From assembly GCF_006228385.1 (NCBI RefSeq), contig NZ_CP039852.1, forward strand, positions 3,240,001 to 3,304,000: 64,000 nt of DNA, given 5' to 3'. The notes beneath the pieces are model-generated. The model ran no database searches and had not been told where the DNA came from. It worked only from the letters and a program-made list of their open reading frames with translations. This DNA is from Salinimonas iocasae. Lineage in GTDB: Bacteria; Pseudomonadota; Gammaproteobacteria; Enterobacterales; Alteromonadaceae. The position numbers and the translations under genes are program-made. Numbering within the stretch: position 1 is the first letter of the stretch; each line of letters opens with the position of its first letter. Of this stretch, positions 1 through 64,000 are shown piece after piece.

Positions 1-1
1 C

Positions 2-580
2 AGAGTCAGTCAGACACAAAGCTTCACGCACCGGCCGGCTATCAGCACTGAAACATTTCTGGACGAACCTTATCGCGAATTACAGCAAAGTGCGCTGTTA
101 CCCGACCACCTTAAATCAGCGTTTTTTGCGATTGCCGAACCGCTCATTGACCTAACCAAAAAACATTATCGGCCCGTCAACGAAATCAGGCTGCATGGGG
201 ACTGTCACCCGGGGAATATTCTGTGGCGTGACGGCCCGATTTTTGTGGATTTAGATGACTGTCGCAGCGGGCCAGCCATTCAGGACCTGTGGATGATGCT
301 TAGCGGCGATCGTCAGCAGCAACTGCTTCAGATCGATGTTCTGGCTGAAGCCTATGAAGAGTTTCATTCGCTGGATAAGCGAGAACTGGCATTGATTGAA
401 CCGCTTCGTGCTATGCGCATGATTCACTATATGGCGTGGCTTTCCCGTCGCTGGCAGGACCCTGCTTTTCCCCGGGCATTTCCGTGGTTCGCAGATGATA
501 AATACTGGGAAGGACAGATTCTGGCGCTCAAAGAGCAAATGTCAGCACTTCAGGAGCCGCCACTGACCCTTGGTATGTAA
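2..580 (+). CDS. srkA: Stress response kinase A, 3' part (gene starts before the window)
   Basis: The last 192 codons of a protein kinase of the SrkA/YihE (RdoA) family are present; the reading frame is open from the first bases and ends with TAA. The catalytic-loop motif LHGDCHPGNILW is followed by VDLDDC, which holds the metal-binding Asp of this phosphotransferase fold, and by a helical C-terminal region (PLRAMRMIHYMAWLSRRW) typical of the family. Known members are cytoplasmic Ser/Thr kinases that protect cells during envelope and oxidative stress. In Escherichia coli the gene sits directly upstream of dsbA; here dsbA lies about 6 kb downstream with other genes in between. The N-terminal lobe is outside the window, so completeness cannot be judged. 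Confidence 0.9.
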   Translation, partial: RVSQTQSFTHRPAISTETFLDEPYRELQQSALLPDHLKSAFFAIAEPLIDLTKKHYRPVNEIRLHGDCHPGNILWRDGPIFVDLDDCRSGPAIQDLWMMLSGDRQQQLLQIDVLAEAYEEFHSLDKRELALIEPLRAMRMIHYMAWLSRRWQDPAFPRAFPWFADDKYWEGQILALKEQMSALQEPPLTLGM

Positions 581-585
581 CGCCG

Positions 586-1011
586 GTGTTTGCCGAAGCC
601 GGGCTGGCCGGAATGTTTGTCAGCGCCTTTCTGGCTGCCACTCTGCTGCCATTAGGCTCTGAAGCTGTATTACTTGCTCTGCTTTACGCCGATTACCCGG
701 TTATCCCGCTTATTATTACTGCGACAGCCGGCAATGTCGGTGGCTCACTGGTAAATTACTGGCTTGGCTGGCGCTTTGGCAGAGCGGGCATAATGCGCAT
801 TGCCAAAGTCCCTGAACATCGCCTGGTTAAAGCCGAACATCAATTCCGGCTATGGGGAAGGTGGAGCCTGTGTCTGGCATGGGTACCTGTTATTGGCGAT
901 CCGCTGACCTTTATTGCCGGCATACTTCGCATCAGTCCGGTGTGGTTCGTGGTGCTGGTCACTGCTGGTAAGGCCAGCCGCTACATTATAATTTCTCAGC
1001 TCGCCGCGTAA
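586..1011 (+). CDS. YqaA family (DedA-like) inner membrane protein
   Basis: This 141-residue protein has four hydrophobic segments and the family pattern SAFLAATLLPLGSEAVLLAL near the N terminus, then a GN-GG-N-LG stretch and WVPVIGDPLTFIAGILR in the second half, as in E. coli YqaA and the wider DedA/SNARE-associated superfamily. The physiological role of YqaA is not established; DedA relatives affect membrane lipid and proton homeostasis. The GTG start at 586 follows the srkA stop by 5 bp, which suggests one transcript. An ATG at 613 is an alternative start, but the GTG start keeps the N-terminal residues that align with YqaA and gives the usual length of about 142 residues. No strong ribosome site is visible for either. 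Confidence 0.8.
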   Translation: MFAEAGLAGMFVSAFLAATLLPLGSEAVLLALLYADYPVIPLIITATAGNVGGSLVNYWLGWRFGRAGIMRIAKVPEHRLVKAEHQFRLWGRWSLCLAWVPVIGDPLTFIAGILRISPVWFVVLVTAGKASRYIIISQLAA

Positions 1012-1018
1012 CTGTGGT

Positions 1019-1046
1019 TTGTTTTGCCCGTGCTATAACGTATACT
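1019..1046 (+). promoter_or_regulatory. Possible promoter of the btuB leader
   Basis: A TATACT hexamer at 1041-1046 matches the sigma-70 -10 consensus well. TTGTTT at 1019-1024 is a weak -35 with a 16-bp spacer. The site lies directly before the cobalamin riboswitch, so transcription would begin just upstream of the aptamer. This is a sequence match only. Confidence 0.4.
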
Positions 1047-1054
1047 CCGGCGCT

Positions 1055-1245
1055 ATTCAGGTGCTTGTTTTTATTACAAGTTAAACGGGAAGTCAGTGAA
1101 AAGCTGACGCTGCCCCCGCAACGGTAAGCTCAGATCTCCGATCTTCATTTACATTAGCAAATGCTAAACGTCACTGTGAGCACTCATGGGAAGACGTAAA
1201 TGGCTTCGAAATGACGAAGCGAGCCAGCCCGGATACCGGCCTGAT
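1055..1245 (+). ncRNA. Cobalamin riboswitch (B12 element)
   Basis: The leader of btuB holds the conserved blocks of the AdoCbl/cobalamin aptamer in order: ACGGGAAGTC at 1085-1094, the core GCTGCCCCCGCAACGGTAA at 1109-1127, CACTGTGAGCACTCATGGGAAG at about 1172-1193, and the B12-box region GAGCCAGCCCGGATACCGGCC at about 1221-1241. CAGG near 1058 can pair with CCTG near 1240 to close the P1 stem. This class binds cobalamin and, in btuB leaders, lowers expression when B12 is plentiful, usually by hiding the ribosome site. Expression of the downstream receptor gene is therefore probably repressed by intracellular cobalamin. Confidence 0.95.
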
Positions 1246-1315
1246 ACGCGGCTGACACTGAGTCAGCCTTTCCTATCAGCTGCACTCGGGCGGAGTGCTG
1301 TTACGGAATCATTTC

Positions 1316-3229
1316 ATGAAGAACCCATTATTTACTACGACCGCTTTGTCGGCGGCATTCGCGTTATCCGGCATCGTTTCGCCGGCTTTTTCACAGCCAT
1401 TCCCCACTGATGCAGAAACCCTGACGGTAACCGGCTCTCGTCTGGCGCTTGGCCGTTCTGAACTGGCGGCGGTATCCACGGTCATCGACCAACGAGAAAT
1501 TGAGCGCTCAGGCGCCCTTCAGATCACAGACCTGCTACGCGCACTGCCCGGCGTAACGATTGCACAGTCCGGCAGTACCGGCGCACTTACCGAAATACGC
1601 CTGCGCGGTAGTGAAACCAATCACTTACTGGTAGTTATTGACGGTGTTATTGCCAATGATATTGGTCAGGGGAGTACCATCGACCTGGCGCATTTAAATA
1701 CTGCGAATATTGCTCGCATTGAATTGCTGCGTGGTGCACAAAGCGCATTGTGGGGAAGCGGCGCGGTGGCCGGTGTATTAAATATCACAACCACTGCCGG
1801 TGCCGGGCAAAAAGATGCTGTGCAGGCAGAGGTCGGCATCGGCACGCAAGGGACTACATCAGCGTCAGCATCGGCCAGCGGCACGCAAGGCAAGGTATCT
1901 TTTAATGCCTATGCAAACTGGTTGAATACCAATGGAGATAATATCGCCCTGACCGGGGGTGAGGATGACGGATACCGGAACATTGCCACAGGGGGCGCTT
2001 TGCGCTGGCAGGCAAGCCCACAACACCGCTTCTCGGCTAACCTCCGTCTGGTTGATTATGCCAGCGATTTTGATGCTATCGACAGCATTGAGACCGGGTT
2101 ACCCGTGGATGCGGACAATGTGACCGATGGCAAGCAAATCAATGCGCTCATCGGTTGGGATTTTACTCCGCAGGATGTCGCTTATAGCAGCAGCGTTACC
2201 GGTAGCTATCGCAAAGATAAAAATGACAGCGTTGCCAGTGGTCGTTTTGCTGGAGGTACCACCGGTGAGCGCTTTCAACTGACCTGGCTAAATCGCTACG
2301 ATATCGGCGACTGGCAGCTTGCTGGCGGTCTGGAGTACCTCACGCGTCAGTTCAGCCAGCGCGGGCTGGTGGATTTTGGCGATCCCAATCAAAGCCAGCA
2401 AGACCATACGGTAAGTGTGTTTGGTGAAACCGCCACCGAACTTGCTGACACCCTGTTATTGTCACTTTCTGCACGGTTTGATGACAATTCAGAATTTGAT
2501 GATGCTGTGAGTTACCGGGCCGGCCTGAACTGGCCAGTCACCGATCAGTATACGGTGTTTACCAGTGTCAGCCGGGCAGTTAAGACACCTTCTTTTACCG
2601 AACGCTTTGGCTATTACCCGCAAACATTTACCGGCAACCCGGACTTGCAGCCGGAAACCAGTCAGCAGTGGGAAGCGGGAGCAAGAGCAACGTTTACGTC
2701 GGCACTGCAAGGTCAGCTAAGCATCTTTTCAACACAGCTTGAAGATGAGATAAACGGGTATGTTTATAACCCGGAAACATTCATCACTACCGCCGAAAAT
2801 AAAGATACCGACAGTGACCGTGAGGGGATTGAGGCTGAGCTTACCTATCAGCAAGATGATATTACGGTGCGCACCGGTTACAGCTATGTGAATAGCGAAG
2901 AAGACGGTGTAGATGAGCTGCGCAGAGCAAATCATCAGGCTTCTGTGAGTGTGCTAGCCCCACTGCCCATCGACAATATGTCGTTTTATGCTAAAGCAGC
3001 CTATACCGGTAGTCGCGACGACATTTACTACCCACCCTATCCACAACCTGCGCAACGTGTCGCGTTGTCTGCCTATACGCTGGTTGATTTAAGTGTTAGC
3101 TACCAGGCGACATCTCAGTGGTCTGCGGCTCTGCGTATCGATAATCTGCTGGATGAGGAATATCAGGATATTGTTGGCTTTTCGGCCCGCGAACGGCGTG
3201 CTGTGTTGTCGGTTACCTGGCAAGGCTAA
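1316..3229 (+). CDS. btuB: TonB-dependent vitamin B12 outer membrane receptor BtuB
   Basis: This TonB-dependent beta-barrel receptor imports cobalamin across the outer membrane. A signal peptide (MKNPLFTTTALSAAFALSG to about residue 29) is followed by a TonB box-like ETLTVTGSR, a plug domain (RSGALQITDLLRALPGVTI, IRLRGSETNHLLVVIDGV, IELLRGAQSALWGSGAVAGVLNI) and a barrel with the NLLDEEYQD motif near the end. I chose ATG 1316 rather than the in-frame GTG 1295 because it begins a clean signal peptide. The mature protein ends in W-Q-G rather than the usual terminal Phe or Trp. Substrate assignment rests on the cobalamin riboswitch directly upstream and on BtuB-like length (637 residues; E. coli 614). 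A strong terminator follows. Confidence 0.92.
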   Translation: MKNPLFTTTALSAAFALSGIVSPAFSQPFPTDAETLTVTGSRLALGRSELAAVSTVIDQREIERSGALQITDLLRALPGVTIAQSGSTGALTEIRLRGSETNHLLVVIDGVIANDIGQGSTIDLAHLNTANIARIELLRGAQSALWGSGAVAGVLNITTTAGAGQKDAVQAEVGIGTQGTTSASASASGTQGKVSFNAYANWLNTNGDNIALTGGEDDGYRNIATGGALRWQASPQHRFSANLRLVDYASDFDAIDSIETGLPVDADNVTDGKQINALIGWDFTPQDVAYSSSVTGSYRKDKNDSVASGRFAGGTTGERFQLTWLNRYDIGDWQLAGGLEYLTRQFSQRGLVDFGDPNQSQQDHTVSVFGETATELADTLLLSLSARFDDNSEFDDAVSYRAGLNWPVTDQYTVFTSVSRAVKTPSFTERFGYYPQTFTGNPDLQPETSQQWEAGARATFTSALQGQLSIFSTQLEDEINGYVYNPETFITTAENKDTDSDREGIEAELTYQQDDITVRTGYSYVNSEEDGVDELRRANHQASVSVLAPLPIDNMSFYAKAAYTGSRDDIYYPPYPQPAQRVALSAYTLVDLSVSYQATSQWSAALRIDNLLDEEYQDIVGFSARERRAVLSVTWQG

Positions 3230-3244
3230 CTCCCCCCACCGATA

Positions 3245-3284
3245 AACGGGAATACACATTCATAATGAATATTCCCGTTTTTTT
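3245..3284 (+). terminator. Rho-independent terminator of btuB
   Basis: A perfect 10-bp stem (AACGGGAATA at 3245-3254 pairing with TATTCCCGTT at 3270-3279) is followed by a run of T residues to 3284. It starts 15 bp after the btuB stop codon. Confidence 0.9.
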
Positions 3285-3337
3285 GTCATAAACCCATATT
3301 CCTGACTATAGTGTGAAGTTATAAAAATAAATCCGCT

Positions 3338-4882
3338 ATGCCTGCACTACTGGATGTTGGCGCGGGGTTGCCGGGCCCAATGACTAATAATTATAAAAAC
3401 TTGTTACAGCAGCTGCCGTCCTGTCTGATTTTCAAACAGAAAAATAGCAGCACGCTTTACCTGTCAGACGTACTGACACAGCACCTGAGTCTATCTCAGA
3501 CCACATTTTCAGACGATGTCCCCTGCCCGATTCAATTTTACTGTGGCCGCACCGGCGACGCGCTGACCGGCGATGCATCTCCCCTGGTCATCGCCGAACA
3601 TCACCATGCATTGTGTCAGCAAGTAGTACTGCAATGTGGCGCGCGACGCTTTTACAGCCACCTGCAAAGCAAACTTGTTAGCGATAACGACACAGCATGG
3701 CTGGTTATTGAGGTTACGCTCAATCAGCCCTATCAGACGCACCAGACGCTATCTGCCTGGCAGGAGAAATTATCATTCAGCATGATGCTTTCTGCTATTT
3801 CTACCCGGTTAATTAATGCCAGAGATGACGAGGCAGATTCATTGATTGAGCAAAGCCTGGGTACCTTTGGTGAATATCTGAAGGCCCAGCGCTGCTATCT
3901 GTTTTGCTTCTCTTCGGATAATGCGCTTATGGATAACACGCATGAGTGGGTCGCGCCGGGCGTAACGCCATTTAAAGATGAGCTGCAACAGGTGCCGGTA
4001 GCAGAACAACTCCCCTACTTTGATACGGTAATCAAACAGGACCATGCATTTGTAGTCGGCGATGTTGAGGAACTTCCCGCTACTGCGGCACTGGAAAAGG
4101 CGGAGTTCCAGCGGGAAGGGATCCGCGCGGTTTTATGTGTTGCAGTACATGTTAATGATGACCTGTTTGGTTTTATCGGGTGCGATTTTCTAACCGGTCC
4201 GCATTGCTGGACCGAGCACGAAATCAAGTCGATTAAGCTTATCGGTGAGATGGTCAGCGAAACGCTGTCCAGTATTACAACCAGACAATCGCTACAACGC
4301 GTACAGCAGGAATTATTACAGGCCAACGCCCGTCTTAAAGTGCTGGTAAACCTGGATGGACTGACCCACATTGCTAATCGCCGCCATTTTGATGAGACAC
4401 TGGAAACGCAGTGGCGAAGCATTGCAGAAAGTGGCCTGAGTTTGCTGTTTATCGATGTGGACAACTTCAAGCACTATAACGATAACTATGGCCATCAGGC
4501 CGGCGATGAAGTGCTACAGGCTATTGCCTGCGTGCTGGATGATGTCGCCGATAGCCTTAACGGGCTGGCTGCCAGATATGGCGGTGAAGAGTTCGCTATA
4601 ATACTACCCGGGCAACAGCATAAAGAAGCCACCACTGCTGCCTCTCGGGTGATGCGCGCGGTAAGTACACTTAATATCGCCTTTGCATCGTCCGAAAAAA
4701 CTGATCGGGTCACAGTAAGTATCGGTCTGGCTGACAGTATGAGTGCAACGTCACCTCAGTCGCTAATTAATCAGGCCGATGCGGCACTTTACAAAGCCAA
4801 ACAATCCGGCCGCAATACTATCGTCAGCTTTCCGACCACACAACGCGCATCAAACAGAATGGCTACCGGTGCTTATAGATAG
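3338..4882 (+). CDS. GAF-GGDEF diguanylate cyclase
   Basis: A 514-residue soluble protein predicted to make cyclic di-GMP from two GTP. The N-terminal third has no motif I recognise; a GAF sensory domain lies at about residues 145-320 (SMMLSAISTRLI to IKLIGEMVSETL). A short coiled linker leads to a GGDEF domain at about 340-500, with LDGLTHIANRRHFDE, IDVDNFKHYNDNYGHQAGDE and the active-site signature RYGGEEF near residue 414. The inhibitory RxxD site five residues before GGEEF is missing (S-L-N-G), so simple I-site product feedback is not expected. No transmembrane segment is seen. ATG 3338 and ATG 3380 are both possible starts and neither has a good ribosome site. The 263 bp after the stop hold no gene I can support. 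Confidence 0.88.
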   Translation: MPALLDVGAGLPGPMTNNYKNLLQQLPSCLIFKQKNSSTLYLSDVLTQHLSLSQTTFSDDVPCPIQFYCGRTGDALTGDASPLVIAEHHHALCQQVVLQCGARRFYSHLQSKLVSDNDTAWLVIEVTLNQPYQTHQTLSAWQEKLSFSMMLSAISTRLINARDDEADSLIEQSLGTFGEYLKAQRCYLFCFSSDNALMDNTHEWVAPGVTPFKDELQQVPVAEQLPYFDTVIKQDHAFVVGDVEELPATAALEKAEFQREGIRAVLCVAVHVNDDLFGFIGCDFLTGPHCWTEHEIKSIKLIGEMVSETLSSITTRQSLQRVQQELLQANARLKVLVNLDGLTHIANRRHFDETLETQWRSIAESGLSLLFIDVDNFKHYNDNYGHQAGDEVLQAIACVLDDVADSLNGLAARYGGEEFAIILPGQQHKEATTAASRVMRAVSTLNIAFASSEKTDRVTVSIGLADSMSATSPQSLINQADAALYKAKQSGRNTIVSFPTTQRASNRMATGAYR

Positions 4883-5145
4883 ATCTATTTATTCTATAAT
4901 GCCGTTGAGATAGCCCTGACTTTCTGAAACCACGCTTTGTACCTTCACAGATGCATTTTAATCATTAATATTTCGGTTAATGCCCACTCCACTGCGGTCG
5001 CTGCCGGCTGAAAAGCAGCCACAGCTATGTTATCGTTACCTCGCAGCCTTATATGAAGATGTGCATCAGACACATCCGTAATTTTGCGCTATTCGCGCTT
5101 GTTTAGTCAGCAAGTGATATCCATCCGATTATCGGAGGCACAATT

Positions 5146-5511
5146 ATGAAACGCTTACTGGCCCATTTAAATAACCTCTCTGAAAGTCCGGCGTTACTAA
5201 ATCAGGAAGTAACCACCGTGCTGTCGATTTTTTGTGAAAAGTTCGAGCGGCGCGTACAGGAAATCGATACGATTTCTGACGAAGGGTATGTCAAAGTAAC
5301 ATTCAGCGATGAGACTATCGGCTATGTGGATGTCGATAAAAACGTACTGATTGAGATAGAAGACTCTTTTCAGTTGACGGTTTTCACGTTTGCCCGACAC
5401 AACAACCAGTGGCAGTTCAGCGAGCGTAACTGCTATGACATTGCAGGCACCATGACCCCACAGGCTTCGCGCCTTGCGCCCCGCATGGCGCAGTCTTCTT
5501 CACCCGCCTGA
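5146..5511 (+). CDS. Uncharacterised 121-residue protein
   Basis: I do not recognise this family. The start is well supported by TCGGAGG at 5132-5138 before ATG. The protein is soluble and acidic in its middle, with a predicted alpha/beta core (VKVTFSDETIGYVDVDKNVLIEIED) and a low-complexity tail rich in Pro, Ala and Ser (TPQASRLAPRMAQSSSPA). There is no signal peptide or membrane segment. It stands alone between the GGDEF gene and the luciferase-like gene on the same strand, with gaps of 263 and 117 bp, so it is probably its own transcription unit. The good ribosome site, normal codon use and lack of a better overlapping frame argue that it is real. Confidence 0.6.
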   Translation: MKRLLAHLNNLSESPALLNQEVTTVLSIFCEKFERRVQEIDTISDEGYVKVTFSDETIGYVDVDKNVLIEIEDSFQLTVFTFARHNNQWQFSERNCYDIAGTMTPQASRLAPRMAQSSSPA

Positions 5512-5628
5512 CAAATGTAGTTTGTCGGGCTGCATGCTCTGCCCGACGTGTTGTGTCTGTTAAGCCACTTGTATCAGTGAGTGCTCGCCCCCACCGTCTT
5601 TGGTAACGTTATTATTACCGGAGCCGAC

Positions 5629-6648
5629 ATGACTTCTCCCGTACCTCTTTCAATTCTTGATCTTGCACATATCGGTGAAAACCAGAGTGTTCAGCAGGCG
5701 ATGGCAAAAAGCCAGGCTATTGCCGTACTCGCTGAAAACAGTCAGTTTGAACGTCTGTGGCTGGCTGAACACCATGGCATGCGAGGCGTTGCCAGTGCCG
5801 CCACATCAACACTTCTGGCTAACCTTGGTGCGCTAACACAGTCAATTCGCTTAGGATCCGGTGGTGTTATGCTGCCAAACCACGCGCCATTGGTGGTTGC
5901 TGAGCAATATGGCACGCTGGACGCGCTTTACCCCGGTCGTATCGATTTGGGACTGGGCCGTGCGCCGGGCACTGATCCTGCCACCTCAAATGCACTACGC
6001 CGAGACCTGAATAAAAATGTGGGCGACTATCCTTCTGATATTCAGCAGCTTCAGCGCTATTTATCTGATGATAGTGGGGATGCACAAGTCCTCGCGGTGC
6101 CGGGGGCAGGCAGCCATGTGCCCTTGTATCTGTTAGGTTCCAGCCTTTACTCTGCTCAACTGGCCGGCAAACTGGGGCTACCTTTCTCGTTTGCTTCCCA
6201 CTTTGCGCCTGACGCTTTATTTGATGCTATCAACATCTACAAAATGAACTTTTCGCCTTCTGCGCAACTCAATAAACCTTATGTGATGGCCGGAGTAATG
6301 GCGGTAGTCGCAGAGTCTGACGATGACGCAAATTATCATTTCAGTTCGGTGCAGCAACAGTTCGCTAATTTACGCAGGGGGGCAAACGCGCCCATGCCGG
6401 CACCGGTGGATGATATATACAAACATCTCAGTGAAGTCGAAGTACAGACCATCAACCGAACGCTGCGCTATGCGGTGAAAGGCACACCGGACAGCGTAGA
6501 GAAACAATTGAGCGAGTTTGTGGAGGCAACAGGCGTCGACGAGGTCATCCTGTCTTTCCCCGTGTACGATGATAAACAGTGCCTTGAATCCATCAGGCTG
6601 GTCGGCGAGATGCACAGCATCAAAGCTGCGCCCTCCTGGCAGGCTTGA
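5629..6648 (+). CDS. LLM class flavin-dependent oxidoreductase (MsnO8-like)
   Basis: A 339-residue TIM-barrel protein of the bacterial luciferase-like monooxygenase superfamily, which uses reduced FMN and oxygen on small organic substrates. Visible family blocks are PLSILDLAHIGENQ at the N terminus, RLWLAEHHGM near residue 55, LGSGGVMLPNHAPLVVAEQYGTLDALYPGRIDLGLGRAPGTD around 85-120, and GTPDSVEKQL with DEVILSFPVYD near the end. The N-terminal wording is that of the single-component MsnO8-like group, whose substrate is generally unknown. ATG 5629 is preferred over an upstream in-frame GTG at 5581 because CCGGAG lies just before it and the family starts with S-x-L-D-x-A. It appears monocistronic. 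Confidence 0.85.
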   Translation: MTSPVPLSILDLAHIGENQSVQQAMAKSQAIAVLAENSQFERLWLAEHHGMRGVASAATSTLLANLGALTQSIRLGSGGVMLPNHAPLVVAEQYGTLDALYPGRIDLGLGRAPGTDPATSNALRRDLNKNVGDYPSDIQQLQRYLSDDSGDAQVLAVPGAGSHVPLYLLGSSLYSAQLAGKLGLPFSFASHFAPDALFDAINIYKMNFSPSAQLNKPYVMAGVMAVVAESDDDANYHFSSVQQQFANLRRGANAPMPAPVDDIYKHLSEVEVQTINRTLRYAVKGTPDSVEKQLSEFVEATGVDEVILSFPVYDDKQCLESIRLVGEMHSIKAAPSWQA

Positions 6649-6745
6649 ATCTTTACCGTCGACAAGCTCAGAAAAAGATAGCGACTAGGCGAAGTAACAA
6701 TGCTGTGGTAACCTCACTCACAGATATGGATAAAGGAAATGTTGC

Positions 6746-7372
6746 ATGAAAAAAATCGCATTATTTTTTGTTATGGCTATTTTGCTTCCTTTGCAGGCTT
6801 GCGCTGCAGATGCAAAATGGGAAGAGGGAAAGCACTATCGGGTGCTGGACGAAGCGGCTACTGAGCAGCCTGAAATTCTTGAGTTCTTCTCTTTCTGGTG
6901 TCCGCACTGCTACCAGTTTGAGCCACTGGTAGATGAAATAAAATCCAAAATTTCTGATAATACTGAGTTTAAAAAAATTCATGTGAATTTCATGGGCTTT
7001 ACCGAGCAAAGTATTCAGGATGATGCGACCCGTGCCATGATGGTAGCACGCGCTGTGAAGCAGGAAGACGCACTGAATGCTGCGATTTTTGATTATATTC
7101 ATAAGCAGCGCGCCAGTGTTACCGGCATGAAAGATTTGCGTAATATCTTCGTCGTAAACGGTGTTGATAACGCCGAGTTTGATAAGCTTTCTAACAGCTT
7201 TGGTGTTAACAACATGATGAAGAGAAACAATAAGGTACTGGAAAACTATCGTCAGTATGTACGTGGTGTACCTAACTTTATTGTAAACGGTCGTTATCAG
7301 GCACAATTTACCTCCGATATGTCTGAAGACGATATCGTTGAGCTTATTGTTTGGTTAAGCAAACAGGATTAA
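6746..7372 (+). CDS. dsbA: Thiol:disulfide interchange protein DsbA
   Basis: A periplasmic oxidase that introduces disulfide bonds into exported proteins. A signal peptide of about 20 residues (MKKIALFFVMAILLPLQACA) precedes a thioredoxin fold with the DsbA active site FWCPHCYQF near residue 52 and the cis-Pro loop RGVPNFIVNGRY near residue 174; a helical insertion lies between. Length (208) matches E. coli DsbA (208 with signal). AAAGGAAA about 9 bp before ATG supports the start. The sequence LQAC could be read as a poor lipobox, but Gln at -2 makes signal peptidase I cleavage after ACA more likely. A terminator follows. Its usual redox partner DsbB is not in the window. Confidence 0.93.
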   Translation: MKKIALFFVMAILLPLQACAADAKWEEGKHYRVLDEAATEQPEILEFFSFWCPHCYQFEPLVDEIKSKISDNTEFKKIHVNFMGFTEQSIQDDATRAMMVARAVKQEDALNAAIFDYIHKQRASVTGMKDLRNIFVVNGVDNAEFDKLSNSFGVNNMMKRNNKVLENYRQYVRGVPNFIVNGRYQAQFTSDMSEDDIVELIVWLSKQD

Positions 7373-7390
7373 TCCTGTCGCCCGAATTGA

Positions 7391-7417
7391 AGCGCGCCCT
7401 TGTGGCGCGTTTTTTGT
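7391..7417 (+). terminator. Rho-independent terminator of dsbA
   Basis: The stem GCGCGCC (7392-7398) pairs with GGCGCGT (7404-7410) around a short loop and is followed by TTTTTTG. It starts 19 bp after the dsbA stop. Confidence 0.85.
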
Positions 7418-7434
7418 TTTTAAAGGACAAATAA

Positions 7435-8028
7435 ATGACTGTATCCCTTTCCCAGCTGGACTTTATCAATGAGCTGGACAAGCTAAAGGCGGTGAAGCGC
7501 CAGATGTTATTACCCGGTGAAGACAACCGGCAGGAAAACAGTGCTGAGCATTCATGGCATGTCGCGCTCACCGCATTGATGCTAAAAGATTACGCTGAGC
7601 ATCCGGTTGATATCGACCGGGTTATCAAAATGATACTGCTGCATGATTTAGTTGAGATAGATGCCGGCGATATGTTTGCCTTTGCTGATGAGCAGGATCA
7701 CGCTGAGCAGGAACTTAAAGAGCTGGCTGCTGCCAAGCGGATTTTCGGCCTGCTCAAAGAATCGCAGGGCCAGCATTACCTGAAGTTGTGGTTGGAGTTT
7801 GAAGCCGCTGAAACTAACGATGCGCGCTTTGCTAAGGCGATGGATCGTATTCTTCCCCTGTTTCAGAATATGAAAAATAATGGTGGTAGCTGGGCTCGCC
7901 ATAAGGTCACTAAGCAAAAAATACTCGACAGAAACCAGATGCTCGAAACGGCTGCGCCGCTTTTATGGCAGTACGTCAATGAACAACTGGATATCGCTGA
8001 GCAAAACGGCTGGCTGGCAACACAATAA
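7435..8028 (+). CDS. HD-domain phosphohydrolase (5'-deoxynucleotidase type)
   Basis: A 197-residue HD-superfamily metal-dependent phosphohydrolase. The metal ligands are visible as AEHSWHVA near residue 35, LLHDLVEIDAGD near residue 68 and the distal Asp in FAKAMDRILPLF near residue 130. The layout matches the YfbR/HDDC2 group, whose characterised members dephosphorylate deoxynucleoside 5'-monophosphates; the exact substrate here is inferred. AAAGGAC before ATG 7435 supports the start. It lies between the dsbA terminator and the permease gene, 72 bp from the latter. Confidence 0.85.
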   Translation: MTVSLSQLDFINELDKLKAVKRQMLLPGEDNRQENSAEHSWHVALTALMLKDYAEHPVDIDRVIKMILLHDLVEIDAGDMFAFADEQDHAEQELKELAAAKRIFGLLKESQGQHYLKLWLEFEAAETNDARFAKAMDRILPLFQNMKNNGGSWARHKVTKQKILDRNQMLETAAPLLWQYVNEQLDIAEQNGWLATQ

Positions 8029-8100
8029 TATCCATATGAACCTGTATGGTTGTTGACGGGTAGCAATAATCATTGGTTTGCATTTAACACTTGTGTTGCT

Positions 8101-9333
8101 ATGGATAATTTTCTTAATGGATGGGCCGAGGCTGCACGCACCAGTCTTGGCTTTTTTTGGATGGCACTGTGGGCCTTTGCGCTGGGCTATGTGATTTCCA
8201 GCCTGATACAACTGCTGGTTACCCGCGAAAAAATGCAGAAAGTCATGCATGGCGGCGATCCCAAAAGCGTATCCCTTGGCACCTTTTTCGGCTTTATTTC
8301 GTCTTCCTGTAGTTTTGCTGCACTGGCAACGACCCGGGCACTGTTTGCAAAAGGCGCAGGCTTTATTCCGGCAATGGCCTTTCTGCTGGCCTCTACCAAC
8401 CTGGTCATAGAACTGGGGTTTGTTATTGCTATTTTTCTGGGCTGGCAGTTTGTGGTCGCCGAGTATATCGGCGGTGTGTTACTTATTCTCAGTGTCTGGT
8501 TGTTTGTGTGGCTCACCCGTCCGGACAAACTTATAAAAAATGTTCGTCAGCGGTTATCAGACAATAGTGACAATGAAGATAACAATCCGCCTTCATTTGC
8601 CGAACTTATCACATCCAAATCTGGCTGGCAAAAGCTTGGCATGAAGTATGTCATGGAATGGCAGATGATATGGAAGGATGTACTAATCGGCTTCACTGTT
8701 GCAGGACTAATTGCCGCCTTCGTTCCTGATGCTTTTTTTGAAGCATTGTTCGTTGGAACCGGCAGCGATGAATCACTGTCCTTCTGGCAAATACTTTTAC
8801 AGACGCTTGTCGGACCGCTGGCGGCATTCTTTACCTTTATCGGATCCATGGGAAATATACCTCTGGCAGCCCTGCTTTTTGATAAAGGTGTCAGCTTTGC
8901 CGGTGTGATGGCGTTTATATTCTCAGACTTAGTTGTTTACCCTGTATTGCGCATTAATGCACGCTACTATGGCTGGAAGATGGCATTTTATATTCTGGGG
9001 CTGCTGCTGGCAGCACTGGTTACGACATCACTTTTACTGCATTACGGATTTAATCTGGCAGGCTTTCTACCTGATACAACATCTTCGGGCAGTATCAGCG
9101 ATCGGAACATGTTTGCGGTAGATTATGGATTTGTCCTTAATCTGGTCTTTATTGCGTTAAGCGGCGTGCTTGTATACTTTTGGCGCGCGGCGAAAAACAG
9201 CCATCAGCATCATGGTCACGACCATGGTGAGAAAAAGCAGTCGCGTTCACTGAGCGAGTGGCTCAACCTTATCCTGGTGGCTGCTTGTATTATCTGGCTT
9301 GTCATTGGCGCCGGTCTGCTAATCGCAGGTTAA
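8101..9333 (+). CDS. YraQ/ArsP-type permease with His-rich loop
   Basis: A polytopic inner membrane protein of about 410 residues in the predicted permease family that includes YraQ and ArsP. Two symmetric halves carry the family signature GTFFGFISSSCSFAALATTRALFAKGAGFIP (quoted here as blocks: GTFFGFISSSCSFAALA, TRALFAKGAGF) and GPLAAFFTFIGSMGNIPLAALL. A cytoplasmic or periplasmic linker near residue 365 reads SHQHHGHDHGEKK and could bind metal ions. ArsP relatives export organoarsenicals, and others are linked with Cu or Zn; the substrate here is unknown. ATG 8101 is chosen; an in-frame TTG at 8050 would add 17 residues with no clear function. A bidirectional terminator follows. Confidence 0.82.
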   Translation: MDNFLNGWAEAARTSLGFFWMALWAFALGYVISSLIQLLVTREKMQKVMHGGDPKSVSLGTFFGFISSSCSFAALATTRALFAKGAGFIPAMAFLLASTNLVIELGFVIAIFLGWQFVVAEYIGGVLLILSVWLFVWLTRPDKLIKNVRQRLSDNSDNEDNNPPSFAELITSKSGWQKLGMKYVMEWQMIWKDVLIGFTVAGLIAAFVPDAFFEALFVGTGSDESLSFWQILLQTLVGPLAAFFTFIGSMGNIPLAALLFDKGVSFAGVMAFIFSDLVVYPVLRINARYYGWKMAFYILGLLLAALVTTSLLLHYGFNLAGFLPDTTSSGSISDRNMFAVDYGFVLNLVFIALSGVLVYFWRAAKNSHQHHGHDHGEKKQSRSLSEWLNLILVAACIIWLVIGAGLLIAG

Positions 9334-9338
9334 ATAAA

Positions 9339-9373
9339 CGCCCCTGGGCAGTATATGCTCAGGGGCGATTTTA
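9339..9373. terminator. Bidirectional terminator between convergent genes
   Basis: An 8-bp GC-rich stem (CGCCCCTG at 9339-9346 with CAGGGGCG at 9359-9366), extended by GGCA/TGCT pairing, is flanked by T-rich sequence on the right and A-rich sequence on the left. It can therefore serve both the permease gene and the aldo/keto reductase gene. Confidence 0.8.
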
Positions 9374-9385
9374 TTTAAGGCCTAA

Positions 9386-10264
9386 TCAGGGTACAGGACG
9401 CTCCAGATTTTCCTGCCAGGCGTTGTCAGGGTCACCACCAAAACACAGATCTTTATTTAATGCATCTATCGCATTTAATTCATCGTCTGTCAGCGTAAAA
9501 CCATCTAAAGCCAGATTCGCCGCAATATGCTTTTCGCTTTCTGATTTAGGAATAACAATTCGCCCTTGCTGAATGTCCCATTTCAAAATGATTTGCCCAG
9601 TGGAGACTTCATACTTTTCAGCCATATCGTTGATAACTTTTTCTGCTACCGGTTTATCCTCAGCTTTCACGTCACTCCATGAGCCTGAGCCCAGTGGCGA
9701 CCAGCATGACACCGCAATACCTTTACTTTCACAATATTCAACCAGCGGCTTTTGCGTCAGGTAGGGGTGCAACTCAATCTGGTTATACACCGGCTTTATC
9801 TCGGCAATTTCAAACAGCTGCTGAATGTCCTGCTTTCTGAAATTAGATAATCCCAGCGACTTTGCTATACCCTCTGCATGCAGCTTTTCCATCGCCTGCC
9901 ATGTCGGGCGTGTTTTTTCCGGGTAAGGCCAGTGGACAAGATACAGGTCGACGTAGTCCATCTGCAGTCGCTCAAGACTTTCATCCATCGCTTTAAATGT
10001 AGACTGGTAGCCCTGTTGGGTATCCCACACTTTGGTGGTGATAAAAAACTGTTCCCGCTGCAACCGGGATTCGGCAATGGCCTGTCCGACACTACGTTCG
10101 TTACCATAAAAAGAGGCGGTATCGATATGACGATAACCCGCATCAATAGCTTTCAGGATAGTATCTTTGACATATCCGTCATCCTGATGCATCTCGCCAA
10201 TTGCGGCTGTACCGAACCCGACCTGGGGGATGGACCGTCCATCGCGTAACTGAATATTCTGCAT
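9386..10264 (-). CDS. Aldo/keto reductase
   Basis: A 292-residue NADPH-dependent aldo/keto reductase with a TIM barrel. The catalytic tetrad is visible: Asp and Tyr in RHIDTASFYGNE, Lys in FFITTKVW and His in LYLVHWPYP. The cofactor-binding C-terminal segment IVIPKSESEKHIAANL is also present. Sequence layout resembles 2,5-diketo-D-gluconate reductase-type enzymes, but the physiological carbonyl substrate cannot be read from sequence. The start ATG at 10264 has AAGGAG six bases upstream and is preferred to the ATG at 10288, which lacks one. It is convergent with the permease gene and separated from the next gene by 116 bp. Confidence 0.9.
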   Translation of the reverse strand: MQNIQLRDGRSIPQVGFGTAAIGEMHQDDGYVKDTILKAIDAGYRHIDTASFYGNERSVGQAIAESRLQREQFFITTKVWDTQQGYQSTFKAMDESLERLQMDYVDLYLVHWPYPEKTRPTWQAMEKLHAEGIAKSLGLSNFRKQDIQQLFEIAEIKPVYNQIELHPYLTQKPLVEYCESKGIAVSCWSPLGSGSWSDVKAEDKPVAEKVINDMAEKYEVSTGQIILKWDIQQGRIVIPKSESEKHIAANLALDGFTLTDDELNAIDALNKDLCFGGDPDNAWQENLERPVP

Positions 10265-10380
10265 CGCGTTCTCCTTATTCTCAGACATAATTGAGGACCT
10301 GCCTGACAGATAAACAGCACTACTGTCGTGCTTTGTTTGATAAGCGAGGGGGAATGCAGAAGATCAGTTAATTAATGTGG

Positions 10381-11370
10381 TTAAGCGAAAGGCAACGCGC
10401 TTTTATTGCGCTGCATCCATAATTCACTTGCCTTTTGCTGCGCCGCTGACAAATCAAGGGATTCCCGTAACATAAGCAAAGCGGTTAAGGTACCTACCAC
10501 GGATTGTTCTGCGTAGCGGTGTGACTGTTCCCCCGCCCATACCGCCAGCATCGTAGCGACATTCATATGACGCTCTTTCAGTGCCCAGTCGCCGTCATAG
10601 GCATCAAAAGTAACCTCTTCAGTGACGCCATTTCGGGTGAGATGTAACCGGGTATCGCGTTCCCGATTTACTTCAGGATCTCCGCCGTCACCCCGAAAGC
10701 ACAGTGAATCGTAGTCACTAAACAATTCGTTGACACGCGCATGCTTGATATCCAGGCCAGTGTGAAAGACGCCCTGAACACTGAAGTCGCTCTGTGTTGG
10801 ATTAAGTAATCGCCCGAGCGTGTTCGCACAGGAACGTAATCCAAATACTTCCCTGAGTTTAATAATGTCATCCAGCGGCTTGAGCACAACCGACAAATCA
10901 AGGTAGCTGGCATTTTTATGCTGTAACTGTGTATGTGCCTGCTCGACCGTATTGACCTCGGACAAGCCGAGACCGGGCAGTACATAACTGGCGTACATGC
11001 GGCCGGAGCCAGGCTCATGGGCACCATGCATAAAGACTTTATATCCGGCACGTGCCATACATGCCAGGCTAAGTAAAAACCACGGTAACTGGCGGCGTTT
11101 ACCGGCATAGCACCCTACATCCAGCGTACTGCCCAGAGCGGTAACATCACTGCCAATCAGCTCTCTGCATGCCTGTAAAAAGCCGGCAATTTCTTCGGGG
11201 GTTTCCTCACGCGTGCGAAGCAGCATTAAAAATGCGCCACGCTGTTCACCGGTAACCTTGCCGGCCAGCACCATCTTCATAGCCTCGTAAGCTTCGCATT
11301 GCGTCAGGCTGCGACTGCCCTTCTGGCCTTTGCCGATAATTTTTATATATTGACTGAATGTCGCGGACAA
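10381..11370 (-). CDS. YbiB-like glycosyl transferase family protein (TrpD2)
   Basis: A 329-residue homologue of anthranilate phosphoribosyltransferase. The N-terminal helical domain (SLTQCEAYEAMKMVLAGKVT, EQRGAFLMLLRTREETPEEIAGF) and the Gly-rich strands of the nucleoside phosphorylase class III fold can be followed. Canonical TrpD motifs are altered: the KHGNR-type loop reads MHGAHEPGSGR, and the region after it differs, as in E. coli YbiB (TrpD2), a nucleic-acid-binding dimer without TrpD activity. There are no other trp genes nearby, which agrees with a non-biosynthetic role. The gene has its own unit; the sulP terminator lies upstream. Confidence 0.78.
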   Translation of the reverse strand: MSATFSQYIKIIGKGQKGSRSLTQCEAYEAMKMVLAGKVTGEQRGAFLMLLRTREETPEEIAGFLQACRELIGSDVTALGSTLDVGCYAGKRRQLPWFLLSLACMARAGYKVFMHGAHEPGSGRMYASYVLPGLGLSEVNTVEQAHTQLQHKNASYLDLSVVLKPLDDIIKLREVFGLRSCANTLGRLLNPTQSDFSVQGVFHTGLDIKHARVNELFSDYDSLCFRGDGGDPEVNRERDTRLHLTRNGVTEEVTFDAYDGDWALKERHMNVATMLAVWAGEQSHRYAEQSVVGTLTALLMLRESLDLSAAQQKASELWMQRNKSALPFA

Positions 11371-11432
11371 AGCGTTCCCCTATTAAATATCAATAAGTAC
11401 TGTAGCAGCCATCTCATTTAAACTGTAGTGAC

Positions 11433-11465
11433 AAAAAAACCCGCTACGACCAGAGTCGAAGCGGG
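11433..11465 (-). terminator. Terminator of the sulP gene
   Basis: On the minus strand an 11-bp stem with one mismatch (11440-11450 with 11455-11465, core AGCGGG/CCCGCT) is followed by seven T residues (A run at 11433-11439 on the plus strand). It sits about 20 bp after the SulP stop and before the YbiB-like gene. Confidence 0.85.
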
Positions 11466-11486
11466 CTTTTAATATCACGGCTAACC

Positions 11487-13052
11487 CTAGCCCAGTTGGT
11501 CTGAGGCCACCTTATAGCGTGGATCTTCTACTACGTTGATCTCAACGAACTTGTTGGCCTTCTTGAGCAAAGCCCGGCAGTCGCTGCTAATGTGGCGAAT
11601 ATGCAGTTTCTTACCTTGTTGCTCATATTTATCTGCCAACGTATCCAGCGCATCCACGCCGGATGAATCCCAGACGCGGCTTTTGTTAAAATCGATCACT
11701 ACATCCTGCGGATCGTTGGCCACATCGAACAAATCTTTGAAATGACTGATTGAGCCAAAAAAGAGCGGCCCGTCCAGTTCATAGACCTTCCAGCCATCGT
11801 TATCAATATGGGTTTTCGCCCCAATGTGCCGAGCGTGTTTCCAGGCAAAAACCAGCGCTGATACAATGACACCAACGATAACGGCGATGGCCAGGTCGGC
11901 GATTACCGTAACCCCGGTAACCAGGAACAGCACAAACGCATCTTCGCGGTTGACCCCGCGGACAATTCTGAATGACGCCCACTCAAAGGTGGCAATAACC
12001 ACAACAAACATAACGCCAACCAGCGCGGCCAGCGGTATCATTTCAATCAATGGTGCGGCGAATAGAATAAAGCCCAACAAGACTAACGCTGCAGTAATGC
12101 CTGACAAGCGACCACGGCCACCAGAGTTAATATTAATCATGCTCTGACCAATCATTGCGCAACCGCCCATGCCACCAAAGAAGCCATTTACGCTGTTGGC
12201 AACACCCTGACCTACACACTCTCTGTTGCCGCGGCCGCGGGTATCTGTCATCTCATCAATAAGGGTAAGCGTTAGTAGCGATTCAATCAGGCCAACCAGG
12301 CACAGTATTATGGAGGTTGGCAGCACAATCATAACGGTTTCCCATGTCATCGGAACCATCGGTATTGAGAAGGTAGGCAGTTCTCCGGCCAGTGTGGCCG
12401 TTGCTTTTTGGTCAGCAGGTAGCAAGTCACGAACAAAATCAATAACCGTGCGCGCTTCCAGACCCATGGTATGGACCAGTACCGTGACAACAATAATTGC
12501 TACCAGCGATGCAGGAACCGCTTTGGTCAGCTTAGGCAACAGATAAATGATAGCCATAGTGAGGCCCACCAGTCCCAGCATCATGTATAACATGGTGCCT
12601 TCCATCCATTGCCACTCGCCTACTGCATTTTGCACCTTGAACTGACCAAGTTGCGCCAGGAAAATCACAATCGCCAGACCGTTTACAAAGCCCAGCATTA
12701 CAGGGTATGGGACCAGCCGGATAAATTTACCCAGTCGGAAAACACCACAGAGAATCTGTAGTACCCCCGCCAATACCACCGCGGCAAATAGGTACTGCAC
12801 GCCGTGCTCGGCCACCAGCGCAACCGTGACCACGGCCATGGCTCCGGTCGCGCCAGAAATCATGCCGGGGCGGCCGCCGATGGCAGACGTAATCAGTCCC
12901 ATCATGAATGCGGCATACAGCCCTATCATCGGCTCTACACCTGCAACAAATGCAAAAGCAACCGCTTCGGGAACCAGCGCAAGGGCAACGGTAATTCCGG
13001 ATAGCACATCGTTTTTCACATTGCTGTCTTTGTTATTAATCAAATCAAACAT
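11487..13052 (-). CDS. SulP family inorganic anion transporter with STAS domain
   Basis: A 521-residue inner membrane transporter. The first 400 residues form the SulP/SLC26 transmembrane core ([52 protein letters not shown] in separate blocks) and the last 120 form a cytoplasmic STAS domain ([40 protein letters not shown]). Family members carry sulfate, bicarbonate or other anions with Na+ or H+. The short linker and compact STAS domain resemble marine bicarbonate or sulfate carriers, but no carbonic anhydrase or cys gene adjoins it, so the substrate remains open. It is divergent from the small membrane protein gene at 13328, and the shared 275-bp region holds a 17-bp palindrome. Confidence 0.9.
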
Positions 13053-13164
13053 GACTTTCCAATGAGATGTATGGTTAAAAATCGGGCGGCGATTCTATCA
13101 CCATCCAGGGGTAAAGTCCTTTAACAGAATGTTAAACCTGATTTTTTCATTAATTTGCTAAAGC

Positions 13165-13181
13165 AAGGTCAGGCTGACCTT
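13165..13181. promoter_or_regulatory. 17-bp perfect palindrome upstream of sulP
   Basis: AAGGTCAG, a central G, then CTGACCTT form a perfect 8-1-8 inverted repeat 113 bp upstream of the SulP start and 147 bp before the gene at 13328. There is no T run, so it is more like an operator than a terminator. The binding protein is unknown. Confidence 0.45.
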
Positions 13182-13327
13182 AAGGCGACAGAAAATGATT
13201 CGTTGTCGTAGTGTTTCAGTGGCCATTGCATACAGGACGCAGTGCAGGCAAACTAACGGCTTTAGCCTGTTTTTGCGGATTTAGCATTCAGGCTTACAGA
13301 TACATTACTCAATGAAGGGGACGGCCC

Positions 13328-13612
13328 GTGGTACCTTATTTGTTAACCGGTTTATCGGTATTGGTAGCCGGTGTAATTCACTGGAGCGCACCACATGCTT
13401 TTTGGCGCGCAACACTGACTTCTACTGCAACAATTTTACTGCTATCAATTGCAGCATTATTTATCTTCCAGTCGTCAGGATTTCTGGTTAGTGAAGAAAC
13501 CGGACAAAGTGCAGATATCGCAGATTCTTTATTACTAGTAACCGGACTGGTGTCTTTCTTTGGTCTGCTAATTTCAATTTTTGTCGGCTGGTTTTTACGC
13601 GCAATCAGATAG
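13328..13612 (+). CDS. Small uncharacterised membrane protein
   Basis: A 94-residue protein with three predicted membrane helices (about residues 3-20, 28-47 and 68-90). It contains an acidic linker (SEETGQSADIAD) between the second and third. I do not recognise the family. A GTG start with AGGGG seven bases upstream is well supported. It is divergent from the SulP gene and convergent with the PAP2 gene, from which it is separated by 20 bp containing an imperfect GCGGG/CCCGC hairpin. No function is proposed. Confidence 0.6.
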   Translation: MVPYLLTGLSVLVAGVIHWSAPHAFWRATLTSTATILLLSIAALFIFQSSGFLVSEETGQSADIADSLLLVTGLVSFFGLLISIFVGWFLRAIR

Positions 13613-13632
13613 CGGGCTGTTCAGACCCGCAC

Positions 13633-14355
13633 TTAGCTCCTTTCAGCTTTATGATTTTGTACAGCGATGCGGTACCAGATGATGACCCACACCGCGGCAC
13701 CTAACCAGCCGGCCAGGATATCGGTGGGCCAGTGCACGCCCAGATAGACACGGCTAAAGCCAATGAACAGCGTGGTAATTCCTGCAACAATGAAAAACAG
13801 ACGCCGTACATTTCTCAGACTGGTTACACATAAACTGGCTGCAGCTAAAGTAAAGTAAGTAATCGCTGACATCATAGCGTGCGCGGAAGGGAAGCTGCTG
13901 GTGAATACCCGGGTGCCGTGGCCGACCAGATCAGGACGTGGTCGGGTAAAGCCGTGCTTCAGCGCAAAGGTGACTGCCAGCGCCAGCAAAATTCCTGCGA
14001 CCATTTGCATTGCTAACCTTGCATGACCCACAAGATACAAAAGTAATGCCCCAAGGCCTGTAAGGTAGAGTAAAACCCAGTTACTGCCTAACGCAGTAAT
14101 ATCCCGCATTCCTTCTTCCAGCCACCCCGGGCCCAACGGGTCGGCCAGATTTCCATCAACACGAAGCCCTTTAATGATCATCGTATCAATAGCAGGCGTG
14201 TTATCCAGGGTAACCCAGACAGCCAGCAGCCCGAACAGGACCAGTGATAAACCGGCTGTCCAGCTTAGTTGTCGGTTACTCGGCTTTTTAAAATACATAC
14301 TGTGAGACATAGGCATCGTATACTTATTCAATCCGTTACCAATGGATACTGCCAT
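13633..14355 (-). CDS. PAP2 family lipid phosphatase
   Basis: A polytopic membrane protein of up to 240 residues with the three phosphatase motifs of the PAP2 superfamily: KHGFTRPRP (K-x6-RP), SSFPSAHAM (PSGH type) and SRVYLGVHWPTDILAG (SR-x5-H-x3-D). Members hydrolyse phosphatidic acid, phosphatidylglycerophosphate or undecaprenyl diphosphate on the periplasmic face. About six membrane helices are present, and the extended loop after the first helix fits this topology. The annotated ATG at 14355 has no ribosome site; ATGs at 14316, 14310 and 14298 are possible and would remove a polar N-terminal tail. The substrate cannot be told from sequence. Confidence 0.87.
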   Translation of the reverse strand: MAVSIGNGLNKYTMPMSHSMYFKKPSNRQLSWTAGLSLVLFGLLAVWVTLDNTPAIDTMIIKGLRVDGNLADPLGPGWLEEGMRDITALGSNWVLLYLTGLGALLLYLVGHARLAMQMVAGILLALAVTFALKHGFTRPRPDLVGHGTRVFTSSFPSAHAMMSAITYFTLAAASLCVTSLRNVRRLFFIVAGITTLFIGFSRVYLGVHWPTDILAGWLGAAVWVIIWYRIAVQNHKAERS

Positions 14356-14427
14356 TTACGCGCTAGAGATTAGCCAACAGTTGTCTTCTATCTGGTAGAC
14401 TATGTGTTTTGTCCTGCTTGCCATTTT

Positions 14428-15360
14428 ATGTACGGATTCATAACCAATACCCTGGGCCCCGTTCTTGTGCTGCTAATGATGGGCTATTTGCTATATCGTC
14501 GCGGCATGCTTAATGACACATTTATAGAAACAGGCTCAAAACTTGTTTTTAATCTGGCATTACCTGCCTTATTGTTTCTTGCCATTGCTACTGCCGATTT
14601 TTCAAAAGCTGCCAACCCCCACCTCATCCTGTTAGGTATCGTCTGTACCTTTAGTTATTTTCTGGCACTCATGGCATTCAGCCACTTCTTTGTTACGCCT
14701 CAAAATGCACGTGGTGTCGTTATACAGGGCGGGTTCAGAGCCAACATGGGTATTATCGGATTGGCTTATTGCGCCAACACCTATGGCTCTGAAGGCCTTG
14801 CCGTAGCATCGGTTTATTTAGGCGGGGTTACCGTACTTTTTAATATTCTTTCGGTGTTTGTACTGAATTTCTATCTTGATGGTGAGCGGTCGGTGTCACA
14901 ACACATTCGCGGTGTTCTTACCAACCCCTTAATCGTTGCTATTGCCTGCGCGTTGCCACTTTCCTATTTTGAAATTGCTCTGCCAGCTTTTATAGAATCC
15001 ACCGGAGAGTATTTTGCTCAGTTAACATTACCACTGGCACTGATCTGTACGGGCGCCACGCTGGAGTTTCGTTCGTTTTCCGGTGACAGTAGAAATTTAA
15101 TCATTGCCACGGTAAGCAAGTGCTTACTTTACCCATTATTTTTAACAGGTTGTGCGTATTGGGTGGGCTTCAGACATATGGAATTGGGTATTGTGATGCT
15201 GTTAAGTATCGCACCTACCGCCGCTGCCAGTTATATCATGGCGCGCAATCTTGGTGGTGATCCGAGACTTGCAGCCAGTATTATCGCACTGACTACCATC
15301 GTTTCATTACCTGTGACTGCGCTGGCATTCTCGGCACTGGCTTCAGCCAACTTACTTTAA
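14428..15360 (+). CDS. AEC family transporter
   Basis: A 310-residue inner membrane protein with ten hydrophobic segments arranged as two repeats of five, typical of the auxin efflux carrier (AEC) family. Conserved blocks are LPALLFLAIA, GGFRANMGIIGLAY, LTNPLIVAIACALPLSYF and APTAAASYIMARNLGGD. Bacterial AEC proteins carry organic acids such as malate or are of unknown substrate. ATG 14428 is preferred; an in-frame GTG at 14404 would add eight residues (MFCPACHF) not usual for the family. A truncated hydrolase remnant follows it. Confidence 0.83.
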   Translation: MYGFITNTLGPVLVLLMMGYLLYRRGMLNDTFIETGSKLVFNLALPALLFLAIATADFSKAANPHLILLGIVCTFSYFLALMAFSHFFVTPQNARGVVIQGGFRANMGIIGLAYCANTYGSEGLAVASVYLGGVTVLFNILSVFVLNFYLDGERSVSQHIRGVLTNPLIVAIACALPLSYFEIALPAFIESTGEYFAQLTLPLALICTGATLEFRSFSGDSRNLIIATVSKCLLYPLFLTGCAYWVGFRHMELGIVMLLSIAPTAAASYIMARNLGGDPRLAASIIALTTIVSLPVTALAFSALASANLL

Positions 15361-15474
15361 AGGGCTACAACGCATAATCCAAAAAATTAACCCTATCCCT
15401 TTACAATACATTCAACAAATACAATCAGGTTCATCAGCATGTGGCTGATAATTCAGTTCCAGGGGTTGCGATGA

Positions 15475-15777
15475 GAAGACAACGTTTTACTTAGCAAGCT
15501 CATCCCCGATTATGCGCACAATGAAGAGGCCGCCCTTAAAGCCCGTTCGGCAATTTACTGGGCCGATGAGCTGCCCAAAGCGCCGGTCCTGTTGCTGCAT
15601 GCTAAAGATGACGAGCGAGTTAGCTTCGATAACGCCACCAAAATGGCAGCACAGCTTGAAAAACACGGCATCACGCACAATCTGGTTTCATTTGAAAACG
15701 GTGGCCACGACCTTCGTGGTCATCAGGAAGAAAGAAAATCATTAATTCTGGATTGGTTTGAAACGCACCTTCGATAA
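15475..15777 (+). pseudogene. Remnant of an alpha/beta hydrolase (prolyl oligopeptidase type), C-terminal end only
   Basis: From 15475 to the stop at 15777 one frame encodes about 100 residues that look like the end of an S9-type alpha/beta hydrolase: IYWADELPKAPVLLLHAKDD holds the catalytic Asp and FENGGHDLRGH the catalytic His. The nucleophile-Ser region and everything before it are absent, and a TGA at 15472 closes the frame upstream. No start codon with a ribosome site fits, although internal TTG codons exist. The 110 bp between the AEC gene and this frame show no further hydrolase sequence that I can recognise. It is best read as a deletion remnant. Confidence 0.75.
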
Positions 15778-15841
15778 CCAGTAGGTTCGTGCCAGGCGTT
15801 CGCAAAATTCTGACTGTTTATTCGAAAAATCCATAAATATA

Positions 15842-15856
15842 TGAGAATAATTCTCA
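15842..15856. promoter_or_regulatory. Fur box
   Basis: TGAGAAT-A-ATTCTCA is a perfect 7-1-7 palindrome. It differs from the classical Fur core TGATAATnATTATCA at one symmetric position. It lies 35 bp before the siderophore-interacting protein start, where it would cover the promoter, so iron repression of that gene is expected. Confidence 0.85.
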
Positions 15857-15890
15857 CTTACAATATTAGTTTTCGTTTTATGGATAACCT

Positions 15891-16706
15891 ATGTCACAGC
15901 GCCCACAACCACGCAAAGCCGCGCCATATTTACTGACTGTTATTAATAATACCTTACTGACACCCAATATGCGCCGGCTCACGCTATCGGGCGCACAACT
16001 CGCGCGCTTTCCCGATATATCTGCATCGCATTACGTAAAATTGTTGTTTGATTTTGATGGTCAGCCAATCACTACAACAGAGGTGTCGCCGGACGACGCA
16101 CTGATGCGCACCTATACGGTACGCGCAATAAACCAGGCCGAACAGACGATGTGCATCGATGTTGTTATGCACGCACATAATACGGACTGCGACGAGCACT
16201 CTGGCCCGGCCTCGCGGTGGGCGGCAAGTGCAAAACCCGGCGATAGCATTGCAGTGGCAGGTCCGGGGTCGTCCAAAGGATTGGCGCAAACACGTGACTG
16301 GGTGCTTTTCATTGGTGATATGACTGCCCTGCCTGCAATTTCTGCTTATCTGGAAGTTTTACCTGAAGATACGAGAGGCTATGCAATCATTGAAATTATC
16401 AGTGAGCATGACAAACAGGCACTCAACAAACCTGAAGGCGTGCAGATTATCTGGGCAGAACAGGATACCGGTGCATTCCAACGGCATGTTGAAACGCTTG
16501 TATGGTTACCCGGCACTCCCGGAGTATGGATAGCCTGTGAGTTTTCACAAATGCGGGCACTTCGACAACTGATGACTAATAGATTTGCGCTTCCCCACCA
16601 GCAACTATACGTGAGTAGTTACTGGCGGAAGGGACGTAGCGAAGATCAACATAAATTAGACAAACAAAACGACCTTAAAGCGTATGCAATGTCCCGGCGT
16701 GGCTAA
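15891..16706 (+). CDS. Siderophore-interacting protein (NADPH-dependent ferric-chelate reductase)
   Basis: A 271-residue cytoplasmic flavoprotein of the SIP/ViuB/YqjH family that reduces ferric siderophore complexes and releases iron. The FAD-binding barrel shows MRTYTVRA (the R-x-Y-[ST]-[ILV]-R FAD motif) near residue 75 and SGPASRWAASAKPGDSIAVAGPGSS at about 110-135 (read as DEHSGPASRWA and AGPGSS). The NAD(P)H domain shows FIGDMTALPAISAYL near residue 150 and WIACEFSQMRALRQL near 220. The C-terminal YWRKGRSEDQHK is also typical. A perfect Fur box lies 35 bp upstream. No siderophore receptor or biosynthesis gene is adjacent. Confidence 0.92.
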   Translation: MSQRPQPRKAAPYLLTVINNTLLTPNMRRLTLSGAQLARFPDISASHYVKLLFDFDGQPITTTEVSPDDALMRTYTVRAINQAEQTMCIDVVMHAHNTDCDEHSGPASRWAASAKPGDSIAVAGPGSSKGLAQTRDWVLFIGDMTALPAISAYLEVLPEDTRGYAIIEIISEHDKQALNKPEGVQIIWAEQDTGAFQRHVETLVWLPGTPGVWIACEFSQMRALRQLMTNRFALPHQQLYVSSYWRKGRSEDQHKLDKQNDLKAYAMSRRG

Positions 16707-16707
16707 G

Positions 16708-17025
16708 TCAAACTGACTTTTCACCACCCCGGCACTGCGGAGATGCGTTGACAGAGCCACCTCGCTTTTCCCACTCTTCTGGCGTGTAGGTATGTAGCGC
16801 TAACGCGTGCACCGGTCCTTCAAGCGCATCGGCCAACAGCGCGTTCACCTGACGGTGACGGCCAATCAAACGACTACCGTCGAACTGCTCGCTGACCACA
16901 GTGACTTTGAAGTGGCTTTGTGCGCCATCAGGTACATTGTGCATGTGGCTCTCGTCCTGCACATCCAGAAAAACGGGCGTCAGATGCTCGTTAAGCTTTT
17001 GCTCAATATAGGATTTTACTTGCAT
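16708..17025 (-). CDS. bolA: BolA family protein
   Basis: A 105-residue BolA-like protein. BolA proteins pair with monothiol glutaredoxins through a [2Fe-2S] cluster and also act on transcription and cell shape under stress. The motif HFKVTVVSEQFDGSRLIGRHRQVNALLADAL, read as FDGSRLIGRHRQVNALL, contains the invariant His of the RHR segment, and VHALALHTYTPEEW completes the KH-like fold. AGGTG lies seven bases before ATG 17025. It ends one base after the convergent siderophore-interacting gene and lies 14 bp after the AlkB-like gene on the same strand, so the two may be co-transcribed. Confidence 0.92.
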   Translation of the reverse strand: MQVKSYIEQKLNEHLTPVFLDVQDESHMHNVPDGAQSHFKVTVVSEQFDGSRLIGRHRQVNALLADALEGPVHALALHTYTPEEWEKRGGSVNASPQCRGGEKSV

Positions 17026-17039
17026 GACCGGACACCTGC

Positions 17040-17678
17040 TTATGCGTTATTGGATTTGATAGATGAGTGAATATACCGATAAGTCAGATTAATTCTATCA
17101 TCGATTTGTCGGGCAGTCTTCGCAATACCATGCTGATAAAATTGCTGGGTGGTGCCTTTCATTACCAGCAGGCTGCCATGCTCTAGCATCACTTTACTTT
17201 TACTTTTTGATTGTTTATGCATCAGCACAAATGGTCGCGCCTGGCCCAGAGTGACCGAGGCGATAACCGGATGCTTACCAAGCTCGGGTTCATCATCGGC
17301 GTGCATGCCCATACTATCCTGCCCGTGGCGATACCAGTTAGCCAGCACACTGTTAAACGCAGCCTGACACTGTTTTGCCAGTTGCTGACGTAAGTCGCTG
17401 AGTGTTGTCGTCCAGGGCGCAGGGGTCATGGAAAGTCCGGAGTAGCTATACTGCGCGTCGGGGTCGCCATGCCAGGCTTGCAGGCGGGGAATTTTTACCA
17501 GCTTGCCGTAGATTTTGATGGTATCCTGATGCCAATCTAGTTCGCCTTCCAACTGCTGCTTTATAACTGACGCTTGATCGGCTGATAACCAGCCTGGATA
17601 GTAAGTTACATCTGCATCGGGTAAAGGCAAAATCTGTGGCTGTACGGCGCTGCTGTTGTCAAATAAATCAGGTTGCAT
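17040..17678 (-). CDS. AlkB-like 2-oxoglutarate-dependent DNA/RNA demethylase
   Basis: A 212-residue Fe(II)/2-oxoglutarate dioxygenase of the AlkB superfamily, which removes alkyl groups from nucleic acid bases by oxidation. The iron ligands are visible as MGMHADDEPELG (H-x-D) and FYQHGIAKT (distal His); the 2-oxoglutarate-binding Arg lies in DDRINLTYR. PRLQAWHGD and YSYSGLSMTPAPW match the substrate-side region of ALKBH2-like proteins. ATG 17678 is chosen over the GTG at 17690 because GTGGAAAG sits before it at suitable spacing. It is divergent from rlmG with only 30 bp between the two starts. Confidence 0.9.
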   Translation of the reverse strand: MQPDLFDNSSAVQPQILPLPDADVTYYPGWLSADQASVIKQQLEGELDWHQDTIKIYGKLVKIPRLQAWHGDPDAQYSYSGLSMTPAPWTTTLSDLRQQLAKQCQAAFNSVLANWYRHGQDSMGMHADDEPELGKHPVIASVTLGQARPFVLMHKQSKSKSKVMLEHGSLLVMKGTTQQFYQHGIAKTARQIDDRINLTYRYIHSSIKSNNA

Positions 17679-17708
17679 GCGTCTTTCCACCTCAACTGAA
17701 AAGAAGTT

Positions 17709-18914
17709 ATGAACACCACTTTTTCACTGTTGGAACGTCAGTTGTATCTGGCCAGGTATCCAGAAAAACATCAGCACAAAAGTTTGCAGGCCTGGGACAG
17801 TGCTGATGAGCTTATCATCGAGCATACTGTTGAAAACCAGGCCGACCTGGATACTAGCAAGTGTATCATATTAAACGATGATTTCGGTGCCCTGGGCACA
17901 TGGTATGCCTCTGGGCCAAAGCCGTTAAGACCGTGCTGGTACAGCGACTCCTGGATTGCCCATCGCTCACTGACCAGAAATCTGCAGGCCAATGATTGCG
18001 AAACCGCTTTTGATAATACCGGCACGCTCAGTCAACCGGCCACGGCCTGTACCAGCCTTTCTCAATTGCCGTCTTATCCCACCTTAATTCTGATTAAGAT
18101 ACCGCGCACCCTGGCCTTGCTGGAAGAGCAGCTCATAACGCTAAGCACGCTGGTAACCCCCACAACAACCATTGTTGCAGCGGGCAAAGTGAAAACTATC
18201 ACCCGCACTGTGCTGGGCTTATTTGAAAAGTATATTGGTGCAACGACTACCTCGCTGGCGAAAAAGAAGTCGCGACTCATTTTTTGTGAGCCTGATTCAA
18301 AAACCCTGGCAAATCACCCTTCTTCGCCCTACCCCACTATTTGGCAGCAGGAAGCGGTAAACGGACAGCCGATGACAATGGTGAACCACGCCAATGTCTT
18401 TTCCCGGCAGTCTCTGGATATTGGTGCGCGCCTGTTGCTTGAACACATGGCTGTTACGAATAACGAGCGTATTATTGATTTGGGCTGTGGCAACGGTGTA
18501 CTGGGGCTTAACGCACTGGCACTTGCACCGGAAGCCTGGGTAACCTTTGCTGATGAGTCGTTTATGGCGCTGCAAAGTGCCCGTGACAGTGTGGAGGCAA
18601 CCTTTCCCGATGCACTTCCACGCTGCCGGTTCCACGCCGATAACTGTCTGGAATCACTGCTGGAACAAGGCGAAGCAGGGACGGTTGATAAAGTTTTTTG
18701 CAACCCGCCTTTCCACCAGCAAAATGCGGTTACCGATCATATCGCCTGGCAAATGTTTCACGACAGCCGCGAAATACTACGACGGGGCGGTCACCTGATT
18801 GTGGTAGCAAACCGACATTTAGGCTATCACGTAACACTTAAGCGATTGTTTAAAGGTGTAAAGGTGCTTGCAAGCAACCGCAAATTCGTTATTTTAAGCG
18901 CAGCTAAGCGATAA
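17709..18914 (+). CDS. rlmG: 23S rRNA (guanine1835-N2)-methyltransferase RlmG
   Basis: A 401-residue S-adenosylmethionine-dependent methyltransferase. The N-terminal half is a degenerate methyltransferase-like domain used for RNA binding; the C-terminal half has the SAM motif IIDLGCGNGVLGLNAL near residue 258, the acidic motif TFADES and the catalytic CNPPFHQQ near 332. The ending RHLGYHVTLKRLF and LASNRKFVIL resembles E. coli RlmG (YgjO) more than RsmC, and the length is closer to RlmG (378). It is expected to modify G1835 in 23S rRNA. It is divergent from the AlkB gene and followed after 13 bp by a cyclophilin gene, probably on the same transcript. Confidence 0.87.
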   Translation: MNTTFSLLERQLYLARYPEKHQHKSLQAWDSADELIIEHTVENQADLDTSKCIILNDDFGALGTWYASGPKPLRPCWYSDSWIAHRSLTRNLQANDCETAFDNTGTLSQPATACTSLSQLPSYPTLILIKIPRTLALLEEQLITLSTLVTPTTTIVAAGKVKTITRTVLGLFEKYIGATTTSLAKKKSRLIFCEPDSKTLANHPSSPYPTIWQQEAVNGQPMTMVNHANVFSRQSLDIGARLLLEHMAVTNNERIIDLGCGNGVLGLNALALAPEAWVTFADESFMALQSARDSVEATFPDALPRCRFHADNCLESLLEQGEAGTVDKVFCNPPFHQQNAVTDHIAWQMFHDSREILRRGGHLIVVANRHLGYHVTLKRLFKGVKVLASNRKFVILSAAKR

Positions 18915-18927
18915 ATCAGGAGCTCTT

Positions 18928-19524
18928 ATGTTTCGCTATCTACTTTTTGTACTTATTCTGGTCGCCAGCCAGACAATGGCCCAGGGCAAGGACGACGGTT
19001 CAAATGTTCAGCCAGATAACTACTATCCCAGGGTAAAACTGGAAACGTCCATGGGCGAGATTATTATTGAGCTGGATCGCCGTCGCGCGCCAATCACCTC
19101 CAACAATTTTTTGCGCTATGTAAGCAAAAACGGTTACAACGGTACGTTGTTTCACCGGGTAGTGCCTAACTTTGTGGTACAGGGTGGCGGCTATAACCAG
19201 GATTTTGAGCAGAAGCCCAGTTACCCGGAGATTTTTAATGAGTCAGGTAACGGCATGAAAAATGAGCTGTATACTGTGGCAATGGCCCGCCAGAATCAGC
19301 CTCATTCTGCTACGCGACAATTCTTTTTTAATGTAAACGATAACCCGAGTCTCGATCCTGGCAAGGAGTGGGGTTACGCCGTGTTTGGCATGGTTGTAGA
19401 AGGTCAGGAAGTTGTTGATAAAATGATGGAAGTAGAAACCGAGTATCAGATGCGGTTACGTGAGCCCAACAGCCCTGTTGAGCCCATTGTGTTAGAAAAA
19501 GCGACGGTATTACCCGGACCCTGA
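18928..19524 (+). CDS. Periplasmic cyclophilin-type peptidyl-prolyl isomerase
   Basis: A 198-residue cyclophilin with a signal peptide (MFRYLLFVLILVASQTMA, cleavage near residue 18), so it acts in the periplasm as a proline isomerase and folding helper, like PpiA. Active-site blocks are TLFHRVVPNFVVQGGGY near residue 73, SATRQFFFNVND near 130 and WGYAVFGMVVEGQEVVDKM near 150. Bacterial cyclophilins lack the Trp of the eukaryotic cyclosporin site, and here it is likewise not seen. CAGGAG lies before ATG 18928. The 13-bp gap to rlmG suggests co-transcription. Confidence 0.9.
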   Translation: MFRYLLFVLILVASQTMAQGKDDGSNVQPDNYYPRVKLETSMGEIIIELDRRRAPITSNNFLRYVSKNGYNGTLFHRVVPNFVVQGGGYNQDFEQKPSYPEIFNESGNGMKNELYTVAMARQNQPHSATRQFFFNVNDNPSLDPGKEWGYAVFGMVVEGQEVVDKMMEVETEYQMRLREPNSPVEPIVLEKATVLPGP

Positions 19525-19529
19525 GACCG

Positions 19530-20051
19530 CTACTTTAAATTTGTCATGTCGCGCCAGTAAAAAACCTGGCGCTCGACATTTGGCATGAATATCGTGCCAC
19601 GCTGTTCAAACCCCAGTCTGCCCAGTAACTTTCTGGAGCTGTTATTGTCACGATGCGCCATTGCCGTAATGTAACCACAATCAAAGTGTTCAATTGCCCA
19701 TTCAAGAATAGCTTCAGCGCCTTCCTGAGCGTATCCTTTGCCCCTGGCATCGCTAAGTAGCGCAAAGCCCAGATCGGGACAGGTAAAAATATCTCTGTTT
19801 AATAACCCACACATTCCCTGCGGTTTACCAGTATCCAGACGCTCCATTACCCACAAGCCGTACCCCCATTTATCGAAATGCTCGAGTGTATTGTCAATGT
19901 AGCGGCGTGCATCGCGTACAGAGTGCACCGCGCGATTACCAATAAAGCGCACCCATACCGGGTCGTTGTTGAGCTCGTAGATCCACTGGGCATCATAAGA
20001 AGCCGGCTTTCTGAGCGTCAGCCTGGCGGTGGTCATGGTAAAATCAGTCAT
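19530..20051 (-). CDS. GNAT family N-acetyltransferase (RimJ/RimL-like)
   Basis: A 173-residue acetyltransferase of the GNAT superfamily, subgroup Acetyltransf_3. TTARLTLRKPASYDAQWIYEL opens the fold (read as ARLTLRKPASYDA), DLGFALLSDARGKGYAQEGAEA holds the acetyl-CoA pyrophosphate loop (R-x-K-G-Y-A), and SSRKLLGRLGFEQRG is the usual C-terminal motif. Members acetylate protein N termini or small molecules; the target here is unknown. It overlaps the end of the upstream gene at 20044 by 8 bp, so the two are translationally coupled. It is convergent with the cyclophilin gene with a 5-bp gap. Confidence 0.85.
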   Translation of the reverse strand: MTDFTMTTARLTLRKPASYDAQWIYELNNDPVWVRFIGNRAVHSVRDARRYIDNTLEHFDKWGYGLWVMERLDTGKPQGMCGLLNRDIFTCPDLGFALLSDARGKGYAQEGAEAILEWAIEHFDCGYITAMAHRDNNSSRKLLGRLGFEQRGTIFMPNVERQVFYWRDMTNLK

Positions 20052-20679
20052 GCAACACCTCTTGCAAAAGCGTGTCTATTTGATTGTGTTCATCGGTGCT
20101 AACCCTGCCGGGGCGCGGATAGAAAGGCTGAAGCCTGTCCTGCTTCACATGAGCTGGCCATTGGCGGGTGAGCCTGACAAATGCCTGAGCCTGCGGTTTC
20201 CCCCCGTGACTCAGGCAGCCGGCCAGACAGGTATCAATGTAAGTCTGGGAAACCGGAAAGTCGGGCTCTGCAGGATGCACATCCAGTGTCTGACAAATCC
20301 AGAGCTGCTTATCCGACAAACGCTGAAGCAGGTAATCGTGGGCATCCCGGGTGAAGTCAGTGGAGATAGCATCGGCAGACACCTGCGTGAATGTATAATC
20401 TTTTTCACGCTCTGCCAGCGCCGGACTTAACGGGGTAGGAATAAGTTGCGCGTTCAGGGTCGCGCCGGTTTCAGGCAGTGCCCCAACGTAGGTTTGTTGC
20501 TCTTGCCAGCTGCGCGTCACCCACGCCCGGTAAAAGCCTTCGACCGTCACCATCACACCCTGATGCTCAATATTTGAAAAACGTTGTCGGCTGTCAGCGT
20601 TCATCAGCGAGCCGTAGCCCAGCACAAGATGGGGGTAATCAAATGACGCGAACCAGTTTTTGAGCTGTGTCAGAGTCAA
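20044..20679 (-). CDS. Gamma-glutamylcyclotransferase-like protein
   Basis: A 211-residue protein with the gamma-glutamylcyclotransferase fold signature LVLGYGSLMNADSR near residue 18 (the Y-G-S-L phosphate-like loop), followed by a basic strand VEGFYRAWVTRSW. Members of the fold release 5-oxoproline from gamma-glutamyl compounds, but many bacterial proteins with this motif have unknown substrates. The second half (about 110-211) is helical and not typical of the small GGCT domain. It overlaps the GNAT gene downstream by 8 bp. The ribosome site is GAGGTTG before ATG 20679. Confidence 0.7.
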   Translation of the reverse strand: MTLTQLKNWFASFDYPHLVLGYGSLMNADSRQRFSNIEHQGVMVTVEGFYRAWVTRSWQEQQTYVGALPETGATLNAQLIPTPLSPALAEREKDYTFTQVSADAISTDFTRDAHDYLLQRLSDKQLWICQTLDVHPAEPDFPVSQTYIDTCLAGCLSHGGKPQAQAFVRLTRQWPAHVKQDRLQPFYPRPGRVSTDEHNQIDTLLQEVLHD

Positions 20680-20736
20680 GCTGACAACCTCCTGATAACT
20701 ATGGTGTTGTTACACAGTGTATCAGTTAAGCGTAGA

Positions 20737-20772
20737 TGACTCACCCCTGACGAAAAGCGCCGGGGTGAGTCA
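20737..20772. repeat. 11-bp perfect stem-loop after the zinc receptor gene
   Basis: TGACTCACCCC (20737-20747) pairs perfectly with GGGGTGAGTCA (20762-20772) around a 14-base loop. It lies 15 bp downstream of the TonB receptor stop. No T run follows on either strand, so it may stabilise the mRNA 3' end or act as a pause or Rho-linked site rather than an intrinsic terminator. Confidence 0.6.
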
Positions 20773-20786
20773 GCTCACGGTGTCGC

Positions 20787-23294
20787 TTAGAACAAAGCGC
20801 GCACGCCTACCGTGAAGTTACGGCCAGGCAGCGGGGCCTGATTTTTCAGGAAAGAGGTATGCACTCTGGCCTCTTCATCCAGCAGGTTGTCAGCGCTGGC
20901 GAAAAATACCCAGTCTGCACCTGCGCCGGGCATTTCATATTCCACGCCGGCATTTACCATCGTGTAGCTATCAGTCGTGGTTTCGTAAGGTGCGACATAC
21001 TCTTGCTCATCATTAAAAGTGAAACCGAGATCAGCGCGCAATCCCTGGTGCTCATAAGATAGCGTAGAGCCTACACGAAGAGGCGGAATACGCGGTAGAT
21101 CCTGATTATCCAGCTTTGCGCGAATCATGTCGCCAAATACTTCAACCCGCCACTCGGTATTCAGATCCACATAGACCTGCGCTTCCATTCCATAGATATC
21201 GGCGTCGGCCTGGCGAAAGCTAAAGACTTCCAGCCCTTCCTCATGGGCCTCTTCCATCTCTCCGGCGTGGTCATCATCATGTGCCTCACCTTCGTGTTCT
21301 TCATGCTCATCGTGACCATCTGCAGCCAGTAATCCGGTCGCACTCTGATAGATATAATCATCTGCCTGATTATAGAAAAAAGACACCGTATAGCCCCAGT
21401 CACCTGTAAATTTACGGAAAGTCAGATCGATATTATTACTGACTTCCTCACTGACAGGTTGCAGCTCTTCTGACAACTCACCTTCACTGTCGAGGCCATA
21501 CACTAATCCTACTTCGTAGGTTTGTGTTGCCAGATGCGGTCCACCGGCGAAAAGTTCCTGCTGACTCGGTGCCCGCTCGTTGCGAGAGGCAGTGAAAGCC
21601 ATTGAATAACCGTCCTCATACTCCCAGTTGAAACCAGCAGATAATGACGTAGACGTAAAGTCGTAATCTGAGAAGTTGTACGTATGCATTTCGTCAGCAT
21701 GTTCTTCATGCTCATCGTGCATCTCTTCCGCGTGTTCCTCATGTTCTTCATGCTCGTCATGATGTGCTTCCTCATCATGACCAGTATCAAGATCCAGTTG
21801 CGTGTCGGCCACATCATACTGCGTATTTTCAATACGTGCGCCCAGCTCAACCGTCAGATTGCCAAACCGCTTCTGCTCTACCAGAAATAAAGCCATAACA
21901 TCGGTTTCGGTAGGAGGCGTGAATGCTTCAGCGCCCACAGCACTGTAGTCGCTGGTGCTTGCCTGGACACCGATTACGCCATGCCAGCCATCAATCTTGA
22001 CGTGATTTGCCGTTAAACGAAGGTTGGTGCTGTCATTAGTAAAACGCGTGCCGGTTACACCGCCCTCTAATTCAACGTGTTCATAATCAGTATGGGCAAG
22101 CCCGAATTTAATATTGTTCAGCCCTTTAACCGGTGAGTGCAACTCTCCCGCCATCTGATATCGGGTCATATCCACGTCAATACGTGTACCGCCTTCTTCA
22201 GCTATTTCTTCTGCATGCTCATCTTCATGCTCACCCTCATGCTCTTCGTCATGTTCATGACCTTCTTCCTCATGGTGGTGATGATGACCGGGAACGCCGT
22301 ATTCATTATCAAGTTTTTCAACGGCAAAACCGATGAAACCTTCATCCTGAATATAACTTAAGCCCGCTGTGATGTTGGTGGTATCCATCTGACTGTTTTC
22401 AAGCACACCGGAGGGCTCATCCTCATCAGGCTCTACAGAGGCGTAGCCGGGAATGTCCACATTGTCTGTTTTACGCTTAAAGCCATCAACGTGATAGGCA
22501 ATATCACCCTGTGCACCGGTGACGTCTACTTTGCCAAACTTTCCGTTGTCTGCTGTGGAGTAACGCGCTTCAGCCTCGCCCTCAATACCCACTGGTTTCT
22601 CAGAGGGAATACGGCGATCAACCACATTAACAACACCGCCTATCGCACCACTGCCATACTGCAAGGTGGCCGGCCCCCGTAAAATCTCAACCTGCGTCGC
22701 GCTTGAAGTGCTGGTAGCAACATTGTGGTCTGGTCCAATGCGGGAGACATCAGACACATCCAGACCATTTTGCACAATCTTTACCCGCGGACCATCGTTA
22801 CCCCGAATAACCGGGCTACTGGATACAGGTCCAAAATAGGTACTGTGCACCCCTGGTGTATTATTGAGTGTCTCACCCAGTGTAGGTGCCTGCTGGCGTC
22901 TTAACTCAGCTTCGCTTAATACAGAAACCGGCGTGACCGATTCCAAAACAGACGCCTGCATAGCCGTTGCGGTTACCAGAATGTTTTCTACTGAAGATGC
23001 TGACAAAGTGAAGTTAACTTCAGGGTTGCCTGTAACCTGCCCCAGGTCTTTATCACCATGCAGGTAGTTGTCTGAAGAAACATGAATATGTACATCCTCG
23101 GCAGGCACATCGACCAGGGTATATCGTCCCTGCTCATCGGTAGTGACAACCTTTCTTGAGCCTTCTACAGTTACTTTAGCACCTGCAACAGGGTTGCCCT
23201 GTTCATCAGTAACCTGACCAGTAATATCGTTTGCCAAAGCACCTGCTGAAATGGCAGATAAGATTGCCGCGGTCAGTATCGAGCGTGAAAACAT
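20787..23294 (-). CDS. TonB-dependent outer membrane receptor, zinc type (ZnuD-like)
   Basis: An 835-residue outer membrane receptor. A signal peptide (to about residue 21) is followed by a carboxypeptidase-regulatory-like domain (ITGQVTDEQGNPVAGAKVTV, residues 24-95), a TonB plug (ENILVTATAM, VEILRGPATLQYGSGAIGGVVN) and a beta-barrel ending in Phe. Three predicted extracellular loops are very rich in His, Asp and Glu: around residues 335-370 (a run of five His), 500-540 and 655-690. Such loops capture metal ions in the zinc receptor ZnuD. A perfect Zur-like palindrome lies 30 bp upstream, so expression is expected under zinc shortage. AAGGAA precedes ATG 23294. The inner membrane ABC importer is not in the window. 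Confidence 0.88.
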   Translation of the reverse strand: MFSRSILTAAILSAISAGALANDITGQVTDEQGNPVAGAKVTVEGSRKVVTTDEQGRYTLVDVPAEDVHIHVSSDNYLHGDKDLGQVTGNPEVNFTLSASSVENILVTATAMQASVLESVTPVSVLSEAELRRQQAPTLGETLNNTPGVHSTYFGPVSSSPVIRGNDGPRVKIVQNGLDVSDVSRIGPDHNVATSTSSATQVEILRGPATLQYGSGAIGGVVNVVDRRIPSEKPVGIEGEAEARYSTADNGKFGKVDVTGAQGDIAYHVDGFKRKTDNVDIPGYASVEPDEDEPSGVLENSQMDTTNITAGLSYIQDEGFIGFAVEKLDNEYGVPGHHHHHEEEGHEHDEEHEGEHEDEHAEEIAEEGGTRIDVDMTRYQMAGELHSPVKGLNNIKFGLAHTDYEHVELEGGVTGTRFTNDSTNLRLTANHVKIDGWHGVIGVQASTSDYSAVGAEAFTPPTETDVMALFLVEQKRFGNLTVELGARIENTQYDVADTQLDLDTGHDEEAHHDEHEEHEEHAEEMHDEHEEHADEMHTYNFSDYDFTSTSLSAGFNWEYEDGYSMAFTASRNERAPSQQELFAGGPHLATQTYEVGLVYGLDSEGELSEELQPVSEEVSNNIDLTFRKFTGDWGYTVSFFYNQADDYIYQSATGLLAADGHDEHEEHEGEAHDDDHAGEMEEAHEEGLEVFSFRQADADIYGMEAQVYVDLNTEWRVEVFGDMIRAKLDNQDLPRIPPLRVGSTLSYEHQGLRADLGFTFNDEQEYVAPYETTTDSYTMVNAGVEYEMPGAGADWVFFASADNLLDEEARVHTSFLKNQAPLPGRNFTVGVRALF

Positions 23295-23323
23295 GTGATT
23301 CCTTCGTTTTTAGAATATTGCCT

Positions 23324-23342
23324 AATGTTATGTTATAACATT
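23324..23342. promoter_or_regulatory. Zur box upstream of the zinc receptor
   Basis: AATGTTAT-GTT-ATAACATT is a perfect 8-3-8 inverted repeat. It matches the gammaproteobacterial Zur core GTTAT-nnn-ATAAC. It is centred about 39 bp before the receptor start, in the promoter region, and points to zinc-dependent repression. Confidence 0.85.
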
Positions 23343-23497
23343 TTTACGTTTTAACTGTTGAATGTCAATGGTTAGTCATCGACAAGTCAGGTTACTCGTC
23401 AAATGCGTAGCGATGGTTAGAAATAGCTGTCAGTAGTAATCAGAAAAGCAGAAACGTGCACACGCGAAGTGCGTGTGAAAACAGATAGCAGTGGAGG

Positions 23498-24469
23498 TTA
23501 AGCGCGGCTGACCGGAAAGTTTATCACCTGCTCAATATGCGTAGCGCCGGTCTTTAACATTAACAGGCGGTCAACGCCCAGCGCGACACCAGCACAATCT
23601 GGCAGGCCCGCCTCAAGTGCCTGCAGAAAATTTTCATCAATGGCAATCGTCGGCATACCCATTTGCTGGCGCATCTGATTGTCCTGTTCAAAGCGTTTGC
23701 GCTGCTCATCAGCATCAGCAAGCTCATAAAAGCCGTTTGCCAGCTCAGCACCTTTAAAATACACCTCAAACCTGTCCGCTGTACGCGGGTCCTGCTCGCT
23801 GAGCCGGGCCAGAGCCGCCTGTCCGGCAGGAAAGCCGTATACAAAACACGGCCGATGCTGACCAATCAGCGGTTCAACAACCATTGCAAAAATTAACTGA
23901 AGCAAATCATCGTGGCTCAATCTCTCTGGCCCATCAATATTTATATTCAGCCGTGGTAGCGCATCAATAAGTTGCCCGTGGGTCACGGCTAATGGGTCCA
24001 GGCCGGTGTGCCGAACCATAATTTGCTGGTAGGTAAAGCGTTCACCAGACTCCGTGCCCAGCGTTTGCTGTAAAAGGGCATTCACCTCGTCCATCAACAT
24101 GAGATGGTCAAAGTCGGGACGGTACCATTCAAGCATCGTAAACTCAGGGTTATGCCAACGCCCTGCTCCTTCATGTCTGAACGCTTTGCATAATTGATAA
24201 ATTGGCCCGCTCTGCGCACATAACAGCCGCTTCATGGCATATTCAGGAGAGGTTTGCAGATATAACGATTGCGCTTTACCAGTATGACTGTGGGAAAAGC
24301 CGGTGTAGAAGGCGTCTAAATGCACATCCGTGACCGAGCCCTGGCTTAGCAATGGCGTGTCAACTTCCAACACATCTCGTGCATAAAAAAATTCACGGAT
24401 CTCCCGAAGCAAGTGTGCGCGGGCGTGTCGGGTTCGGTGCGAGGTTGTTGGCTGCCAGGAAGTGGTCAT
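23498..24469 (-). CDS. epmA: Elongation factor P--(R)-beta-lysine ligase EpmA
   Basis: A 323-residue class II lysyl-tRNA synthetase paralogue without the anticodon-binding domain. It activates (R)-beta-lysine and attaches it to Lys34 of EF-P. Class II motifs are readable: motif 2 in CKAFRHEGAGRWHNPEFTMLEWYR (read as FRHEGAGRWHNPEF) and motif 3 in GVALGVDRLLML. The N terminus MTTSWQPTT closely resembles that of E. coli EpmA and the length matches (325), so ATG 24469 is used instead of an in-frame TTG at 24493. The target gene efp is 50 bp upstream on the same strand and epmB is divergent, so the lysylation set is together. Confidence 0.95.
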   Translation of the reverse strand: MTTSWQPTTSHRTRHARAHLLREIREFFYARDVLEVDTPLLSQGSVTDVHLDAFYTGFSHSHTGKAQSLYLQTSPEYAMKRLLCAQSGPIYQLCKAFRHEGAGRWHNPEFTMLEWYRPDFDHLMLMDEVNALLQQTLGTESGERFTYQQIMVRHTGLDPLAVTHGQLIDALPRLNINIDGPERLSHDDLLQLIFAMVVEPLIGQHRPCFVYGFPAGQAALARLSEQDPRTADRFEVYFKGAELANGFYELADADEQRKRFEQDNQMRQQMGMPTIAIDENFLQALEAGLPDCAGVALGVDRLLMLKTGATHIEQVINFPVSRA

Positions 24470-24519
24470 AGGAAAACGAAGGTGGACAGACAACCCGGAC
24501 GGGCTGTCTGCATAACCAC

Positions 24520-25089
24520 TTATTTTTGTACGCGGGACACGTACTCACCCGAGCGGGTGTCAACTTTAATAACTTCACCAGTCTGAACAAACAGCGGTAC
24601 ACGTACTACAGCGCCAGTGCTAAGTGTTGCCGGCTTACCACCTGTACCAGCAGTGTCACCTTTCAGACCTGGGTCTGTTTCAGTGATTTCCAGCTCGACA
24701 AAGTTAGGTGGAGTAACGGTAATCGGCGTGCCATTCCATAGCGTGATCGTGCACACGTCATTTTCGACCAGCCATTTGATATTATCACCCACCGCTTTTT
24801 CATCTGCAGCGATTTGTTCGAATGTATCGTTATTCATAAAGTGATAGAATTCGCCGTCTGTGTACAGGTACGCCAGTTCGGTGTCCAGTACATCAGCGCT
24901 TTCGACGGTTTCGCCAGAACGGAATGTTTTTTCCAGTACTTTATTAGAAATCAGTTTACGAATTTTAACGCGGTTGAATGCCTGGCCCTTGCCCGGCTTA
25001 ACGTATTCGTTTTCTAAAATGTTACAAGGCTCGCCGTCCAACATAATTTTCAGGCCACCTTTGAATTCGTTGGTGCTGTAATTAGCCAT
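24520..25089 (-). CDS. efp: Translation elongation factor P
   Basis: A 189-residue EF-P, which binds between the P and E sites of the ribosome and rescues stalling at polyproline stretches. The KOW-like domain I carries the modified-lysine loop [10 protein letters not shown] with Lys at position 34, the expected beta-lysylation site, and the C-terminal OB domain ends with [21 protein letters not shown]. The start ATG at 25089 has AGAGGAT just upstream; a longer in-frame reading to 25176 is an artefact that would overlap the divergent epmB. The modification enzymes epmA and epmB flank it. EpmC (hydroxylase) is not in the window. Confidence 0.97.
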
Positions 25090-25125
25090 AAATCCTCTGA
25101 TAAAACATAAGGTGTAAAAATACAA

Positions 25126-26157
25126 GTGGCGCAAATAATACCTAAAAAACCGATGACTGTAGAGCATAACTGGCAAAAAGAGTTAGCCATGAGCTTTTCC
25201 GACCCGGTAAAGCTGCTTGAATACCTTGAATTAGATGTAGAAGCGCTTAAACATCATGGCGAAGCCAGAACGTTATTTCCCCTGCGCGTGCCGCGCCATT
25301 TCGCCTCGTTAATGGAAAAAGGCAACTGGCAGGATCCGCTCCTGCAACAGGTCATGCCGCTGGACAGCGAGTTTATCCAGACACCAGGCTTTAGTACCGA
25401 TCCCCTCGAAGAGCAGGATACTGCTGGCAAAGGTCTGTTACATAAATACCAGAGCCGGGTGTTATTTATTGTGCGCGGCGGATGCGCAGTAAACTGCAGA
25501 TATTGTTTTCGCCGGCATTTTCCCTACGCCGATAACTCGGTCAGTCGTCACCAATGGGAGGAGGCCCTGCAGTATATTCGCGAGCACCCGGAAGTTAACG
25601 AAGTTATTTACTCAGGCGGCGACCCGCTGATGGCTAAAGACGATTTTCTGCAGTGGTTGACCGGGCAAGTCGCCGCGCTCCCTCAAATTAAGCGCCTGCG
25701 CGTACACTCGCGGCTGCCGGTGGTATTGCCTGAAAGGCTGGAGCACACGATGTTGAAATGGATGACATCTACCCGGCTTAATACTGTACTGGTACTGCAT
25801 ATCAATCATGCAAATGAAATCAGTGATGCGCTTAAAGAGCGACTTCGCGCATTTCGTCAAGCCGGCGTAACGCTGTTAAACCAGGGCGTACTTTTAAAAG
25901 GGATTAATGATAGCGCTGATGCGCAGGTGGCACTGAGTGAAGCGCTGTTTTCTGCGGGTATCCTGCCCTACTACCTGTTTATGCTGGACAAAGTGCAGGG
26001 CGCAGCCCATTTTGATATCAGCGAAGCGCAGGCCAGAAGTATTATGGCCCAGATGATAAAGCGTTTGCCAGGCTACCTGGTGCCGACCCTCGCCAGAGAA
26101 ATCGGCGGGCAACCTGGCAAAACGCCTGTCGATTTACACCTGCAACCAAACACCTAA
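25126..26157 (+). CDS. epmB: EF-P beta-lysylation protein EpmB (lysine 2,3-aminomutase)
   Basis: A 343-residue radical SAM enzyme that converts L-lysine to (R)-beta-lysine for EpmA. The [4Fe-4S] motif C-x3-C-x2-C is seen as [18 protein letters not shown] with Cys 120, 124 and 127. [35 protein letters not shown] and [10 protein letters not shown] are family blocks, and the PLP lysine region near the C terminus ([18 protein letters not shown]) is present. The GTG start at 26 kb side, position 25126, is chosen because the resulting MAQII matches E. coli MAHIV. It is divergent from efp with only 36 bp between the starts. Its end overlaps the next gene on the opposite strand by 4 bp. Confidence 0.95.
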
Positions 26158-26345
26158 GCGTAGGTATTAACCGTACCGCCCAGCGCCGGGTTAGCAGATG
26201 AGGGTTGTGGTACGTCAGCGGCTGATTCCAGCAGCTGAAGCGACGCCCGACCTTCCTGCTCTTGCTGACTTTTTGCCAGCTTAGCAGAAACTAATTCGAG
26301 CGCCGCACCGGATGTTGCAGAGGCGTTTGCGCCTTGTATATCCAT
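26154..26345 (-). CDS. Small YjfB-like putative motility protein
   Basis: A 63-residue protein starting MDIQGANASATSGAALELVS and rich in Ala, Gln and Ser. The MD-start, the amphipathic helix with LVSAKLAKSQQEQEG and the LLES segment resemble the small YjfB family, which is linked with motility genes in some bacteria, although its role is not settled. AAAGGAAA six bases before ATG 26345 gives strong support for this start over a longer reading to 26372. It overlaps the end of epmB tail to tail by 4 bp. Confidence 0.5.
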   Translation of the reverse strand: MDIQGANASATSGAALELVSAKLAKSQQEQEGRASLQLLESAADVPQPSSANPALGGTVNTYA

Positions 26346-26456
26346 ACCAGTTTCCTTTGTTGCTTGTCGCAACGCTAAAAAGCAGGCAGAATTGCCCGCT
26401 TCTACTGGCTATCGGCCGGACATCCCAATTCTTTAGTTTCAATTCCAGAGGCCATT

Positions 26457-26765
26457 ATGCAAGCAGTGCACGCACAATTACAGGAAACGATTCAGGCGCT
26501 TTATCGCAAAGCAGTGGATGCGGATAATAAGCTGGACCAGCTACAGCAAGCACAACAAGGTAAATTTACTGCGGTATTCAGCACTGACAGTGGTTTCAGA
26601 AGTAAGTCAAAACGCTTCACACCTTATGTGCAGGAAATTGCAGAAGATTGGCAACAGCTCAAAGAGATGGATGAAGAAGAAGCGAAAACTGCGCTGCCGC
26701 AACTAGTGGCAAAACTTCAGTTAGCGCTGGAAACGGTAACCCGCTTCCAGCAATCGCTTAAGTAA
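26457..26765 (+). CDS. Small PriC-like helical protein
   Basis: A 102-residue all-helical protein. KFTAVFSTDSGFRSKSKRF followed by TPYVQEIAEDWQQLKEM and a helical LPQLVAKLQLALETV resembles the F-x-x-x-LF...YVxEI...L pattern in the N-terminal half of primosomal replication protein PriC as found in marine gammaproteobacteria. PriC helps reload DnaB at stalled forks. The match is by eye and covers only part of the usual length (about 170 residues), so the assignment is tentative. CAGAGG before ATG 26457 supports translation. It is convergent with the next gene, with a 1-bp gap. Confidence 0.5.
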   Translation: MQAVHAQLQETIQALYRKAVDADNKLDQLQQAQQGKFTAVFSTDSGFRSKSKRFTPYVQEIAEDWQQLKEMDEEEAKTALPQLVAKLQLALETVTRFQQSLK

Positions 26766-26766
26766 G

Positions 26767-28056
26767 TCAGCCAGCAAATTCTCGGCTATAAAATGGCATC
26801 CGCGCCAGCCTGGCGCGGATCTGCTCGACTTCCTGCAGGTAAGCCTCGCTATCGACTTTTTCGTAGCGGCGGGTGAACTCCTGTTTAGACAAACCTTCTG
26901 TTAACCCATCAATTTCCGGCATATAAATACTTTCATCCGGCGTGCCTGCCAACGTATCCTGAGCACGCAGCGCGGTGTCAGGATCAGCCAGTACCCGGGC
27001 CATTTCTACCCCGGCCAAATCGGCGGTTAAATCTACAAAGCTGTAGCCAGAGCCACCCATCCCTCTATCCATCAGCTCTTTAAACTCACCAATAGCCACC
27101 GTCACATCCTGCTCACTGAGCATTTTCAGGGCAGCAGAAATAATGAAGTGCTTCGATAAGTCTGATCGGCCCCGCAGTAGCACAGAAGAAGCGGGCTTAA
27201 GCGCATGCTCAACATCAGGCTGCACATCGCCTACAAAATTAGCGATACGGTGATGGCCGATAAAGATAGCCAGCGCCAAGACAGCAGCTTTATTATGCTG
27301 AAGTACATTTTCCTGAGTACTTTGCTCTCGCGCCCGCGCCATGATCAGATTCAGATAAGCGTTAAATGGCTGAGGCTTTTTCTTTAACGCAATCTCGCGG
27401 CCGGCAATATACCGAAGGTAATAAGCGGTCAGCTTTGTCAGTTCATCGCGCTCATCGTCAAAGCCAGCCCGAATTTCATTTAACTGCATTAAAAAGCTGT
27501 CCATGGGCTTCAGAGACACCGCTACCTGCGTATCTGTCATCGCCACCCGCGTTATTTGTTCTTTTGCCTGTGTACCTATCTCGCTATCGGTATAGATATT
27601 CAGGGCAGACTCTACTAACCCTACCGCAAAGGGACCCGGCAAGCTCAGGCTACCTATCTGAACGTAATCAATATCCAGCTCGTCTGCTGGCAACACTTTA
27701 ATTTCAAGGTTTAAATACAGTGTGGTAACCAGGGCTGGTACTGCGACACTGGCTTCTATTGTGCCATGATCAGGCTGGATGGCTGAGGTACCATGGATAT
27801 AGGGTGCCGCACGTTGCACGAAGCCTACAAGACTTTCCACCTGTTGCTCACTAACCGTAATGACATGACCACGCTCCCGGTCATTGATACTTCGGCGAAT
27901 CTGCGCCAGCAACTTTTTAACGGTGTCGGCGTCAGCAATTTGCTCAGAAGCATTAGCACTGATGGAAGGACTGGTATCCAGGACCAACACCATCAGGAGC
28001 ACCACCACCGCGAGCAAACCTGTTATCAGTGCGCCCAAAAAACGTATTACTGACAA
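26767..28056 (-). CDS. Conserved membrane-anchored protein of unknown function
   Basis: A 429-residue protein with one N-terminal membrane helix (LGALITGLLAVVVLLMVLVL) and a large soluble, presumably periplasmic part. I do not recognise a named domain. The first 200 residues look like alternating beta strands (IEASVAVPALVTTLYLNLEIKVLP in pieces) as in lipid-binding-like folds, and the rest is helical. A GGSGYSFVDLTADLAGVEMA segment near residue 335 could hold an enzyme-like loop, but no metal or catalytic set is clear. The only start codon in frame is TTG at 28056, since a TAA closes the frame just upstream. Two ACGCGTAT direct repeats precede it. Confidence 0.65.
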   Translation of the reverse strand: MSVIRFLGALITGLLAVVVLLMVLVLDTSPSISANASEQIADADTVKKLLAQIRRSINDRERGHVITVSEQQVESLVGFVQRAAPYIHGTSAIQPDHGTIEASVAVPALVTTLYLNLEIKVLPADELDIDYVQIGSLSLPGPFAVGLVESALNIYTDSEIGTQAKEQITRVAMTDTQVAVSLKPMDSFLMQLNEIRAGFDDERDELTKLTAYYLRYIAGREIALKKKPQPFNAYLNLIMARAREQSTQENVLQHNKAAVLALAIFIGHHRIANFVGDVQPDVEHALKPASSVLLRGRSDLSKHFIISAALKMLSEQDVTVAIGEFKELMDRGMGGSGYSFVDLTADLAGVEMARVLADPDTALRAQDTLAGTPDESIYMPEIDGLTEGLSKQEFTRRYEKVDSEAYLQEVEQIRARLARMPFYSREFAG

Positions 28057-28082
28057 ACCTTGATACCTACTTTTCTGTTAGA

Positions 28083-28109
28083 ACGCGTATTTTTGGCTAT
28101 CACGCGTAT
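28083..28109. repeat. Pair of ACGCGTAT direct repeats
   Basis: ACGCGTAT occurs at 28083-28090 and again at 28102-28109, a 19-bp period, in the 86-bp gap before the unknown gene at 28056. The core ACGCGT is itself a palindrome. Placement fits a promoter-proximal regulator site, but the binding protein is unknown. Confidence 0.4.
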
Positions 28110-28142
28110 AAATTCAATGAAATTTAACCCGTTAAACGGTAT

Positions 28143-28838
28143 TCAGGCTGTCATTTCTTTATCCAGCCATTGCGTCAGGCTGGAATAAGTAGCCTGCGCC
28201 GCGCTGAAGTCATGCGAGGCCGACTGGGCAGTTGGAATGACGACACAGGAAATACCTGCAGCCACGGCAGCCTTCATACCGTGCATGGTGTCCTCTACGG
28301 CCACCGCATTAGCGGCCGACACGCTGGCCATCGCCAATGCCTTAAGGTAACTCTCCGGGTGAGGTTTACTTTGTTCTACATCCTCAACACTCACTGTCAG
28401 GCTGATATATTCGCGCAATTTATGATGAGTTAATGTTTGCTCTACCGACAGTTGACTGCCGCCGGTCACGATGCCTAACTGATATCCGGCCTGATGACAG
28501 CGCTCAATGGCTATGCGCGCATCTTCGATAAGCGGGAATGCCCGATCTTTAAGATATTCCCGGGTGAGCTGATGTTTTTGCGCAGCGATATCCGTTGGAT
28601 TGGCAGGCAGGGAAAAGTGACGCGTTACATCAATGGCATTTTGAGCAACCGGCATGCCGACCAGCATGTCGTTGTGCAGCGACTCACTTAACGTTATGCC
28701 GTAACGGCCGAGTAACGTTTGCCATAGCGTGTAATGCACTGCTTCTGAGTCGACCAGCGTGCCGTCGTGATCGAACAAAATAAGTGTAGTAGCCGGCGTA
28801 ATTACAGACTGCACTGACAATGGTCTCTCCTTACTCAT
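28143..28838 (-). CDS. HAD family phosphatase (beta-phosphoglucomutase-like)
   Basis: A 231-residue HAD-superfamily hydrolase with a helical cap. Motif I is LFDHDGTLVDSE (nucleophile and acid Asp), motif II is IVTGGS, motif III is KPHPESYLKAL and motif IV is AVEDTMHGMKAAVAAG. Members dephosphorylate sugar phosphates or phosphoglycolate or isomerise glucose phosphates; the substrate here is unknown. The start is uncertain: ATG 28838 (AGGG upstream) is used, while ATGs at 28853 and 28886 would add residues that do not resemble the family. Confidence 0.86.
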   Translation of the reverse strand: MSKERPLSVQSVITPATTLILFDHDGTLVDSEAVHYTLWQTLLGRYGITLSESLHNDMLVGMPVAQNAIDVTRHFSLPANPTDIAAQKHQLTREYLKDRAFPLIEDARIAIERCHQAGYQLGIVTGGSQLSVEQTLTHHKLREYISLTVSVEDVEQSKPHPESYLKALAMASVSAANAVAVEDTMHGMKAAVAAGISCVVIPTAQSASHDFSAAQATYSSLTQWLDKEMTA

Positions 28839-28995
28839 TTTGCCCTGGTTTACCATCCTAAGGGGCAGTTTTGTTTTGTGAACCACACGTAATAATTAAT
28901 TTACTTGCGTTCAGACCAATATTAATGCAGTTTATGGGCCTAATCCGCCCCCTATCGGCCCTGTATAGTTAGAGATCACCGACAAAGGAATTGTC

Positions 28996-30219
28996 TTGCT
29001 CGATACTTTTACACTTGTAGTCTGCACTACAATAATCAACGCGATGATGATTGTGACGCTCGTCGCGCTTTATCGCACGAGTCCGTCTGAAAAGTCTATT
29101 CTGGACTGGCTAGGCGGAATTTGCTGCTTTTTTGTTACCAATATTGCTGGCCTGACGCTCTCGGCAAACCTGTTAAATCACTGGCTTACGCCAGCAGTGG
29201 CTAATACCTTGTTTGTTGCAGGCAATGCCATGATATTCAGTGGTATTTACCGATATCTCCACGGTCAGCACAAATGGCCTCTGGTCTGCTCAGTTGCCGC
29301 TATTACGTTTCTGGTACACCTCTTTCCCTTTATGCATGAAAACATCGAAAGCCGGATATTGGTTACCTATCCGCTTATCATAGCAATTTGCTTATCGGCC
29401 GTTGTGATCTTATGTCGTCGTCAATGGCAGACCCGATTATTCGGGCTACTTCCTCTGACCATTGTGATGGGTGCTTTCACCGCTCAATTGGCCTTGCGCT
29501 TTTTCGCGCTGGTATTGGAAAACGTTGGTATTAACGTGTTCAGCCATAGCCTGATTATCAATACAGGGACGTTGGGAGTGATGCTTTACGTTATGGCATT
29601 AGCCATGAGTGTAGCCTACCTGGTGAACTGGGTTCGGGAACAAAGCCTGAAAAAAATCTCCCGTACAGACACACTCACCGGTTGGTTAAACCGGCGTGAT
29701 TTTACCTACCGTATGCCACAGCTGTTTTCAACAACCCGTCATCATCGCCAGCCTTTTGCCTGCATTGTTATGGATATCGATATGTTCAAACAGGTGAATG
29801 ACACATATGGTCATACGGTGGGTGACGAGGTGTTAATCCATGTCAGCCACCAGATGCGCTGTGTCACCCGTGATTGTGAGTATCATTACCGGCTGGGTGG
29901 CGAGGAGTTTGTTCTGCTGCTTCCCGACTGCGATGAAAAGCAGGCAATGACAGTCGCGGAGCGTGTGAGAAAAGCCGTTGAATCATCGCCCTACCTTCAC
30001 GAAGATAACACGCTTGACTGTTCAATCAGCCTTGGCGTAGCGGTTATTACGGCAAACGGTGAAGGCGAATGGGAGAGCTTACTTAAAGCGGCTGACAACG
30101 CGATGTATAAAGCCAAAGCATCTGGCAGAAATACCATCAGGCTCGATGTCCTCAGCCGTCCGCGACAACATGCAGCGAACGGCAGCTCCTATCAGGCTAG
30201 CAAGAACTTATCAGCCTGA
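28996..30219 (+). CDS. Membrane-bound GGDEF diguanylate cyclase
   Basis: A 407-residue protein with about six N-terminal membrane helices (residues 5-215) and a C-terminal cytoplasmic GGDEF domain (about 230-390) that makes cyclic di-GMP. The active signature RLGGEEF lies at residue 299-305, with TDTLTGWLNRRDF and MDIDMFKQVNDTYGH before it. The inhibitory site reads R-D-C-E instead of R-x-x-D. The membrane region resembles no named sensor that I recognise. AAAGGA lies six bases before a TTG start at 28996. Its 3' end overlaps the phytochrome gene tail to tail by 28 bp. Confidence 0.88.
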   Translation: MLDTFTLVVCTTIINAMMIVTLVALYRTSPSEKSILDWLGGICCFFVTNIAGLTLSANLLNHWLTPAVANTLFVAGNAMIFSGIYRYLHGQHKWPLVCSVAAITFLVHLFPFMHENIESRILVTYPLIIAICLSAVVILCRRQWQTRLFGLLPLTIVMGAFTAQLALRFFALVLENVGINVFSHSLIINTGTLGVMLYVMALAMSVAYLVNWVREQSLKKISRTDTLTGWLNRRDFTYRMPQLFSTTRHHRQPFACIVMDIDMFKQVNDTYGHTVGDEVLIHVSHQMRCVTRDCEYHYRLGGEEFVLLLPDCDEKQAMTVAERVRKAVESSPYLHEDNTLDCSISLGVAVITANGEGEWESLLKAADNAMYKAKASGRNTIRLDVLSRPRQHAANGSSYQASKNLSA

Positions 30220-31676
30220 CGCAGGATAACAGCACGTACCTTTTTGGCCAGAAGCTGGTTCTCCTTGGTCCATTCCCGACTTGCCTCACCGCGCACCTCT
30301 GTCCATTTTTTAAACGAAGAGCGCGGGCTGAGCATACCGGCAGAGTCGGTTTCCTGAACAGACTTATCCGGGTTGCCTGCCCACTCGGTGTATTGCGCTT
30401 CAGGTAAGCGAAATGCATAGCACCGTAATGTCTGGGTTTCAAAGTTAGGTTTTATTGCCAGGATCCCTCTGATAGCATCTTCGCTATACTCCTCACCGTA
30501 ATGTTTAAGCACATTTTGCGTCTGAAAAATATAATCTGACAAATCGTTCTGTACTTTACGGTCCAGCTTATTCAATAAACTGGTATCAATTTCGCGCCCT
30601 GCCTGATACCAGGTATCATTTAAATACAAAGCGGTGGAAGAGGCATCCAGTTCTTTAAGCAGTGTGTCAGCAAGGTACTGACAACTGTCTTCACTGGATT
30701 TTTCCTCCAGCTTTTGCACCATATCATCCACCTGCTTTTCAATGTCACTTAGCAGTGCCAGGCGTTGCCGCGAACGAAATGTATTGAACACGGTACAAAA
30801 ATGACGCACCAGTTTTTCAGCAGTATTGCGAGTCAGTAGATCCAGGAATAGCGGCTCGGGATGGTGGCAGGCAACGATGCCCCATAGCTTACCTGAGATA
30901 ATCAAAGGAATTGAAAATGACGCACCAACATCCATATTTCTCAGGTACTGAATATGCACAGTCGAAACGCTGCGTAAGTCCGACCAGGTCAAATCCGGAA
31001 TATCTTCCTGCTGCGACACAATATCAATTGGGGACTCATCCACGTTCGGAATAATGCGGGAGGGATTCTGAAAGTACATTCTGCGCGCGATAGCCGGAAT
31101 ATCTGATGCAGGAAATTTTAATCCCATGTAGCCGTTATCATCGTCGGAAGTGGCCTCTGAGACCACTTCGCCAACCCAGTCACTATCGAAGCGATAAAGC
31201 ATCAGGCGGTGAAACGGCAAAATGCTGTGCAGCGTTTTAAGCAACTGGTTGTAATAATCTTCAGCCTGCCAGCTTCCCGGCGCATCGGGGTAAAGCTCAG
31301 ACTCCAGTGCCTGATAAGAAGGCAGGTTCTCAGGGGGATTGTCTCTTTCTAGCTCAACCAGTATTGCACCTTCTGAGCGAATAAGACGGATGTGCAAAGC
31401 ACTATTAGCGACTGTATGATGATAGTGCAGGCTCCGTTCACCCGGCTGGTTATCCAGCGCCGAAAGCATCGACTCATCTAACCAGTCCAGACTATCAATA
31501 GATTCACCCAGCAGTGATTGCGCGTCCTGTGTAATAAACTCGCTGATATTATTACTTACATGAGTTATCGTCTGGCTTTCCTCATCAAAGATGATAAGTG
31601 CGCCGAAAGCCTGAATACGTCCTGACAGATGAAGCTTTTCTTTTTCGCAATTCGCTAGTAACTCTTCAACATCCAT
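30192..31676 (-). CDS. Bacteriophytochrome photosensory core (PAS-GAF-PHY) without output domain
   Basis: A 494-residue protein with the PAS-GAF-PHY layout of red/far-red photoreceptors. Cys10 in ANCEKEKLHLSG aligns with the biliverdin-binding Cys24 of Deinococcus BphP. The GAF domain has FPASDIPAIARRMY (Asp192 of the DIP motif), His241 in TVHIQYLRNMDVGASFS and His272 in GIVACHHPEP. The PHY tongue shows EWAGNPDK near residue 432 and PRSSF at 451-455. No histidine kinase, GGDEF or other effector follows; the protein ends soon after the PHY helix (LLAKKVRAVIL). It lies 18 bp downstream of the CheB-CheR-PAS-GGDEF-EAL gene, so it probably signals to that protein. No heme oxygenase gene is in the window. 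Confidence 0.85.
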   Translation of the reverse strand: MDVEELLANCEKEKLHLSGRIQAFGALIIFDEESQTITHVSNNISEFITQDAQSLLGESIDSLDWLDESMLSALDNQPGERSLHYHHTVANSALHIRLIRSEGAILVELERDNPPENLPSYQALESELYPDAPGSWQAEDYYNQLLKTLHSILPFHRLMLYRFDSDWVGEVVSEATSDDDNGYMGLKFPASDIPAIARRMYFQNPSRIIPNVDESPIDIVSQQEDIPDLTWSDLRSVSTVHIQYLRNMDVGASFSIPLIISGKLWGIVACHHPEPLFLDLLTRNTAEKLVRHFCTVFNTFRSRQRLALLSDIEKQVDDMVQKLEEKSSEDSCQYLADTLLKELDASSTALYLNDTWYQAGREIDTSLLNKLDRKVQNDLSDYIFQTQNVLKHYGEEYSEDAIRGILAIKPNFETQTLRCYAFRLPEAQYTEWAGNPDKSVQETDSAGMLSPRSSFKKWTEVRGEASREWTKENQLLAKKVRAVILRQADKFLLA

Positions 31677-31694
31677 CCGGTGCTCCTCTTTAAT

Positions 31695-34600
31695 TTATTC
31701 GGCAAGTGCGTTGCTGGGACGCGACGTTAACATGTCAGTTAACTGATTACTGCCTTTTGGCTTATAAAGATAATAACCCTGTACAATTTCACACGATTCT
31801 TCTTTAAGTACCGCCAGCTGCGCTTCCGTTTCTACGCCTTCGGCTACAACCTGCAGCCCCATCGCGCTGGCCATGCGAATAATTGCCAGCGCCACTGCAC
31901 GATCGTCGTCATTTTCAGCAATACCATTGATAAAGCTTTTATCAATCTTAACTTCCTGAATAGGTAACTGGCGCAGCTGTGATAACGAAGAGTGACCAAC
32001 ACCAAAATCATCGACACTCAACGTGATACCCAGCTCGACCAGCTTATTGAGCTCTGATACCAGAATATCCAGTCGCTCGGCCAGAGCGCTTTCGGTAATT
32101 TCGAACTTCAGCGTGTCAGGCTTGATGCTGTATTTGTCCATCAGCTTCTTTAACTGTTTAACAAAAGAAGAGTCTTTAAGCTGTTTGACCGATACATTAA
32201 CGGCGACTTTCGGTATAGAGACATTCTCTTTGCGCCACTGGCTCATTTGTTTGAAGACCAGCTCTATAGCGTGGATACCGACTTCTTCAATCAGACGGCC
32301 TTTTTCAGCCACCTCAATAAAGCGCAGTGCAGAGGTGTCCTTCAAGGCATCGCTATCACAGCGCAATAGTGCCTCAATTCCCACAATAGCACCTGACGCC
32401 ACCTCAACCTGAGGCTGAAAATCTATTGAGAACAAATCGTCTCGCAGTGCATCGCGCAGGGCTTTTTCTATATCTAGCTTATCGTCTGCTTCTTTTTTCA
32501 TTTCTTCAGTGAAGAACTGATACTGGTTACGCCCCTGCTCTTTAGCACGGTACATGGCAGTATCGGCATTTTTCAACAATGTGAAGTTTTCCTCGCCGTC
32601 TTCCGGGAAGACAGCAATGCCAATGCTGCTGGATGCAAAGAGGGTGTGTTCGTTAATTTCAAACGGTGCGTTGATGATATTGATAATACGGTTAGCTACC
32701 TCATCAATTTCATCCACGGATTCTGCCTGCAGAATCGCAACAAATTCATCACCGCCCATTCTCGCCAGCATATCGGTATCCCTGACACACTTTTGCAAGC
32801 GGCGCGTGACCTGCTTAAGCAGCAAATCACCAATGTTGTGGCCCAGACTGTCGTTAATCTTTTTAAAGTCATCTAAGTCGAAAAACAGCACCGCGCACAA
32901 TTGCTCCTGACGCCGCGCGTTACCTAACATCAGCTCAAGGCGCTCCATCAGCACATTGCGGTTTGGTAGTCGTGTGAGCTCATCATGCGTCGCTAAGAAC
33001 TCAATCTTACGCTGCACATTCTTTATTTCGTTTACATCGCTGTATGTCAGTACGTAATTAAGATGTTTGCCATCCGCGTCTTTCACCACGTTGATCGTCA
33101 GCCACAGACCGATTTTATTTCCCTGGCTATTGATGTTGTTAATCTCACCCTGCCAGTAGCTCTGCTCATCAAGGACTGTGCGGATCCCTTCAAAAAACGA
33201 CTCAGAATGCTCGTCTGATGCCAGGTCTCGGGGCGTTTTACCTATCAGATATTGCAGGTCAAAGCCTGTCAGCTCTGTGAACGCCTCGTTGGAGGTAATA
33301 ATTTTTTTCGATTCGTCGGTGACCAGAATTGCTTCACCGGTGCGGTCGAACAGCTTACCGGCCAGCTTCAACTGCTCGTTAGCATGTCTTGCGCGGGTAA
33401 TATCATTTGCCTGCGTACAGATGGATTTAACCGTACCGTCGCTGTCAAAAATCGGGAAGCGAACCGCATCCAGCACGCAGCGCCCCTGCTCATTTTCAAA
33501 CTCATCCACCGAGCGGACCGGTGATAGTGAGCGCATGGTATCCAGATCTTTTTCCCGCAAGCTGCGCGCGGTTTCTTTTTCAAAGATGTGGTTGTCTGTT
33601 TTGCCAATAACATCTTCGGCGCTTAAATTGAAAATCTCTTCAAACCGGGCATTCACAAACTCATAGCGCCCTGAGCTGTCTTTTAGCGCAATCACTGATA
33701 GTGAGTTGTTCATGATAGACAGTAGCTGGTCCTGATTTTTCTCAACATCCTCATGGGCTTTTACCAGTTCAGAGTTGTCGATAATTACCAGAATCGCGCC
33801 GGTGACCTTGTTTTTGGCATTCATCAGCGGCGTTATAAACAGGTTCAGTGTTTCACGCTCGCTGGGTTTGATGATGATATTCAGCTTGCCACCACTTTTC
33901 ATGGTGGACTTCAGCCTGCTATCAATATCAATAAAGTATTCGGGCAGGTTCAGCTGCGAAATTGGCTTTTTGTGCGTGCCGCTATTGAGATGGTATTTAC
34001 GATCAGCCGCATCATTGGTGCGACTCAGACGCAGATCTTCATCAAAGATAAACAGTGGGAAGTCCAGTGTGTCATACACACTTTCCAGCTCGCTATTAAT
34101 AGAAGATAGCTCGGCAGACTTGCGCATGCTTTCTTCATTAACACTGATCAGCTCTTCGTTGGTAGCCTGCAACTCCTCGTTCGTTGCCTCAAGCTCCTCG
34201 TTATTCGCCTGCAGCTCTTCGTTGGCCGCCTGCACTTCTTCATTGAGCGCCTGCATCTCTTCTGCAGATGCCGCCATCTCTTCAGTCAGTGTCTGAAGCT
34301 GTTCGCGTGCAGCGATAAGCTCGGCAACATCGGCATTTTCAGTATCGTAATTGCCATCGTTGGTAACGATAGAATCTTCATCCGCCTGACGAAAATTAAC
34401 GATATACAGATCAGAGTCTTCTTTTTCCAGCGGGATCACGGCAAGTCGCCAGTGCTCCTGATTTTTCTTTTCAACCTGACGCGGGCGGCTGATAGCGGTG
34501 TCCTCGTCACGCTTCACTTTGTTAAAAGCAGACAATAACTCTGCTGAGAACTCTGAAACAATCAACTTCGATAGATTCAGATCCGGAGAGCCCGACGGGA

Positions 34601-36224
34601 AATTAACAAATGGTTGTAAGTCGCCACGGGAATGCAAAATGGTAAATCGCGAATTAATCAAAATACTGGGGCCGAACTCCCGCACCAATGTCTCATTGAA
34701 CAGGCGTTCATAGCTATTTGATGTAGATTCCTTCACCCGGGTTGGGGTTACTACGCCCTTCAGCATTCTGGGCACTGCCGGACGTTTAGAGCCTTCGCTG
34801 ACTTTAAAAATACGGCTGCGTCTGTCTACCGCTACAAAGTATTCTTCTTTCAGGCCTATGGATTCTGACTTACCCAAAAACAGAATCCCGGCGTCCACCA
34901 GTGAATAACGAAACAGGGACAATACACGCTGCTGTAACTCGGTATTGAAGTAGATCATGACGTTTCTGAACGAAATCATGTCCAGATGTAAGAACGGCGG
35001 ATCGCGGGTAATATCCTGGCGCGAAAAAGTAATAACATCCCGCAGATTTTTCTTCGGCTGATAAGCATCATCTTCAAAGCGAAAATACTTTTCCACCAAT
35101 TCAGATTCCACACTGCTCACTGAGTGTGAGGAATAGCTGCCTTTGCGCGCGATGGTCAGTGCGTTTTCGTCAATGTCTGTACCGAAGACCTGTAAATTGA
35201 CATTTTTATCCTGCTTATTTATCTCTTCAAGAAACAGAATAGCAATAGAATACGCTTCCTCACCCGTGGCACAACCTGCCACCCAGACGCGGATGTTTTC
35301 ACCACGCTTTTTGCCCTCTACGGTATCGGCAATATAGCGCTGCACAGAGCTGAAGGCATCTTTGTCACGAAAGAAGTTTGTTACCGATATCAGTAGTTCT
35401 TTTGACAGCGCCTGCACTTCTTCAGGATCTTGTTTAAGCTGCTTCAGGTAAGCCTTCAGGTTATCTTTCTCGGTGGCGATAAGACGGCGGTTAACCCGAC
35501 GCAGCAGCGTAGACTGCTTATAAAAGCTGAAGTCGATTTTTGTAGTATCACGTACTACATCGTACATCTCGTTCATTAGCTTATTGCGGGCTTCCTCAGA
35601 ATTCGGAAAGAAGCTTTCAACAATATTGCTGGTAAAGGAGGCAATCTCCTGCCCCATATCTTCAGGCGTAAGTACACGATCCACATCTACAGCTTTGAGC
35701 GATGCGGTCGGCATGCCGTCATACTTTGCTGTTTCAGGACTTTGCACAATGGCGAAGCCACCTGCACTTTTGATATTTCTCAGGCCACGGGAACCATCAC
35801 TGCCGGTGCCCGACAATACAATCCCGATACTGTGATCGCCAAGCTCTTCAGCCAGTGATTCAAACAGAATGTTAACCGAAGGCTTAGGCGTCACATCTTC
35901 CGGCTTTTGCTCTAATTTCAGGTGCCCCTGACGCAAAACGATGTGATGTCCCGGCGGGCCCACATAAATGGTATTTTTCTTAACTTTGACGTCGTTGGTA
36001 ATTTCTTCAACGTCAAAGGAGGTCTCTCTTGCCAGAATATCCGACATCTGACTTTTATGACTGGGCGATAAATGCTGGGCGATGACCAGGCTGGCGTTTA
36101 CATCTTTCGGCAGATTAGAAACAAGACTGATCAGCGCTTCGATGCCACCAGCTGACGAACCAACGCCAACAATGAAGGGGCTATCTGCTGTATTACTTGT
36201 CTCAGATGACTCTTTTTTTGCCAT
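31695..36224 (-). CDS. CheB-CheR-coiled coil-PAS-GGDEF-EAL multidomain signalling protein
   Basis: A 1509-residue cytoplasmic protein. A CheB methylesterase-like domain (about 15-200) keeps the triad Ser24 (GSSAGG), His51 (AQHLSPSH) and Asp143 (GTGSDGSRG). A CheR methyltransferase-like domain (about 215-480) has VTNFFRDKDAF and the SAM loop VWVAGCATGEEAYSIA. A long coiled coil at about 635-715 repeats EEL-x4 heptads such as NEELQATNEEL. Three PAS-like regions lie at about 725-1080. A GGDEF domain (RMGGDEF at 1156) with an intact inhibitory site R-D-T-D precedes an EAL domain (EALLR at 1283, VDDFGVGHSS, VVAEGVET) that keeps its metal ligands, so both synthesis and breakdown of cyclic di-GMP are possible. 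The first gene of the phytochrome operon. Confidence 0.9.
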   Translation of the reverse strand: MAKKESSETSNTADSPFIVGVGSSAGGIEALISLVSNLPKDVNASLVIAQHLSPSHKSQMSDILARETSFDVEEITNDVKVKKNTIYVGPPGHHIVLRQGHLKLEQKPEDVTPKPSVNILFESLAEELGDHSIGIVLSGTGSDGSRGLRNIKSAGGFAIVQSPETAKYDGMPTASLKAVDVDRVLTPEDMGQEIASFTSNIVESFFPNSEEARNKLMNEMYDVVRDTTKIDFSFYKQSTLLRRVNRRLIATEKDNLKAYLKQLKQDPEEVQALSKELLISVTNFFRDKDAFSSVQRYIADTVEGKKRGENIRVWVAGCATGEEAYSIAILFLEEINKQDKNVNLQVFGTDIDENALTIARKGSYSSHSVSSVESELVEKYFRFEDDAYQPKKNLRDVITFSRQDITRDPPFLHLDMISFRNVMIYFNTELQQRVLSLFRYSLVDAGILFLGKSESIGLKEEYFVAVDRRSRIFKVSEGSKRPAVPRMLKGVVTPTRVKESTSNSYERLFNETLVREFGPSILINSRFTILHSRGDLQPFVNFPSGSPDLNLSKLIVSEFSAELLSAFNKVKRDEDTAISRPRQVEKKNQEHWRLAVIPLEKEDSDLYIVNFRQADEDSIVTNDGNYDTENADVAELIAAREQLQTLTEEMAASAEEMQALNEEVQAANEELQANNEELEATNEELQATNEELISVNEESMRKSAELSSINSELESVYDTLDFPLFIFDEDLRLSRTNDAADRKYHLNSGTHKKPISQLNLPEYFIDIDSRLKSTMKSGGKLNIIIKPSERETLNLFITPLMNAKNKVTGAILVIIDNSELVKAHEDVEKNQDQLLSIMNNSLSVIALKDSSGRYEFVNARFEEIFNLSAEDVIGKTDNHIFEKETARSLREKDLDTMRSLSPVRSVDEFENEQGRCVLDAVRFPIFDSDGTVKSICTQANDITRARHANEQLKLAGKLFDRTGEAILVTDESKKIITSNEAFTELTGFDLQYLIGKTPRDLASDEHSESFFEGIRTVLDEQSYWQGEINNINSQGNKIGLWLTINVVKDADGKHLNYVLTYSDVNEIKNVQRKIEFLATHDELTRLPNRNVLMERLELMLGNARRQEQLCAVLFFDLDDFKKINDSLGHNIGDLLLKQVTRRLQKCVRDTDMLARMGGDEFVAILQAESVDEIDEVANRIINIINAPFEINEHTLFASSSIGIAVFPEDGEENFTLLKNADTAMYRAKEQGRNQYQFFTEEMKKEADDKLDIEKALRDALRDDLFSIDFQPQVEVASGAIVGIEALLRCDSDALKDTSALRFIEVAEKGRLIEEVGIHAIELVFKQMSQWRKENVSIPKVAVNVSVKQLKDSSFVKQLKKLMDKYSIKPDTLKFEITESALAERLDILVSELNKLVELGITLSVDDFGVGHSSLSQLRQLPIQEVKIDKSFINGIAENDDDRAVALAIIRMASAMGLQVVAEGVETEAQLAVLKEESCEIVQGYYLYKPKGSNQLTDMLTSRPSNALAE

Positions 36225-36278
36225 TATAATTAATTCCGGTTACTCGCCTTTCGTTGCCTGAAGCAGACAACATAATTT

Positions 36279-36297
36279 ACGCACATAATCTGTGCGT
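36279..36297. promoter_or_regulatory. 7-5-7 inverted repeat upstream of the phytochrome operon
   Basis: ACGCACA, TAATC, TGTGCGT form a perfect inverted repeat in the 83-bp gap between parE and the CheB-CheR gene. It is 55 bp before the ATG at 36224. No T run follows it on the minus strand, so it is not an obvious parE terminator. The half-sites do not match the CRP or FNR consensus arrangement. Confidence 0.5.
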
Positions 36298-36307
36298 CTC
36301 AGTTTTG

Positions 36308-38221
<1,914 letters not shown>

Positions 38222-38355
38222 TTAATGCCAAAGATTCCGGCAGGTGTCGACAGTGCAATCGTGCCACATCATATCGATGTTATCACACGTTGGTACGATA
38301 TTAGCTATTCCGATGGTATCAATAGTGTCAAGGCCGGGCAATTGCCCCTCGTGCT

Positions 38356-38940
38356 TTACCCAACGCTGAGAAAGCTGGCAATGGCTGGCAGATGATTGGG
38401 ATAGTTGATAAAACTATGATCGCCACCCTGCTCGATGACCAGCGTGCCTGCTTTGTATTTAGCCTGAGCCTGGCGATAATCCAGTGTTTCATCACCGGTT
38501 TGCAACATAACATGATAGGCGTCAGGCGTACTGAGCACCTCTGTATCAAGGGCTTTCAGCACATCCATATCCTCAGCAACAAGCTCAAACACCTCATTGG
38601 TATAAGGGTTTACGTGCTCACCCAGATAATCAATAAGCAGCTCATAAGGTTTAACCGCCGGATTGATCAAGACCGCTTTGCCGCCAAACCGTTCCACCAG
38701 ATACGTGGCCAGATAACCGCCCATTGAGCTACCTATCACTTTCAAACCATCCTGAAGAAGCTCAGGGTGTGAATTTATATATCTTTCTAACTGACCAAAT
38801 ACCTTTGACGGGTAATTCGAAAGTGCCGGTGTGTGAACGACAACATCGGGGTGATGTTCGGCAAACCACTGTACGGTTGATTTTGCCTTGACAGATTGGG
38901 GCGAACTTAAAAAACCGTGCAGGTACAACACATTACTCAT
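38356..38940 (-). CDS. yqiA: YqiA-type esterase
   Basis: A 194-residue alpha/beta hydrolase of the YqiA (UPF0227) family, with esterase activity reported for the E. coli member. The N-terminal VLYLHGFLSSPQSVKA holds the oxyanion region, VIGSSMGGYLATYL the nucleophile elbow, and GGDHSF the catalytic His. The conserved INPAVKP motif is also present. It overlaps the start of cpdA's stop by 4 bp (ATGA type) and is followed by 155 bp before parE, so it belongs to the nudF-yqiB-cpdA-yqiA operon as in E. coli. Confidence 0.92.
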   Translation of the reverse strand: MSNVLYLHGFLSSPQSVKAKSTVQWFAEHHPDVVVHTPALSNYPSKVFGQLERYINSHPELLQDGLKVIGSSMGGYLATYLVERFGGKAVLINPAVKPYELLIDYLGEHVNPYTNEVFELVAEDMDVLKALDTEVLSTPDAYHVMLQTGDETLDYRQAQAKYKAGTLVIEQGGDHSFINYPNHLPAIASFLSVG

Positions 38941-39674
38941 CTAATTCTCCTGATAAACGTTGAAAAGGTGCCATCCGGGGCCAAGTCTATCACCCGCAGG
39001 CCCGGCGCCGTACTTTCCACGCCGAATTCCGGGGTCATACGCCATTGCCAGCAGCTCGATGGGGCAGACAGCACAGCACGCCCATCAACCGCATGTTCGC
39101 GTACTGCGTGGATATGACCATAAATCATCGCTTCGATTTTTTCTTGCTGTCTGAACCAGCTAATGACCTCATCGGCATTTTCCAGTTCGTGCTTATCCAT
39201 CCAGCTTCCTGTTGTAAATGGATGGTGGTGTAACGCCACAAGGTGAAAATGGTCCGGGTGCGCATCAACTTCACCGCTGATGCTATTCAATTGTTGTGTT
39301 TCCACCCGTCCACGGGTACCGGAAAACGTAGAGTCGATGCCGTGGATATGCCACTGCCCTAGCTGCCAGGCGCTTCCGGCCGTTAATGTGGCTCGTTTCA
39401 GCATAGGGTTGAAATAAGGATTTACATCATGATTGCCCGGTATCACTTTGAAAGGGATGGACGGGCAGTAATCATTTAGCAGTCTTGTGAAGTGCGTATA
39501 ACTGTTCGCACTGTCATCGCCGCTGATATCGCCGGTAATCAAAAGCGCATCTGGCGCTAATGCCTGGCTTAACTGTAAACACTGCTGTAATGAACTGTAC
39601 GGATTAATATCACCATATGCCGTGCGTGTGGTGTCGGACAATAAATGGCAATCTGTTATTTGTATCAGCCGCAT
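38937..39674 (-). CDS. cpdA: 3',5'-cyclic AMP phosphodiesterase CpdA
   Basis: A 245-residue calcineurin-like metallophosphoesterase that hydrolyses cyclic AMP and so tunes CRP signalling. The metal-binding motifs are ITDCHLL (D-x-H), LLITGDISGDD (GD-x), IPGNHDVN (GNHD) and IYGHIHAVREH (GH-x-H). The start is ATG 39674, whose A overlaps the yqiB stop codon (ATGA); a longer reading to 39725 would run into yqiB. It is slightly shorter than E. coli CpdA (275). It is coupled to yqiB upstream and yqiA downstream. Confidence 0.93.
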   Translation of the reverse strand: MRLIQITDCHLLSDTTRTAYGDINPYSSLQQCLQLSQALAPDALLITGDISGDDSANSYTHFTRLLNDYCPSIPFKVIPGNHDVNPYFNPMLKRATLTAGSAWQLGQWHIHGIDSTFSGTRGRVETQQLNSISGEVDAHPDHFHLVALHHHPFTTGSWMDKHELENADEVISWFRQQEKIEAMIYGHIHAVREHAVDGRAVLSAPSSCWQWRMTPEFGVESTAPGLRVIDLAPDGTFSTFIRRIR

Positions 39675-40132
39675 CAGGCTTCGCTGGTAACCCTGGGATG
39701 GTGTTTCAGGCAAAATTGTAACCATTCAGCCAGGAAAATATTCACCATTTGTTTTTCGTTACGCTGACGCATTTTGGTGTTGGGGTAATCATAAGAAGCG
39801 GCAAAGGCGCCGGTATTCTGGCTACTGATAACCTCGGCCACTCTGGCGTCGTGGTATAATCTGACAGTCATCGCCGGCTTAAGATACGCCGGCGTAAACG
39901 CATTAACCTGTTCAACATTTAGTGTTGTTGTATAGCGGGCTGTCTCGGTAATAGTAATGCGATAACTCAGGGCATTTTTTACGGTAAACTCATACGTCAT
40001 GTCCGCAGTGTCACAGTCGGGCAACACCCGTAAAAACTGGGCGTAATTTAATTCGCAGACCGCCTGCATGCTGGGCAGGTTCGGAACATATTTACGGGTA
40101 ACCCTGTTTGAATTTTTCACTGTTTTTGCCAA
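39674..40132 (-). CDS. yqiB: YqiB family protein (DUF1249)
   Basis: A 152-residue protein of the DUF1249 family. VPNLPSMQAVCELNYAQFLRVLPD near the N terminus (read as YVPNLPSMQAVCELNY) and RLYHDARVAEVISSQN plus YPNTKMRQRNEKQMVNIFLAEWL near the end are characteristic. Function is unknown; the gene is always found with nudF and cpdA in gammaproteobacteria. It overlaps nudF by 16 bp upstream and cpdA by 1 bp downstream, so translation is probably coupled. Confidence 0.92.
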   Translation of the reverse strand: MAKTVKNSNRVTRKYVPNLPSMQAVCELNYAQFLRVLPDCDTADMTYEFTVKNALSYRITITETARYTTTLNVEQVNAFTPAYLKPAMTVRLYHDARVAEVISSQNTGAFAASYDYPNTKMRQRNEKQMVNIFLAEWLQFCLKHHPRVTSEA

Positions 40133-40743
40133 CTTTCGAGTAATTCCTGCTTATTCATAAAAAACCATTGTAGCGCAATAATGGACGCAGCATTGTCAAT
40201 ATGGCCATTTTTAAGCCATTCAAGTGCATCACTTTCAGCAACCCGATGCACGCAAATATCCTCCGATTCACTGTCCAGACCATGCACCCCATGTGCTGTG
40301 GTTGCGTCTGTTCGGGCAACAAAAATATCGATTCGTTCCGTTGTTCCGCCCGGGCTGGCCAGATAGGAGGTGGCCCGGGTGAGGTTCTTCAAATCAATGC
40401 CCGCTTCTTCCTGTGCTTCGCGGTGACACACTGTTTCAGGCGTTTCGCCTTCATCAATGATGCCCGCGACAATTTCGATAAGCCATGGCTTATTACTGGT
40501 CTCTACCGCACCTATCCTGAATTGTTCTATTAAAACAAATTCGCCGGTAGCGGGATCATAGGGCAACACCGCTACTGCGTGACCACGTTCAAACACTTCA
40601 CGGCGAATCGGTCCGCTCCATCCGCCGTTAAACAGCTTATGGGTGAAGGTATATTCTGTTGTTTTGAAAAAACCCTGATACAGTGGCTTTTTATCGGAAA
40701 CTTTCACGTCACTTGAGTTAAATCTATGTATTTTATTGTTCAC
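40117..40743 (-). CDS. nudF: ADP-ribose diphosphatase NudF
   Basis: A 208-residue Nudix hydrolase that cleaves ADP-ribose to AMP and ribose 5-phosphate. The Nudix box GIIDEGETPETVCHREAQEEAGI (G-x5-E-x7-REUXEE-x-G-U) is complete near residue 93; ASPGGTTERIDIFVAR is the family's downstream substrate loop. Length equals E. coli NudF (209). It is the first gene of the operon with yqiB, cpdA and yqiA and is divergent from tolC across a 268-bp region that contains a 19-bp palindrome. Confidence 0.95.
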   Translation of the reverse strand: MNNKIHRFNSSDVKVSDKKPLYQGFFKTTEYTFTHKLFNGGWSGPIRREVFERGHAVAVLPYDPATGEFVLIEQFRIGAVETSNKPWLIEIVAGIIDEGETPETVCHREAQEEAGIDLKNLTRATSYLASPGGTTERIDIFVARTDATTAHGVHGLDSESEDICVHRVAESDALEWLKNGHIDNAASIIALQWFFMNKQELLESWQKQ

Positions 40744-40792
40744 TTACATTCACCTTCGCATGTAAAAAAGATAAGATAGCCACAAAATAAGA

Positions 40793-40811
40793 TTCGTAGT
40801 TGAACTACGAA
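40793..40811. promoter_or_regulatory. 19-bp perfect palindrome in the nudF-tolC divergent region
   Basis: TTCGTAGTT-G-AACTACGAA is a perfect 9-1-9 inverted repeat 50 bp before the nudF start and 201 bp before the tolC start. The size and symmetry are like TetR- or MarR-type operators, and there is no T run. It is in the position of an operator for nudF; action on tolC is also possible. Confidence 0.5.
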
Positions 40812-41011
40812 CACGCGGGCAGCGCACATGGGTGGCATCTTGCATACCGGCAGCTTCATACTTTGTTGAAACGCACGACGACGTATTACATTCTGTTACA
40901 GTTAAATACGCTTCGTTACGACATTGGACTACCGGATTGCATTTGATTTTCATACACTTGACAACCTAAAGCAGTCTGAAAGACGCATAATTGATACAGG
41001 AAGGCGAATTA

Positions 41012-42385
41012 ATGAAACGTACACTTCTGTCGCTAGTAATTAGCCTCGGTGTGACCAGCTCTGCACTGGCAGACGACTTATATGATGTATATCAGCAAGC
41101 GCTGAACAATGACCCGGTCGTTAACAGAGCAAAGGCCCAACGAGACGCTGCCTTTGAAGGAATTCCTATTAGCCGTGCCAATCTGTTACCACAGATATCC
41201 GGCTCGGTGAGCTACCAACAGTCCAGCCGTGAAAACACACAGTTTGCCGGTGATCAGGAAAATGTCACGCTGATTATTGTTGACGCTGACTCAGATACAA
41301 CCCAATACGGTCTGAGCATGGACATGTCTTTGTATGACCATGCCAATTGGGTGGGTCTGAACCGCGCGGAAAAAACCGCCGAGCAAAGTGACGCCCAATT
41401 AGCTGTTGCCATGCAAGAGCTGATTGTTCGCACCGTAAATTCTTATTTTGCCGTGCTGCGTGCCAAAGACAACCTAGAGTTTGTACGTGCCGAGAAGCGC
41501 GCTATCGAGCGTCAGCTGGAACAGACTAAGCAGCGATTTGAAGTGGGCTTGACCGCAATTACCGATGTGCATGAGGCGCAGGCAAACTTTGACAATACTG
41601 TGGCACAGGAAATACAGGCGCAGAACCAGGTGGAACTGGCGCTGGAAGAGCTTCGCGTTATCACCGGTAAATACCATGACCGTCTGTACCCGCTGGATAC
41701 CGATTCGTTTTCAGCTACCATGCCGTCTCCCTCTAAACCTGAGGAGTGGCTGGAAATAGCAGAAGACAAAAACTTATCTCTGTTGGTTGACCGACTGGCA
41801 CTGGATATTGCAAAAGATGATATCAGTCAGGCACGGGCGGGCCATTACCCTACCCTCGGTTTATCTGCACAGGCCAACCGCACTAAAAATGATATTTCCG
41901 GCGACCGACTCAATATTGAAACGCCGTATCTGGATGATTACAGTGTGGGTGTAAATCTGAACGTCCCCATTTTCCAGGGGCTTCGGGTAAGCAGTCAGAC
42001 TGACCAGGCGAAATATTTATATGTTGCTGCCAGTCAGGACGTGGAACAGACATATCGCCAGACAGTACAGTCGGTACGCAGCTCGTTTAACGATATCAAT
42101 GCCGCGATTTCAACAATTCGCGCGTTGGAGCAGGCTGTAGTTTCTGCACAAAGTGCGTTAAAAGCCACAGAGGCAGGTTTTGATGTGGGTACGCGCACCA
42201 TTGTTGATGTATTGGACAGCACCCGTAACCTGTTTAATGCCCGTAGTAACCTTGCCGGTGCAAGGTACGATTTTATTCAGGCTGTGGTTACCCTCAAGCA
42301 GGCTGCAGGTACGCTGACGCAGGAAGACGTACAAATGATTAATAAGGGCCTACGCCCGCCAGAGCCAGAGAGCTCAGGTAATTAA
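41012..42385 (+). CDS. tolC: Outer membrane channel protein TolC
   Basis: A 457-residue trimeric outer membrane efflux duct used by drug efflux pumps and type I secretion systems. A signal peptide (MKRTLLSLVISLGVTSSALA) is followed by DDLYDVYQQALNNDPVVNRA, the typical OEP start (read as LYDVYQQALNNDP), and two repeats of long helices (QRFEVGLTAITDVHEAQANFDNT and TEAGFDVGTRTIVDVLDSTRNLFNA, both with the G-x-x-x-[IV]-x-DV repeat signature). AGGAAGG lies before ATG 41012. It is shorter than E. coli TolC (493). Its divergence from nudF is the E. coli arrangement, and a strong terminator follows. Confidence 0.95.
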   Translation: MKRTLLSLVISLGVTSSALADDLYDVYQQALNNDPVVNRAKAQRDAAFEGIPISRANLLPQISGSVSYQQSSRENTQFAGDQENVTLIIVDADSDTTQYGLSMDMSLYDHANWVGLNRAEKTAEQSDAQLAVAMQELIVRTVNSYFAVLRAKDNLEFVRAEKRAIERQLEQTKQRFEVGLTAITDVHEAQANFDNTVAQEIQAQNQVELALEELRVITGKYHDRLYPLDTDSFSATMPSPSKPEEWLEIAEDKNLSLLVDRLALDIAKDDISQARAGHYPTLGLSAQANRTKNDISGDRLNIETPYLDDYSVGVNLNVPIFQGLRVSSQTDQAKYLYVAASQDVEQTYRQTVQSVRSSFNDINAAISTIRALEQAVVSAQSALKATEAGFDVGTRTIVDVLDSTRNLFNARSNLAGARYDFIQAVVTLKQAAGTLTQEDVQMINKGLRPPEPESSGN

Positions 42386-42404
42386 TCAGTGAGTGATCAA
42401 AAAA

Positions 42405-42426
42405 GGGGCCATGAGGCCCCTTTTTT
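42405..42426 (+). terminator. Rho-independent terminator of tolC
   Basis: GGGGCC (42405-42410) pairs with GGCCCC (42415-42420) around ATGA, with an A run before and six T residues after. It is 19 bp after the stop codon. Confidence 0.92.
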
Positions 42427-42454
42427 AGCTGTTCGTACTCATAACCCGGCGCGA

Positions 42455-42613
42455 CTATGACGCCAGCTTACGATTGACATTTTCCAGTAACCCCGACAAA
42501 GCTTTGATTTTACTTTTAAACTCCACCACAGACTCAGGCTCTGGTGTAAATTTATCGAGTTCTTTGGAAAATTGGTTTAATTTGCGCTGTAACGTTATAA
42601 GATCGCTATCCAT
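42455..42613 (-). CDS. Small coiled-coil protein of unknown function
   Basis: A 52-residue protein (MDSDLITLQRKLNQFSKELD as N terminus), highly charged and predicted to be helical with heptad-like Leu and Ile spacing. AGGAT is placed five bases before ATG 42613, which supports this start over a longer reading to 42679. No known family is recognised. It is convergent with tolC and divergent from the ion channel gene (108 bp between starts). Confidence 0.5.
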   Translation of the reverse strand: MDSDLITLQRKLNQFSKELDKFTPEPESVVEFKSKIKALSGLLENVNRKLAS

Positions 42614-42720
42614 GTGAATCCTGGTTTCCCTACCGGTATGCGTGTTATTAATAGTGTAGCAATTATCAGCAATTTGCAATAATCACGTAGCCAATTGTGT
42701 TCCATCTATAAGTAAATTAC

Positions 42721-43542
42721 ATGCAAGCTGCTCAGTTACAAAGAAAATTTGAGTCCATTCGGGCCAATAAAATTTTTGAAACCTTCGTTATTACCGTCAT
42801 TATTGCTTCCGCCTTACTGGTGGGAGCGAAAACCTATGACATGCCCAGTGGATTTGCGTCACTGACGCTAATCCTTGACTGGTTTATCAGTATTTTTTTC
42901 TTAACAGAAATTACCATTCGATTCTTAGGTGAACCCCGGAAGCGGGACTTTTTCAAAAGCTTCTGGAACTGGTTTGATACGCTGATCGTTGTCGTCTCAC
43001 TTATCCCTGCTGATAGTACTGACCTGGCCATTGTCGGGCGACTGGTACGAGTCTTTCGTGTGCTGCGGATGATTTCTATCATACCGGAGCTTCGCATACT
43101 GCTTGTGTCTCTGGTAAAAGCGCTGCCACAGCTGGGCTACGTTATGCTATTGATGTTCATTATCTTCTACATCTACGCGGCTATAGGCAGCACATTATTT
43201 GAGGATATTAATCCAACCCTGTGGGGTGACATCACGATTTCAATGCTGACCCTGTTCCGGGTCATGACATTCGAGGATTGGACAGATGTCATGTACGAAA
43301 CCATGGAAGTCTATTCATTAAGCTGGTTTTACTACCTTACGTTTATCTTCTTCACCGCCTTCGCATTTTTAAACATGGTGATTGGCATCGTGGTGAACGT
43401 GATGGAGCGGGAAAATGCAAAAGTGCGCGCCGAGGAAGAAAAAGACAGCGGCGAGCCTACGATGCAGGATGTTATGAATGAGCTTAGCGCGCTTAAAGCG
43501 GTAGTTAATCAACAGCAAAATCAGAAGAGCAATAACAGTTAA
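42721..43542 (+). CDS. Voltage-gated cation channel (BacNav-like ion transporter)
   Basis: A 273-residue single-domain six-helix channel that assembles as a tetramer. S1-S4 form a voltage sensor: S4 reads RLVRVFRVLRMISI with Arg every third position. S5 and S6 enclose the pore, and the filter at residues 183-189 is TFEDWTD. A C-terminal coiled coil (MQDVMNELSALKAVVNQQQ) probably holds the tetramer. Bacterial sodium channels of this class have TLESWS-type filters; here Asp is present at the positions after the conserved Glu and at the filter end, like the changes that turn NaChBac and NavAb into calcium channels. Ion preference is therefore uncertain and may favour calcium. No ribosome site is evident. 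Confidence 0.88.
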   Translation: MQAAQLQRKFESIRANKIFETFVITVIIASALLVGAKTYDMPSGFASLTLILDWFISIFFLTEITIRFLGEPRKRDFFKSFWNWFDTLIVVVSLIPADSTDLAIVGRLVRVFRVLRMISIIPELRILLVSLVKALPQLGYVMLLMFIIFYIYAAIGSTLFEDINPTLWGDITISMLTLFRVMTFEDWTDVMYETMEVYSLSWFYYLTFIFFTAFAFLNMVIGIVVNVMERENAKVRAEEEKDSGEPTMQDVMNELSALKAVVNQQQNQKSNNS

Positions 43543-43584
43543 CGTCGTTGCCTGAAGGTATTCAGTTGTCTCCGCCTACCGTCA

Positions 43585-43608
43585 GGCAAGTCTTTTGGGG
43601 CTTGCCTT
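43585..43608 (+). terminator. Possible terminator of the channel gene
   Basis: GGCAAG (43585-43590) pairs with CTTGCC (43601-43606) around a 10-base loop, followed by only TTG. The T run is weak, so this is a tentative call within the 271-bp gap before the AI-2E family gene. I see nothing else there. Confidence 0.4.
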
Positions 43609-43813
43609 GTACCCTGCTATCACTCTTGTCTGACATGTGTTTCTGATATGAAAGTGGCTGTTAGTCCAACAAGGGGCCGAATTTAAAACTAAAAGCTTTG
43701 ATACTGAAAATGATGTGTGAATACACCCAGCCCGAAGCACCTATAATGCATTTAAAACAGATCATAGCGCCTGCCAATACCGTAATCTTATACTTTCGCC
43801 TTCAAGGAATATT

Positions 43814-44857
43814 ATGAATACCAGGCAACTGGCGAAGAGAACGTTTATTCAGGCCAGTATCACCGCACTGGTTGTGCTTCTCACCTGGTGGGTAGTTATC
43901 AGTGGTAAAATTTTTCTTACCGTATTCGGGGCCATATTACTGGCCATTTTGTTTCGACGCTCAGCAAGCTGGCTTGAGGCGAAAACATCGATTTCACACA
44001 AGATTTGGCTACCATTAACCATTGTTGTGCCTGTACTGCTGTTTGCTCTGTTTTTTTGGTATACCGCGCCGCAGATAAATACGCAGGCCACGCAGTTAAT
44101 GGAACGCCTGCCCCAGGCAATTAGCCATATGCAGGAGCAATTTTATCAATTGCGCTGGGCGGGAAAAATTGATGATGAAATAGAAAGCCTGCGTGATTAC
44201 GATCCACAAATAGGCACCATCATTAATGCGGCTTCCAACTTTTTTTCAACGACCGCAAACGGGATTGGCAGTATGATTTTCGCCATTTTCCTGGGTTTGT
44301 TTATTCTGGTTAATCCTTCTACTTATGTGAACGGCACCGTGCTGCTCGTTCCACCGGCGCATCGTCAGCGCGCCCGGGAAATTCTGGATGCGTGCGCTGT
44401 AGCGCTGTCAGGCTGGCTGGTTGCTAAAATTACCTCAATGATTGTCGTCGGCGTGTTAACCACAATAGGGCTATGGGCGCTAGGTATCGAGCTTGCGTTA
44501 ATACTCGGCATTATTGCCGCGCTTCTCTCTTTCATCCCGAATCTGGGGCCGATTATTGCGTTCATTCCTGCTGCAATGGTCAGTATGATCACCGGTCTGG
44601 ACGCACTGATTTACGTCACCGTGCTGTATGTTGCTATTCAGGCAGTTGAAAGCTATATCATAACGCCGGTGCTGCAGGCAGAGATTGCCGACTTGCCACC
44701 CGCACTCACGCTCATTGCGCAGGTTTGTCTTGCCGCCCTTGTGGGTATGACAGGGATTTTACTGGCAGCGCCGTTGGTGGTCACACTTATGGTAATTATC
44801 AGAATGTGGTATGTCGAAGGTGTGCTGGGCACGTCACAGGATAAAAGCAGCTTGTAG
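43814..44857 (+). CDS. AI-2E family transporter (PerM/YdiK type)
   Basis: A 347-residue inner membrane protein with about seven to eight helices in the pattern of the AI-2E exporter family (PF01594): an N-terminal pair of helices, a long polar region (residues 85-150), then LGLFILVN, WLVAKITSMIVVGVLTTIGL, FIPNLGPIIAFIPA and a C-terminal pair with GILLAAPLVVTLMVI. Members carry autoinducer-2, sodium or other solutes, but most are untested. AAGGAA before ATG 43814 supports the start. A terminator follows and the next gene is convergent. Confidence 0.86.
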   Translation: MNTRQLAKRTFIQASITALVVLLTWWVVISGKIFLTVFGAILLAILFRRSASWLEAKTSISHKIWLPLTIVVPVLLFALFFWYTAPQINTQATQLMERLPQAISHMQEQFYQLRWAGKIDDEIESLRDYDPQIGTIINAASNFFSTTANGIGSMIFAIFLGLFILVNPSTYVNGTVLLVPPAHRQRAREILDACAVALSGWLVAKITSMIVVGVLTTIGLWALGIELALILGIIAALLSFIPNLGPIIAFIPAAMVSMITGLDALIYVTVLYVAIQAVESYIITPVLQAEIADLPPALTLIAQVCLAALVGMTGILLAAPLVVTLMVIIRMWYVEGVLGTSQDKSSL

Positions 44858-44878
44858 TTTGAAGTCTCATCGAAACCC

Positions 44879-44904
44879 AAAAGGCGCCTGTCGGCGCCTT
44901 TTTT
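44879..44904. terminator. Terminator between convergent AI-2E family gene and prsT
   Basis: AAGGCGCC (44881-44888) pairs with GGCGCCTT (44893-44900) around TGTC. It is followed by a T run on the plus strand and has an A run on the left, so it may act in both directions. Confidence 0.88.
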
Positions 44905-44926
44905 ATATCTGTACCAGCGTTTGTAA

Positions 44927-47692
44927 TTACAACTGAGACTGGAGTGACTGCGCACGCTGCTGTGCTTCACCGCTAAACTCGCGGGCACTCAGACGGCGCT
45001 CTGCCAGTTGCTTTTTATTGTTCTTCACCAGTACTTCAACATAATTAAGATAAACCATGTCGTTCCGGATCTTTTCGACATCAACATTATCGTAAAGCTT
45101 CAGAGCTGGTTCATACCGTTCACGTTTGAGAAGGATCTGCGCGAAGGTATCAACGGCATCCGCACTTCTGGGCTGCAGGTCGACAGCCCGACGCGCCAGA
45201 GGCTGAGCTTTACCTAGCTCACCATCTTCCATATGCAGATAAGCCAGATTGTTCAATACAACAAAGTTATCCGGTAGCTTTTCAAGAACCTGCGAGTAAA
45301 TCTCTTTGGCCTGCTGACGATCTGTGCCAATCAGGCGCTCAGCATAAAGCATAGTGGCGCGGATATCATCCGGATGCGCTTGATAATGTTCCTGCAAAAA
45401 GGCGAATGTCTCCTCTTTTTTGCCGGCACTTTCCAGACTGGCTACAACTAATAAGGTATTTTTAGGATTAGCGGTATCATTATAAGCTGCTTTAGCATCT
45501 TCAATTGCCGCTTCCTCATTGCCTTCCAGAAGATTAATGCGAGCGGTAATGCCGCGCACAAATGGAACCTCAAGCACCTGTTCAGGCACATTCTCTAATA
45601 CCTTACGCGCCTCTCCCGGCTTTTTCTGTACAGCAAGGAAATAAGCTTTTAAGACACGTACCTGCGTGTCCGGTCGCTTTTCAAGAAAACTGTTTATGGT
45701 GGATAGTGCATCAGCATGATTATTCTGTGCATCATCTAATAACAACTTACCCAACACCGCGCCTTTGTCTGCCGGGTATAGCGAAACCCACTTTTTGTAG
45801 TGGTCCTGCGCCTTTTTCACCGCACCTGAGCGCAACAGTGCCTGGCCTTCCATCTGCCAGTAACCTTTAGGTGCATTTTTGTTGGCTTTAAACGTGGCCA
45901 GCGTGTCCAGCACGTCGTCGTAGTTTTGATCGGCGAACTGCAAACGTGCCAGTGCCAGGCGTAATGCCTCATCATCTTTATTTTTCGATAATGTTTCTTC
46001 AATACGCGTTTTAATCTGTGCTTTGTCTCCACCACGCTGACTGACGGATGCGTACAAGAGCCCTAATGCTTTGGTGTCAGTTGCATCCTGTTTGAGCACG
46101 CTTTCAAGTAGCTTTTCTGCATCCTGATATTTTTCACTGATGATATACAGTTTTGCCTGCGCCAGCTGAACCTGACGATTATCGGGCCCAAGCTCACTGG
46201 CTTTGTTCATAATGGAGGTGGCTTCGTCGATATTTTTTTCTTTAAGCGCCAGCTCGGCGAGATAAATGTAAGGCGCCGGATCGTCTGGGTTATTCTCGAT
46301 CCACTTATTGGCCATTTCGCGGGCTTTTTCGCTTTGCCCGGTATTTACGTATGCTGCCAGTAAGGTTTTTTGTGTAGCAACATTATCCGGTGCCTGCTCT
46401 GCTGCACTTTGCAGATTTACCAGGCCCTCAACATCGTTTACAGATAATTGAAGTACACCAAGACGTGCCAAATCTTCGGCTTCCTGACTCAGCTCACTAC
46501 TTTTATCAATCATCTTTTGCGCATCGACCATGTTACCTTCGCGCAATAACTGAAATCCGGCTTTAGAAAACAGCGCTGCATCTGTTTCGTTCTCGCCGTC
46601 CACCCGCGACAAAATCATGGTCGCTTCTTCGTTATCGCCCTGACGTAGCAGGCTATCGGCCAGCATTCTCAGCGCCGGATGATTGTCCGGCAAATTCGAA
46701 GCAATCATCGACAAATGTTGACTGGTAGCAGAATAATCTTCCAGCTTATACGCTGCGTAACCGGCAATTAAGCGGGCTGCCGGACCCGCCTGACCTGATT
46801 GTATGGCTTTTTCCAGATGAATAAGCGCCGCTTCATAATTCTCTTTGGCCGATTCGATTATCCCCTGATACTGGTTCAGCAATCCATTATTGGGATACTG
46901 CTTAAGCATTTTGCTGACATAAGGGCTGGCTTCGCCGACCTGGCGCGTCTCAATCAGCAGGCTTACCAGCGCAAACTTTTTACTTAAGTCGTTTGGATTA
47001 GCATCCACATAGGCTTTGTAGTTATCAATTGCAGCCTGCAGATCTCCGGTCAGCGCGCTCAGCTTTGCTAACTGAAGCAGGACGTCATTATTGTCAGGCG
47101 ATTTTTCTGCCGCCGCTTTTGTCTTTTCCAGTGCGGCAGCATAATCTTTTTGCATAATATCCGGGTAAGCCAGGCTCAGTGACTGGTACACCGAATCGGT
47201 CTGCATCTGACTGACTTCTTCAATCAGCGTTTGTGCTTCCTGTTGCTTATCCAGTTGCACCAACGCCTGCAATTTGTAAAACGCAACTTCAGCAGCTTCG
47301 CTCTCGCTCATGCCTTCATGGCGGATTTCCATATCAACCAGCGCATTTTCAGCACCGGTCTGCTGGTAAGCTTTGGACAGTAGCGGAATAATCTCGGATG
47401 CCGAATAGCCCAGCTCCAGCGCTCGGTTCAGCTCTTTCTCGGCGGCTTCCATTTGACCGGTAGCCATGTAAAGCCGGCCCAGCTCAAAGCGCGCCTCGCC
47501 AGATTTCGGGTCGGCTTTAATGGCATTTTTATATTCGATAATAGCCGCTTCTATATCCTGCTGTTGGGTATAACCACGCGCAGCTTCCAGATGTTCGTCC
47601 ATGGATTTTTCGCCGCAACCGCCCAAAGCCAGAGAAACGGATAGCGCTACGCAAAGCGGCGCAAATTTTTTACTCACTGTAGTTAATTTCAT
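44927..47692 (-). CDS. prsT: PrsT-type TPR-repeat lipoprotein (XrtA/PEP-CTERM system)
   Basis: A 921-residue lipoprotein made almost entirely of tetratricopeptide repeats. The signal ends in a clean lipobox LALGGC with Cys near residue 28. The start KSMDEHLEAARGYTQQQDI, then AAIIEYKNAIKADPKSGEA and GRLYMATGQMEAAEKELNRAL, is the signature of the PEP-CTERM-associated PrsT family, found with exosortase and exopolysaccharide genes. TPR units continue to the C terminus (LNNLAYLHMEDGELGKAQPLARRAV). ATG 47692 is chosen over GTG 47701 (AGGTG lies upstream). No exosortase or PEP-CTERM gene is in the window. It is divergent from deaD. Confidence 0.85.
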   Translation of the reverse strand: MKLTTVSKKFAPLCVALSVSLALGGCGEKSMDEHLEAARGYTQQQDIEAAIIEYKNAIKADPKSGEARFELGRLYMATGQMEAAEKELNRALELGYSASEIIPLLSKAYQQTGAENALVDMEIRHEGMSESEAAEVAFYKLQALVQLDKQQEAQTLIEEVSQMQTDSVYQSLSLAYPDIMQKDYAAALEKTKAAAEKSPDNNDVLLQLAKLSALTGDLQAAIDNYKAYVDANPNDLSKKFALVSLLIETRQVGEASPYVSKMLKQYPNNGLLNQYQGIIESAKENYEAALIHLEKAIQSGQAGPAARLIAGYAAYKLEDYSATSQHLSMIASNLPDNHPALRMLADSLLRQGDNEEATMILSRVDGENETDAALFSKAGFQLLREGNMVDAQKMIDKSSELSQEAEDLARLGVLQLSVNDVEGLVNLQSAAEQAPDNVATQKTLLAAYVNTGQSEKAREMANKWIENNPDDPAPYIYLAELALKEKNIDEATSIMNKASELGPDNRQVQLAQAKLYIISEKYQDAEKLLESVLKQDATDTKALGLLYASVSQRGGDKAQIKTRIEETLSKNKDDEALRLALARLQFADQNYDDVLDTLATFKANKNAPKGYWQMEGQALLRSGAVKKAQDHYKKWVSLYPADKGAVLGKLLLDDAQNNHADALSTINSFLEKRPDTQVRVLKAYFLAVQKKPGEARKVLENVPEQVLEVPFVRGITARINLLEGNEEAAIEDAKAAYNDTANPKNTLLVVASLESAGKKEETFAFLQEHYQAHPDDIRATMLYAERLIGTDRQQAKEIYSQVLEKLPDNFVVLNNLAYLHMEDGELGKAQPLARRAVDLQPRSADAVDTFAQILLKRERYEPALKLYDNVDVEKIRNDMVYLNYVEVLVKNNKKQLAERRLSAREFSGEAQQRAQSLQSQL

Positions 47693-47913
47693 CCTATACA
47701 CCTGTATTCACTGTCGTTTTAGTTGTGTAACTGATTGAGTTTATCGTCTGATGAAGATATTGCCAGAGAAGATTAATAATCCAATATTGATCCTCTTTCG
47801 TAACGGCCACGGTTTTACATGGTATCTGACACGCAGATGCCCTATAATAATGGTTTTGCAATAACACCAGCGCAATTTTGTCGCTGAGTCTGCCTTACCC
47901 ATCAGGATCGTGA

Positions 47914-49611
47914 ATGACCACTACTGTCGATTTGACATTTAAAGACCTCAACTTACCACAACCTATCTTACAAGCCCTTGAGAAAGTCGGCTACGAAAAG
48001 CCATCGCCGATTCAAGCTGAAAGTATACCGTTGCTATTGGAAGGCCACGATCTGTTGGGGCAGGCACAAACAGGGACGGGAAAAACGGCGGCGTTTGCGC
48101 TGCCTATGCTGGCAAATATTGATGCCGATGCCAGACATCCGCAATTATTAGTACTTGCGCCTACTCGCGAGTTGGCCATCCAGGTAGCTGAAGCCTTTCA
48201 GGTATATGCCAGCTTTTCACAAAAGATTAAAGTACTGCCTGTATACGGTGGTCAGTCTTATGATAACCAGATTCGCCAGCTTAAACGTGGCGTGCAGGTT
48301 GTTGTGGGCACACCGGGTCGTATCATCGACCACATCAAACGCAAAACGCTGAATCTGGGTGAGCTGAAGTACCTGGTGCTTGATGAAGCTGACGAAATGC
48401 TGCGCATGGGCTTTATCGATGATGTTGAAACTATTTTGTCCAATGCACCAGAAGAGCGTCAGACTGCGCTGTTCTCGGCCACCATGCCAGGACCAATCAA
48501 AAAGATTACCCAGCGTTATCTGAAAGATCCCAAGCACGTAAAAATTGAGTCGAAAGTTTCTACCGCCTCTACCATACGTCAGCGTTATTGTCAGGTGGCT
48601 GGTCATCATAAGCTTGAAGCCCTGACCAGAATCATGGAAGTCGAGCCGTTTGATGGCATGATCATCTTTGTTCGTACCAAAACCGCTACGGTTGAACTGG
48701 CCGAGAAGCTGTCTGCCCGGGGTTACGATGTTGAGCCACTTAACGGCGATATCCCTCAAAACGCCCGTGAGCGTACAGTTGATAAGCTTAAGAAAGGTGA
48801 TATCGATATTCTGGTAGCGACCGATGTTGTGGCTCGTGGTCTGGATGTTGAGCGTGTCAGTCACGTGGTCAACTTTGACGTTCCTTACGACACAGAGTCT
48901 TACGTTCACCGTATTGGTCGTACTGGCCGTGCCGGACGTGCCGGTGATGCGATTCTGTTTATTTCTCATCGTGAAAAGCGGATGCTGTTTGCTATTGAGA
49001 AAACAACGCGTCAGCCCATCGAGGTAATGCCGATTCCTTCAATCAACGAATTGAACGAAACCCGCTTATCGAAGTTCAAGCAATCTGTTGCAGAAGCCTG
49101 CACCGATGACAGCATTGAATCTCTCATGCCTATCGTTGAGTCGCTGAAGCAAGAAACAGAAGCTGATCCTGAAACGCTGCTGGCTGCGCTGGTCAAGCTT
49201 GCTCAGGGTAACGAGCCGTTATTGCTAAAAGAGTCAGATCGCCCTGACCTGCACAGCAAACCACCTCGTCAGGACAGAAACAGCCGCGATCGTGGTAATG
49301 ATCGTGAGCGCAAAAAGCCCCGCGGTAAAAGTAAGCCAGAAGCTGGCATGCAGCGTTACCGTATCGAAGTAGGCCATACCCATGGTGCTAAGCCGGGCAA
49401 TATTGTTGGTGCCATTGCTAATGAGGCCAACCTGAAGAGTAAAAATATTGGTGCTATCGAAATTTATGACAATTTCAGCACGGTGGATTTACCTGACGGT
49501 ATGCCAGAACAAACCCGCGATATATTGCGTAAGACCCGTGTTGCCGGTCAGCGCTTAAACCTTCGCGAGTGGAGCGATACACCGCCTAAACGCCGTGGCC
49601 CAAAGCGCTAA
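47914..49611 (+). CDS. deaD: ATP-dependent DEAD-box RNA helicase DeaD (CsdA)
   Basis: A 565-residue DEAD-box helicase that helps assemble the large ribosomal subunit and unfold mRNA in the cold. The motifs are Q (FKDLNLPQPILQALEKVGYEKPSPIQ in part), I (AQTGTGKT), II (DEAD), III (SAT) and VI (HRIGRTGRAGR). The basic linker (DRERKKPRGKSK) leads to a DbpA-like RNA-binding domain at about 470-545 (QRYRIEVGHTHGAKPGNIVGAIAN, NIGAIEIYDNFSTVDLP). Length is a little shorter than E. coli CsdA (629). The long leader before ATG 47914 (222 bp from prsT), with TATAAT at 47843-47848, fits a cold-regulated 5' UTR. A hairpin follows the gene. Confidence 0.94.
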   Translation: MTTTVDLTFKDLNLPQPILQALEKVGYEKPSPIQAESIPLLLEGHDLLGQAQTGTGKTAAFALPMLANIDADARHPQLLVLAPTRELAIQVAEAFQVYASFSQKIKVLPVYGGQSYDNQIRQLKRGVQVVVGTPGRIIDHIKRKTLNLGELKYLVLDEADEMLRMGFIDDVETILSNAPEERQTALFSATMPGPIKKITQRYLKDPKHVKIESKVSTASTIRQRYCQVAGHHKLEALTRIMEVEPFDGMIIFVRTKTATVELAEKLSARGYDVEPLNGDIPQNARERTVDKLKKGDIDILVATDVVARGLDVERVSHVVNFDVPYDTESYVHRIGRTGRAGRAGDAILFISHREKRMLFAIEKTTRQPIEVMPIPSINELNETRLSKFKQSVAEACTDDSIESLMPIVESLKQETEADPETLLAALVKLAQGNEPLLLKESDRPDLHSKPPRQDRNSRDRGNDRERKKPRGKSKPEAGMQRYRIEVGHTHGAKPGNIVGAIANEANLKSKNIGAIEIYDNFSTVDLPDGMPEQTRDILRKTRVAGQRLNLREWSDTPPKRRGPKR

Positions 49612-49680
49612 GGTATAACAACTTAACTGGATATAATTAAACGTAATATATTTTCCGATTTAATTGTTTCTAATAAATAA

Positions 49681-49713
49681 GTAAAAGCGTCAAAATGGCG
49701 CTTTTACTGTTTC
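49681..49713 (+). terminator. Terminator of deaD
   Basis: GTAAAAGCG (49681-49689) pairs with CGCTTTTAC (49699-49707) around TCAAAATGG, followed by TGTTT. It lies 69 bp after the deaD stop and 19 bp before cysG. Confidence 0.7.
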
Positions 49714-49731
49714 TGGCACCTGAGAAAATTC

Positions 49732-51120
49732 ATGCGTTACTTTCCTGTCTTTCTTGATACCCGTTCACTGCATTGCCTGATAGTCGGCGCAGGAGAAGTG
49801 GCAGCGCGCAAACTGGAATTAATTCTTAAAAGTGAGGCGCAGGTGACCGTCGTAGCGCCCGATATCTGTAATACCGTTGCCAGCTATGCAGAGCATTCTC
49901 AGGTTAATATTCAGCAGCGACCATTCGATGAAAGGGATTTGGCAGGCGCGGATATTGCCTTTGTTGCCACCAGTGACGAAGCGCTTAATGCTCATATCCG
50001 TCACCTCGGCGATAAATACAATGTTCTGGTGAATGTTGTGGATAACACCCCACTTTGCCAGTTCATCACACCTTCTATTATCGATCGCTCTCCAATCACT
50101 ATTGCGATGAGCAGTGGCGGCGTTGCGCCGGTGTTGCTGCGTTATCTGCGCCAGAAGCTGGAGAGCGTAATACCAGCTAATGTCAGTCGCCTCGGCCGTT
50201 TTTCAGAAAAATTCCGCGATAAGGTTAAGCAAACCCTTAACGGTGTCACCGCCCGGCGTTATTTCTGGGAAGACGTGCTGGATGGCGATATTGCTGAACT
50301 GGTTGAAAAAGGCCAGAACGATAAGGCCGAGCAGCGATTTGAGGAGGCCCTGAGTGCTGCCGCTTCAGATACCACGCCTCAGGGTCAGGTTTATCTGGTG
50401 GGTGCCGGACCGGGTGATCCAGATCTACTGACATTCATAGCCCTGCGGCTGATGCAGAAAGCCGATGTGGTGATATACGACAGGCTGGTGTCTGCGCCAA
50501 TTCTGGAGTTGGTCAGACGGGATGCCGAAAAAATATATGTCGGTAAACAAAAATCGAATCACTCGTTACCTCAGGATGACATCAATACGCTGATGGTGAC
50601 CGAAGCGAAAAAGGGCAACCGTGTCGTTCGCTTAAAAGGCGGTGACCCCTTTATCTTCGGCCGCGGCGGCGAAGAAATACAGGTGTTATTGCAGCATGGT
50701 ATAGATTTTCAGGTGGTGCCGGGCATTACGGCTGCCAGCGGTGCTGCCAGCTACGCCGGTATTCCCCTTACCCATCGCGACCATGCACAATCGGTCACTT
50801 TTACCACCGGACATTTAAAAGATGGTACGGTCGATTTGGACTGGCAGGCGCTGGCCAGCGGGCATCGCACTCTGGTGTTTTATATGGGTCTGACCGGGCT
50901 GCCTATCATCTGCCAGAAGCTTATAGAGCATGGCTTAAACGCTTCCACCCCCATCGCACTGATTCAGCAGGCCACTTTACCTGAGCAGCGGGTAGTGACA
51001 GGAACTCTGTCGGATATCACAGATAATCCTGAAACGGAACATATGCAGCCGCCGACGCTTATTATTGTAGGTAGTGTGGTGTCTCTACATCATCAACTTG
51101 ACTGGTTTACTACTTCATAG
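49732..51120 (+). CDS. cysG: Siroheme synthase CysG
   Basis: A 462-residue trifunctional enzyme that makes siroheme from uroporphyrinogen III for sulfite and nitrite reductases. The N-terminal half is the precorrin-2 dehydrogenase and ferrochelatase: LIVGAGEVAARKLELIL is the NAD-binding loop, and VNVVDNTPLCQFITPSII and ITIAMSSGGVAPVLLRYLR are family motifs. The C-terminal half is the SAM-dependent uroporphyrinogen methyltransferase: VYLVGAGPGDPDLLTFIALR, VVRLKGGDPFIFGRGGEE and VVPGITAASGAASYAGIPLTHR. Length is close to E. coli CysG (457). Sulfite reductase genes are not in the window. Confidence 0.96.
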   Translation: MRYFPVFLDTRSLHCLIVGAGEVAARKLELILKSEAQVTVVAPDICNTVASYAEHSQVNIQQRPFDERDLAGADIAFVATSDEALNAHIRHLGDKYNVLVNVVDNTPLCQFITPSIIDRSPITIAMSSGGVAPVLLRYLRQKLESVIPANVSRLGRFSEKFRDKVKQTLNGVTARRYFWEDVLDGDIAELVEKGQNDKAEQRFEEALSAAASDTTPQGQVYLVGAGPGDPDLLTFIALRLMQKADVVIYDRLVSAPILELVRRDAEKIYVGKQKSNHSLPQDDINTLMVTEAKKGNRVVRLKGGDPFIFGRGGEEIQVLLQHGIDFQVVPGITAASGAASYAGIPLTHRDHAQSVTFTTGHLKDGTVDLDWQALASGHRTLVFYMGLTGLPIICQKLIEHGLNASTPIALIQQATLPEQRVVTGTLSDITDNPETEHMQPPTLIIVGSVVSLHHQLDWFTTS

Positions 51121-51201
51121 CATTGATTTCGCTGCTTTAACTTTACCTTTATCAAATGGTGCGCATAATAGATTGAAGGGTTTAAATAATAAGCAGTAGA
51201 A

Positions 51202-52149
51202 ATGCAGAGTTGCCGTTTGTTTATTGGTTTGTTGTTATGGATGTTTACCGGTCACGCGATTGGCGAGCAGCTCAGCTTTTCCGCTTCCCAAAGTGCCGAA
51301 GCACTAAGCTACGATTACCGCTGGTCTCGCCAGGGCCAGTCCCCCGCCTCTTTATCATTCAGTCTTGACCGTCAGGCTATGGTAGAAGCGCCTGCCATAC
51401 AAAAAACCTACTCCCTTGCGCTGGTTCAGCGTTACGTCTACGTTGAGCTGATGAAAGCGGCCAAAGAAATCGACCCTAAACAAGCCAGGGTGAAAATAAA
51501 CCGCCTCCATCGCGGGATAGAAATCAGAGTAAGCTCTACCAGCGAAGCCACAAACAAGCGTATTTCTGAAGAGCTAAGCGCTTTGCGAGAACAGGCTTAC
51601 GATAGTTACCTGAAAGAAAATTACTACACACGGTATACCACAGTATTTAATGAAGAAGCTGTTAAGCCTGATCATATCCGTTTTATTAACGAATATATCG
51701 AACCCCTTATCCCTCTTTCTCAGGCCATATATGATTCGGTCAGTCAGCAGGCTGATGCAAGGGAATACTTTAACTTCTTACTAGGCTGGGTACAGAGTAT
51801 TCCCTACGATCGCCTGTCTAATCGTGCTGATAATAATGGTGGCGGCTTTTTACCACCGGCAGGTTTGCTGGCACAAAACAAAGGTGATTGTGACAGTAAA
51901 TCAGTACTGACTGCCGCCATTGCCCGAGGCTTTCTGCCTGATACTCCAATGATTCTGGTATTGTTGCCCCGCCATGCTCTTCTTGGCGTGGCGCTGGCAC
52001 CGCAGGCAGGTGATCAAACGCTCACTTATGATGGGAAGACCTACGTACTGTTTGAGCCTACCGGACCAGCGAAGTTGCCCATGGGCGAGGTAGCGCCGGA
52101 CAGCCGACAGGCGCTGGCCAACAGACATTTTACCATTGAACAGATTTAA
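51202..52149 (+). CDS. Exported transglutaminase-like protein of unknown function
   Basis: A 315-residue protein with an N-terminal signal peptide (MQSCRLFIGLLLWMFTGHAIG). The C-terminal half resembles a transglutaminase-like fold: NKGDCDSKSVLTAAIARGF near residue 227 would hold the catalytic Cys, LVLLPRHALLGVAL near 253 the His, and LFEPTGPAKLPMG near 281 an acid in place of the Asp. The order Cys, His, acid is right for this superfamily, so a protease or amide-modifying role in the periplasm is possible; it is inferred. The first half shows no domain that I recognise. The ATG at 51202 has no clear ribosome site. A hairpin follows. Confidence 0.68.
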   Translation: MQSCRLFIGLLLWMFTGHAIGEQLSFSASQSAEALSYDYRWSRQGQSPASLSFSLDRQAMVEAPAIQKTYSLALVQRYVYVELMKAAKEIDPKQARVKINRLHRGIEIRVSSTSEATNKRISEELSALREQAYDSYLKENYYTRYTTVFNEEAVKPDHIRFINEYIEPLIPLSQAIYDSVSQQADAREYFNFLLGWVQSIPYDRLSNRADNNGGGFLPPAGLLAQNKGDCDSKSVLTAAIARGFLPDTPMILVLLPRHALLGVALAPQAGDQTLTYDGKTYVLFEPTGPAKLPMGEVAPDSRQALANRHFTIEQI

Positions 52150-52167
52150 CGCCCCGATTGGGGCGTT
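52148..52167. terminator. Hairpin between convergent genes
   Basis: AACGCCCC pairs perfectly with GGGGCGTT around GATT. It overlaps the transglutaminase-like stop codon and lies 15 bp after the PhoH stop. T runs are weak, so it may terminate only partly. Confidence 0.55.
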
Positions 52168-52181
52168 AACAAATAGGCGTG

Positions 52182-53579
52182 TTATAAATGCTCTTCTGCA
52201 AATTGGGCCAGACGCGAGCGCACGACCCCATCGAGATTAAGCGTGGCACTGCCCGAGAAGTTCTTAAACTTTTCGACCAGATAAGTAAGGCCCGATGTCA
52301 CCGGCGACAGATAGTTACTGTCGATTTGTGCCAGGTTACCGCTACATATCAGCTTGGTGCCTTCGCCACATCGGGTGATAATCGTTTTTAACTGGGCCGC
52401 CGTCAGATTCTGAGATTCATCGAGAATAACAATAGCATTCTGAATGCTTCGCCCTCGCATGAAGTTCACCGATTTATACTGAATATTGGCCTTTTCCATG
52501 ATGTAGCTCATCGAGCTTTTGGCATTCTCATCATGCTTGTGCAGGACTTCCAGCGAATCGGTGATTGCAGCCAGCCATGGCAACATCTTCTCTTCCTCGG
52601 TACCGGGTAAGAATCCGATAGATTCAGCGATATCCGGCGTGCTGCGGGTCACAATGATCTTGTCATACATGTTCTTTTCCACCACCATTTCCAGGGCGGC
52701 GGCCAGGGCAAGCAGGGTTTTACCACTGCCGGCAGGACCGGTAAGTATCACCAGATCGATGTGCGCATCCAGTAGCGCGTGAAGCGCCATTGCCTGTCCG
52801 ATATTTTTTGGGGTGATCCCCCAGGCATGACGACTCATCAGCCGCTCGTACCCCAAATCAAGCAGCTCGATATGGTCGTCATCTACCGACTCTACCAAGC
52901 CAGCAAAATGGCGGGAATCATCCAGCAAAAACTCATTCACATAGGCTTCCGGCAGCACGCTACGTGCAAGTGTGTGAATGGTATCGCGACCTTCAGAGCG
53001 GCTTTCCACAGACTTTACCTGCTCCCAGAAATTGCCTTCGAACTGATGATAACCCCGTGACAGATATTTGATGTCACTGATTAGCTGGTCGGTACGATAA
53101 TCTTCAACATTCGCCAGACCGGCACCTTTTGCTTTCAGGCGCATATTCAGGTCTTTGGTGACCAGAACCACCTGCTGTGGCGCAAAAGCCTTTTGCAGGT
53201 GCAGAGCAACATTGATAATACGGTTATCGTTTTCGTTACTGGTAAATACCTGTTGCGACTCCGCCATACTCAGATCAGTAAAAATAGATAAGGCCCCGGT
53301 GGGAGCATCTTTACCGGCCCCCAGACCCTGCATACTCACGCCTTCGATCATCGCCTCGGGCGATGCGTCGTGGAGCAAATCCTCCATGGCGCGAATAGAC
53401 ACCCGCGCATCGCGGGCCACATCTTTTTTGCTGTCTTTAATGTAATCCAGTTCTTCGAGAACTGTCATGGGAATAACAACGTCGTGTTCTTTAAACGAGA
53501 GAAATGCGTGAGGTTCGTGAAGCAGTATGTTTGTGTCGAGGACGTAGATTTTGGTTTCTGGCGATTTTTTTCCTGGCAT
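52182..53579 (-). CDS. PIN-PhoH family ATPase
   Basis: A 465-residue cytoplasmic protein joining an N-terminal PIN nuclease domain (IYVLDTNILLHEPHAF with the first catalytic Asp, VTKDLNMRLKAKG with a later Asp) to a C-terminal PhoH-type ATPase (TGPAGSGKTLLALAAAL Walker A near residue 281, AIVILDESQNL Walker B near 399, SGLTYLVEKFKN near the end). This is the PhoH2/YlaK arrangement, in which the two domains act together on RNA as a helicase with nuclease. The start ATG at 53579 has GGAG upstream. It is convergent with the transglutaminase-like gene and divergent from rapA. Confidence 0.9.
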   Translation of the reverse strand: MPGKKSPETKIYVLDTNILLHEPHAFLSFKEHDVVIPMTVLEELDYIKDSKKDVARDARVSIRAMEDLLHDASPEAMIEGVSMQGLGAGKDAPTGALSIFTDLSMAESQQVFTSNENDNRIINVALHLQKAFAPQQVVLVTKDLNMRLKAKGAGLANVEDYRTDQLISDIKYLSRGYHQFEGNFWEQVKSVESRSEGRDTIHTLARSVLPEAYVNEFLLDDSRHFAGLVESVDDDHIELLDLGYERLMSRHAWGITPKNIGQAMALHALLDAHIDLVILTGPAGSGKTLLALAAALEMVVEKNMYDKIIVTRSTPDIAESIGFLPGTEEEKMLPWLAAITDSLEVLHKHDENAKSSMSYIMEKANIQYKSVNFMRGRSIQNAIVILDESQNLTAAQLKTIITRCGEGTKLICSGNLAQIDSNYLSPVTSGLTYLVEKFKNFSGSATLNLDGVVRSRLAQFAEEHL

Positions 53580-53878
53580 CCTTCACTCCGGTTGTCAAAG
53601 CTATGCCCGTCTGTACAGCTGACGCGCAACAGACGATAGCGGGAGGAGGCGGTCGAACTTTACGACCCACTCCGTGTCGCATCGACTTACACTTTCACCA
53701 TAATCCAGAATTTGCGCTTTATCACTACTTTTTGAAATTTATTTTTTTCAACGCGGAAAATTCCACCTGAAACTGAGAAAAATCCTATATTTTAAGCAGG
53801 CACTGCCAAAGTGAACTTTATTCAGCAGGGCCGGATAAGTACAATACTGCCCCTTTGAAACACAGACAGCTAGGTATC
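53580..53878. other. Divergent promoter region of phoH-like gene and rapA
   Basis: These 299 bp carry no gene that I can support: small open frames cross it on both strands but lack ribosome sites and resemble nothing. AT-rich sequence at 53720-53800 and a TACAAT hexamer at about 53840 are placed for a rapA promoter. Confidence 0.5.
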
Positions 53879-56707
53879 ATGAGTTCAGCAAGCGAGTACG
53901 CGGTAGGCCAGCGTTGGCTAAGTAATACAGAATCCGAACTGGGGTTAGGTGCGATTGTTAATCAGGACTTTCGCTCCGTAGAAGTTTTTTATCCAGCGAC
54001 GGGAGAGAGCCGAAAGTACACCAAAAATGATGCCCCGCTGACCCGCCTCACCTTTGAAGTGGGTGATACCATTAAAAGCCAGGATGGCTGGAGCATGGAG
54101 GTTTCAGACATTGAGATCTCTCAGGATGTAGTTATCTATCATGGTAAACACACTGAGACCGGCGAGACCAGCCGCTTACCTGAAACCATGCTCGACCATC
54201 ATATTCGTCTTAATCAGCCTGAACAGCGCTTGTTCAGCATGCAGCATGATATTCCTAAATGGTTTGACCTGCGTCTGAAAGCCTTTACCCACATGAGTGA
54301 CTATCAGCGCAGCCAGACCATCGGTCTTGCTGGTGCCCGGATCGAGCTTATTCCCCATCAGCTACACATTGCTTCTCAGGTTGGTAACCGGCACGCGCCC
54401 CGCGTTTTGCTTGCCGATGAAGTCGGTCTGGGTAAGACCATTGAAGCAGCATTGATTATCCACCAGCAAATCAAGACGGCGCGAGCCCAGCGCGTGCTGA
54501 TTGTGGTCCCGGATTCACTGGTGCATCAATGGCTGGTTGAAATGCTACGACGCGTCAATCTGGCCTTCGCCATTTTTGATGAAAGCCGCTGCGAGGCGAT
54601 GGACGAATCGGAACAAAATCCGTTTGAGCAGGAACAACTGGTGTTGTGTAGCCTGGACTTTCTGCGTGACAACACCAAACGTCACGAACAGGCACTTGCA
54701 GCAGGCTGGGATTTACTGGTAGTGGATGAGGCGCACCATCTTGTATGGTCAGCTGAGGCCCCCTCTGCCGATTACCAGTGTATCGAAGCTCTGGCACAAA
54801 CCATCGCAGGTGTGCTATTGCTTACTGCCACACCAGACCAGCTGGGGCACGAGAGCCACTTTGCCCGACTGCGGTTACTTGACCCTGCCAGATTTCATGA
54901 CTACGACACCTTTTTAAACGAAGAGTCACAGTACAGTGAACTGGCAGAAGCAGTTACCCCCTTGTTGGGCGATGACACGCTCGATGACGAACAAATAAAG
55001 CGCATCCGCGAACTTGCTCCTCACAGTGCCAGCGAACTAACCAATCTGGATGATTTTGATCAGCGTGACGCGCTACTGCACGCACTTATTGATCGTCATG
55101 GCACCGGCAGGCTGCTATTCAGAAACCGCCGCGCCGGCATCACCGGCTTTCCCGAGCGTCATCTGCAGGCCCACCCTCTGCCACTGCCGGATGTTTATGA
55201 AGACATGCTGGAACTGACCGACGATTTGGACGAGGCTCTTTATCCTGAGCGCCAGCCTTCTCTGGTTAACAGCTGGACCGATCTGGATCCCCGCGTAGAG
55301 TGGCTGCTTGAGTTCTTACCATCGGTTAAACCCGAGAAGGTTTTGCTGATTTGCGCCAGCGCGGTCACTGCGCAGCAACTGGGCGAAGCTATCCGCTTAC
55401 GCACCGGCATCCGCCACAGTGTTTTCCATGAAGGTATGAGTATTGTCGAGCGTGACAAGGCTGCGCACTTTTTTGCCGATGATGAAGAAGGCGCGCAAAT
55501 TCTGCTGTGTAGTGAAATTGGCTCTGAGGGGCGCAACTTCCAGTTTGCTCACCACCTGGTATTGTTCGACCTGCCTATGACACCGGACCTGCTTGAACAG
55601 CGTATCGGACGCCTTGATCGAATCGGTCAGACCAAAGATATTCAGATTCATGTTCCTTATCTTGAAGATACCGCGCAATCGGTCCTTTTGGACTGGTATC
55701 ACGATGGCTTAGGTGCGTTTACACAAACCTGTCCAACCGGTACAGGTGTATTTGAACAGGTTAAGGACCAGCTGACCGATTGCTTGCTGGTACCACAAGA
55801 CAAGGAAAGCCGGGCTGCGCTGGTTTCCAGAACCCACGAAATCAATCAGTCGCTGCGCAAGCAACTGGATGCCGGTCGCGACCGGTTACTTGAGCTCAAC
55901 GCCTCGGGTAAAGGTAAAGTGGAAGACTTGCTGGATGACATTATTGCCCAGGATGCTAATGACGCACTGGCAGATTTTATGAACTGGCTATTTGATGCCA
56001 TCGGTGTAAATCAGGAAGATAAAGGCAATGATTGCTTTATCCTGCGTCCGGGTGAATCAATGGTTAATAGTCTGCCCGGGCTGGATCCTGAAGGCATGAC
56101 GGTAACCTACCGACGCCGCGTAGCCACTACATTAGAGCATGTGCACTATCTGAGCTGGGACCATCCGCTGGTACACAATGCTGTTGATGTTATTCTTACC
56201 GATACTATTGGTAAAGCAAGCCTTGGGTTTATTGCTGATCGCACCTTACCCAAAGGTGCCTACTGGCTAGAAGCCTTGTTCACCTTAAGTGTAAATGCAC
56301 CAGCGCATCTGCAGGCGTCGCGCTTCCTGCCAGCCATCCCTATAAAGTTGTGCATTGATGCGCAGGGGGAAGAGAGCGACACCACCTTCGAGAAGACCCG
56401 CCGCGCCAATAAGAAAATTGCCCAGCAACTTATCGGCGCGCTGAAAACGCCGGTGAATAACCAGATTGATAAAGCCCGTGAGCTAGCCTCAGCGCAAGCT
56501 GAAACGCTGCTGACGCAAGCGCGTGACACGATGAAGTCTTCATTAGGAGCAGAGACCGAACGCCTGCGCGAATTACAACAGGACAACCCGGCGATAAGAG
56601 ATAGCGAGATTGCCTTTATCGATGACCAAATTGCGGCGCTGGATGCGGCATTTGACGATGCTGAAGTACAATTGGATGCACTACGAATTGTGGTGAATAA
56701 CCCTTAA
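53879..56707 (+). CDS. rapA: RNA polymerase-associated ATPase RapA
   Basis: A 942-residue Swi2/Snf2 ATPase that binds RNA polymerase and helps it recycle after transcription. The N-terminal Tudor-like domains begin YAVGQRWLSNTESELGLGAIV, close to E. coli RapA. The helicase core has Walker A DEVGLGKTIEAALI near residue 182, VVDEAHHLVW (DEAH), TATPDQLG (motif III) and EQRIGRLDRIGQ (motif VI). Length is near that of E. coli RapA (968). ATG 53879 is chosen over TTG 53855 because it leaves a normal N terminus. The stop overlaps the rluA start by one base, and the two genes are neighbours in E. coli as well. Confidence 0.95.
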   Translation: MSSASEYAVGQRWLSNTESELGLGAIVNQDFRSVEVFYPATGESRKYTKNDAPLTRLTFEVGDTIKSQDGWSMEVSDIEISQDVVIYHGKHTETGETSRLPETMLDHHIRLNQPEQRLFSMQHDIPKWFDLRLKAFTHMSDYQRSQTIGLAGARIELIPHQLHIASQVGNRHAPRVLLADEVGLGKTIEAALIIHQQIKTARAQRVLIVVPDSLVHQWLVEMLRRVNLAFAIFDESRCEAMDESEQNPFEQEQLVLCSLDFLRDNTKRHEQALAAGWDLLVVDEAHHLVWSAEAPSADYQCIEALAQTIAGVLLLTATPDQLGHESHFARLRLLDPARFHDYDTFLNEESQYSELAEAVTPLLGDDTLDDEQIKRIRELAPHSASELTNLDDFDQRDALLHALIDRHGTGRLLFRNRRAGITGFPERHLQAHPLPLPDVYEDMLELTDDLDEALYPERQPSLVNSWTDLDPRVEWLLEFLPSVKPEKVLLICASAVTAQQLGEAIRLRTGIRHSVFHEGMSIVERDKAAHFFADDEEGAQILLCSEIGSEGRNFQFAHHLVLFDLPMTPDLLEQRIGRLDRIGQTKDIQIHVPYLEDTAQSVLLDWYHDGLGAFTQTCPTGTGVFEQVKDQLTDCLLVPQDKESRAALVSRTHEINQSLRKQLDAGRDRLLELNASGKGKVEDLLDDIIAQDANDALADFMNWLFDAIGVNQEDKGNDCFILRPGESMVNSLPGLDPEGMTVTYRRRVATTLEHVHYLSWDHPLVHNAVDVILTDTIGKASLGFIADRTLPKGAYWLEALFTLSVNAPAHLQASRFLPAIPIKLCIDAQGEESDTTFEKTRRANKKIAQQLIGALKTPVNNQIDKARELASAQAETLLTQARDTMKSSLGAETERLRELQQDNPAIRDSEIAFIDDQIAALDAAFDDAEVQLDALRIVVNNP

Positions 56708-57414
56708 TGGCCAATCCCCCGTTTGTTTACAATCCGCCCCTGTCGCCTTACCTGGATATTCTTTATCAGGACGAGGCGATTTTGGTGGCCAATAAGCCCA
56801 GCGGGCTGCTCAGTGTGCCGGGTAAGGCTGAAGCGCATAAGGACTCATTGATCACCCGCGTTAAGCGAGTGTATCCGAATGCAGCTGTAGTCCATCGCCT
56901 GGATATGGCAACTTCAGGCATTATGATAATGGCACTGACCAAAGAGGCTAATCGTTTTTTGTCGCAACAGTTTGCAACCCGGCAAACCCAGAAGCGCTAT
57001 TATGCACGGGTAGATGGCTGCATGCGCCAGCCCGCCGGCATGGTAGACCTGCCATTAATTTGTGACTGGCCCAACCGGCCAAAACAAATGGTTTGTCACG
57101 AAAATGGAAAGCCTTCTGTGACCTATTATTCGGTGGTAAGCAAAAATGACAGCGAAAGCCTGGTTGCGCTTAAGCCGGTCACTGGACGCTCTCATCAGTT
57201 GCGGGTACATATGCTGGCGCTGGGCCATCCCATTTTGGGCGACCGCCTGTACGCACACCCTGATGCCCTGGCGAAAGCACCCCGTTTACAATTGCACGCC
57301 CAGACCCTGATTATTCGTCACCCCGAAACATCAAAATGGTGTCACTTTGAAACGGCGATCCCCTTTAGCGAGCACGTTCCGGCGCCACTTACGGTACCAG
57401 AGTATATTAGCTAA
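56707..57414 (+). CDS. rluA: Pseudouridine synthase RluA
   Basis: A 235-residue RNA pseudouridine synthase that acts on 23S rRNA U746 and tRNA U32. The catalytic Asp lies in VHRLDMATSGIMIMAL near residue 65, and KRYYARVDG and KPVTGRSHQLRVHMLALGHPILGD are RluA family blocks (read as TGRSHQLRVHM and HPILGDRLY). It is a dual-specificity type without an S4 domain. The ATG shares its A with the rapA stop (TAATG), giving translational coupling, as in E. coli. It is convergent with the MHYT gene with 35 bp between. Confidence 0.95.
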   Translation: MANPPFVYNPPLSPYLDILYQDEAILVANKPSGLLSVPGKAEAHKDSLITRVKRVYPNAAVVHRLDMATSGIMIMALTKEANRFLSQQFATRQTQKRYYARVDGCMRQPAGMVDLPLICDWPNRPKQMVCHENGKPSVTYYSVVSKNDSESLVALKPVTGRSHQLRVHMLALGHPILGDRLYAHPDALAKAPRLQLHAQTLIIRHPETSKWCHFETAIPFSEHVPAPLTVPEYIS

Positions 57415-57449
57415 TAGACTGTATTGCTGAAGCTATCGCATCGCAATGC

Positions 57450-60400
57450 TCAGAACAGAGGTGCTGTAAGATCTGGCTTTATCCGGGTGTGGTTATGACG
57501 ATAAGCCATATGCTCAAACTCAATAGCACTCACAGGCTTACTGATGAAATACCCCTGAATAAAGTCACAGCCTAAGGGTTTGAGCAAATCATGCTGCGCT
57601 TGTGTTTCCACTCCCTCAGCTACCACCTGAACGTTCAGAAGTTTCGCCAGGTGCGTGGTGCCCTTGCACAGGCGATAATCAATATTTGACTGATTAAGTG
57701 AAGACACAAAGGATCGGTCAATTTTAAGATAGTCCACAGGGTAGTGTTTCAGGTGCATCAGCGAGGAATACCCTGTTCCAAAATCATCCAATGCAATCTG
57801 AACACCCAAGGCCCGGTATTTCCCCAGCTCATTCTGCGTTGCTTCAGAATATTCGAGCATTGAATGCTCTGTGATCTCAATAACCAGGTTTTTGCCGGAA
57901 AGTTTTCTGCATAATAATTGTTGTTCCAGCTGACATGCCCCGTATTCCGGGTCAATAAGCTCCAGTGCAGACTTATTGATAGCCAGTTGAAAGTCTTCGC
58001 CGAAAAGAGTTGTCCACCGCTCTAACTGACATAATGCCTGCCGCTCTACCCAGTTACCTAATCTGCCGATTATCCCGTTTTTCTCAGCAAGAGGAATAAA
58101 ATGGTCAGGAGACAGACGGCCCAAACGCGGATGATTCCAGCGCACCAGCGCCTCTGCCTTTAATATTGTGCCCGAGTGAATGCTCATGATTGGCTGAAAA
58201 AACAATTCGAGTTCATCATTGGCGATGGCATTTGTCAGCTCTGCCGGCGAAAGCATGTATACAGAGCGCTTTGAGGCAACGCCGGGGAAGTAGACCTGGT
58301 TTTTGCCTGCACCTTTGGCCAGATACATCGCATCGTCGGCAGCCTTAAATAGCTCAGTAAGCGATTCTCCGTCTTTGGGAAAGCCAGCTACACCCATGCT
58401 GGCCGACAATGATACTGCGGCACCATTAATATGCGAAATCCGGGTAATATCCTCTATAATTGCATTCGCCGTTTCACTGACTTTACCGGTAGTTTTGCAA
58501 TCACGCAGACAAACCACAAATTCGTCCCCTCCCAGTCTGCCAGCAATATCATTTCGCTTTAGGTGCTTTGTCAGGATACTGGCCACGGCGTTCAGCAACA
58601 TATCGCCAACATCGTGCCCATAGCTATCGTTGTAGAACTTGAAGTTGTCCAGGTCGAGAAAGAACAAATAGAAGGGTTGCTTGGTACGGCGGCTTACACT
58701 TAATACCTCTGATACTTTTTCCTGAATCCCCGCACGATTGAAAAGGTGCGTCAGCGGATCCTCAATCGCTTGCTGCCGAATCATCGCTTCCTGCTCGACT
58801 TCATGGTTAATATTACGCGAAATCATTGAAATACCGATGATTTGCTGGCTTGCATCAAATACCGGAGACACCGAAACAGAAACATGAGTCAGCCTGCCGT
58901 TATGGGGCTTCACCGTAGTTCTGAAGTGGCGAATGACCTGCCCCTTAGCCACTTTCTCAATTAATGCATCCTGGGACTCTATTTCACCCAATACCCGCGA
59001 CGCCGGCTGACCGACAATCTCACCGCTTGTAAATCCATAAAGCCTGCAGGCTGCATCGTTGCAGGTCAGCACCACCCCACAAGGCGACAGGCTGACAATC
59101 GCATCCTCGGAAGACTCCACCAGCGATTTGTAGCGCTTGATCATAGTGGTATCTTCAACGCGCCGGGTGGAATCCATCATAAAGCCATCGACGTATTGCT
59201 GCCCGTTCTCATCCTCACATACTCTGAATGAGTCCGTGATCCATCGTATATTACCCCGGCTATCTTTTATCCGGTACTCAAGGGTCTGCTCTACCCTGCA
59301 TGTATCAATTGCCGCTTTGACCTTTTCCCTGTCTTCTTTGAGAATCAGAGACAAAAACGCTGTCGACTGCTGTGCGTTCATAAAATAGTGCGCAGGAATA
59401 CCGGTCAGCGTGCGAATTGCAGCACTGACATAGTGCATGGTCCAGCTTTCATCATTTGCGCGCCGATAAGCAACGCCGGGGATGTTTGTGACCAGTGTCC
59501 GGAATTTTTTCTCTTTCAGCTTCAGGCTATCTTCCATTTTGACACGCTGTCGAAGGTCAGACAGAAATGCCACAAAGTAATCCTGCCCGGGGAGTGCCGC
59601 ATGACCTATACTCAATCTGACAGCTATTCTTGAACCATCTTTATGAAGCGCTTCTACGTCACGGCCTGAGCCAATAACTTTTGGTTTTTTCGTTAGCAGA
59701 TACTGTTTTATAAAGTTGTCGTGTTGGTGATGATAGGGAGTGGGCACGATCTTGTTAACGTTGAAACCAACTAGATCATCTGCATACCAGCCCAGCAGTG
59801 ATGTGGTCGCGTGGTTGACACTGACTACAATACCTTTGTTATTAATTGTAATGATACTGTCTACCGCACTGTTCATTATCGTGCGCATCTTTTCTTCACT
59901 GGACTGGTACTCCAGCGAGAGTAATTTGTACTTGGTTATCAAAGTGATAGCAAAAACAATAAATGCGATAACCACAGTAGCACCAGCCACGCCATAAGCC
60001 AGCAGCTGCGACATATTCGCGCCTGGTTCCTCCAACTCCATGCCGGGAGGCAATACAAAGCGCGCCGCGGCCATTCCGGTATAATGCATGCCTGAAATTG
60101 CACCGCCCATCACAATAGACGCCAGAAAGTTAATAACCAGCGTATGGGTTTTCACTAGCTTGCTACCCAGATAAAACCGGATCCACAGTGACAATACGGC
60201 AAGCGCTACCGCAACCGCGATGGAGATAATGAAAGTGCTTATATCGTAGCGTAGCAATGGTGCCATCTCCATTGCCGCCATGCCCAGGTAATGCATGGCG
60301 CCGATACCTGCACCGACCAGCATCCCGCAAATCAGTAACGATTTTTTCGAGGTTTGATGAGTGGAAATAAAGTTTAGCGCGATCCAGGATGCCCCGACAC

Positions 60401-60707
60401 TGGGCACAATAGATAGCAAAGTGATAAAGCTGTCGTAGCTGACCACCGTACATAAATCAAAGGCCAGCATGCCTAAAAAGTGCATGGACCATACGCCAAT
60501 CCCCATCGCCAGCCCACCGACAAATATGGCAGTTTGTCGGCCCCAACGGCTGGTAAAAACCGAGGCATAGGAAATGGCATGAAGCGCAACAAATGAAGAA
60601 AGAATGGCAATAAGAATCGAAAGCAGCACGAGCGAAGGGGAATAATCGCCAACAACCAGTAACCCTGATTCAGGAAGGGAAAAAAGGCTAATCGGCTGAT
60701 CATCCAT
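57450..60707 (-). CDS. MHYT-PAS-GGDEF-EAL cyclic di-GMP protein
   Basis: A 1085-residue inner membrane signalling protein. Seven N-terminal helices form the MHYT domain, with three motifs WSMHFLGMLAFD, AMHYLGMAAMEM and GMHYTGMAAARF that may bind copper and sense a diatomic gas. Three PAS regions follow (about 270-390, 395-520 and 525-640). The GGDEF domain (RLGGDEF at 725) keeps its core, but its inhibitory site reads K-R-N-D. The EAL domain (EALVRWNHPRLG at 852, IEITEHSML, ALDDFGTGYSSLMHL, VVAEGVETQAQ) keeps all metal ligands, so it can break down cyclic di-GMP. It is convergent with rluA. Confidence 0.93.
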   Translation of the reverse strand: MDDQPISLFSLPESGLLVVGDYSPSLVLLSILIAILSSFVALHAISYASVFTSRWGRQTAIFVGGLAMGIGVWSMHFLGMLAFDLCTVVSYDSFITLLSIVPSVGASWIALNFISTHQTSKKSLLICGMLVGAGIGAMHYLGMAAMEMAPLLRYDISTFIISIAVAVALAVLSLWIRFYLGSKLVKTHTLVINFLASIVMGGAISGMHYTGMAAARFVLPPGMELEEPGANMSQLLAYGVAGATVVIAFIVFAITLITKYKLLSLEYQSSEEKMRTIMNSAVDSIITINNKGIVVSVNHATTSLLGWYADDLVGFNVNKIVPTPYHHQHDNFIKQYLLTKKPKVIGSGRDVEALHKDGSRIAVRLSIGHAALPGQDYFVAFLSDLRQRVKMEDSLKLKEKKFRTLVTNIPGVAYRRANDESWTMHYVSAAIRTLTGIPAHYFMNAQQSTAFLSLILKEDREKVKAAIDTCRVEQTLEYRIKDSRGNIRWITDSFRVCEDENGQQYVDGFMMDSTRRVEDTTMIKRYKSLVESSEDAIVSLSPCGVVLTCNDAACRLYGFTSGEIVGQPASRVLGEIESQDALIEKVAKGQVIRHFRTTVKPHNGRLTHVSVSVSPVFDASQQIIGISMISRNINHEVEQEAMIRQQAIEDPLTHLFNRAGIQEKVSEVLSVSRRTKQPFYLFFLDLDNFKFYNDSYGHDVGDMLLNAVASILTKHLKRNDIAGRLGGDEFVVCLRDCKTTGKVSETANAIIEDITRISHINGAAVSLSASMGVAGFPKDGESLTELFKAADDAMYLAKGAGKNQVYFPGVASKRSVYMLSPAELTNAIANDELELFFQPIMSIHSGTILKAEALVRWNHPRLGRLSPDHFIPLAEKNGIIGRLGNWVERQALCQLERWTTLFGEDFQLAINKSALELIDPEYGACQLEQQLLCRKLSGKNLVIEITEHSMLEYSEATQNELGKYRALGVQIALDDFGTGYSSLMHLKHYPVDYLKIDRSFVSSLNQSNIDYRLCKGTTHLAKLLNVQVVAEGVETQAQHDLLKPLGCDFIQGYFISKPVSAIEFEHMAYRHNHTRIKPDLTAPLF

Positions 60708-61108
60708 AATCTGCTGCGCTCCGTTGTCTGCACTTCAACTTTTGTATAATAAGATTTAGTCGACAACCTTAAAGCTGTCTAATGGCTCGCAACAAAGGTG
60801 AAGTTAAACAGCGTATAAACAGGCATAGCCGAGCATTGAAAGACACACCTTTGCGCGTGGAATAACAGCGGTGAAGATTGTAGAAGAAGGGTGCCGACTT
60901 GAATTTTTTATTATAAATAAACAACAACTTAGTTAAATTACAAAGTAAATATAAGGAGTGAGAGCTCTGTCAACCCGAATTTCGGGACTAAGTAATAATA
61001 CGTATTTTTATTAGACTTTCGAAATGGACTTTTGGTGACAGACTGCTACGCGGTACAGAAGTAGCATTTCCATTCAAATCACAGGCTAATAATCAGTCAT
61101 CAACTGAC
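60708..61108. other. 401-bp intergenic region
   Basis: No gene can be supported here. A 27-codon open frame at 60782 (MARNKGEVKQRINRHSRALK) has no ribosome site and resembles nothing known. AAGGAG at 60954 is followed by a very short frame only. The stretch from 60900 to 61010 is AT-rich. It should hold the promoter of the MHYT gene on the left and the 3' trailer of the unknown gene on the right. Confidence 0.5.
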
Positions 61109-62044
61109 CTAATCACTCTCGCCAAACTCGTCTTCAAACGCTTTTATTTCTGATTTCAGGCGGCTTCTCTGCTCAAAGCTTAGTGTCTGCATTTCAAGTA
61201 ACATTTGGCGGCGCTCGATTTGTTCTGTGGCTACTGCTGAAACACGCTTCTTTAACCAAGACTCATTAATGTCCCCATTTGCATAATGCCTTTTTTTGAT
61301 ACCTTCTATCAATTGAGCTGTTTCACCCATATTTTTAAGTGAGCTTTCGATTTGCATCTGTAATTCAGAGCTCGTCAGCAGACTTGGCGCGCCGTCCACC
61401 ACACGGTCAAACAAACCTTTGTTACCGTTTAATGCTGACCCCAATGCCAAGAGTCGCCCATGCTCAGGCCCATAGCCCAAATGTGTCGATATCAGTTCGG
61501 CGCTATCAAGATCTTTCAATCGTGTCACTGAAAGAAAACTATATTCAAACGTTTGATAGCTGCCTAAATCGATAAATTGCTGGATCTCCGCTGGAGTAAT
61601 TTCGGGATCCAACGCCATCGCAATAATGAGTGGCGTATCAATACCTGGTCCTTCATCTAAAGGAACGTTAACAGTCAGAATACCTTCTTCAATCAATCTA
61701 AAAACGAGCGCTGTGGTATCTTTTCCTTCTGCTGCAAGCTCGATAAAAAACCTTAATACTTCTTCATCGCTTATCTGCTGTAGACGTTCGAACTTAGCCA
61801 GAATGTCTACCGATATCTCCGGTTTATCTTCTGTGGGGAGAAGGTCCTTATGATTATCAGTATTAATATCACTGTTCGTCGTGGATGCGGATGATATAGC
61901 TTTTGAAAGGGGTTGGAGCTGCATTTTTTCGGGCTTTGGGGGCGTTACAAGTTCCGGTGCAACCGGCTCAACCTCAATGCTATTCCACAATAGTATTGCT
62001 ATTACAATAAGCGCTGCGGCCACGGCTATGATTTGTTTTACCAC
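61109..62044 (-). CDS. Membrane-anchored protein of unknown function
   Basis: A 311-residue protein with one N-terminal membrane helix (IIAVAAALIVIAILLW) and a periplasmic part. A Pro/Ser/Thr-rich linker (about residues 30-75) leads to a helical domain with two or three ankyrin-like or HEAT-like units (DEGPGIDTPLIIAMALDPEI, LIEEGILTVNVPLDEG). The tail (RRQMLLEMQTLSFEQRSRLK) is strongly charged. No domain name is certain. It stands alone between the MHYT gene and the MerR gene, 125 bp downstream of the latter. AGGATAT precedes ATG 62044. Confidence 0.6.
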   Translation of the reverse strand: MVKQIIAVAAALIVIAILLWNSIEVEPVAPELVTPPKPEKMQLQPLSKAISSASTTNSDINTDNHKDLLPTEDKPEISVDILAKFERLQQISDEEVLRFFIELAAEGKDTTALVFRLIEEGILTVNVPLDEGPGIDTPLIIAMALDPEITPAEIQQFIDLGSYQTFEYSFLSVTRLKDLDSAELISTHLGYGPEHGRLLALGSALNGNKGLFDRVVDGAPSLLTSSELQMQIESSLKNMGETAQLIEGIKKRHYANGDINESWLKKRVSAVATEQIERRQMLLEMQTLSFEQRSRLKSEIKAFEDEFGESD

Positions 62045-62169
62045 ATGAATATCCTTTTTCTGCGGTTCAAATTTTGGTTTTTAACAGCCTAAAGGCAGGG
62101 TACAGTTAATGCAAGCAGTGCTACAGGCCATGGCTCATACGCTAGCACTACTTACTCAGGGTCGGAAAT

Positions 62170-62580
62170 TTATTTCCAGTCTAATCCCATCGCAGTAATG
62201 ACACGCCTTGCATTTTCGGCACAGCTTACGTCTTCCGGCTTTGCCTCTACCTGCTCCAAAATCGAACGCAGGTGACGTTTATTCTGTTTAAGTTTTGCTT
62301 CCAGCTTTTCGGTCTCGGTCAGCTTTTTACGTAACGCATCAACCAGGGCACTGTGGTCCCAGTTAACCGAGTCTGAGGGTAATAGCGGACGTAGCTCGTC
62401 CAGGCTGAAACCAGCCTGCTGACCCTGAACAATAAGATTCAGTACCGCTTCTGTTTCAGGCGAATAATCTCGATAGCCATTTGCTGACCGACTTACCTTC
62501 GGTAAAAGCCCTATACTTTCATAAAAGCGAATTTTCGATGGCGCAAGTTGCATACGTTTGGCCAGCTCACCAATTTTCAT
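62170..62580 (-). CDS. MerR family transcriptional regulator
   Basis: A 136-residue MerR-type regulator. The N-terminal winged-helix reads MKIGELAKRMQLAPSKIRFYE followed by GLLPKVSRSANGYRDYSPE, and the coiled dimer helix spans about residues 78-112 (KKLTETEKLEAKLKQNKRHL). A single Cys in VSCAENARRV near the C terminus does not make a classical metal site, so an organic or redox ligand is more likely. It is divergent from the epimerase-like gene, and the shared region has a 19-bp-spacer promoter with a dyad operator, so it probably controls that gene. AGGAGAC precedes ATG 62580. Confidence 0.9.
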   Translation of the reverse strand: MKIGELAKRMQLAPSKIRFYESIGLLPKVSRSANGYRDYSPETEAVLNLIVQGQQAGFSLDELRPLLPSDSVNWDHSALVDALRKKLTETEKLEAKLKQNKRHLRSILEQVEAKPEDVSCAENARRVITAMGLDWK

Positions 62581-62613
62581 TTTGTCTCCTGCGAGAAAAG
62601 TTATAATACTCTA

Positions 62614-62644
62614 TTGACCTTAAAGTTAACTTTAACATTATACT
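62614..62644 (+). promoter_or_regulatory. MerR-type promoter with 19-bp spacer and dyad operator
   Basis: TTGACC (62614-62619) and TATACT (62639-62644) are separated by exactly 19 bp, the overlong spacing that MerR proteins correct by twisting DNA. The spacer holds the palindrome TTAAAGTTAACTTTAA, centred on GTTAAC. Transcription runs toward the epimerase-like gene at 62677, away from the MerR gene. Confidence 0.85.
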
Positions 62645-62676
62645 TTTTATCACCTGTTTCAGACAAAGGTTATTTC

Positions 62677-63624
62677 ATGCACGTTATATTAGGTGCCAGC
62701 GGGCAGATTGGAAGTGAGCTAGCGCAAGTCTTACACACCGATTACACCACAGATATTCGGGTAGTCAGCAGAAACCCGATTAAAATAAACGATACAGACA
62801 CACTATATAGTGCTGATCTGATGGATCCCCGGCAGACTCTTGAAGCAACCAAAGGTGCTGACACCGTGTGGTTCACTGCCGGTCTACCGATGGATACATC
62901 CCGATGGGAAAAACAATGGCCGGTGATGATGGAAAATGTCATCAACGCCTGTGCAACCAATAACGCCAGGCTCGTCTATTTTGATAACACCTATATGTAC
63001 CCACAGACCAGTGAACCCATGGATGAAACTACGCGCTTTGATCCCGTGGGAAGAAAAGGCAGGGTTCGTGCCTTAATCACAAATATGCTGCTGGAGGCGA
63101 TGCAAAATGGCCGGGTAAACGCGATGATTTGCCGCGCCCCTGAATTTTACGGGCCCGGTAAAACACAAAGTATCACCAATACCATAGTGCTGGACAAACT
63201 TCGTAATAAGCAAACGGCCAACGTATTTTTAAGCGCAACGACCGTGCGCTCCCTTATTTATACGCCAGATGCGAGCAGAGCAATGGCGCTGTTAGGTCAC
63301 ACGGAAGATGCGTATGGGCAAACCTGGCACCTGCCATGTGATGATGAGCGCCTCTCCTATACGCAAATGATTAAAATTGCTGGCGAGATACTCAATACGC
63401 CGTGTGACTTTAAAGTACTGAAAAAGTGGCAACTCACCTTAGCAGGTTTGGTAAGCAAATCTGTTCGCGAGACCTGGGAGTTACTGCCCCGGTATGAAGT
63501 GGATAACATCTTTGTGTCAAATAAGTTTAAACAACGCTTTCCCGCATTTACCGTAACCCCCTACAAAGAAGGGCTTAGTGCGACGTTAAAGCAGCCTACC
63601 GATAACAACGGGCTTAACAGATAA
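62677..63624 (+). CDS. NAD-dependent epimerase/dehydratase-like oxidoreductase
   Basis: A 315-residue protein with a Rossmann fold opening MHVILGASGQIGSELAQVL (G-x-x-G-x-x-G cofactor loop). VYFDNTYMYPQTSEPMDE and YGPGKTQSITNTIVLDKL match extended short-chain dehydrogenases or NmrA-type proteins; the catalytic Tyr-x3-Lys is replaced by Y-M-Y-P, so it may act as a sensor or use another mechanism. AAAGG lies eight bases before ATG 62677; a longer in-frame reading to 62548 would run through the promoter. It is probably under the divergent MerR regulator. Confidence 0.82.
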   Translation: MHVILGASGQIGSELAQVLHTDYTTDIRVVSRNPIKINDTDTLYSADLMDPRQTLEATKGADTVWFTAGLPMDTSRWEKQWPVMMENVINACATNNARLVYFDNTYMYPQTSEPMDETTRFDPVGRKGRVRALITNMLLEAMQNGRVNAMICRAPEFYGPGKTQSITNTIVLDKLRNKQTANVFLSATTVRSLIYTPDASRAMALLGHTEDAYGQTWHLPCDDERLSYTQMIKIAGEILNTPCDFKVLKKWQLTLAGLVSKSVRETWELLPRYEVDNIFVSNKFKQRFPAFTVTPYKEGLSATLKQPTDNNGLNR

Positions 63625-63684
63625 CTTCAGAATACAAATCGGCCGCCGATATCAGTTGTATTACGTTGCTGCAGGTATATTGCT

Positions 63685-64000
63685 TTGAAAGTGTCATTTC
63701 CAGTCTTGCTGTTTTTTCTGGTGAGTACAACCTCAGCTGCCAGTTCGTTAAATGAAGCGCTTATGGCACGTTATAGCGAACAGGAGCGCATCAGCTTTCT
63801 GGCCGGTGATGAAGAGCAAATCGCCCTGAATTTTCCGCCCACTGCGACACTAAAGCGTGGCGTTGCGGTAGTCCTGGCGGAAACTGGCTATCAGGGTTTG
63901 ACGCTGCAGTCTGGCAGTGCACTGGCCCGGCGGATGCGTCGCTGGGGCTGGCATGTTGTTGTTGTCCCTGTGAAATTTGATTCTGAGGCTGAGCAAAGTA
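63685..64000 (+). CDS. DUF3530 family protein, 5' part (runs off the window)
   Basis: The first 105 codons of a secreted alpha/beta hydrolase-like protein. A signal peptide (MKVSFPVLLFFLVSTTSA) is followed by ISFLAGDEEQIALNFPP, and RGVAVVLAETGYQGLTLQSG, then a RRMRRWGWHVVVVPV strand, which is the layout of DUF3530 proteins of marine gammaproteobacteria. A TTG start at 63685 is used; GTG 63691 is an alternative. The catalytic Ser region would lie beyond the window. The role of the family is unknown. Confidence 0.65.
   Translation, partial: MKVSFPVLLFFLVSTTSAASSLNEALMARYSEQERISFLAGDEEQIALNFPPTATLKRGVAVVLAETGYQGLTLQSGSALARRMRRWGWHVVVVPVKFDSEAEQS

Follow-up and report, generated by a model that had tools for sequence, protein, structure and literature searches.

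How does a bacteriophytochrome that has no output module pass on its signal? Phytochromes are usually described as signalling through a covalently attached output module, and the gene which raises this question lies in a 64,000-nucleotide stretch of the Salinimonas iocasae genome (the window; NZ_CP039852.1, positions 3,240,001 to 3,304,000), where it encodes a 494-aa protein with PAS_2, GAF and PHY domains in this order, each above its Pfam cut-off (Table 1). The Pfam scan gave no domain after PHY, the chain stops 39 residues past the PRSSF motif, and a C-terminal output module, whether histidine kinase, GGDEF-EAL or other, is absent, as an earlier note on this DNA had claimed. The protein scores 195 with the NCBIfam BphP equivalog (cut-off 1040), and its structure model (pLDDT 89) matches PAS-GAF-PHY crystal structures, with a query TM-score of up to 0.87 among the 50 solved structures listed. 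Two further phytochromes are present in this genome, both full-length and with histidine kinase and receiver domains. We consider the best explanation for the output-less phytochrome, with a probability of roughly two in three, to be that it is a separable light-sensing subunit of the CheBR-PAS-GGDEF-EAL enzyme encoded upstream.

The earlier note had placed this partner 18 bp upstream on the same strand, with CheB, CheR, PAS, GGDEF and EAL domains; the ORF coordinates agree with the former and Pfam with the latter, the CheB, CheR_N, CheR, GGDEF, EAL and most PAS matches being above their cut-offs. A structure model of the partner and PAS_10 matches in relatives further predict a PAS-like domain as well as PAS1, at residues about 724-816. 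In the window, CheB and CheR share a single chain and have their catalytic residues, the GGDEF, I-site and EAL catalytic residues are intact, and the phytochrome and GGDEF/EAL are on separate polypeptides. In 12/12 partners, ten positions in CheB, CheR, GGDEF and the I-site are unchanged, while EAL positions 1428 and 1462 differ in two of these partners (G149 and G129), and hence the output cannot be phosphodiesterase activity everywhere. These EAL changes, together with the CheB/CheR positions examined (kept in 12/12 and 25/25 aligned sequences) and the 15 MCP-type matches in the same genome, fit an alternative in which the light signal would go through CheB/CheR to chemoreceptor methylation, with GGDEF/EAL secondary, and would adjust taxis rather than cyclic di-GMP. 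In the same direction, PMC5812497 proposes, by analogy, that the 'memory' of halobacterial phototaxis comes from CheB/CheR. We consider this alternative unlikely, as the GGDEF and I-site positions are equally invariant and five flanking window proteins scanned contain no chemotaxis domain. Furthermore, the Pfam scan showed no receiver domain in front of the partner's CheB, and it is through a receiver domain that CheB is normally regulated.

Table 1. Features of the phytochrome gene and its upstream partner, in coordinates of the window
Feature	Residues	Position	Strand	Evidence
Output-less bacteriophytochrome, PAS-GAF-PHY	494 aa	30192..31676	-	ORF list, Pfam, structure model
PAS_2 domain	10-110	31347..31649	-	Pfam, 49.5 bits
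Cys10 codon, in PAS_2 domain	10	31647-31649	-	Cys10 in 57/57 aligned relatives
GAF domain	140-283	30828..31259	-	Pfam, 41.4 bits
GAF pocket codon Asp192	192	31101-31103	-	Alignment
GAF pocket codon His241	241	30954-30956	-	Alignment
GAF pocket codon His271	271	30864-30866	-	Alignment
PHY domain	319-486	30219..30722	-	Pfam, 69.4 bits
Tongue motif PRSSF, in PHY domain		30312-30326	-	Alignment
Phytochrome-partner gap, 18 bp, GAGGAG Shine-Dalgarno-like site before phytochrome ATG		31677..31694	-	
Partner, CheB-CheR-PAS-like domain-long helix-three PAS domains-GGDEF-EAL	1509 aa	31695..36224	-	ORF list, Pfam, model
CheB methylesterase domain	19-194	35643..36170	-	Pfam; Ser24, His51, Asp143 kept
CheR methyltransferase (CheR_N + SAM-binding part)	223-467	34824..35558	-	Pfam
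Eight heptads [AST]xx[EQ][EQ]xx[AST], within predicted 88-residue helix	638-694	34143..34313	-	Pattern, model
PAS domain	841-946	33387..33704	-	Pfam
PAS domain	964-1066	33027..33335	-	Pfam
GGDEF domain	1078-1234	32523..32993	-	Pfam; GGDEF motif and RxxD I-site kept
EAL domain	1254-1489	31758..32465	-	Pfam; nine of nine catalytic positions examined kept in window protein

The earlier note had itself proposed conservation of the pair in related genomes as a test of the partnership, and the pair is indeed conserved. In 295 genomes of the family Alteromonadaceae, 11/11 output-less phytochromes are located directly behind a CheBR-GGDEF-EAL partner, as are 9/9 assessable ones outside the family. Counting only genomes with an assessable neighbourhood, the partner thus adjoins the phytochrome in 20/20, by which chance adjacency is rejected; one of the 20 (G675) was located via the partner and not via the phytochrome, so that its pairing is no independent test, and Salinimonas profundi has the pair in addition to these 20. 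Across the 19 measured loci the two genes are separated by -41 to +47 bp, with overlap in eight. In seven genomes of the window's genus, parE is directly upstream of the pair, whereas it is not in S. profundi (where a helicase-type gene takes this place) or in g26, which both still keep the pair. A 454-aa protein (G342) is output-less at first sight, but was not counted because it has a truncated PHY domain with a GGDEF ORF behind it. No PHY-CheBR fusion was seen among the 120 Pfam strings listed, which are not exhaustive, and a promoter and terminator scan gave counts no different from shuffle level. At its 3' end the phytochrome gene is overlapped by 28 bp by a convergent GGDEF gene (28996-30219). 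This gene was rejected as the partner, since among the fetched Alteromonadaceae neighbourhoods the pair has such a gene at its side in L006, L038 (identical with locus L007) and L039 only, and not in L040-L047.

Because the output-less sensor adjoins the same enzyme wherever the neighbourhood is readable, the gene arrangement suggests that it passes the light signal by touching another protein, not through a tail of its own. Adjacency could also reflect co-expression only, with the output-less protein forming mixed dimers with full-length phytochromes or serving as a biliverdin sink, a reading in line with the two histidine kinase phytochromes in the window's genome. This is improbable, as in each of six genomes (G149, G129, G102, G269, G220 and G131) the output-less protein is the sole phytochrome match, and as adjacency to the partner is complete in the 20 genomes.

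The separable-subunit reading is also consistent with the phylogenetic trees. In a tree of 130 photosensory modules, a single branch (SH-aLRT 99) sets the 80 output-less modules apart, and the precomputed Pfam strings of all 120 listed relatives (of 809 hits) show no domain beyond PHY. The trees of phytochrome and partner have 15/19 splits in common, with a distance correlation of 0.96, and both place g26 with two f245 genomes and not with Salinimonas of its own family, so that the two genes seem to move together. With regard to partner homologues without a phytochrome neighbour, those of G046, G121 and G303 (contig 15) have an N-terminal receiver domain, while G394 and G591 contain receiver-free homologues with no phytochrome adjoining, and G295 has a receiver-free CheBR-GGDEF-EAL protein (42% identical) and no output-less phytochrome at E <= 1e-90. 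The last three show that the enzyme can live without the phytochrome, and that absence of the receiver is not strictly tied to it. They would also fit with hitch-hiking, in which inheritance of the operon holds two unrelated genes together although their products have no functional contact, as would the one genome of the 20 found through its partner. We nevertheless regard hitch-hiking as very improbable, given that the gene order is constant over several families despite different flanks, and given the largely congruent trees and the heme oxygenase-like third gene described below.

The window phytochrome has the biliverdin-attachment Cys, the DIP motif, the pocket His/Tyr/Arg and the PRxSF tongue, with roles assigned as in Cph1/DrBphP. 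Of 19 pocket and tongue positions examined in 57 aligned relatives, 16 are kept in all, two in 56 and His272 in 45. Cys10, Asp192-Ile193-Pro194, His241, Trp432 and PRSSF are invariant, except for the Arg of PRxSF (56/57), and these landmarks of the earlier note therefore stand, whereas its His272 has to be replaced by His271, which is kept in 57/57 and lies 30 residues past His241, the spacing of Cph1/DrBphP. The output-less proteins also end alike, 33 residues past PRxSF in 34/57 (range 32-45).

A heme oxygenase-like gene is the third gene in 8/9 assessable genomes outside the family. In the window's genome PF01126 gave no match at E <= 0.001, and a biliverdin source is not taken to be missing, as a weak heme oxygenase-like ORF (18.8 bits, below the Pfam cut-off of 23) adjoins another phytochrome there. 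A profile built from eight such genes matched in 19/24 genomes tested, a set identical to that of the genomes in which a phytochrome was matched; it includes the window genome's own ORF, so that this match is by construction, and in G129, G024, G187, G219 and G256 the match is in two pieces. We give hardly any credence to the phytochrome fold responding to a cue that is not red light (temperature, redox or another bilin), at which the name Salinimonas profundi might hint as that of a dark habitat, as the pocket residues and tongue are kept and heme oxygenase-like matches are present in all 19 phytochrome-bearing genomes tested. Adjacency in 20/20 assessable genomes and in S. profundi, varied surroundings, largely congruent trees, the heme oxygenase-like third gene and the kept pocket together support the partnership proposed in the earlier note.

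From these features we infer contact between the proteins, control by light and the direction of the signal, as well as chromophore binding, docking site, output sign and the role of CheB/CheR, as follows. Biliverdin from heme oxygenase, encoded in other lineages in the same operon and in the window's genome possibly by the weak match beside another phytochrome, would be attached via Cys10, and red/far-red photoconversion would refold the PHY tongue and alter docking on the CheBR-PAS-GGDEF-EAL protein. Docking might involve PAS1 and PAS2 of the partner together with its long helix, the sole basis for this site being the relative similarity of PAS1/PAS2, which G295 does not fit, and would set the balance of GGDEF versus EAL and hence the cyclic di-GMP level. 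The receiver-less CheR/CheB would tune sensitivity through glutamate methylation and demethylation in a putative target. A broader and rather doubtful idea is that CheB-CheR fusions are a general self-adapting platform, whose CheR and CheB add methyl groups to the heptad glutamates of their own 88-residue helix and remove them again, and which is fed by interchangeable stand-alone sensors, i.e. output-less phytochromes, short LOV proteins (two records from Sagittula, with the LOV motif read in one) and BLUF proteins (Comamonadaceae plasmid). The heptad pattern was dropped as proof of self-methylation: heptad-preserving shuffles reach an equal run in 60/2000, and most of the 15 MCPs of the same genome have the pattern about as often as expected (no more than 3 hits, runs of 2 at the longest), so that it does not identify MCP sites. 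If self-methylation did occur, the sensor would report changes in light and not its level, and a general platform would make this a phytochrome branch whose sole output is the protein encoded next door.

Finally, we compared the pair with known systems. Canonical BphPs (PAS-GAF-PHY plus histidine kinase) have the same three domains, biliverdin pocket and tongue, and the window phytochrome model matches the Agp1, DrBphP and IsPadC modules, but the window phytochrome is without an output module and on a separate side of the tree. We read the output-less phytochromes as a bacteriophytochrome subfamily of considerable size, apparently not described before and probably signalling in trans to a CheBR-type cyclic di-GMP enzyme; among the papers listed by searches of openly licensed PMC literature, none describes such a pair in its title or the start of its abstract. 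In BphG and IsPadC, as proposed here, GGDEF/EAL activity is under the control of a phytochrome module, or is expected to be, but these, like the 1444-aa L106 (PAS_2-GAF-PHY-PAS-GGDEF-EAL), are one chain, whereas in the window sensor and enzyme are separate proteins and the latter carries CheB and CheR as well.

Photosensors acting in trans have precedents. In Rhodopseudomonas palustris, PapB senses blue light via flavin, and the EAL enzyme PapA is not known to carry CheBR. The BLUF protein PapB and PapA form a heteromeric complex in which, as in our proposal, a stand-alone photosensor acts on a cyclic di-GMP enzyme (PMC8846402). Similarly, stand-alone PYP genes share operons with GGDEF/EAL genes, with photosensor and enzyme as separate genes as in the window (PMC12826048), while chromophore and fold differ; the main text of PMC12826048 mentions neither CheB nor CheR. 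'Two-component system CheB/CheR fusion proteins' have the same order of CheB, CheR, glutamate-rich helix and PAS, but some carry a C-terminal histidine kinase (L076, L078) and some an N-terminal receiver domain (L072, L074, L075), whereas those beside a phytochrome end in GGDEF-EAL and have no receiver domain in the four scanned. To our knowledge the role of CheB-CheR fusion proteins is largely unassigned, and the pairing would give them a concrete input. The large output-less group, with its constant neighbour wherever checked, is a testable case of bacterial phytochrome signalling by protein contact, and if such signalling is true, the pair would be a naturally two-part red-light switch for cyclic di-GMP.

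The open reading frames, their Pfam domains and the short gap between them bear out what the earlier note had described, namely an output-less PAS-GAF-PHY phytochrome (without a domain after PHY) beside a CheB-CheR-PAS-GGDEF-EAL protein, its putative partner. The structure model of the phytochrome (mean pLDDT 89) matches solved PAS-GAF-PHY modules of Agp1, IsPadC, DrBphP and others, and the counterparts in S. profundi and S. chungwhensis are 92% and 76% identical to the window protein. Among the Alteromonadaceae neighbourhoods compared, a gene like the convergent GGDEF gene flanks the pair in S. profundi (locus L006) and at loci L038 and L039 only.

Features of the phytochrome-partner pair and its convergent neighbour in the window
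Feature	Position or length	Strand	Remarks
Phytochrome ORF	30192-31676	minus	494 aa; PAS_2, GAF and PHY (Pfam), where the chain stops
Partner ORF	31695-36224	minus (as phytochrome)	1509 aa; CheB, CheR, PAS domains, GGDEF and EAL (Pfam)
Intergenic gap, partner/phytochrome	18 bp	minus	contains Shine-Dalgarno-like site
GGDEF gene	28996-30219	plus	convergent with phytochrome gene; 28-bp overlap with its 3' end

The roles of the pocket residues were assigned after Cph1 and DrBphP. Across 57 selected output-less relatives, aligned with one another, Cys10, Asp192-Ile193-Pro194, Tyr201, Arg207, Arg235, His241, Tyr244, Ser253, His271, Trp432, Gly434, Pro451, Ser454 and Phe455 are invariant, while Tyr161 and Arg452 are kept in 56/57. 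The pocket landmarks named earlier thus stand for Cys10, the Asp192 of the DIP motif and His241, but not for His272, which is kept in only 45/57; because His271 is invariant, we assign it as the pocket histidine instead. From the tongue motif to the chain end there are 33 residues in 34 of these 57 proteins (range 32-45), and 39 in the window protein.

A phytochrome match is present in 49 of 295 genomes of the family, 11 of which have an output-less one (frames of 490-519 aa), all other phytochrome matches listed among these genomes having frames of at least 687 aa. Searches for the partner (E <= 1e-150) gave matches in 15/295 genomes, near full length in the same 11 plus G046 and G121, and partial in G203 and G044. 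The two genes are adjacent in 11/11 genomes, on the same strand with the partner first, and are likewise adjacent in S. profundi. Directly upstream of the pair lies parE in all seven pair-bearing genomes of the window's genus. The S. profundi upstream region (L006 97-5222) has no parE. It holds a gene for a helicase-type protein of 1182 aa (AAA_11/AAA_12) plus an ORF of 537 aa that has no Pfam match, and looks like the result of an insertion at the place that parE takes in the window. In the four genomes of g26, a genus of the same family, the flanks of the pair differ from those in the window's genus.

Outside the family, a class-wide search of 369 genomes (E <= 1e-20) gave matches in 15, including three further output-less members (G914, G751 and G815), in all of which the phytochrome adjoins the partner and a heme oxygenase-like gene is next (that of G751, at 20.3 bits, does not reach the cut-off of 23). 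Four more output-less members, all beside a partner, were found in 151 genomes of G914's family (E <= 1e-100); the heme oxygenase-like gene is next in L114, L115 and L116; on the 8.2-kb G1134 contig no such gene was found. G303 gave the only match among 48 genomes of its class (E <= 1e-90), with partner (two ORFs), phytochrome and heme oxygenase-like gene on contig C10; a second copy, cut by the contig end, was left out of the pairing count. Genome G675 has a partner and a heme oxygenase-like gene, together with a phytochrome that is interrupted and so reads as two ORFs; since this genome was found via the partner search, its pairing is no independent test. With G675 included, 9/9 assessable cases are paired, the heme oxygenase-like gene being next in 8/9, so that conservation in related genomes, which the earlier note had proposed as a check, was found both within the family and beyond it. 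In G815, G1134 and G303 the partner is divided over two or three ORFs, which probably reflects assembly errors. Indirect support comes from 13 partner/phytochrome record pairs which seem to share an assembly, two of them apparently those of G232 and G129, already counted.

Phytochrome and partner trees of 22 pairs (17 by locus, 5 by indirect matching of records) have 15/19 splits in common. The four unshared splits carry supports of 93, 90, 89 and 65 on the phytochrome side; on the partner side the values are 99, 63, 49 and 29. The strongest-supported disagreement is the placement of P0142, a pair known by indirect record matching only. Phytochrome and partner distances correlate at 0.96, a value reached in 0/2000 label permutations, with common ancestry still contained in the test. 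Both trees join g26 with L115 and L116 of another family (f245) and not with Salinimonas of its own family, which suggests that phytochrome and partner gene moved jointly.

With regard to biliverdin supply, a PF01126 search of the window's own genome found no heme oxygenase; the ORF G000:C1:2308220-2308798, beside the canonical phytochrome, scores 18.8 bits, short of the 23-bit cut-off. A profile of eight heme oxygenase-like genes, this ORF among them, has matches in 19/24 genomes, which are exactly those with a phytochrome match, the other five having been added for having none. The match is in two pieces in five genomes, and in the four g26 genomes the gene is ~5-10 kb away from the pair. 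In the own genome, L004 3201-8820 (G000:C1) contains a full-length phytochrome with HWE kinase and receiver; next to it are a gene for a REC-PAS-GGDEF-EAL protein and, in divergent orientation, a heme oxygenase-like gene scoring under the Pfam cut-off. The third phytochrome of this genome, at L005 5573-8233, has both a histidine kinase and a receiver domain. The 796-aa protein P0237 of Methylomonas koyamae has PAS_2, GAF, PHY, PAS and heme oxygenase domains in one chain (precomputed Pfam).

A profile of 12 output-less members gave 250 matches. Within the best 120 of these, ranks 1 to 64 are all taken by output-less proteins (480-532 aa), which stand above every fused phytochrome among the 120, i.e. 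one with an output module in the same chain. Using five members from the other side gave 809 matches, the best 120 of which are all output-less by their Pfam strings (352-511 aa), with Pseudidiomarina, Idiomarina, Methylobacter, Dechloromonas, Azonexus, Rhodoferax and Magnetofaba among the organisms; several carry names such as 'light-regulated signal transduction histidine kinase' and have no kinase domain in their Pfam strings. In a tree of 130 photosensory modules, 80 of them output-less and 50 fused, a single branch (SH-aLRT 99) has every output-less row on one side. Left out were 36/55 fused protein matches, two loci that were duplicates, two output-less proteins already represented by an identical row, and, from G675, G815 and G303, their output-less copies. 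As the output-less rows were picked by profile search, and the tree was a quick build with long-branch warnings among fused rows, this represents clustering rather than an unbiased census.

All 12 aligned partners keep the CheB, CheR, GGDEF and I-site residues that were examined. EAL positions 1428 and 1462, with roles taken from RocR, are changed in two of the 12 (G149 and G129), which probably leaves these without c-di-GMP hydrolysis. Unpaired longer homologues in G046, G121 and on G303 contig 15 have a receiver domain ahead of CheB; the four paired partners scanned have none, and in all 12 the stretch ahead of the CheB motif is no longer than 38 residues. This fits a phytochrome standing in for a phosphorylation input, albeit not strictly, because the G295, G394 and G591 homologues have neither receiver domain nor phytochrome neighbour. 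Paired partners resemble each other more than unpaired homologues in PAS1 (30% vs 13-24%) and PAS2 (29% vs 13-15%), and about equally in CheB (50 vs 47-52%) and GGDEF (52 vs 44-51%), with EAL at 41 vs 31-41%; G295 is the exception to the PAS pattern (44% in PAS2). The helix-PAS1-PAS2 segment is a weakly supported candidate docking region for the phytochrome. REC-CheB-CheR-PAS-GGDEF-EAL proteins of ~1675 aa at L074, L075 and L072 have no phytochrome neighbour, and on the conjugative Shewanella plasmid pSX1_LC6 a CheBR-GGDEF-EAL homologue (L079 4992-9542) is flanked by transposase genes, with a PAS-type chemoreceptor gene nearby.

AlphaFold predicts a single 88-residue helix (partner residues 632-719) between the PAS-like domain after CheR and PAS1, with 10-residue blocks that average a pLDDT of 38-59 in its first part and of 72-86 beyond it, and a pTM of only 0.38. 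The helix holds eight consecutive heptads [AST]xx[EQ][EQ]xx[AST], a pattern known from MCP methylation sites, and runs of at least six are found in 117/120 homologues. As the pattern is scarce in the own genome's 15 MCPs, and 60/2000 heptad-preserving shuffles of the helix also give a run of eight, self-methylation of the partner at these heptads is speculation rather than a finding.

Other sensors also neighbour CheBR genes: a small sensor gene lies next to CheBR at three of nine plasmid loci, which were hand-picked, not random, and one of which lacks annotation. At L078 4821-9480 (CP099603.1), picked for its BLUF label, a BLUF gene is upstream of a CheB-CheR-PAS-histidine kinase-receiver gene. 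On Sagittula plasmids (L081 3403-7393 and L141 1939-5929) a 178-aa PAS protein is encoded directly upstream of a CheB-CheR fusion gene, with a response regulator after it; the L081 protein, the one translated, contains NCRFLQ, the LOV motif. A 1444-aa single chain at L106 7134-11468 combines a phytochrome module with PAS-GGDEF-EAL, and L105 7569-9577, a phytochrome with truncated PHY domain and a GGDEF ORF ~50 bp after it, is a broken or split gene.

The partnership, previously only inferred, is supported at the sequence level by adjacency, largely congruent trees, the conserved pocket and, outside the family, the heme oxygenase-like third gene; overall, the observation is confirmed and the interpretation is supported as far as sequence goes. 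Titles and abstract openings in the openly licensed literature gave no description of an output-less phytochrome paired with a CheBR protein, and the closest precedents are in-trans photosensors (PMC8846402, PMC12826048). Phytochrome signalling and in-trans photosensors are already known; the output-less phytochrome family and its pairing with CheBR proteins appear to be undescribed.
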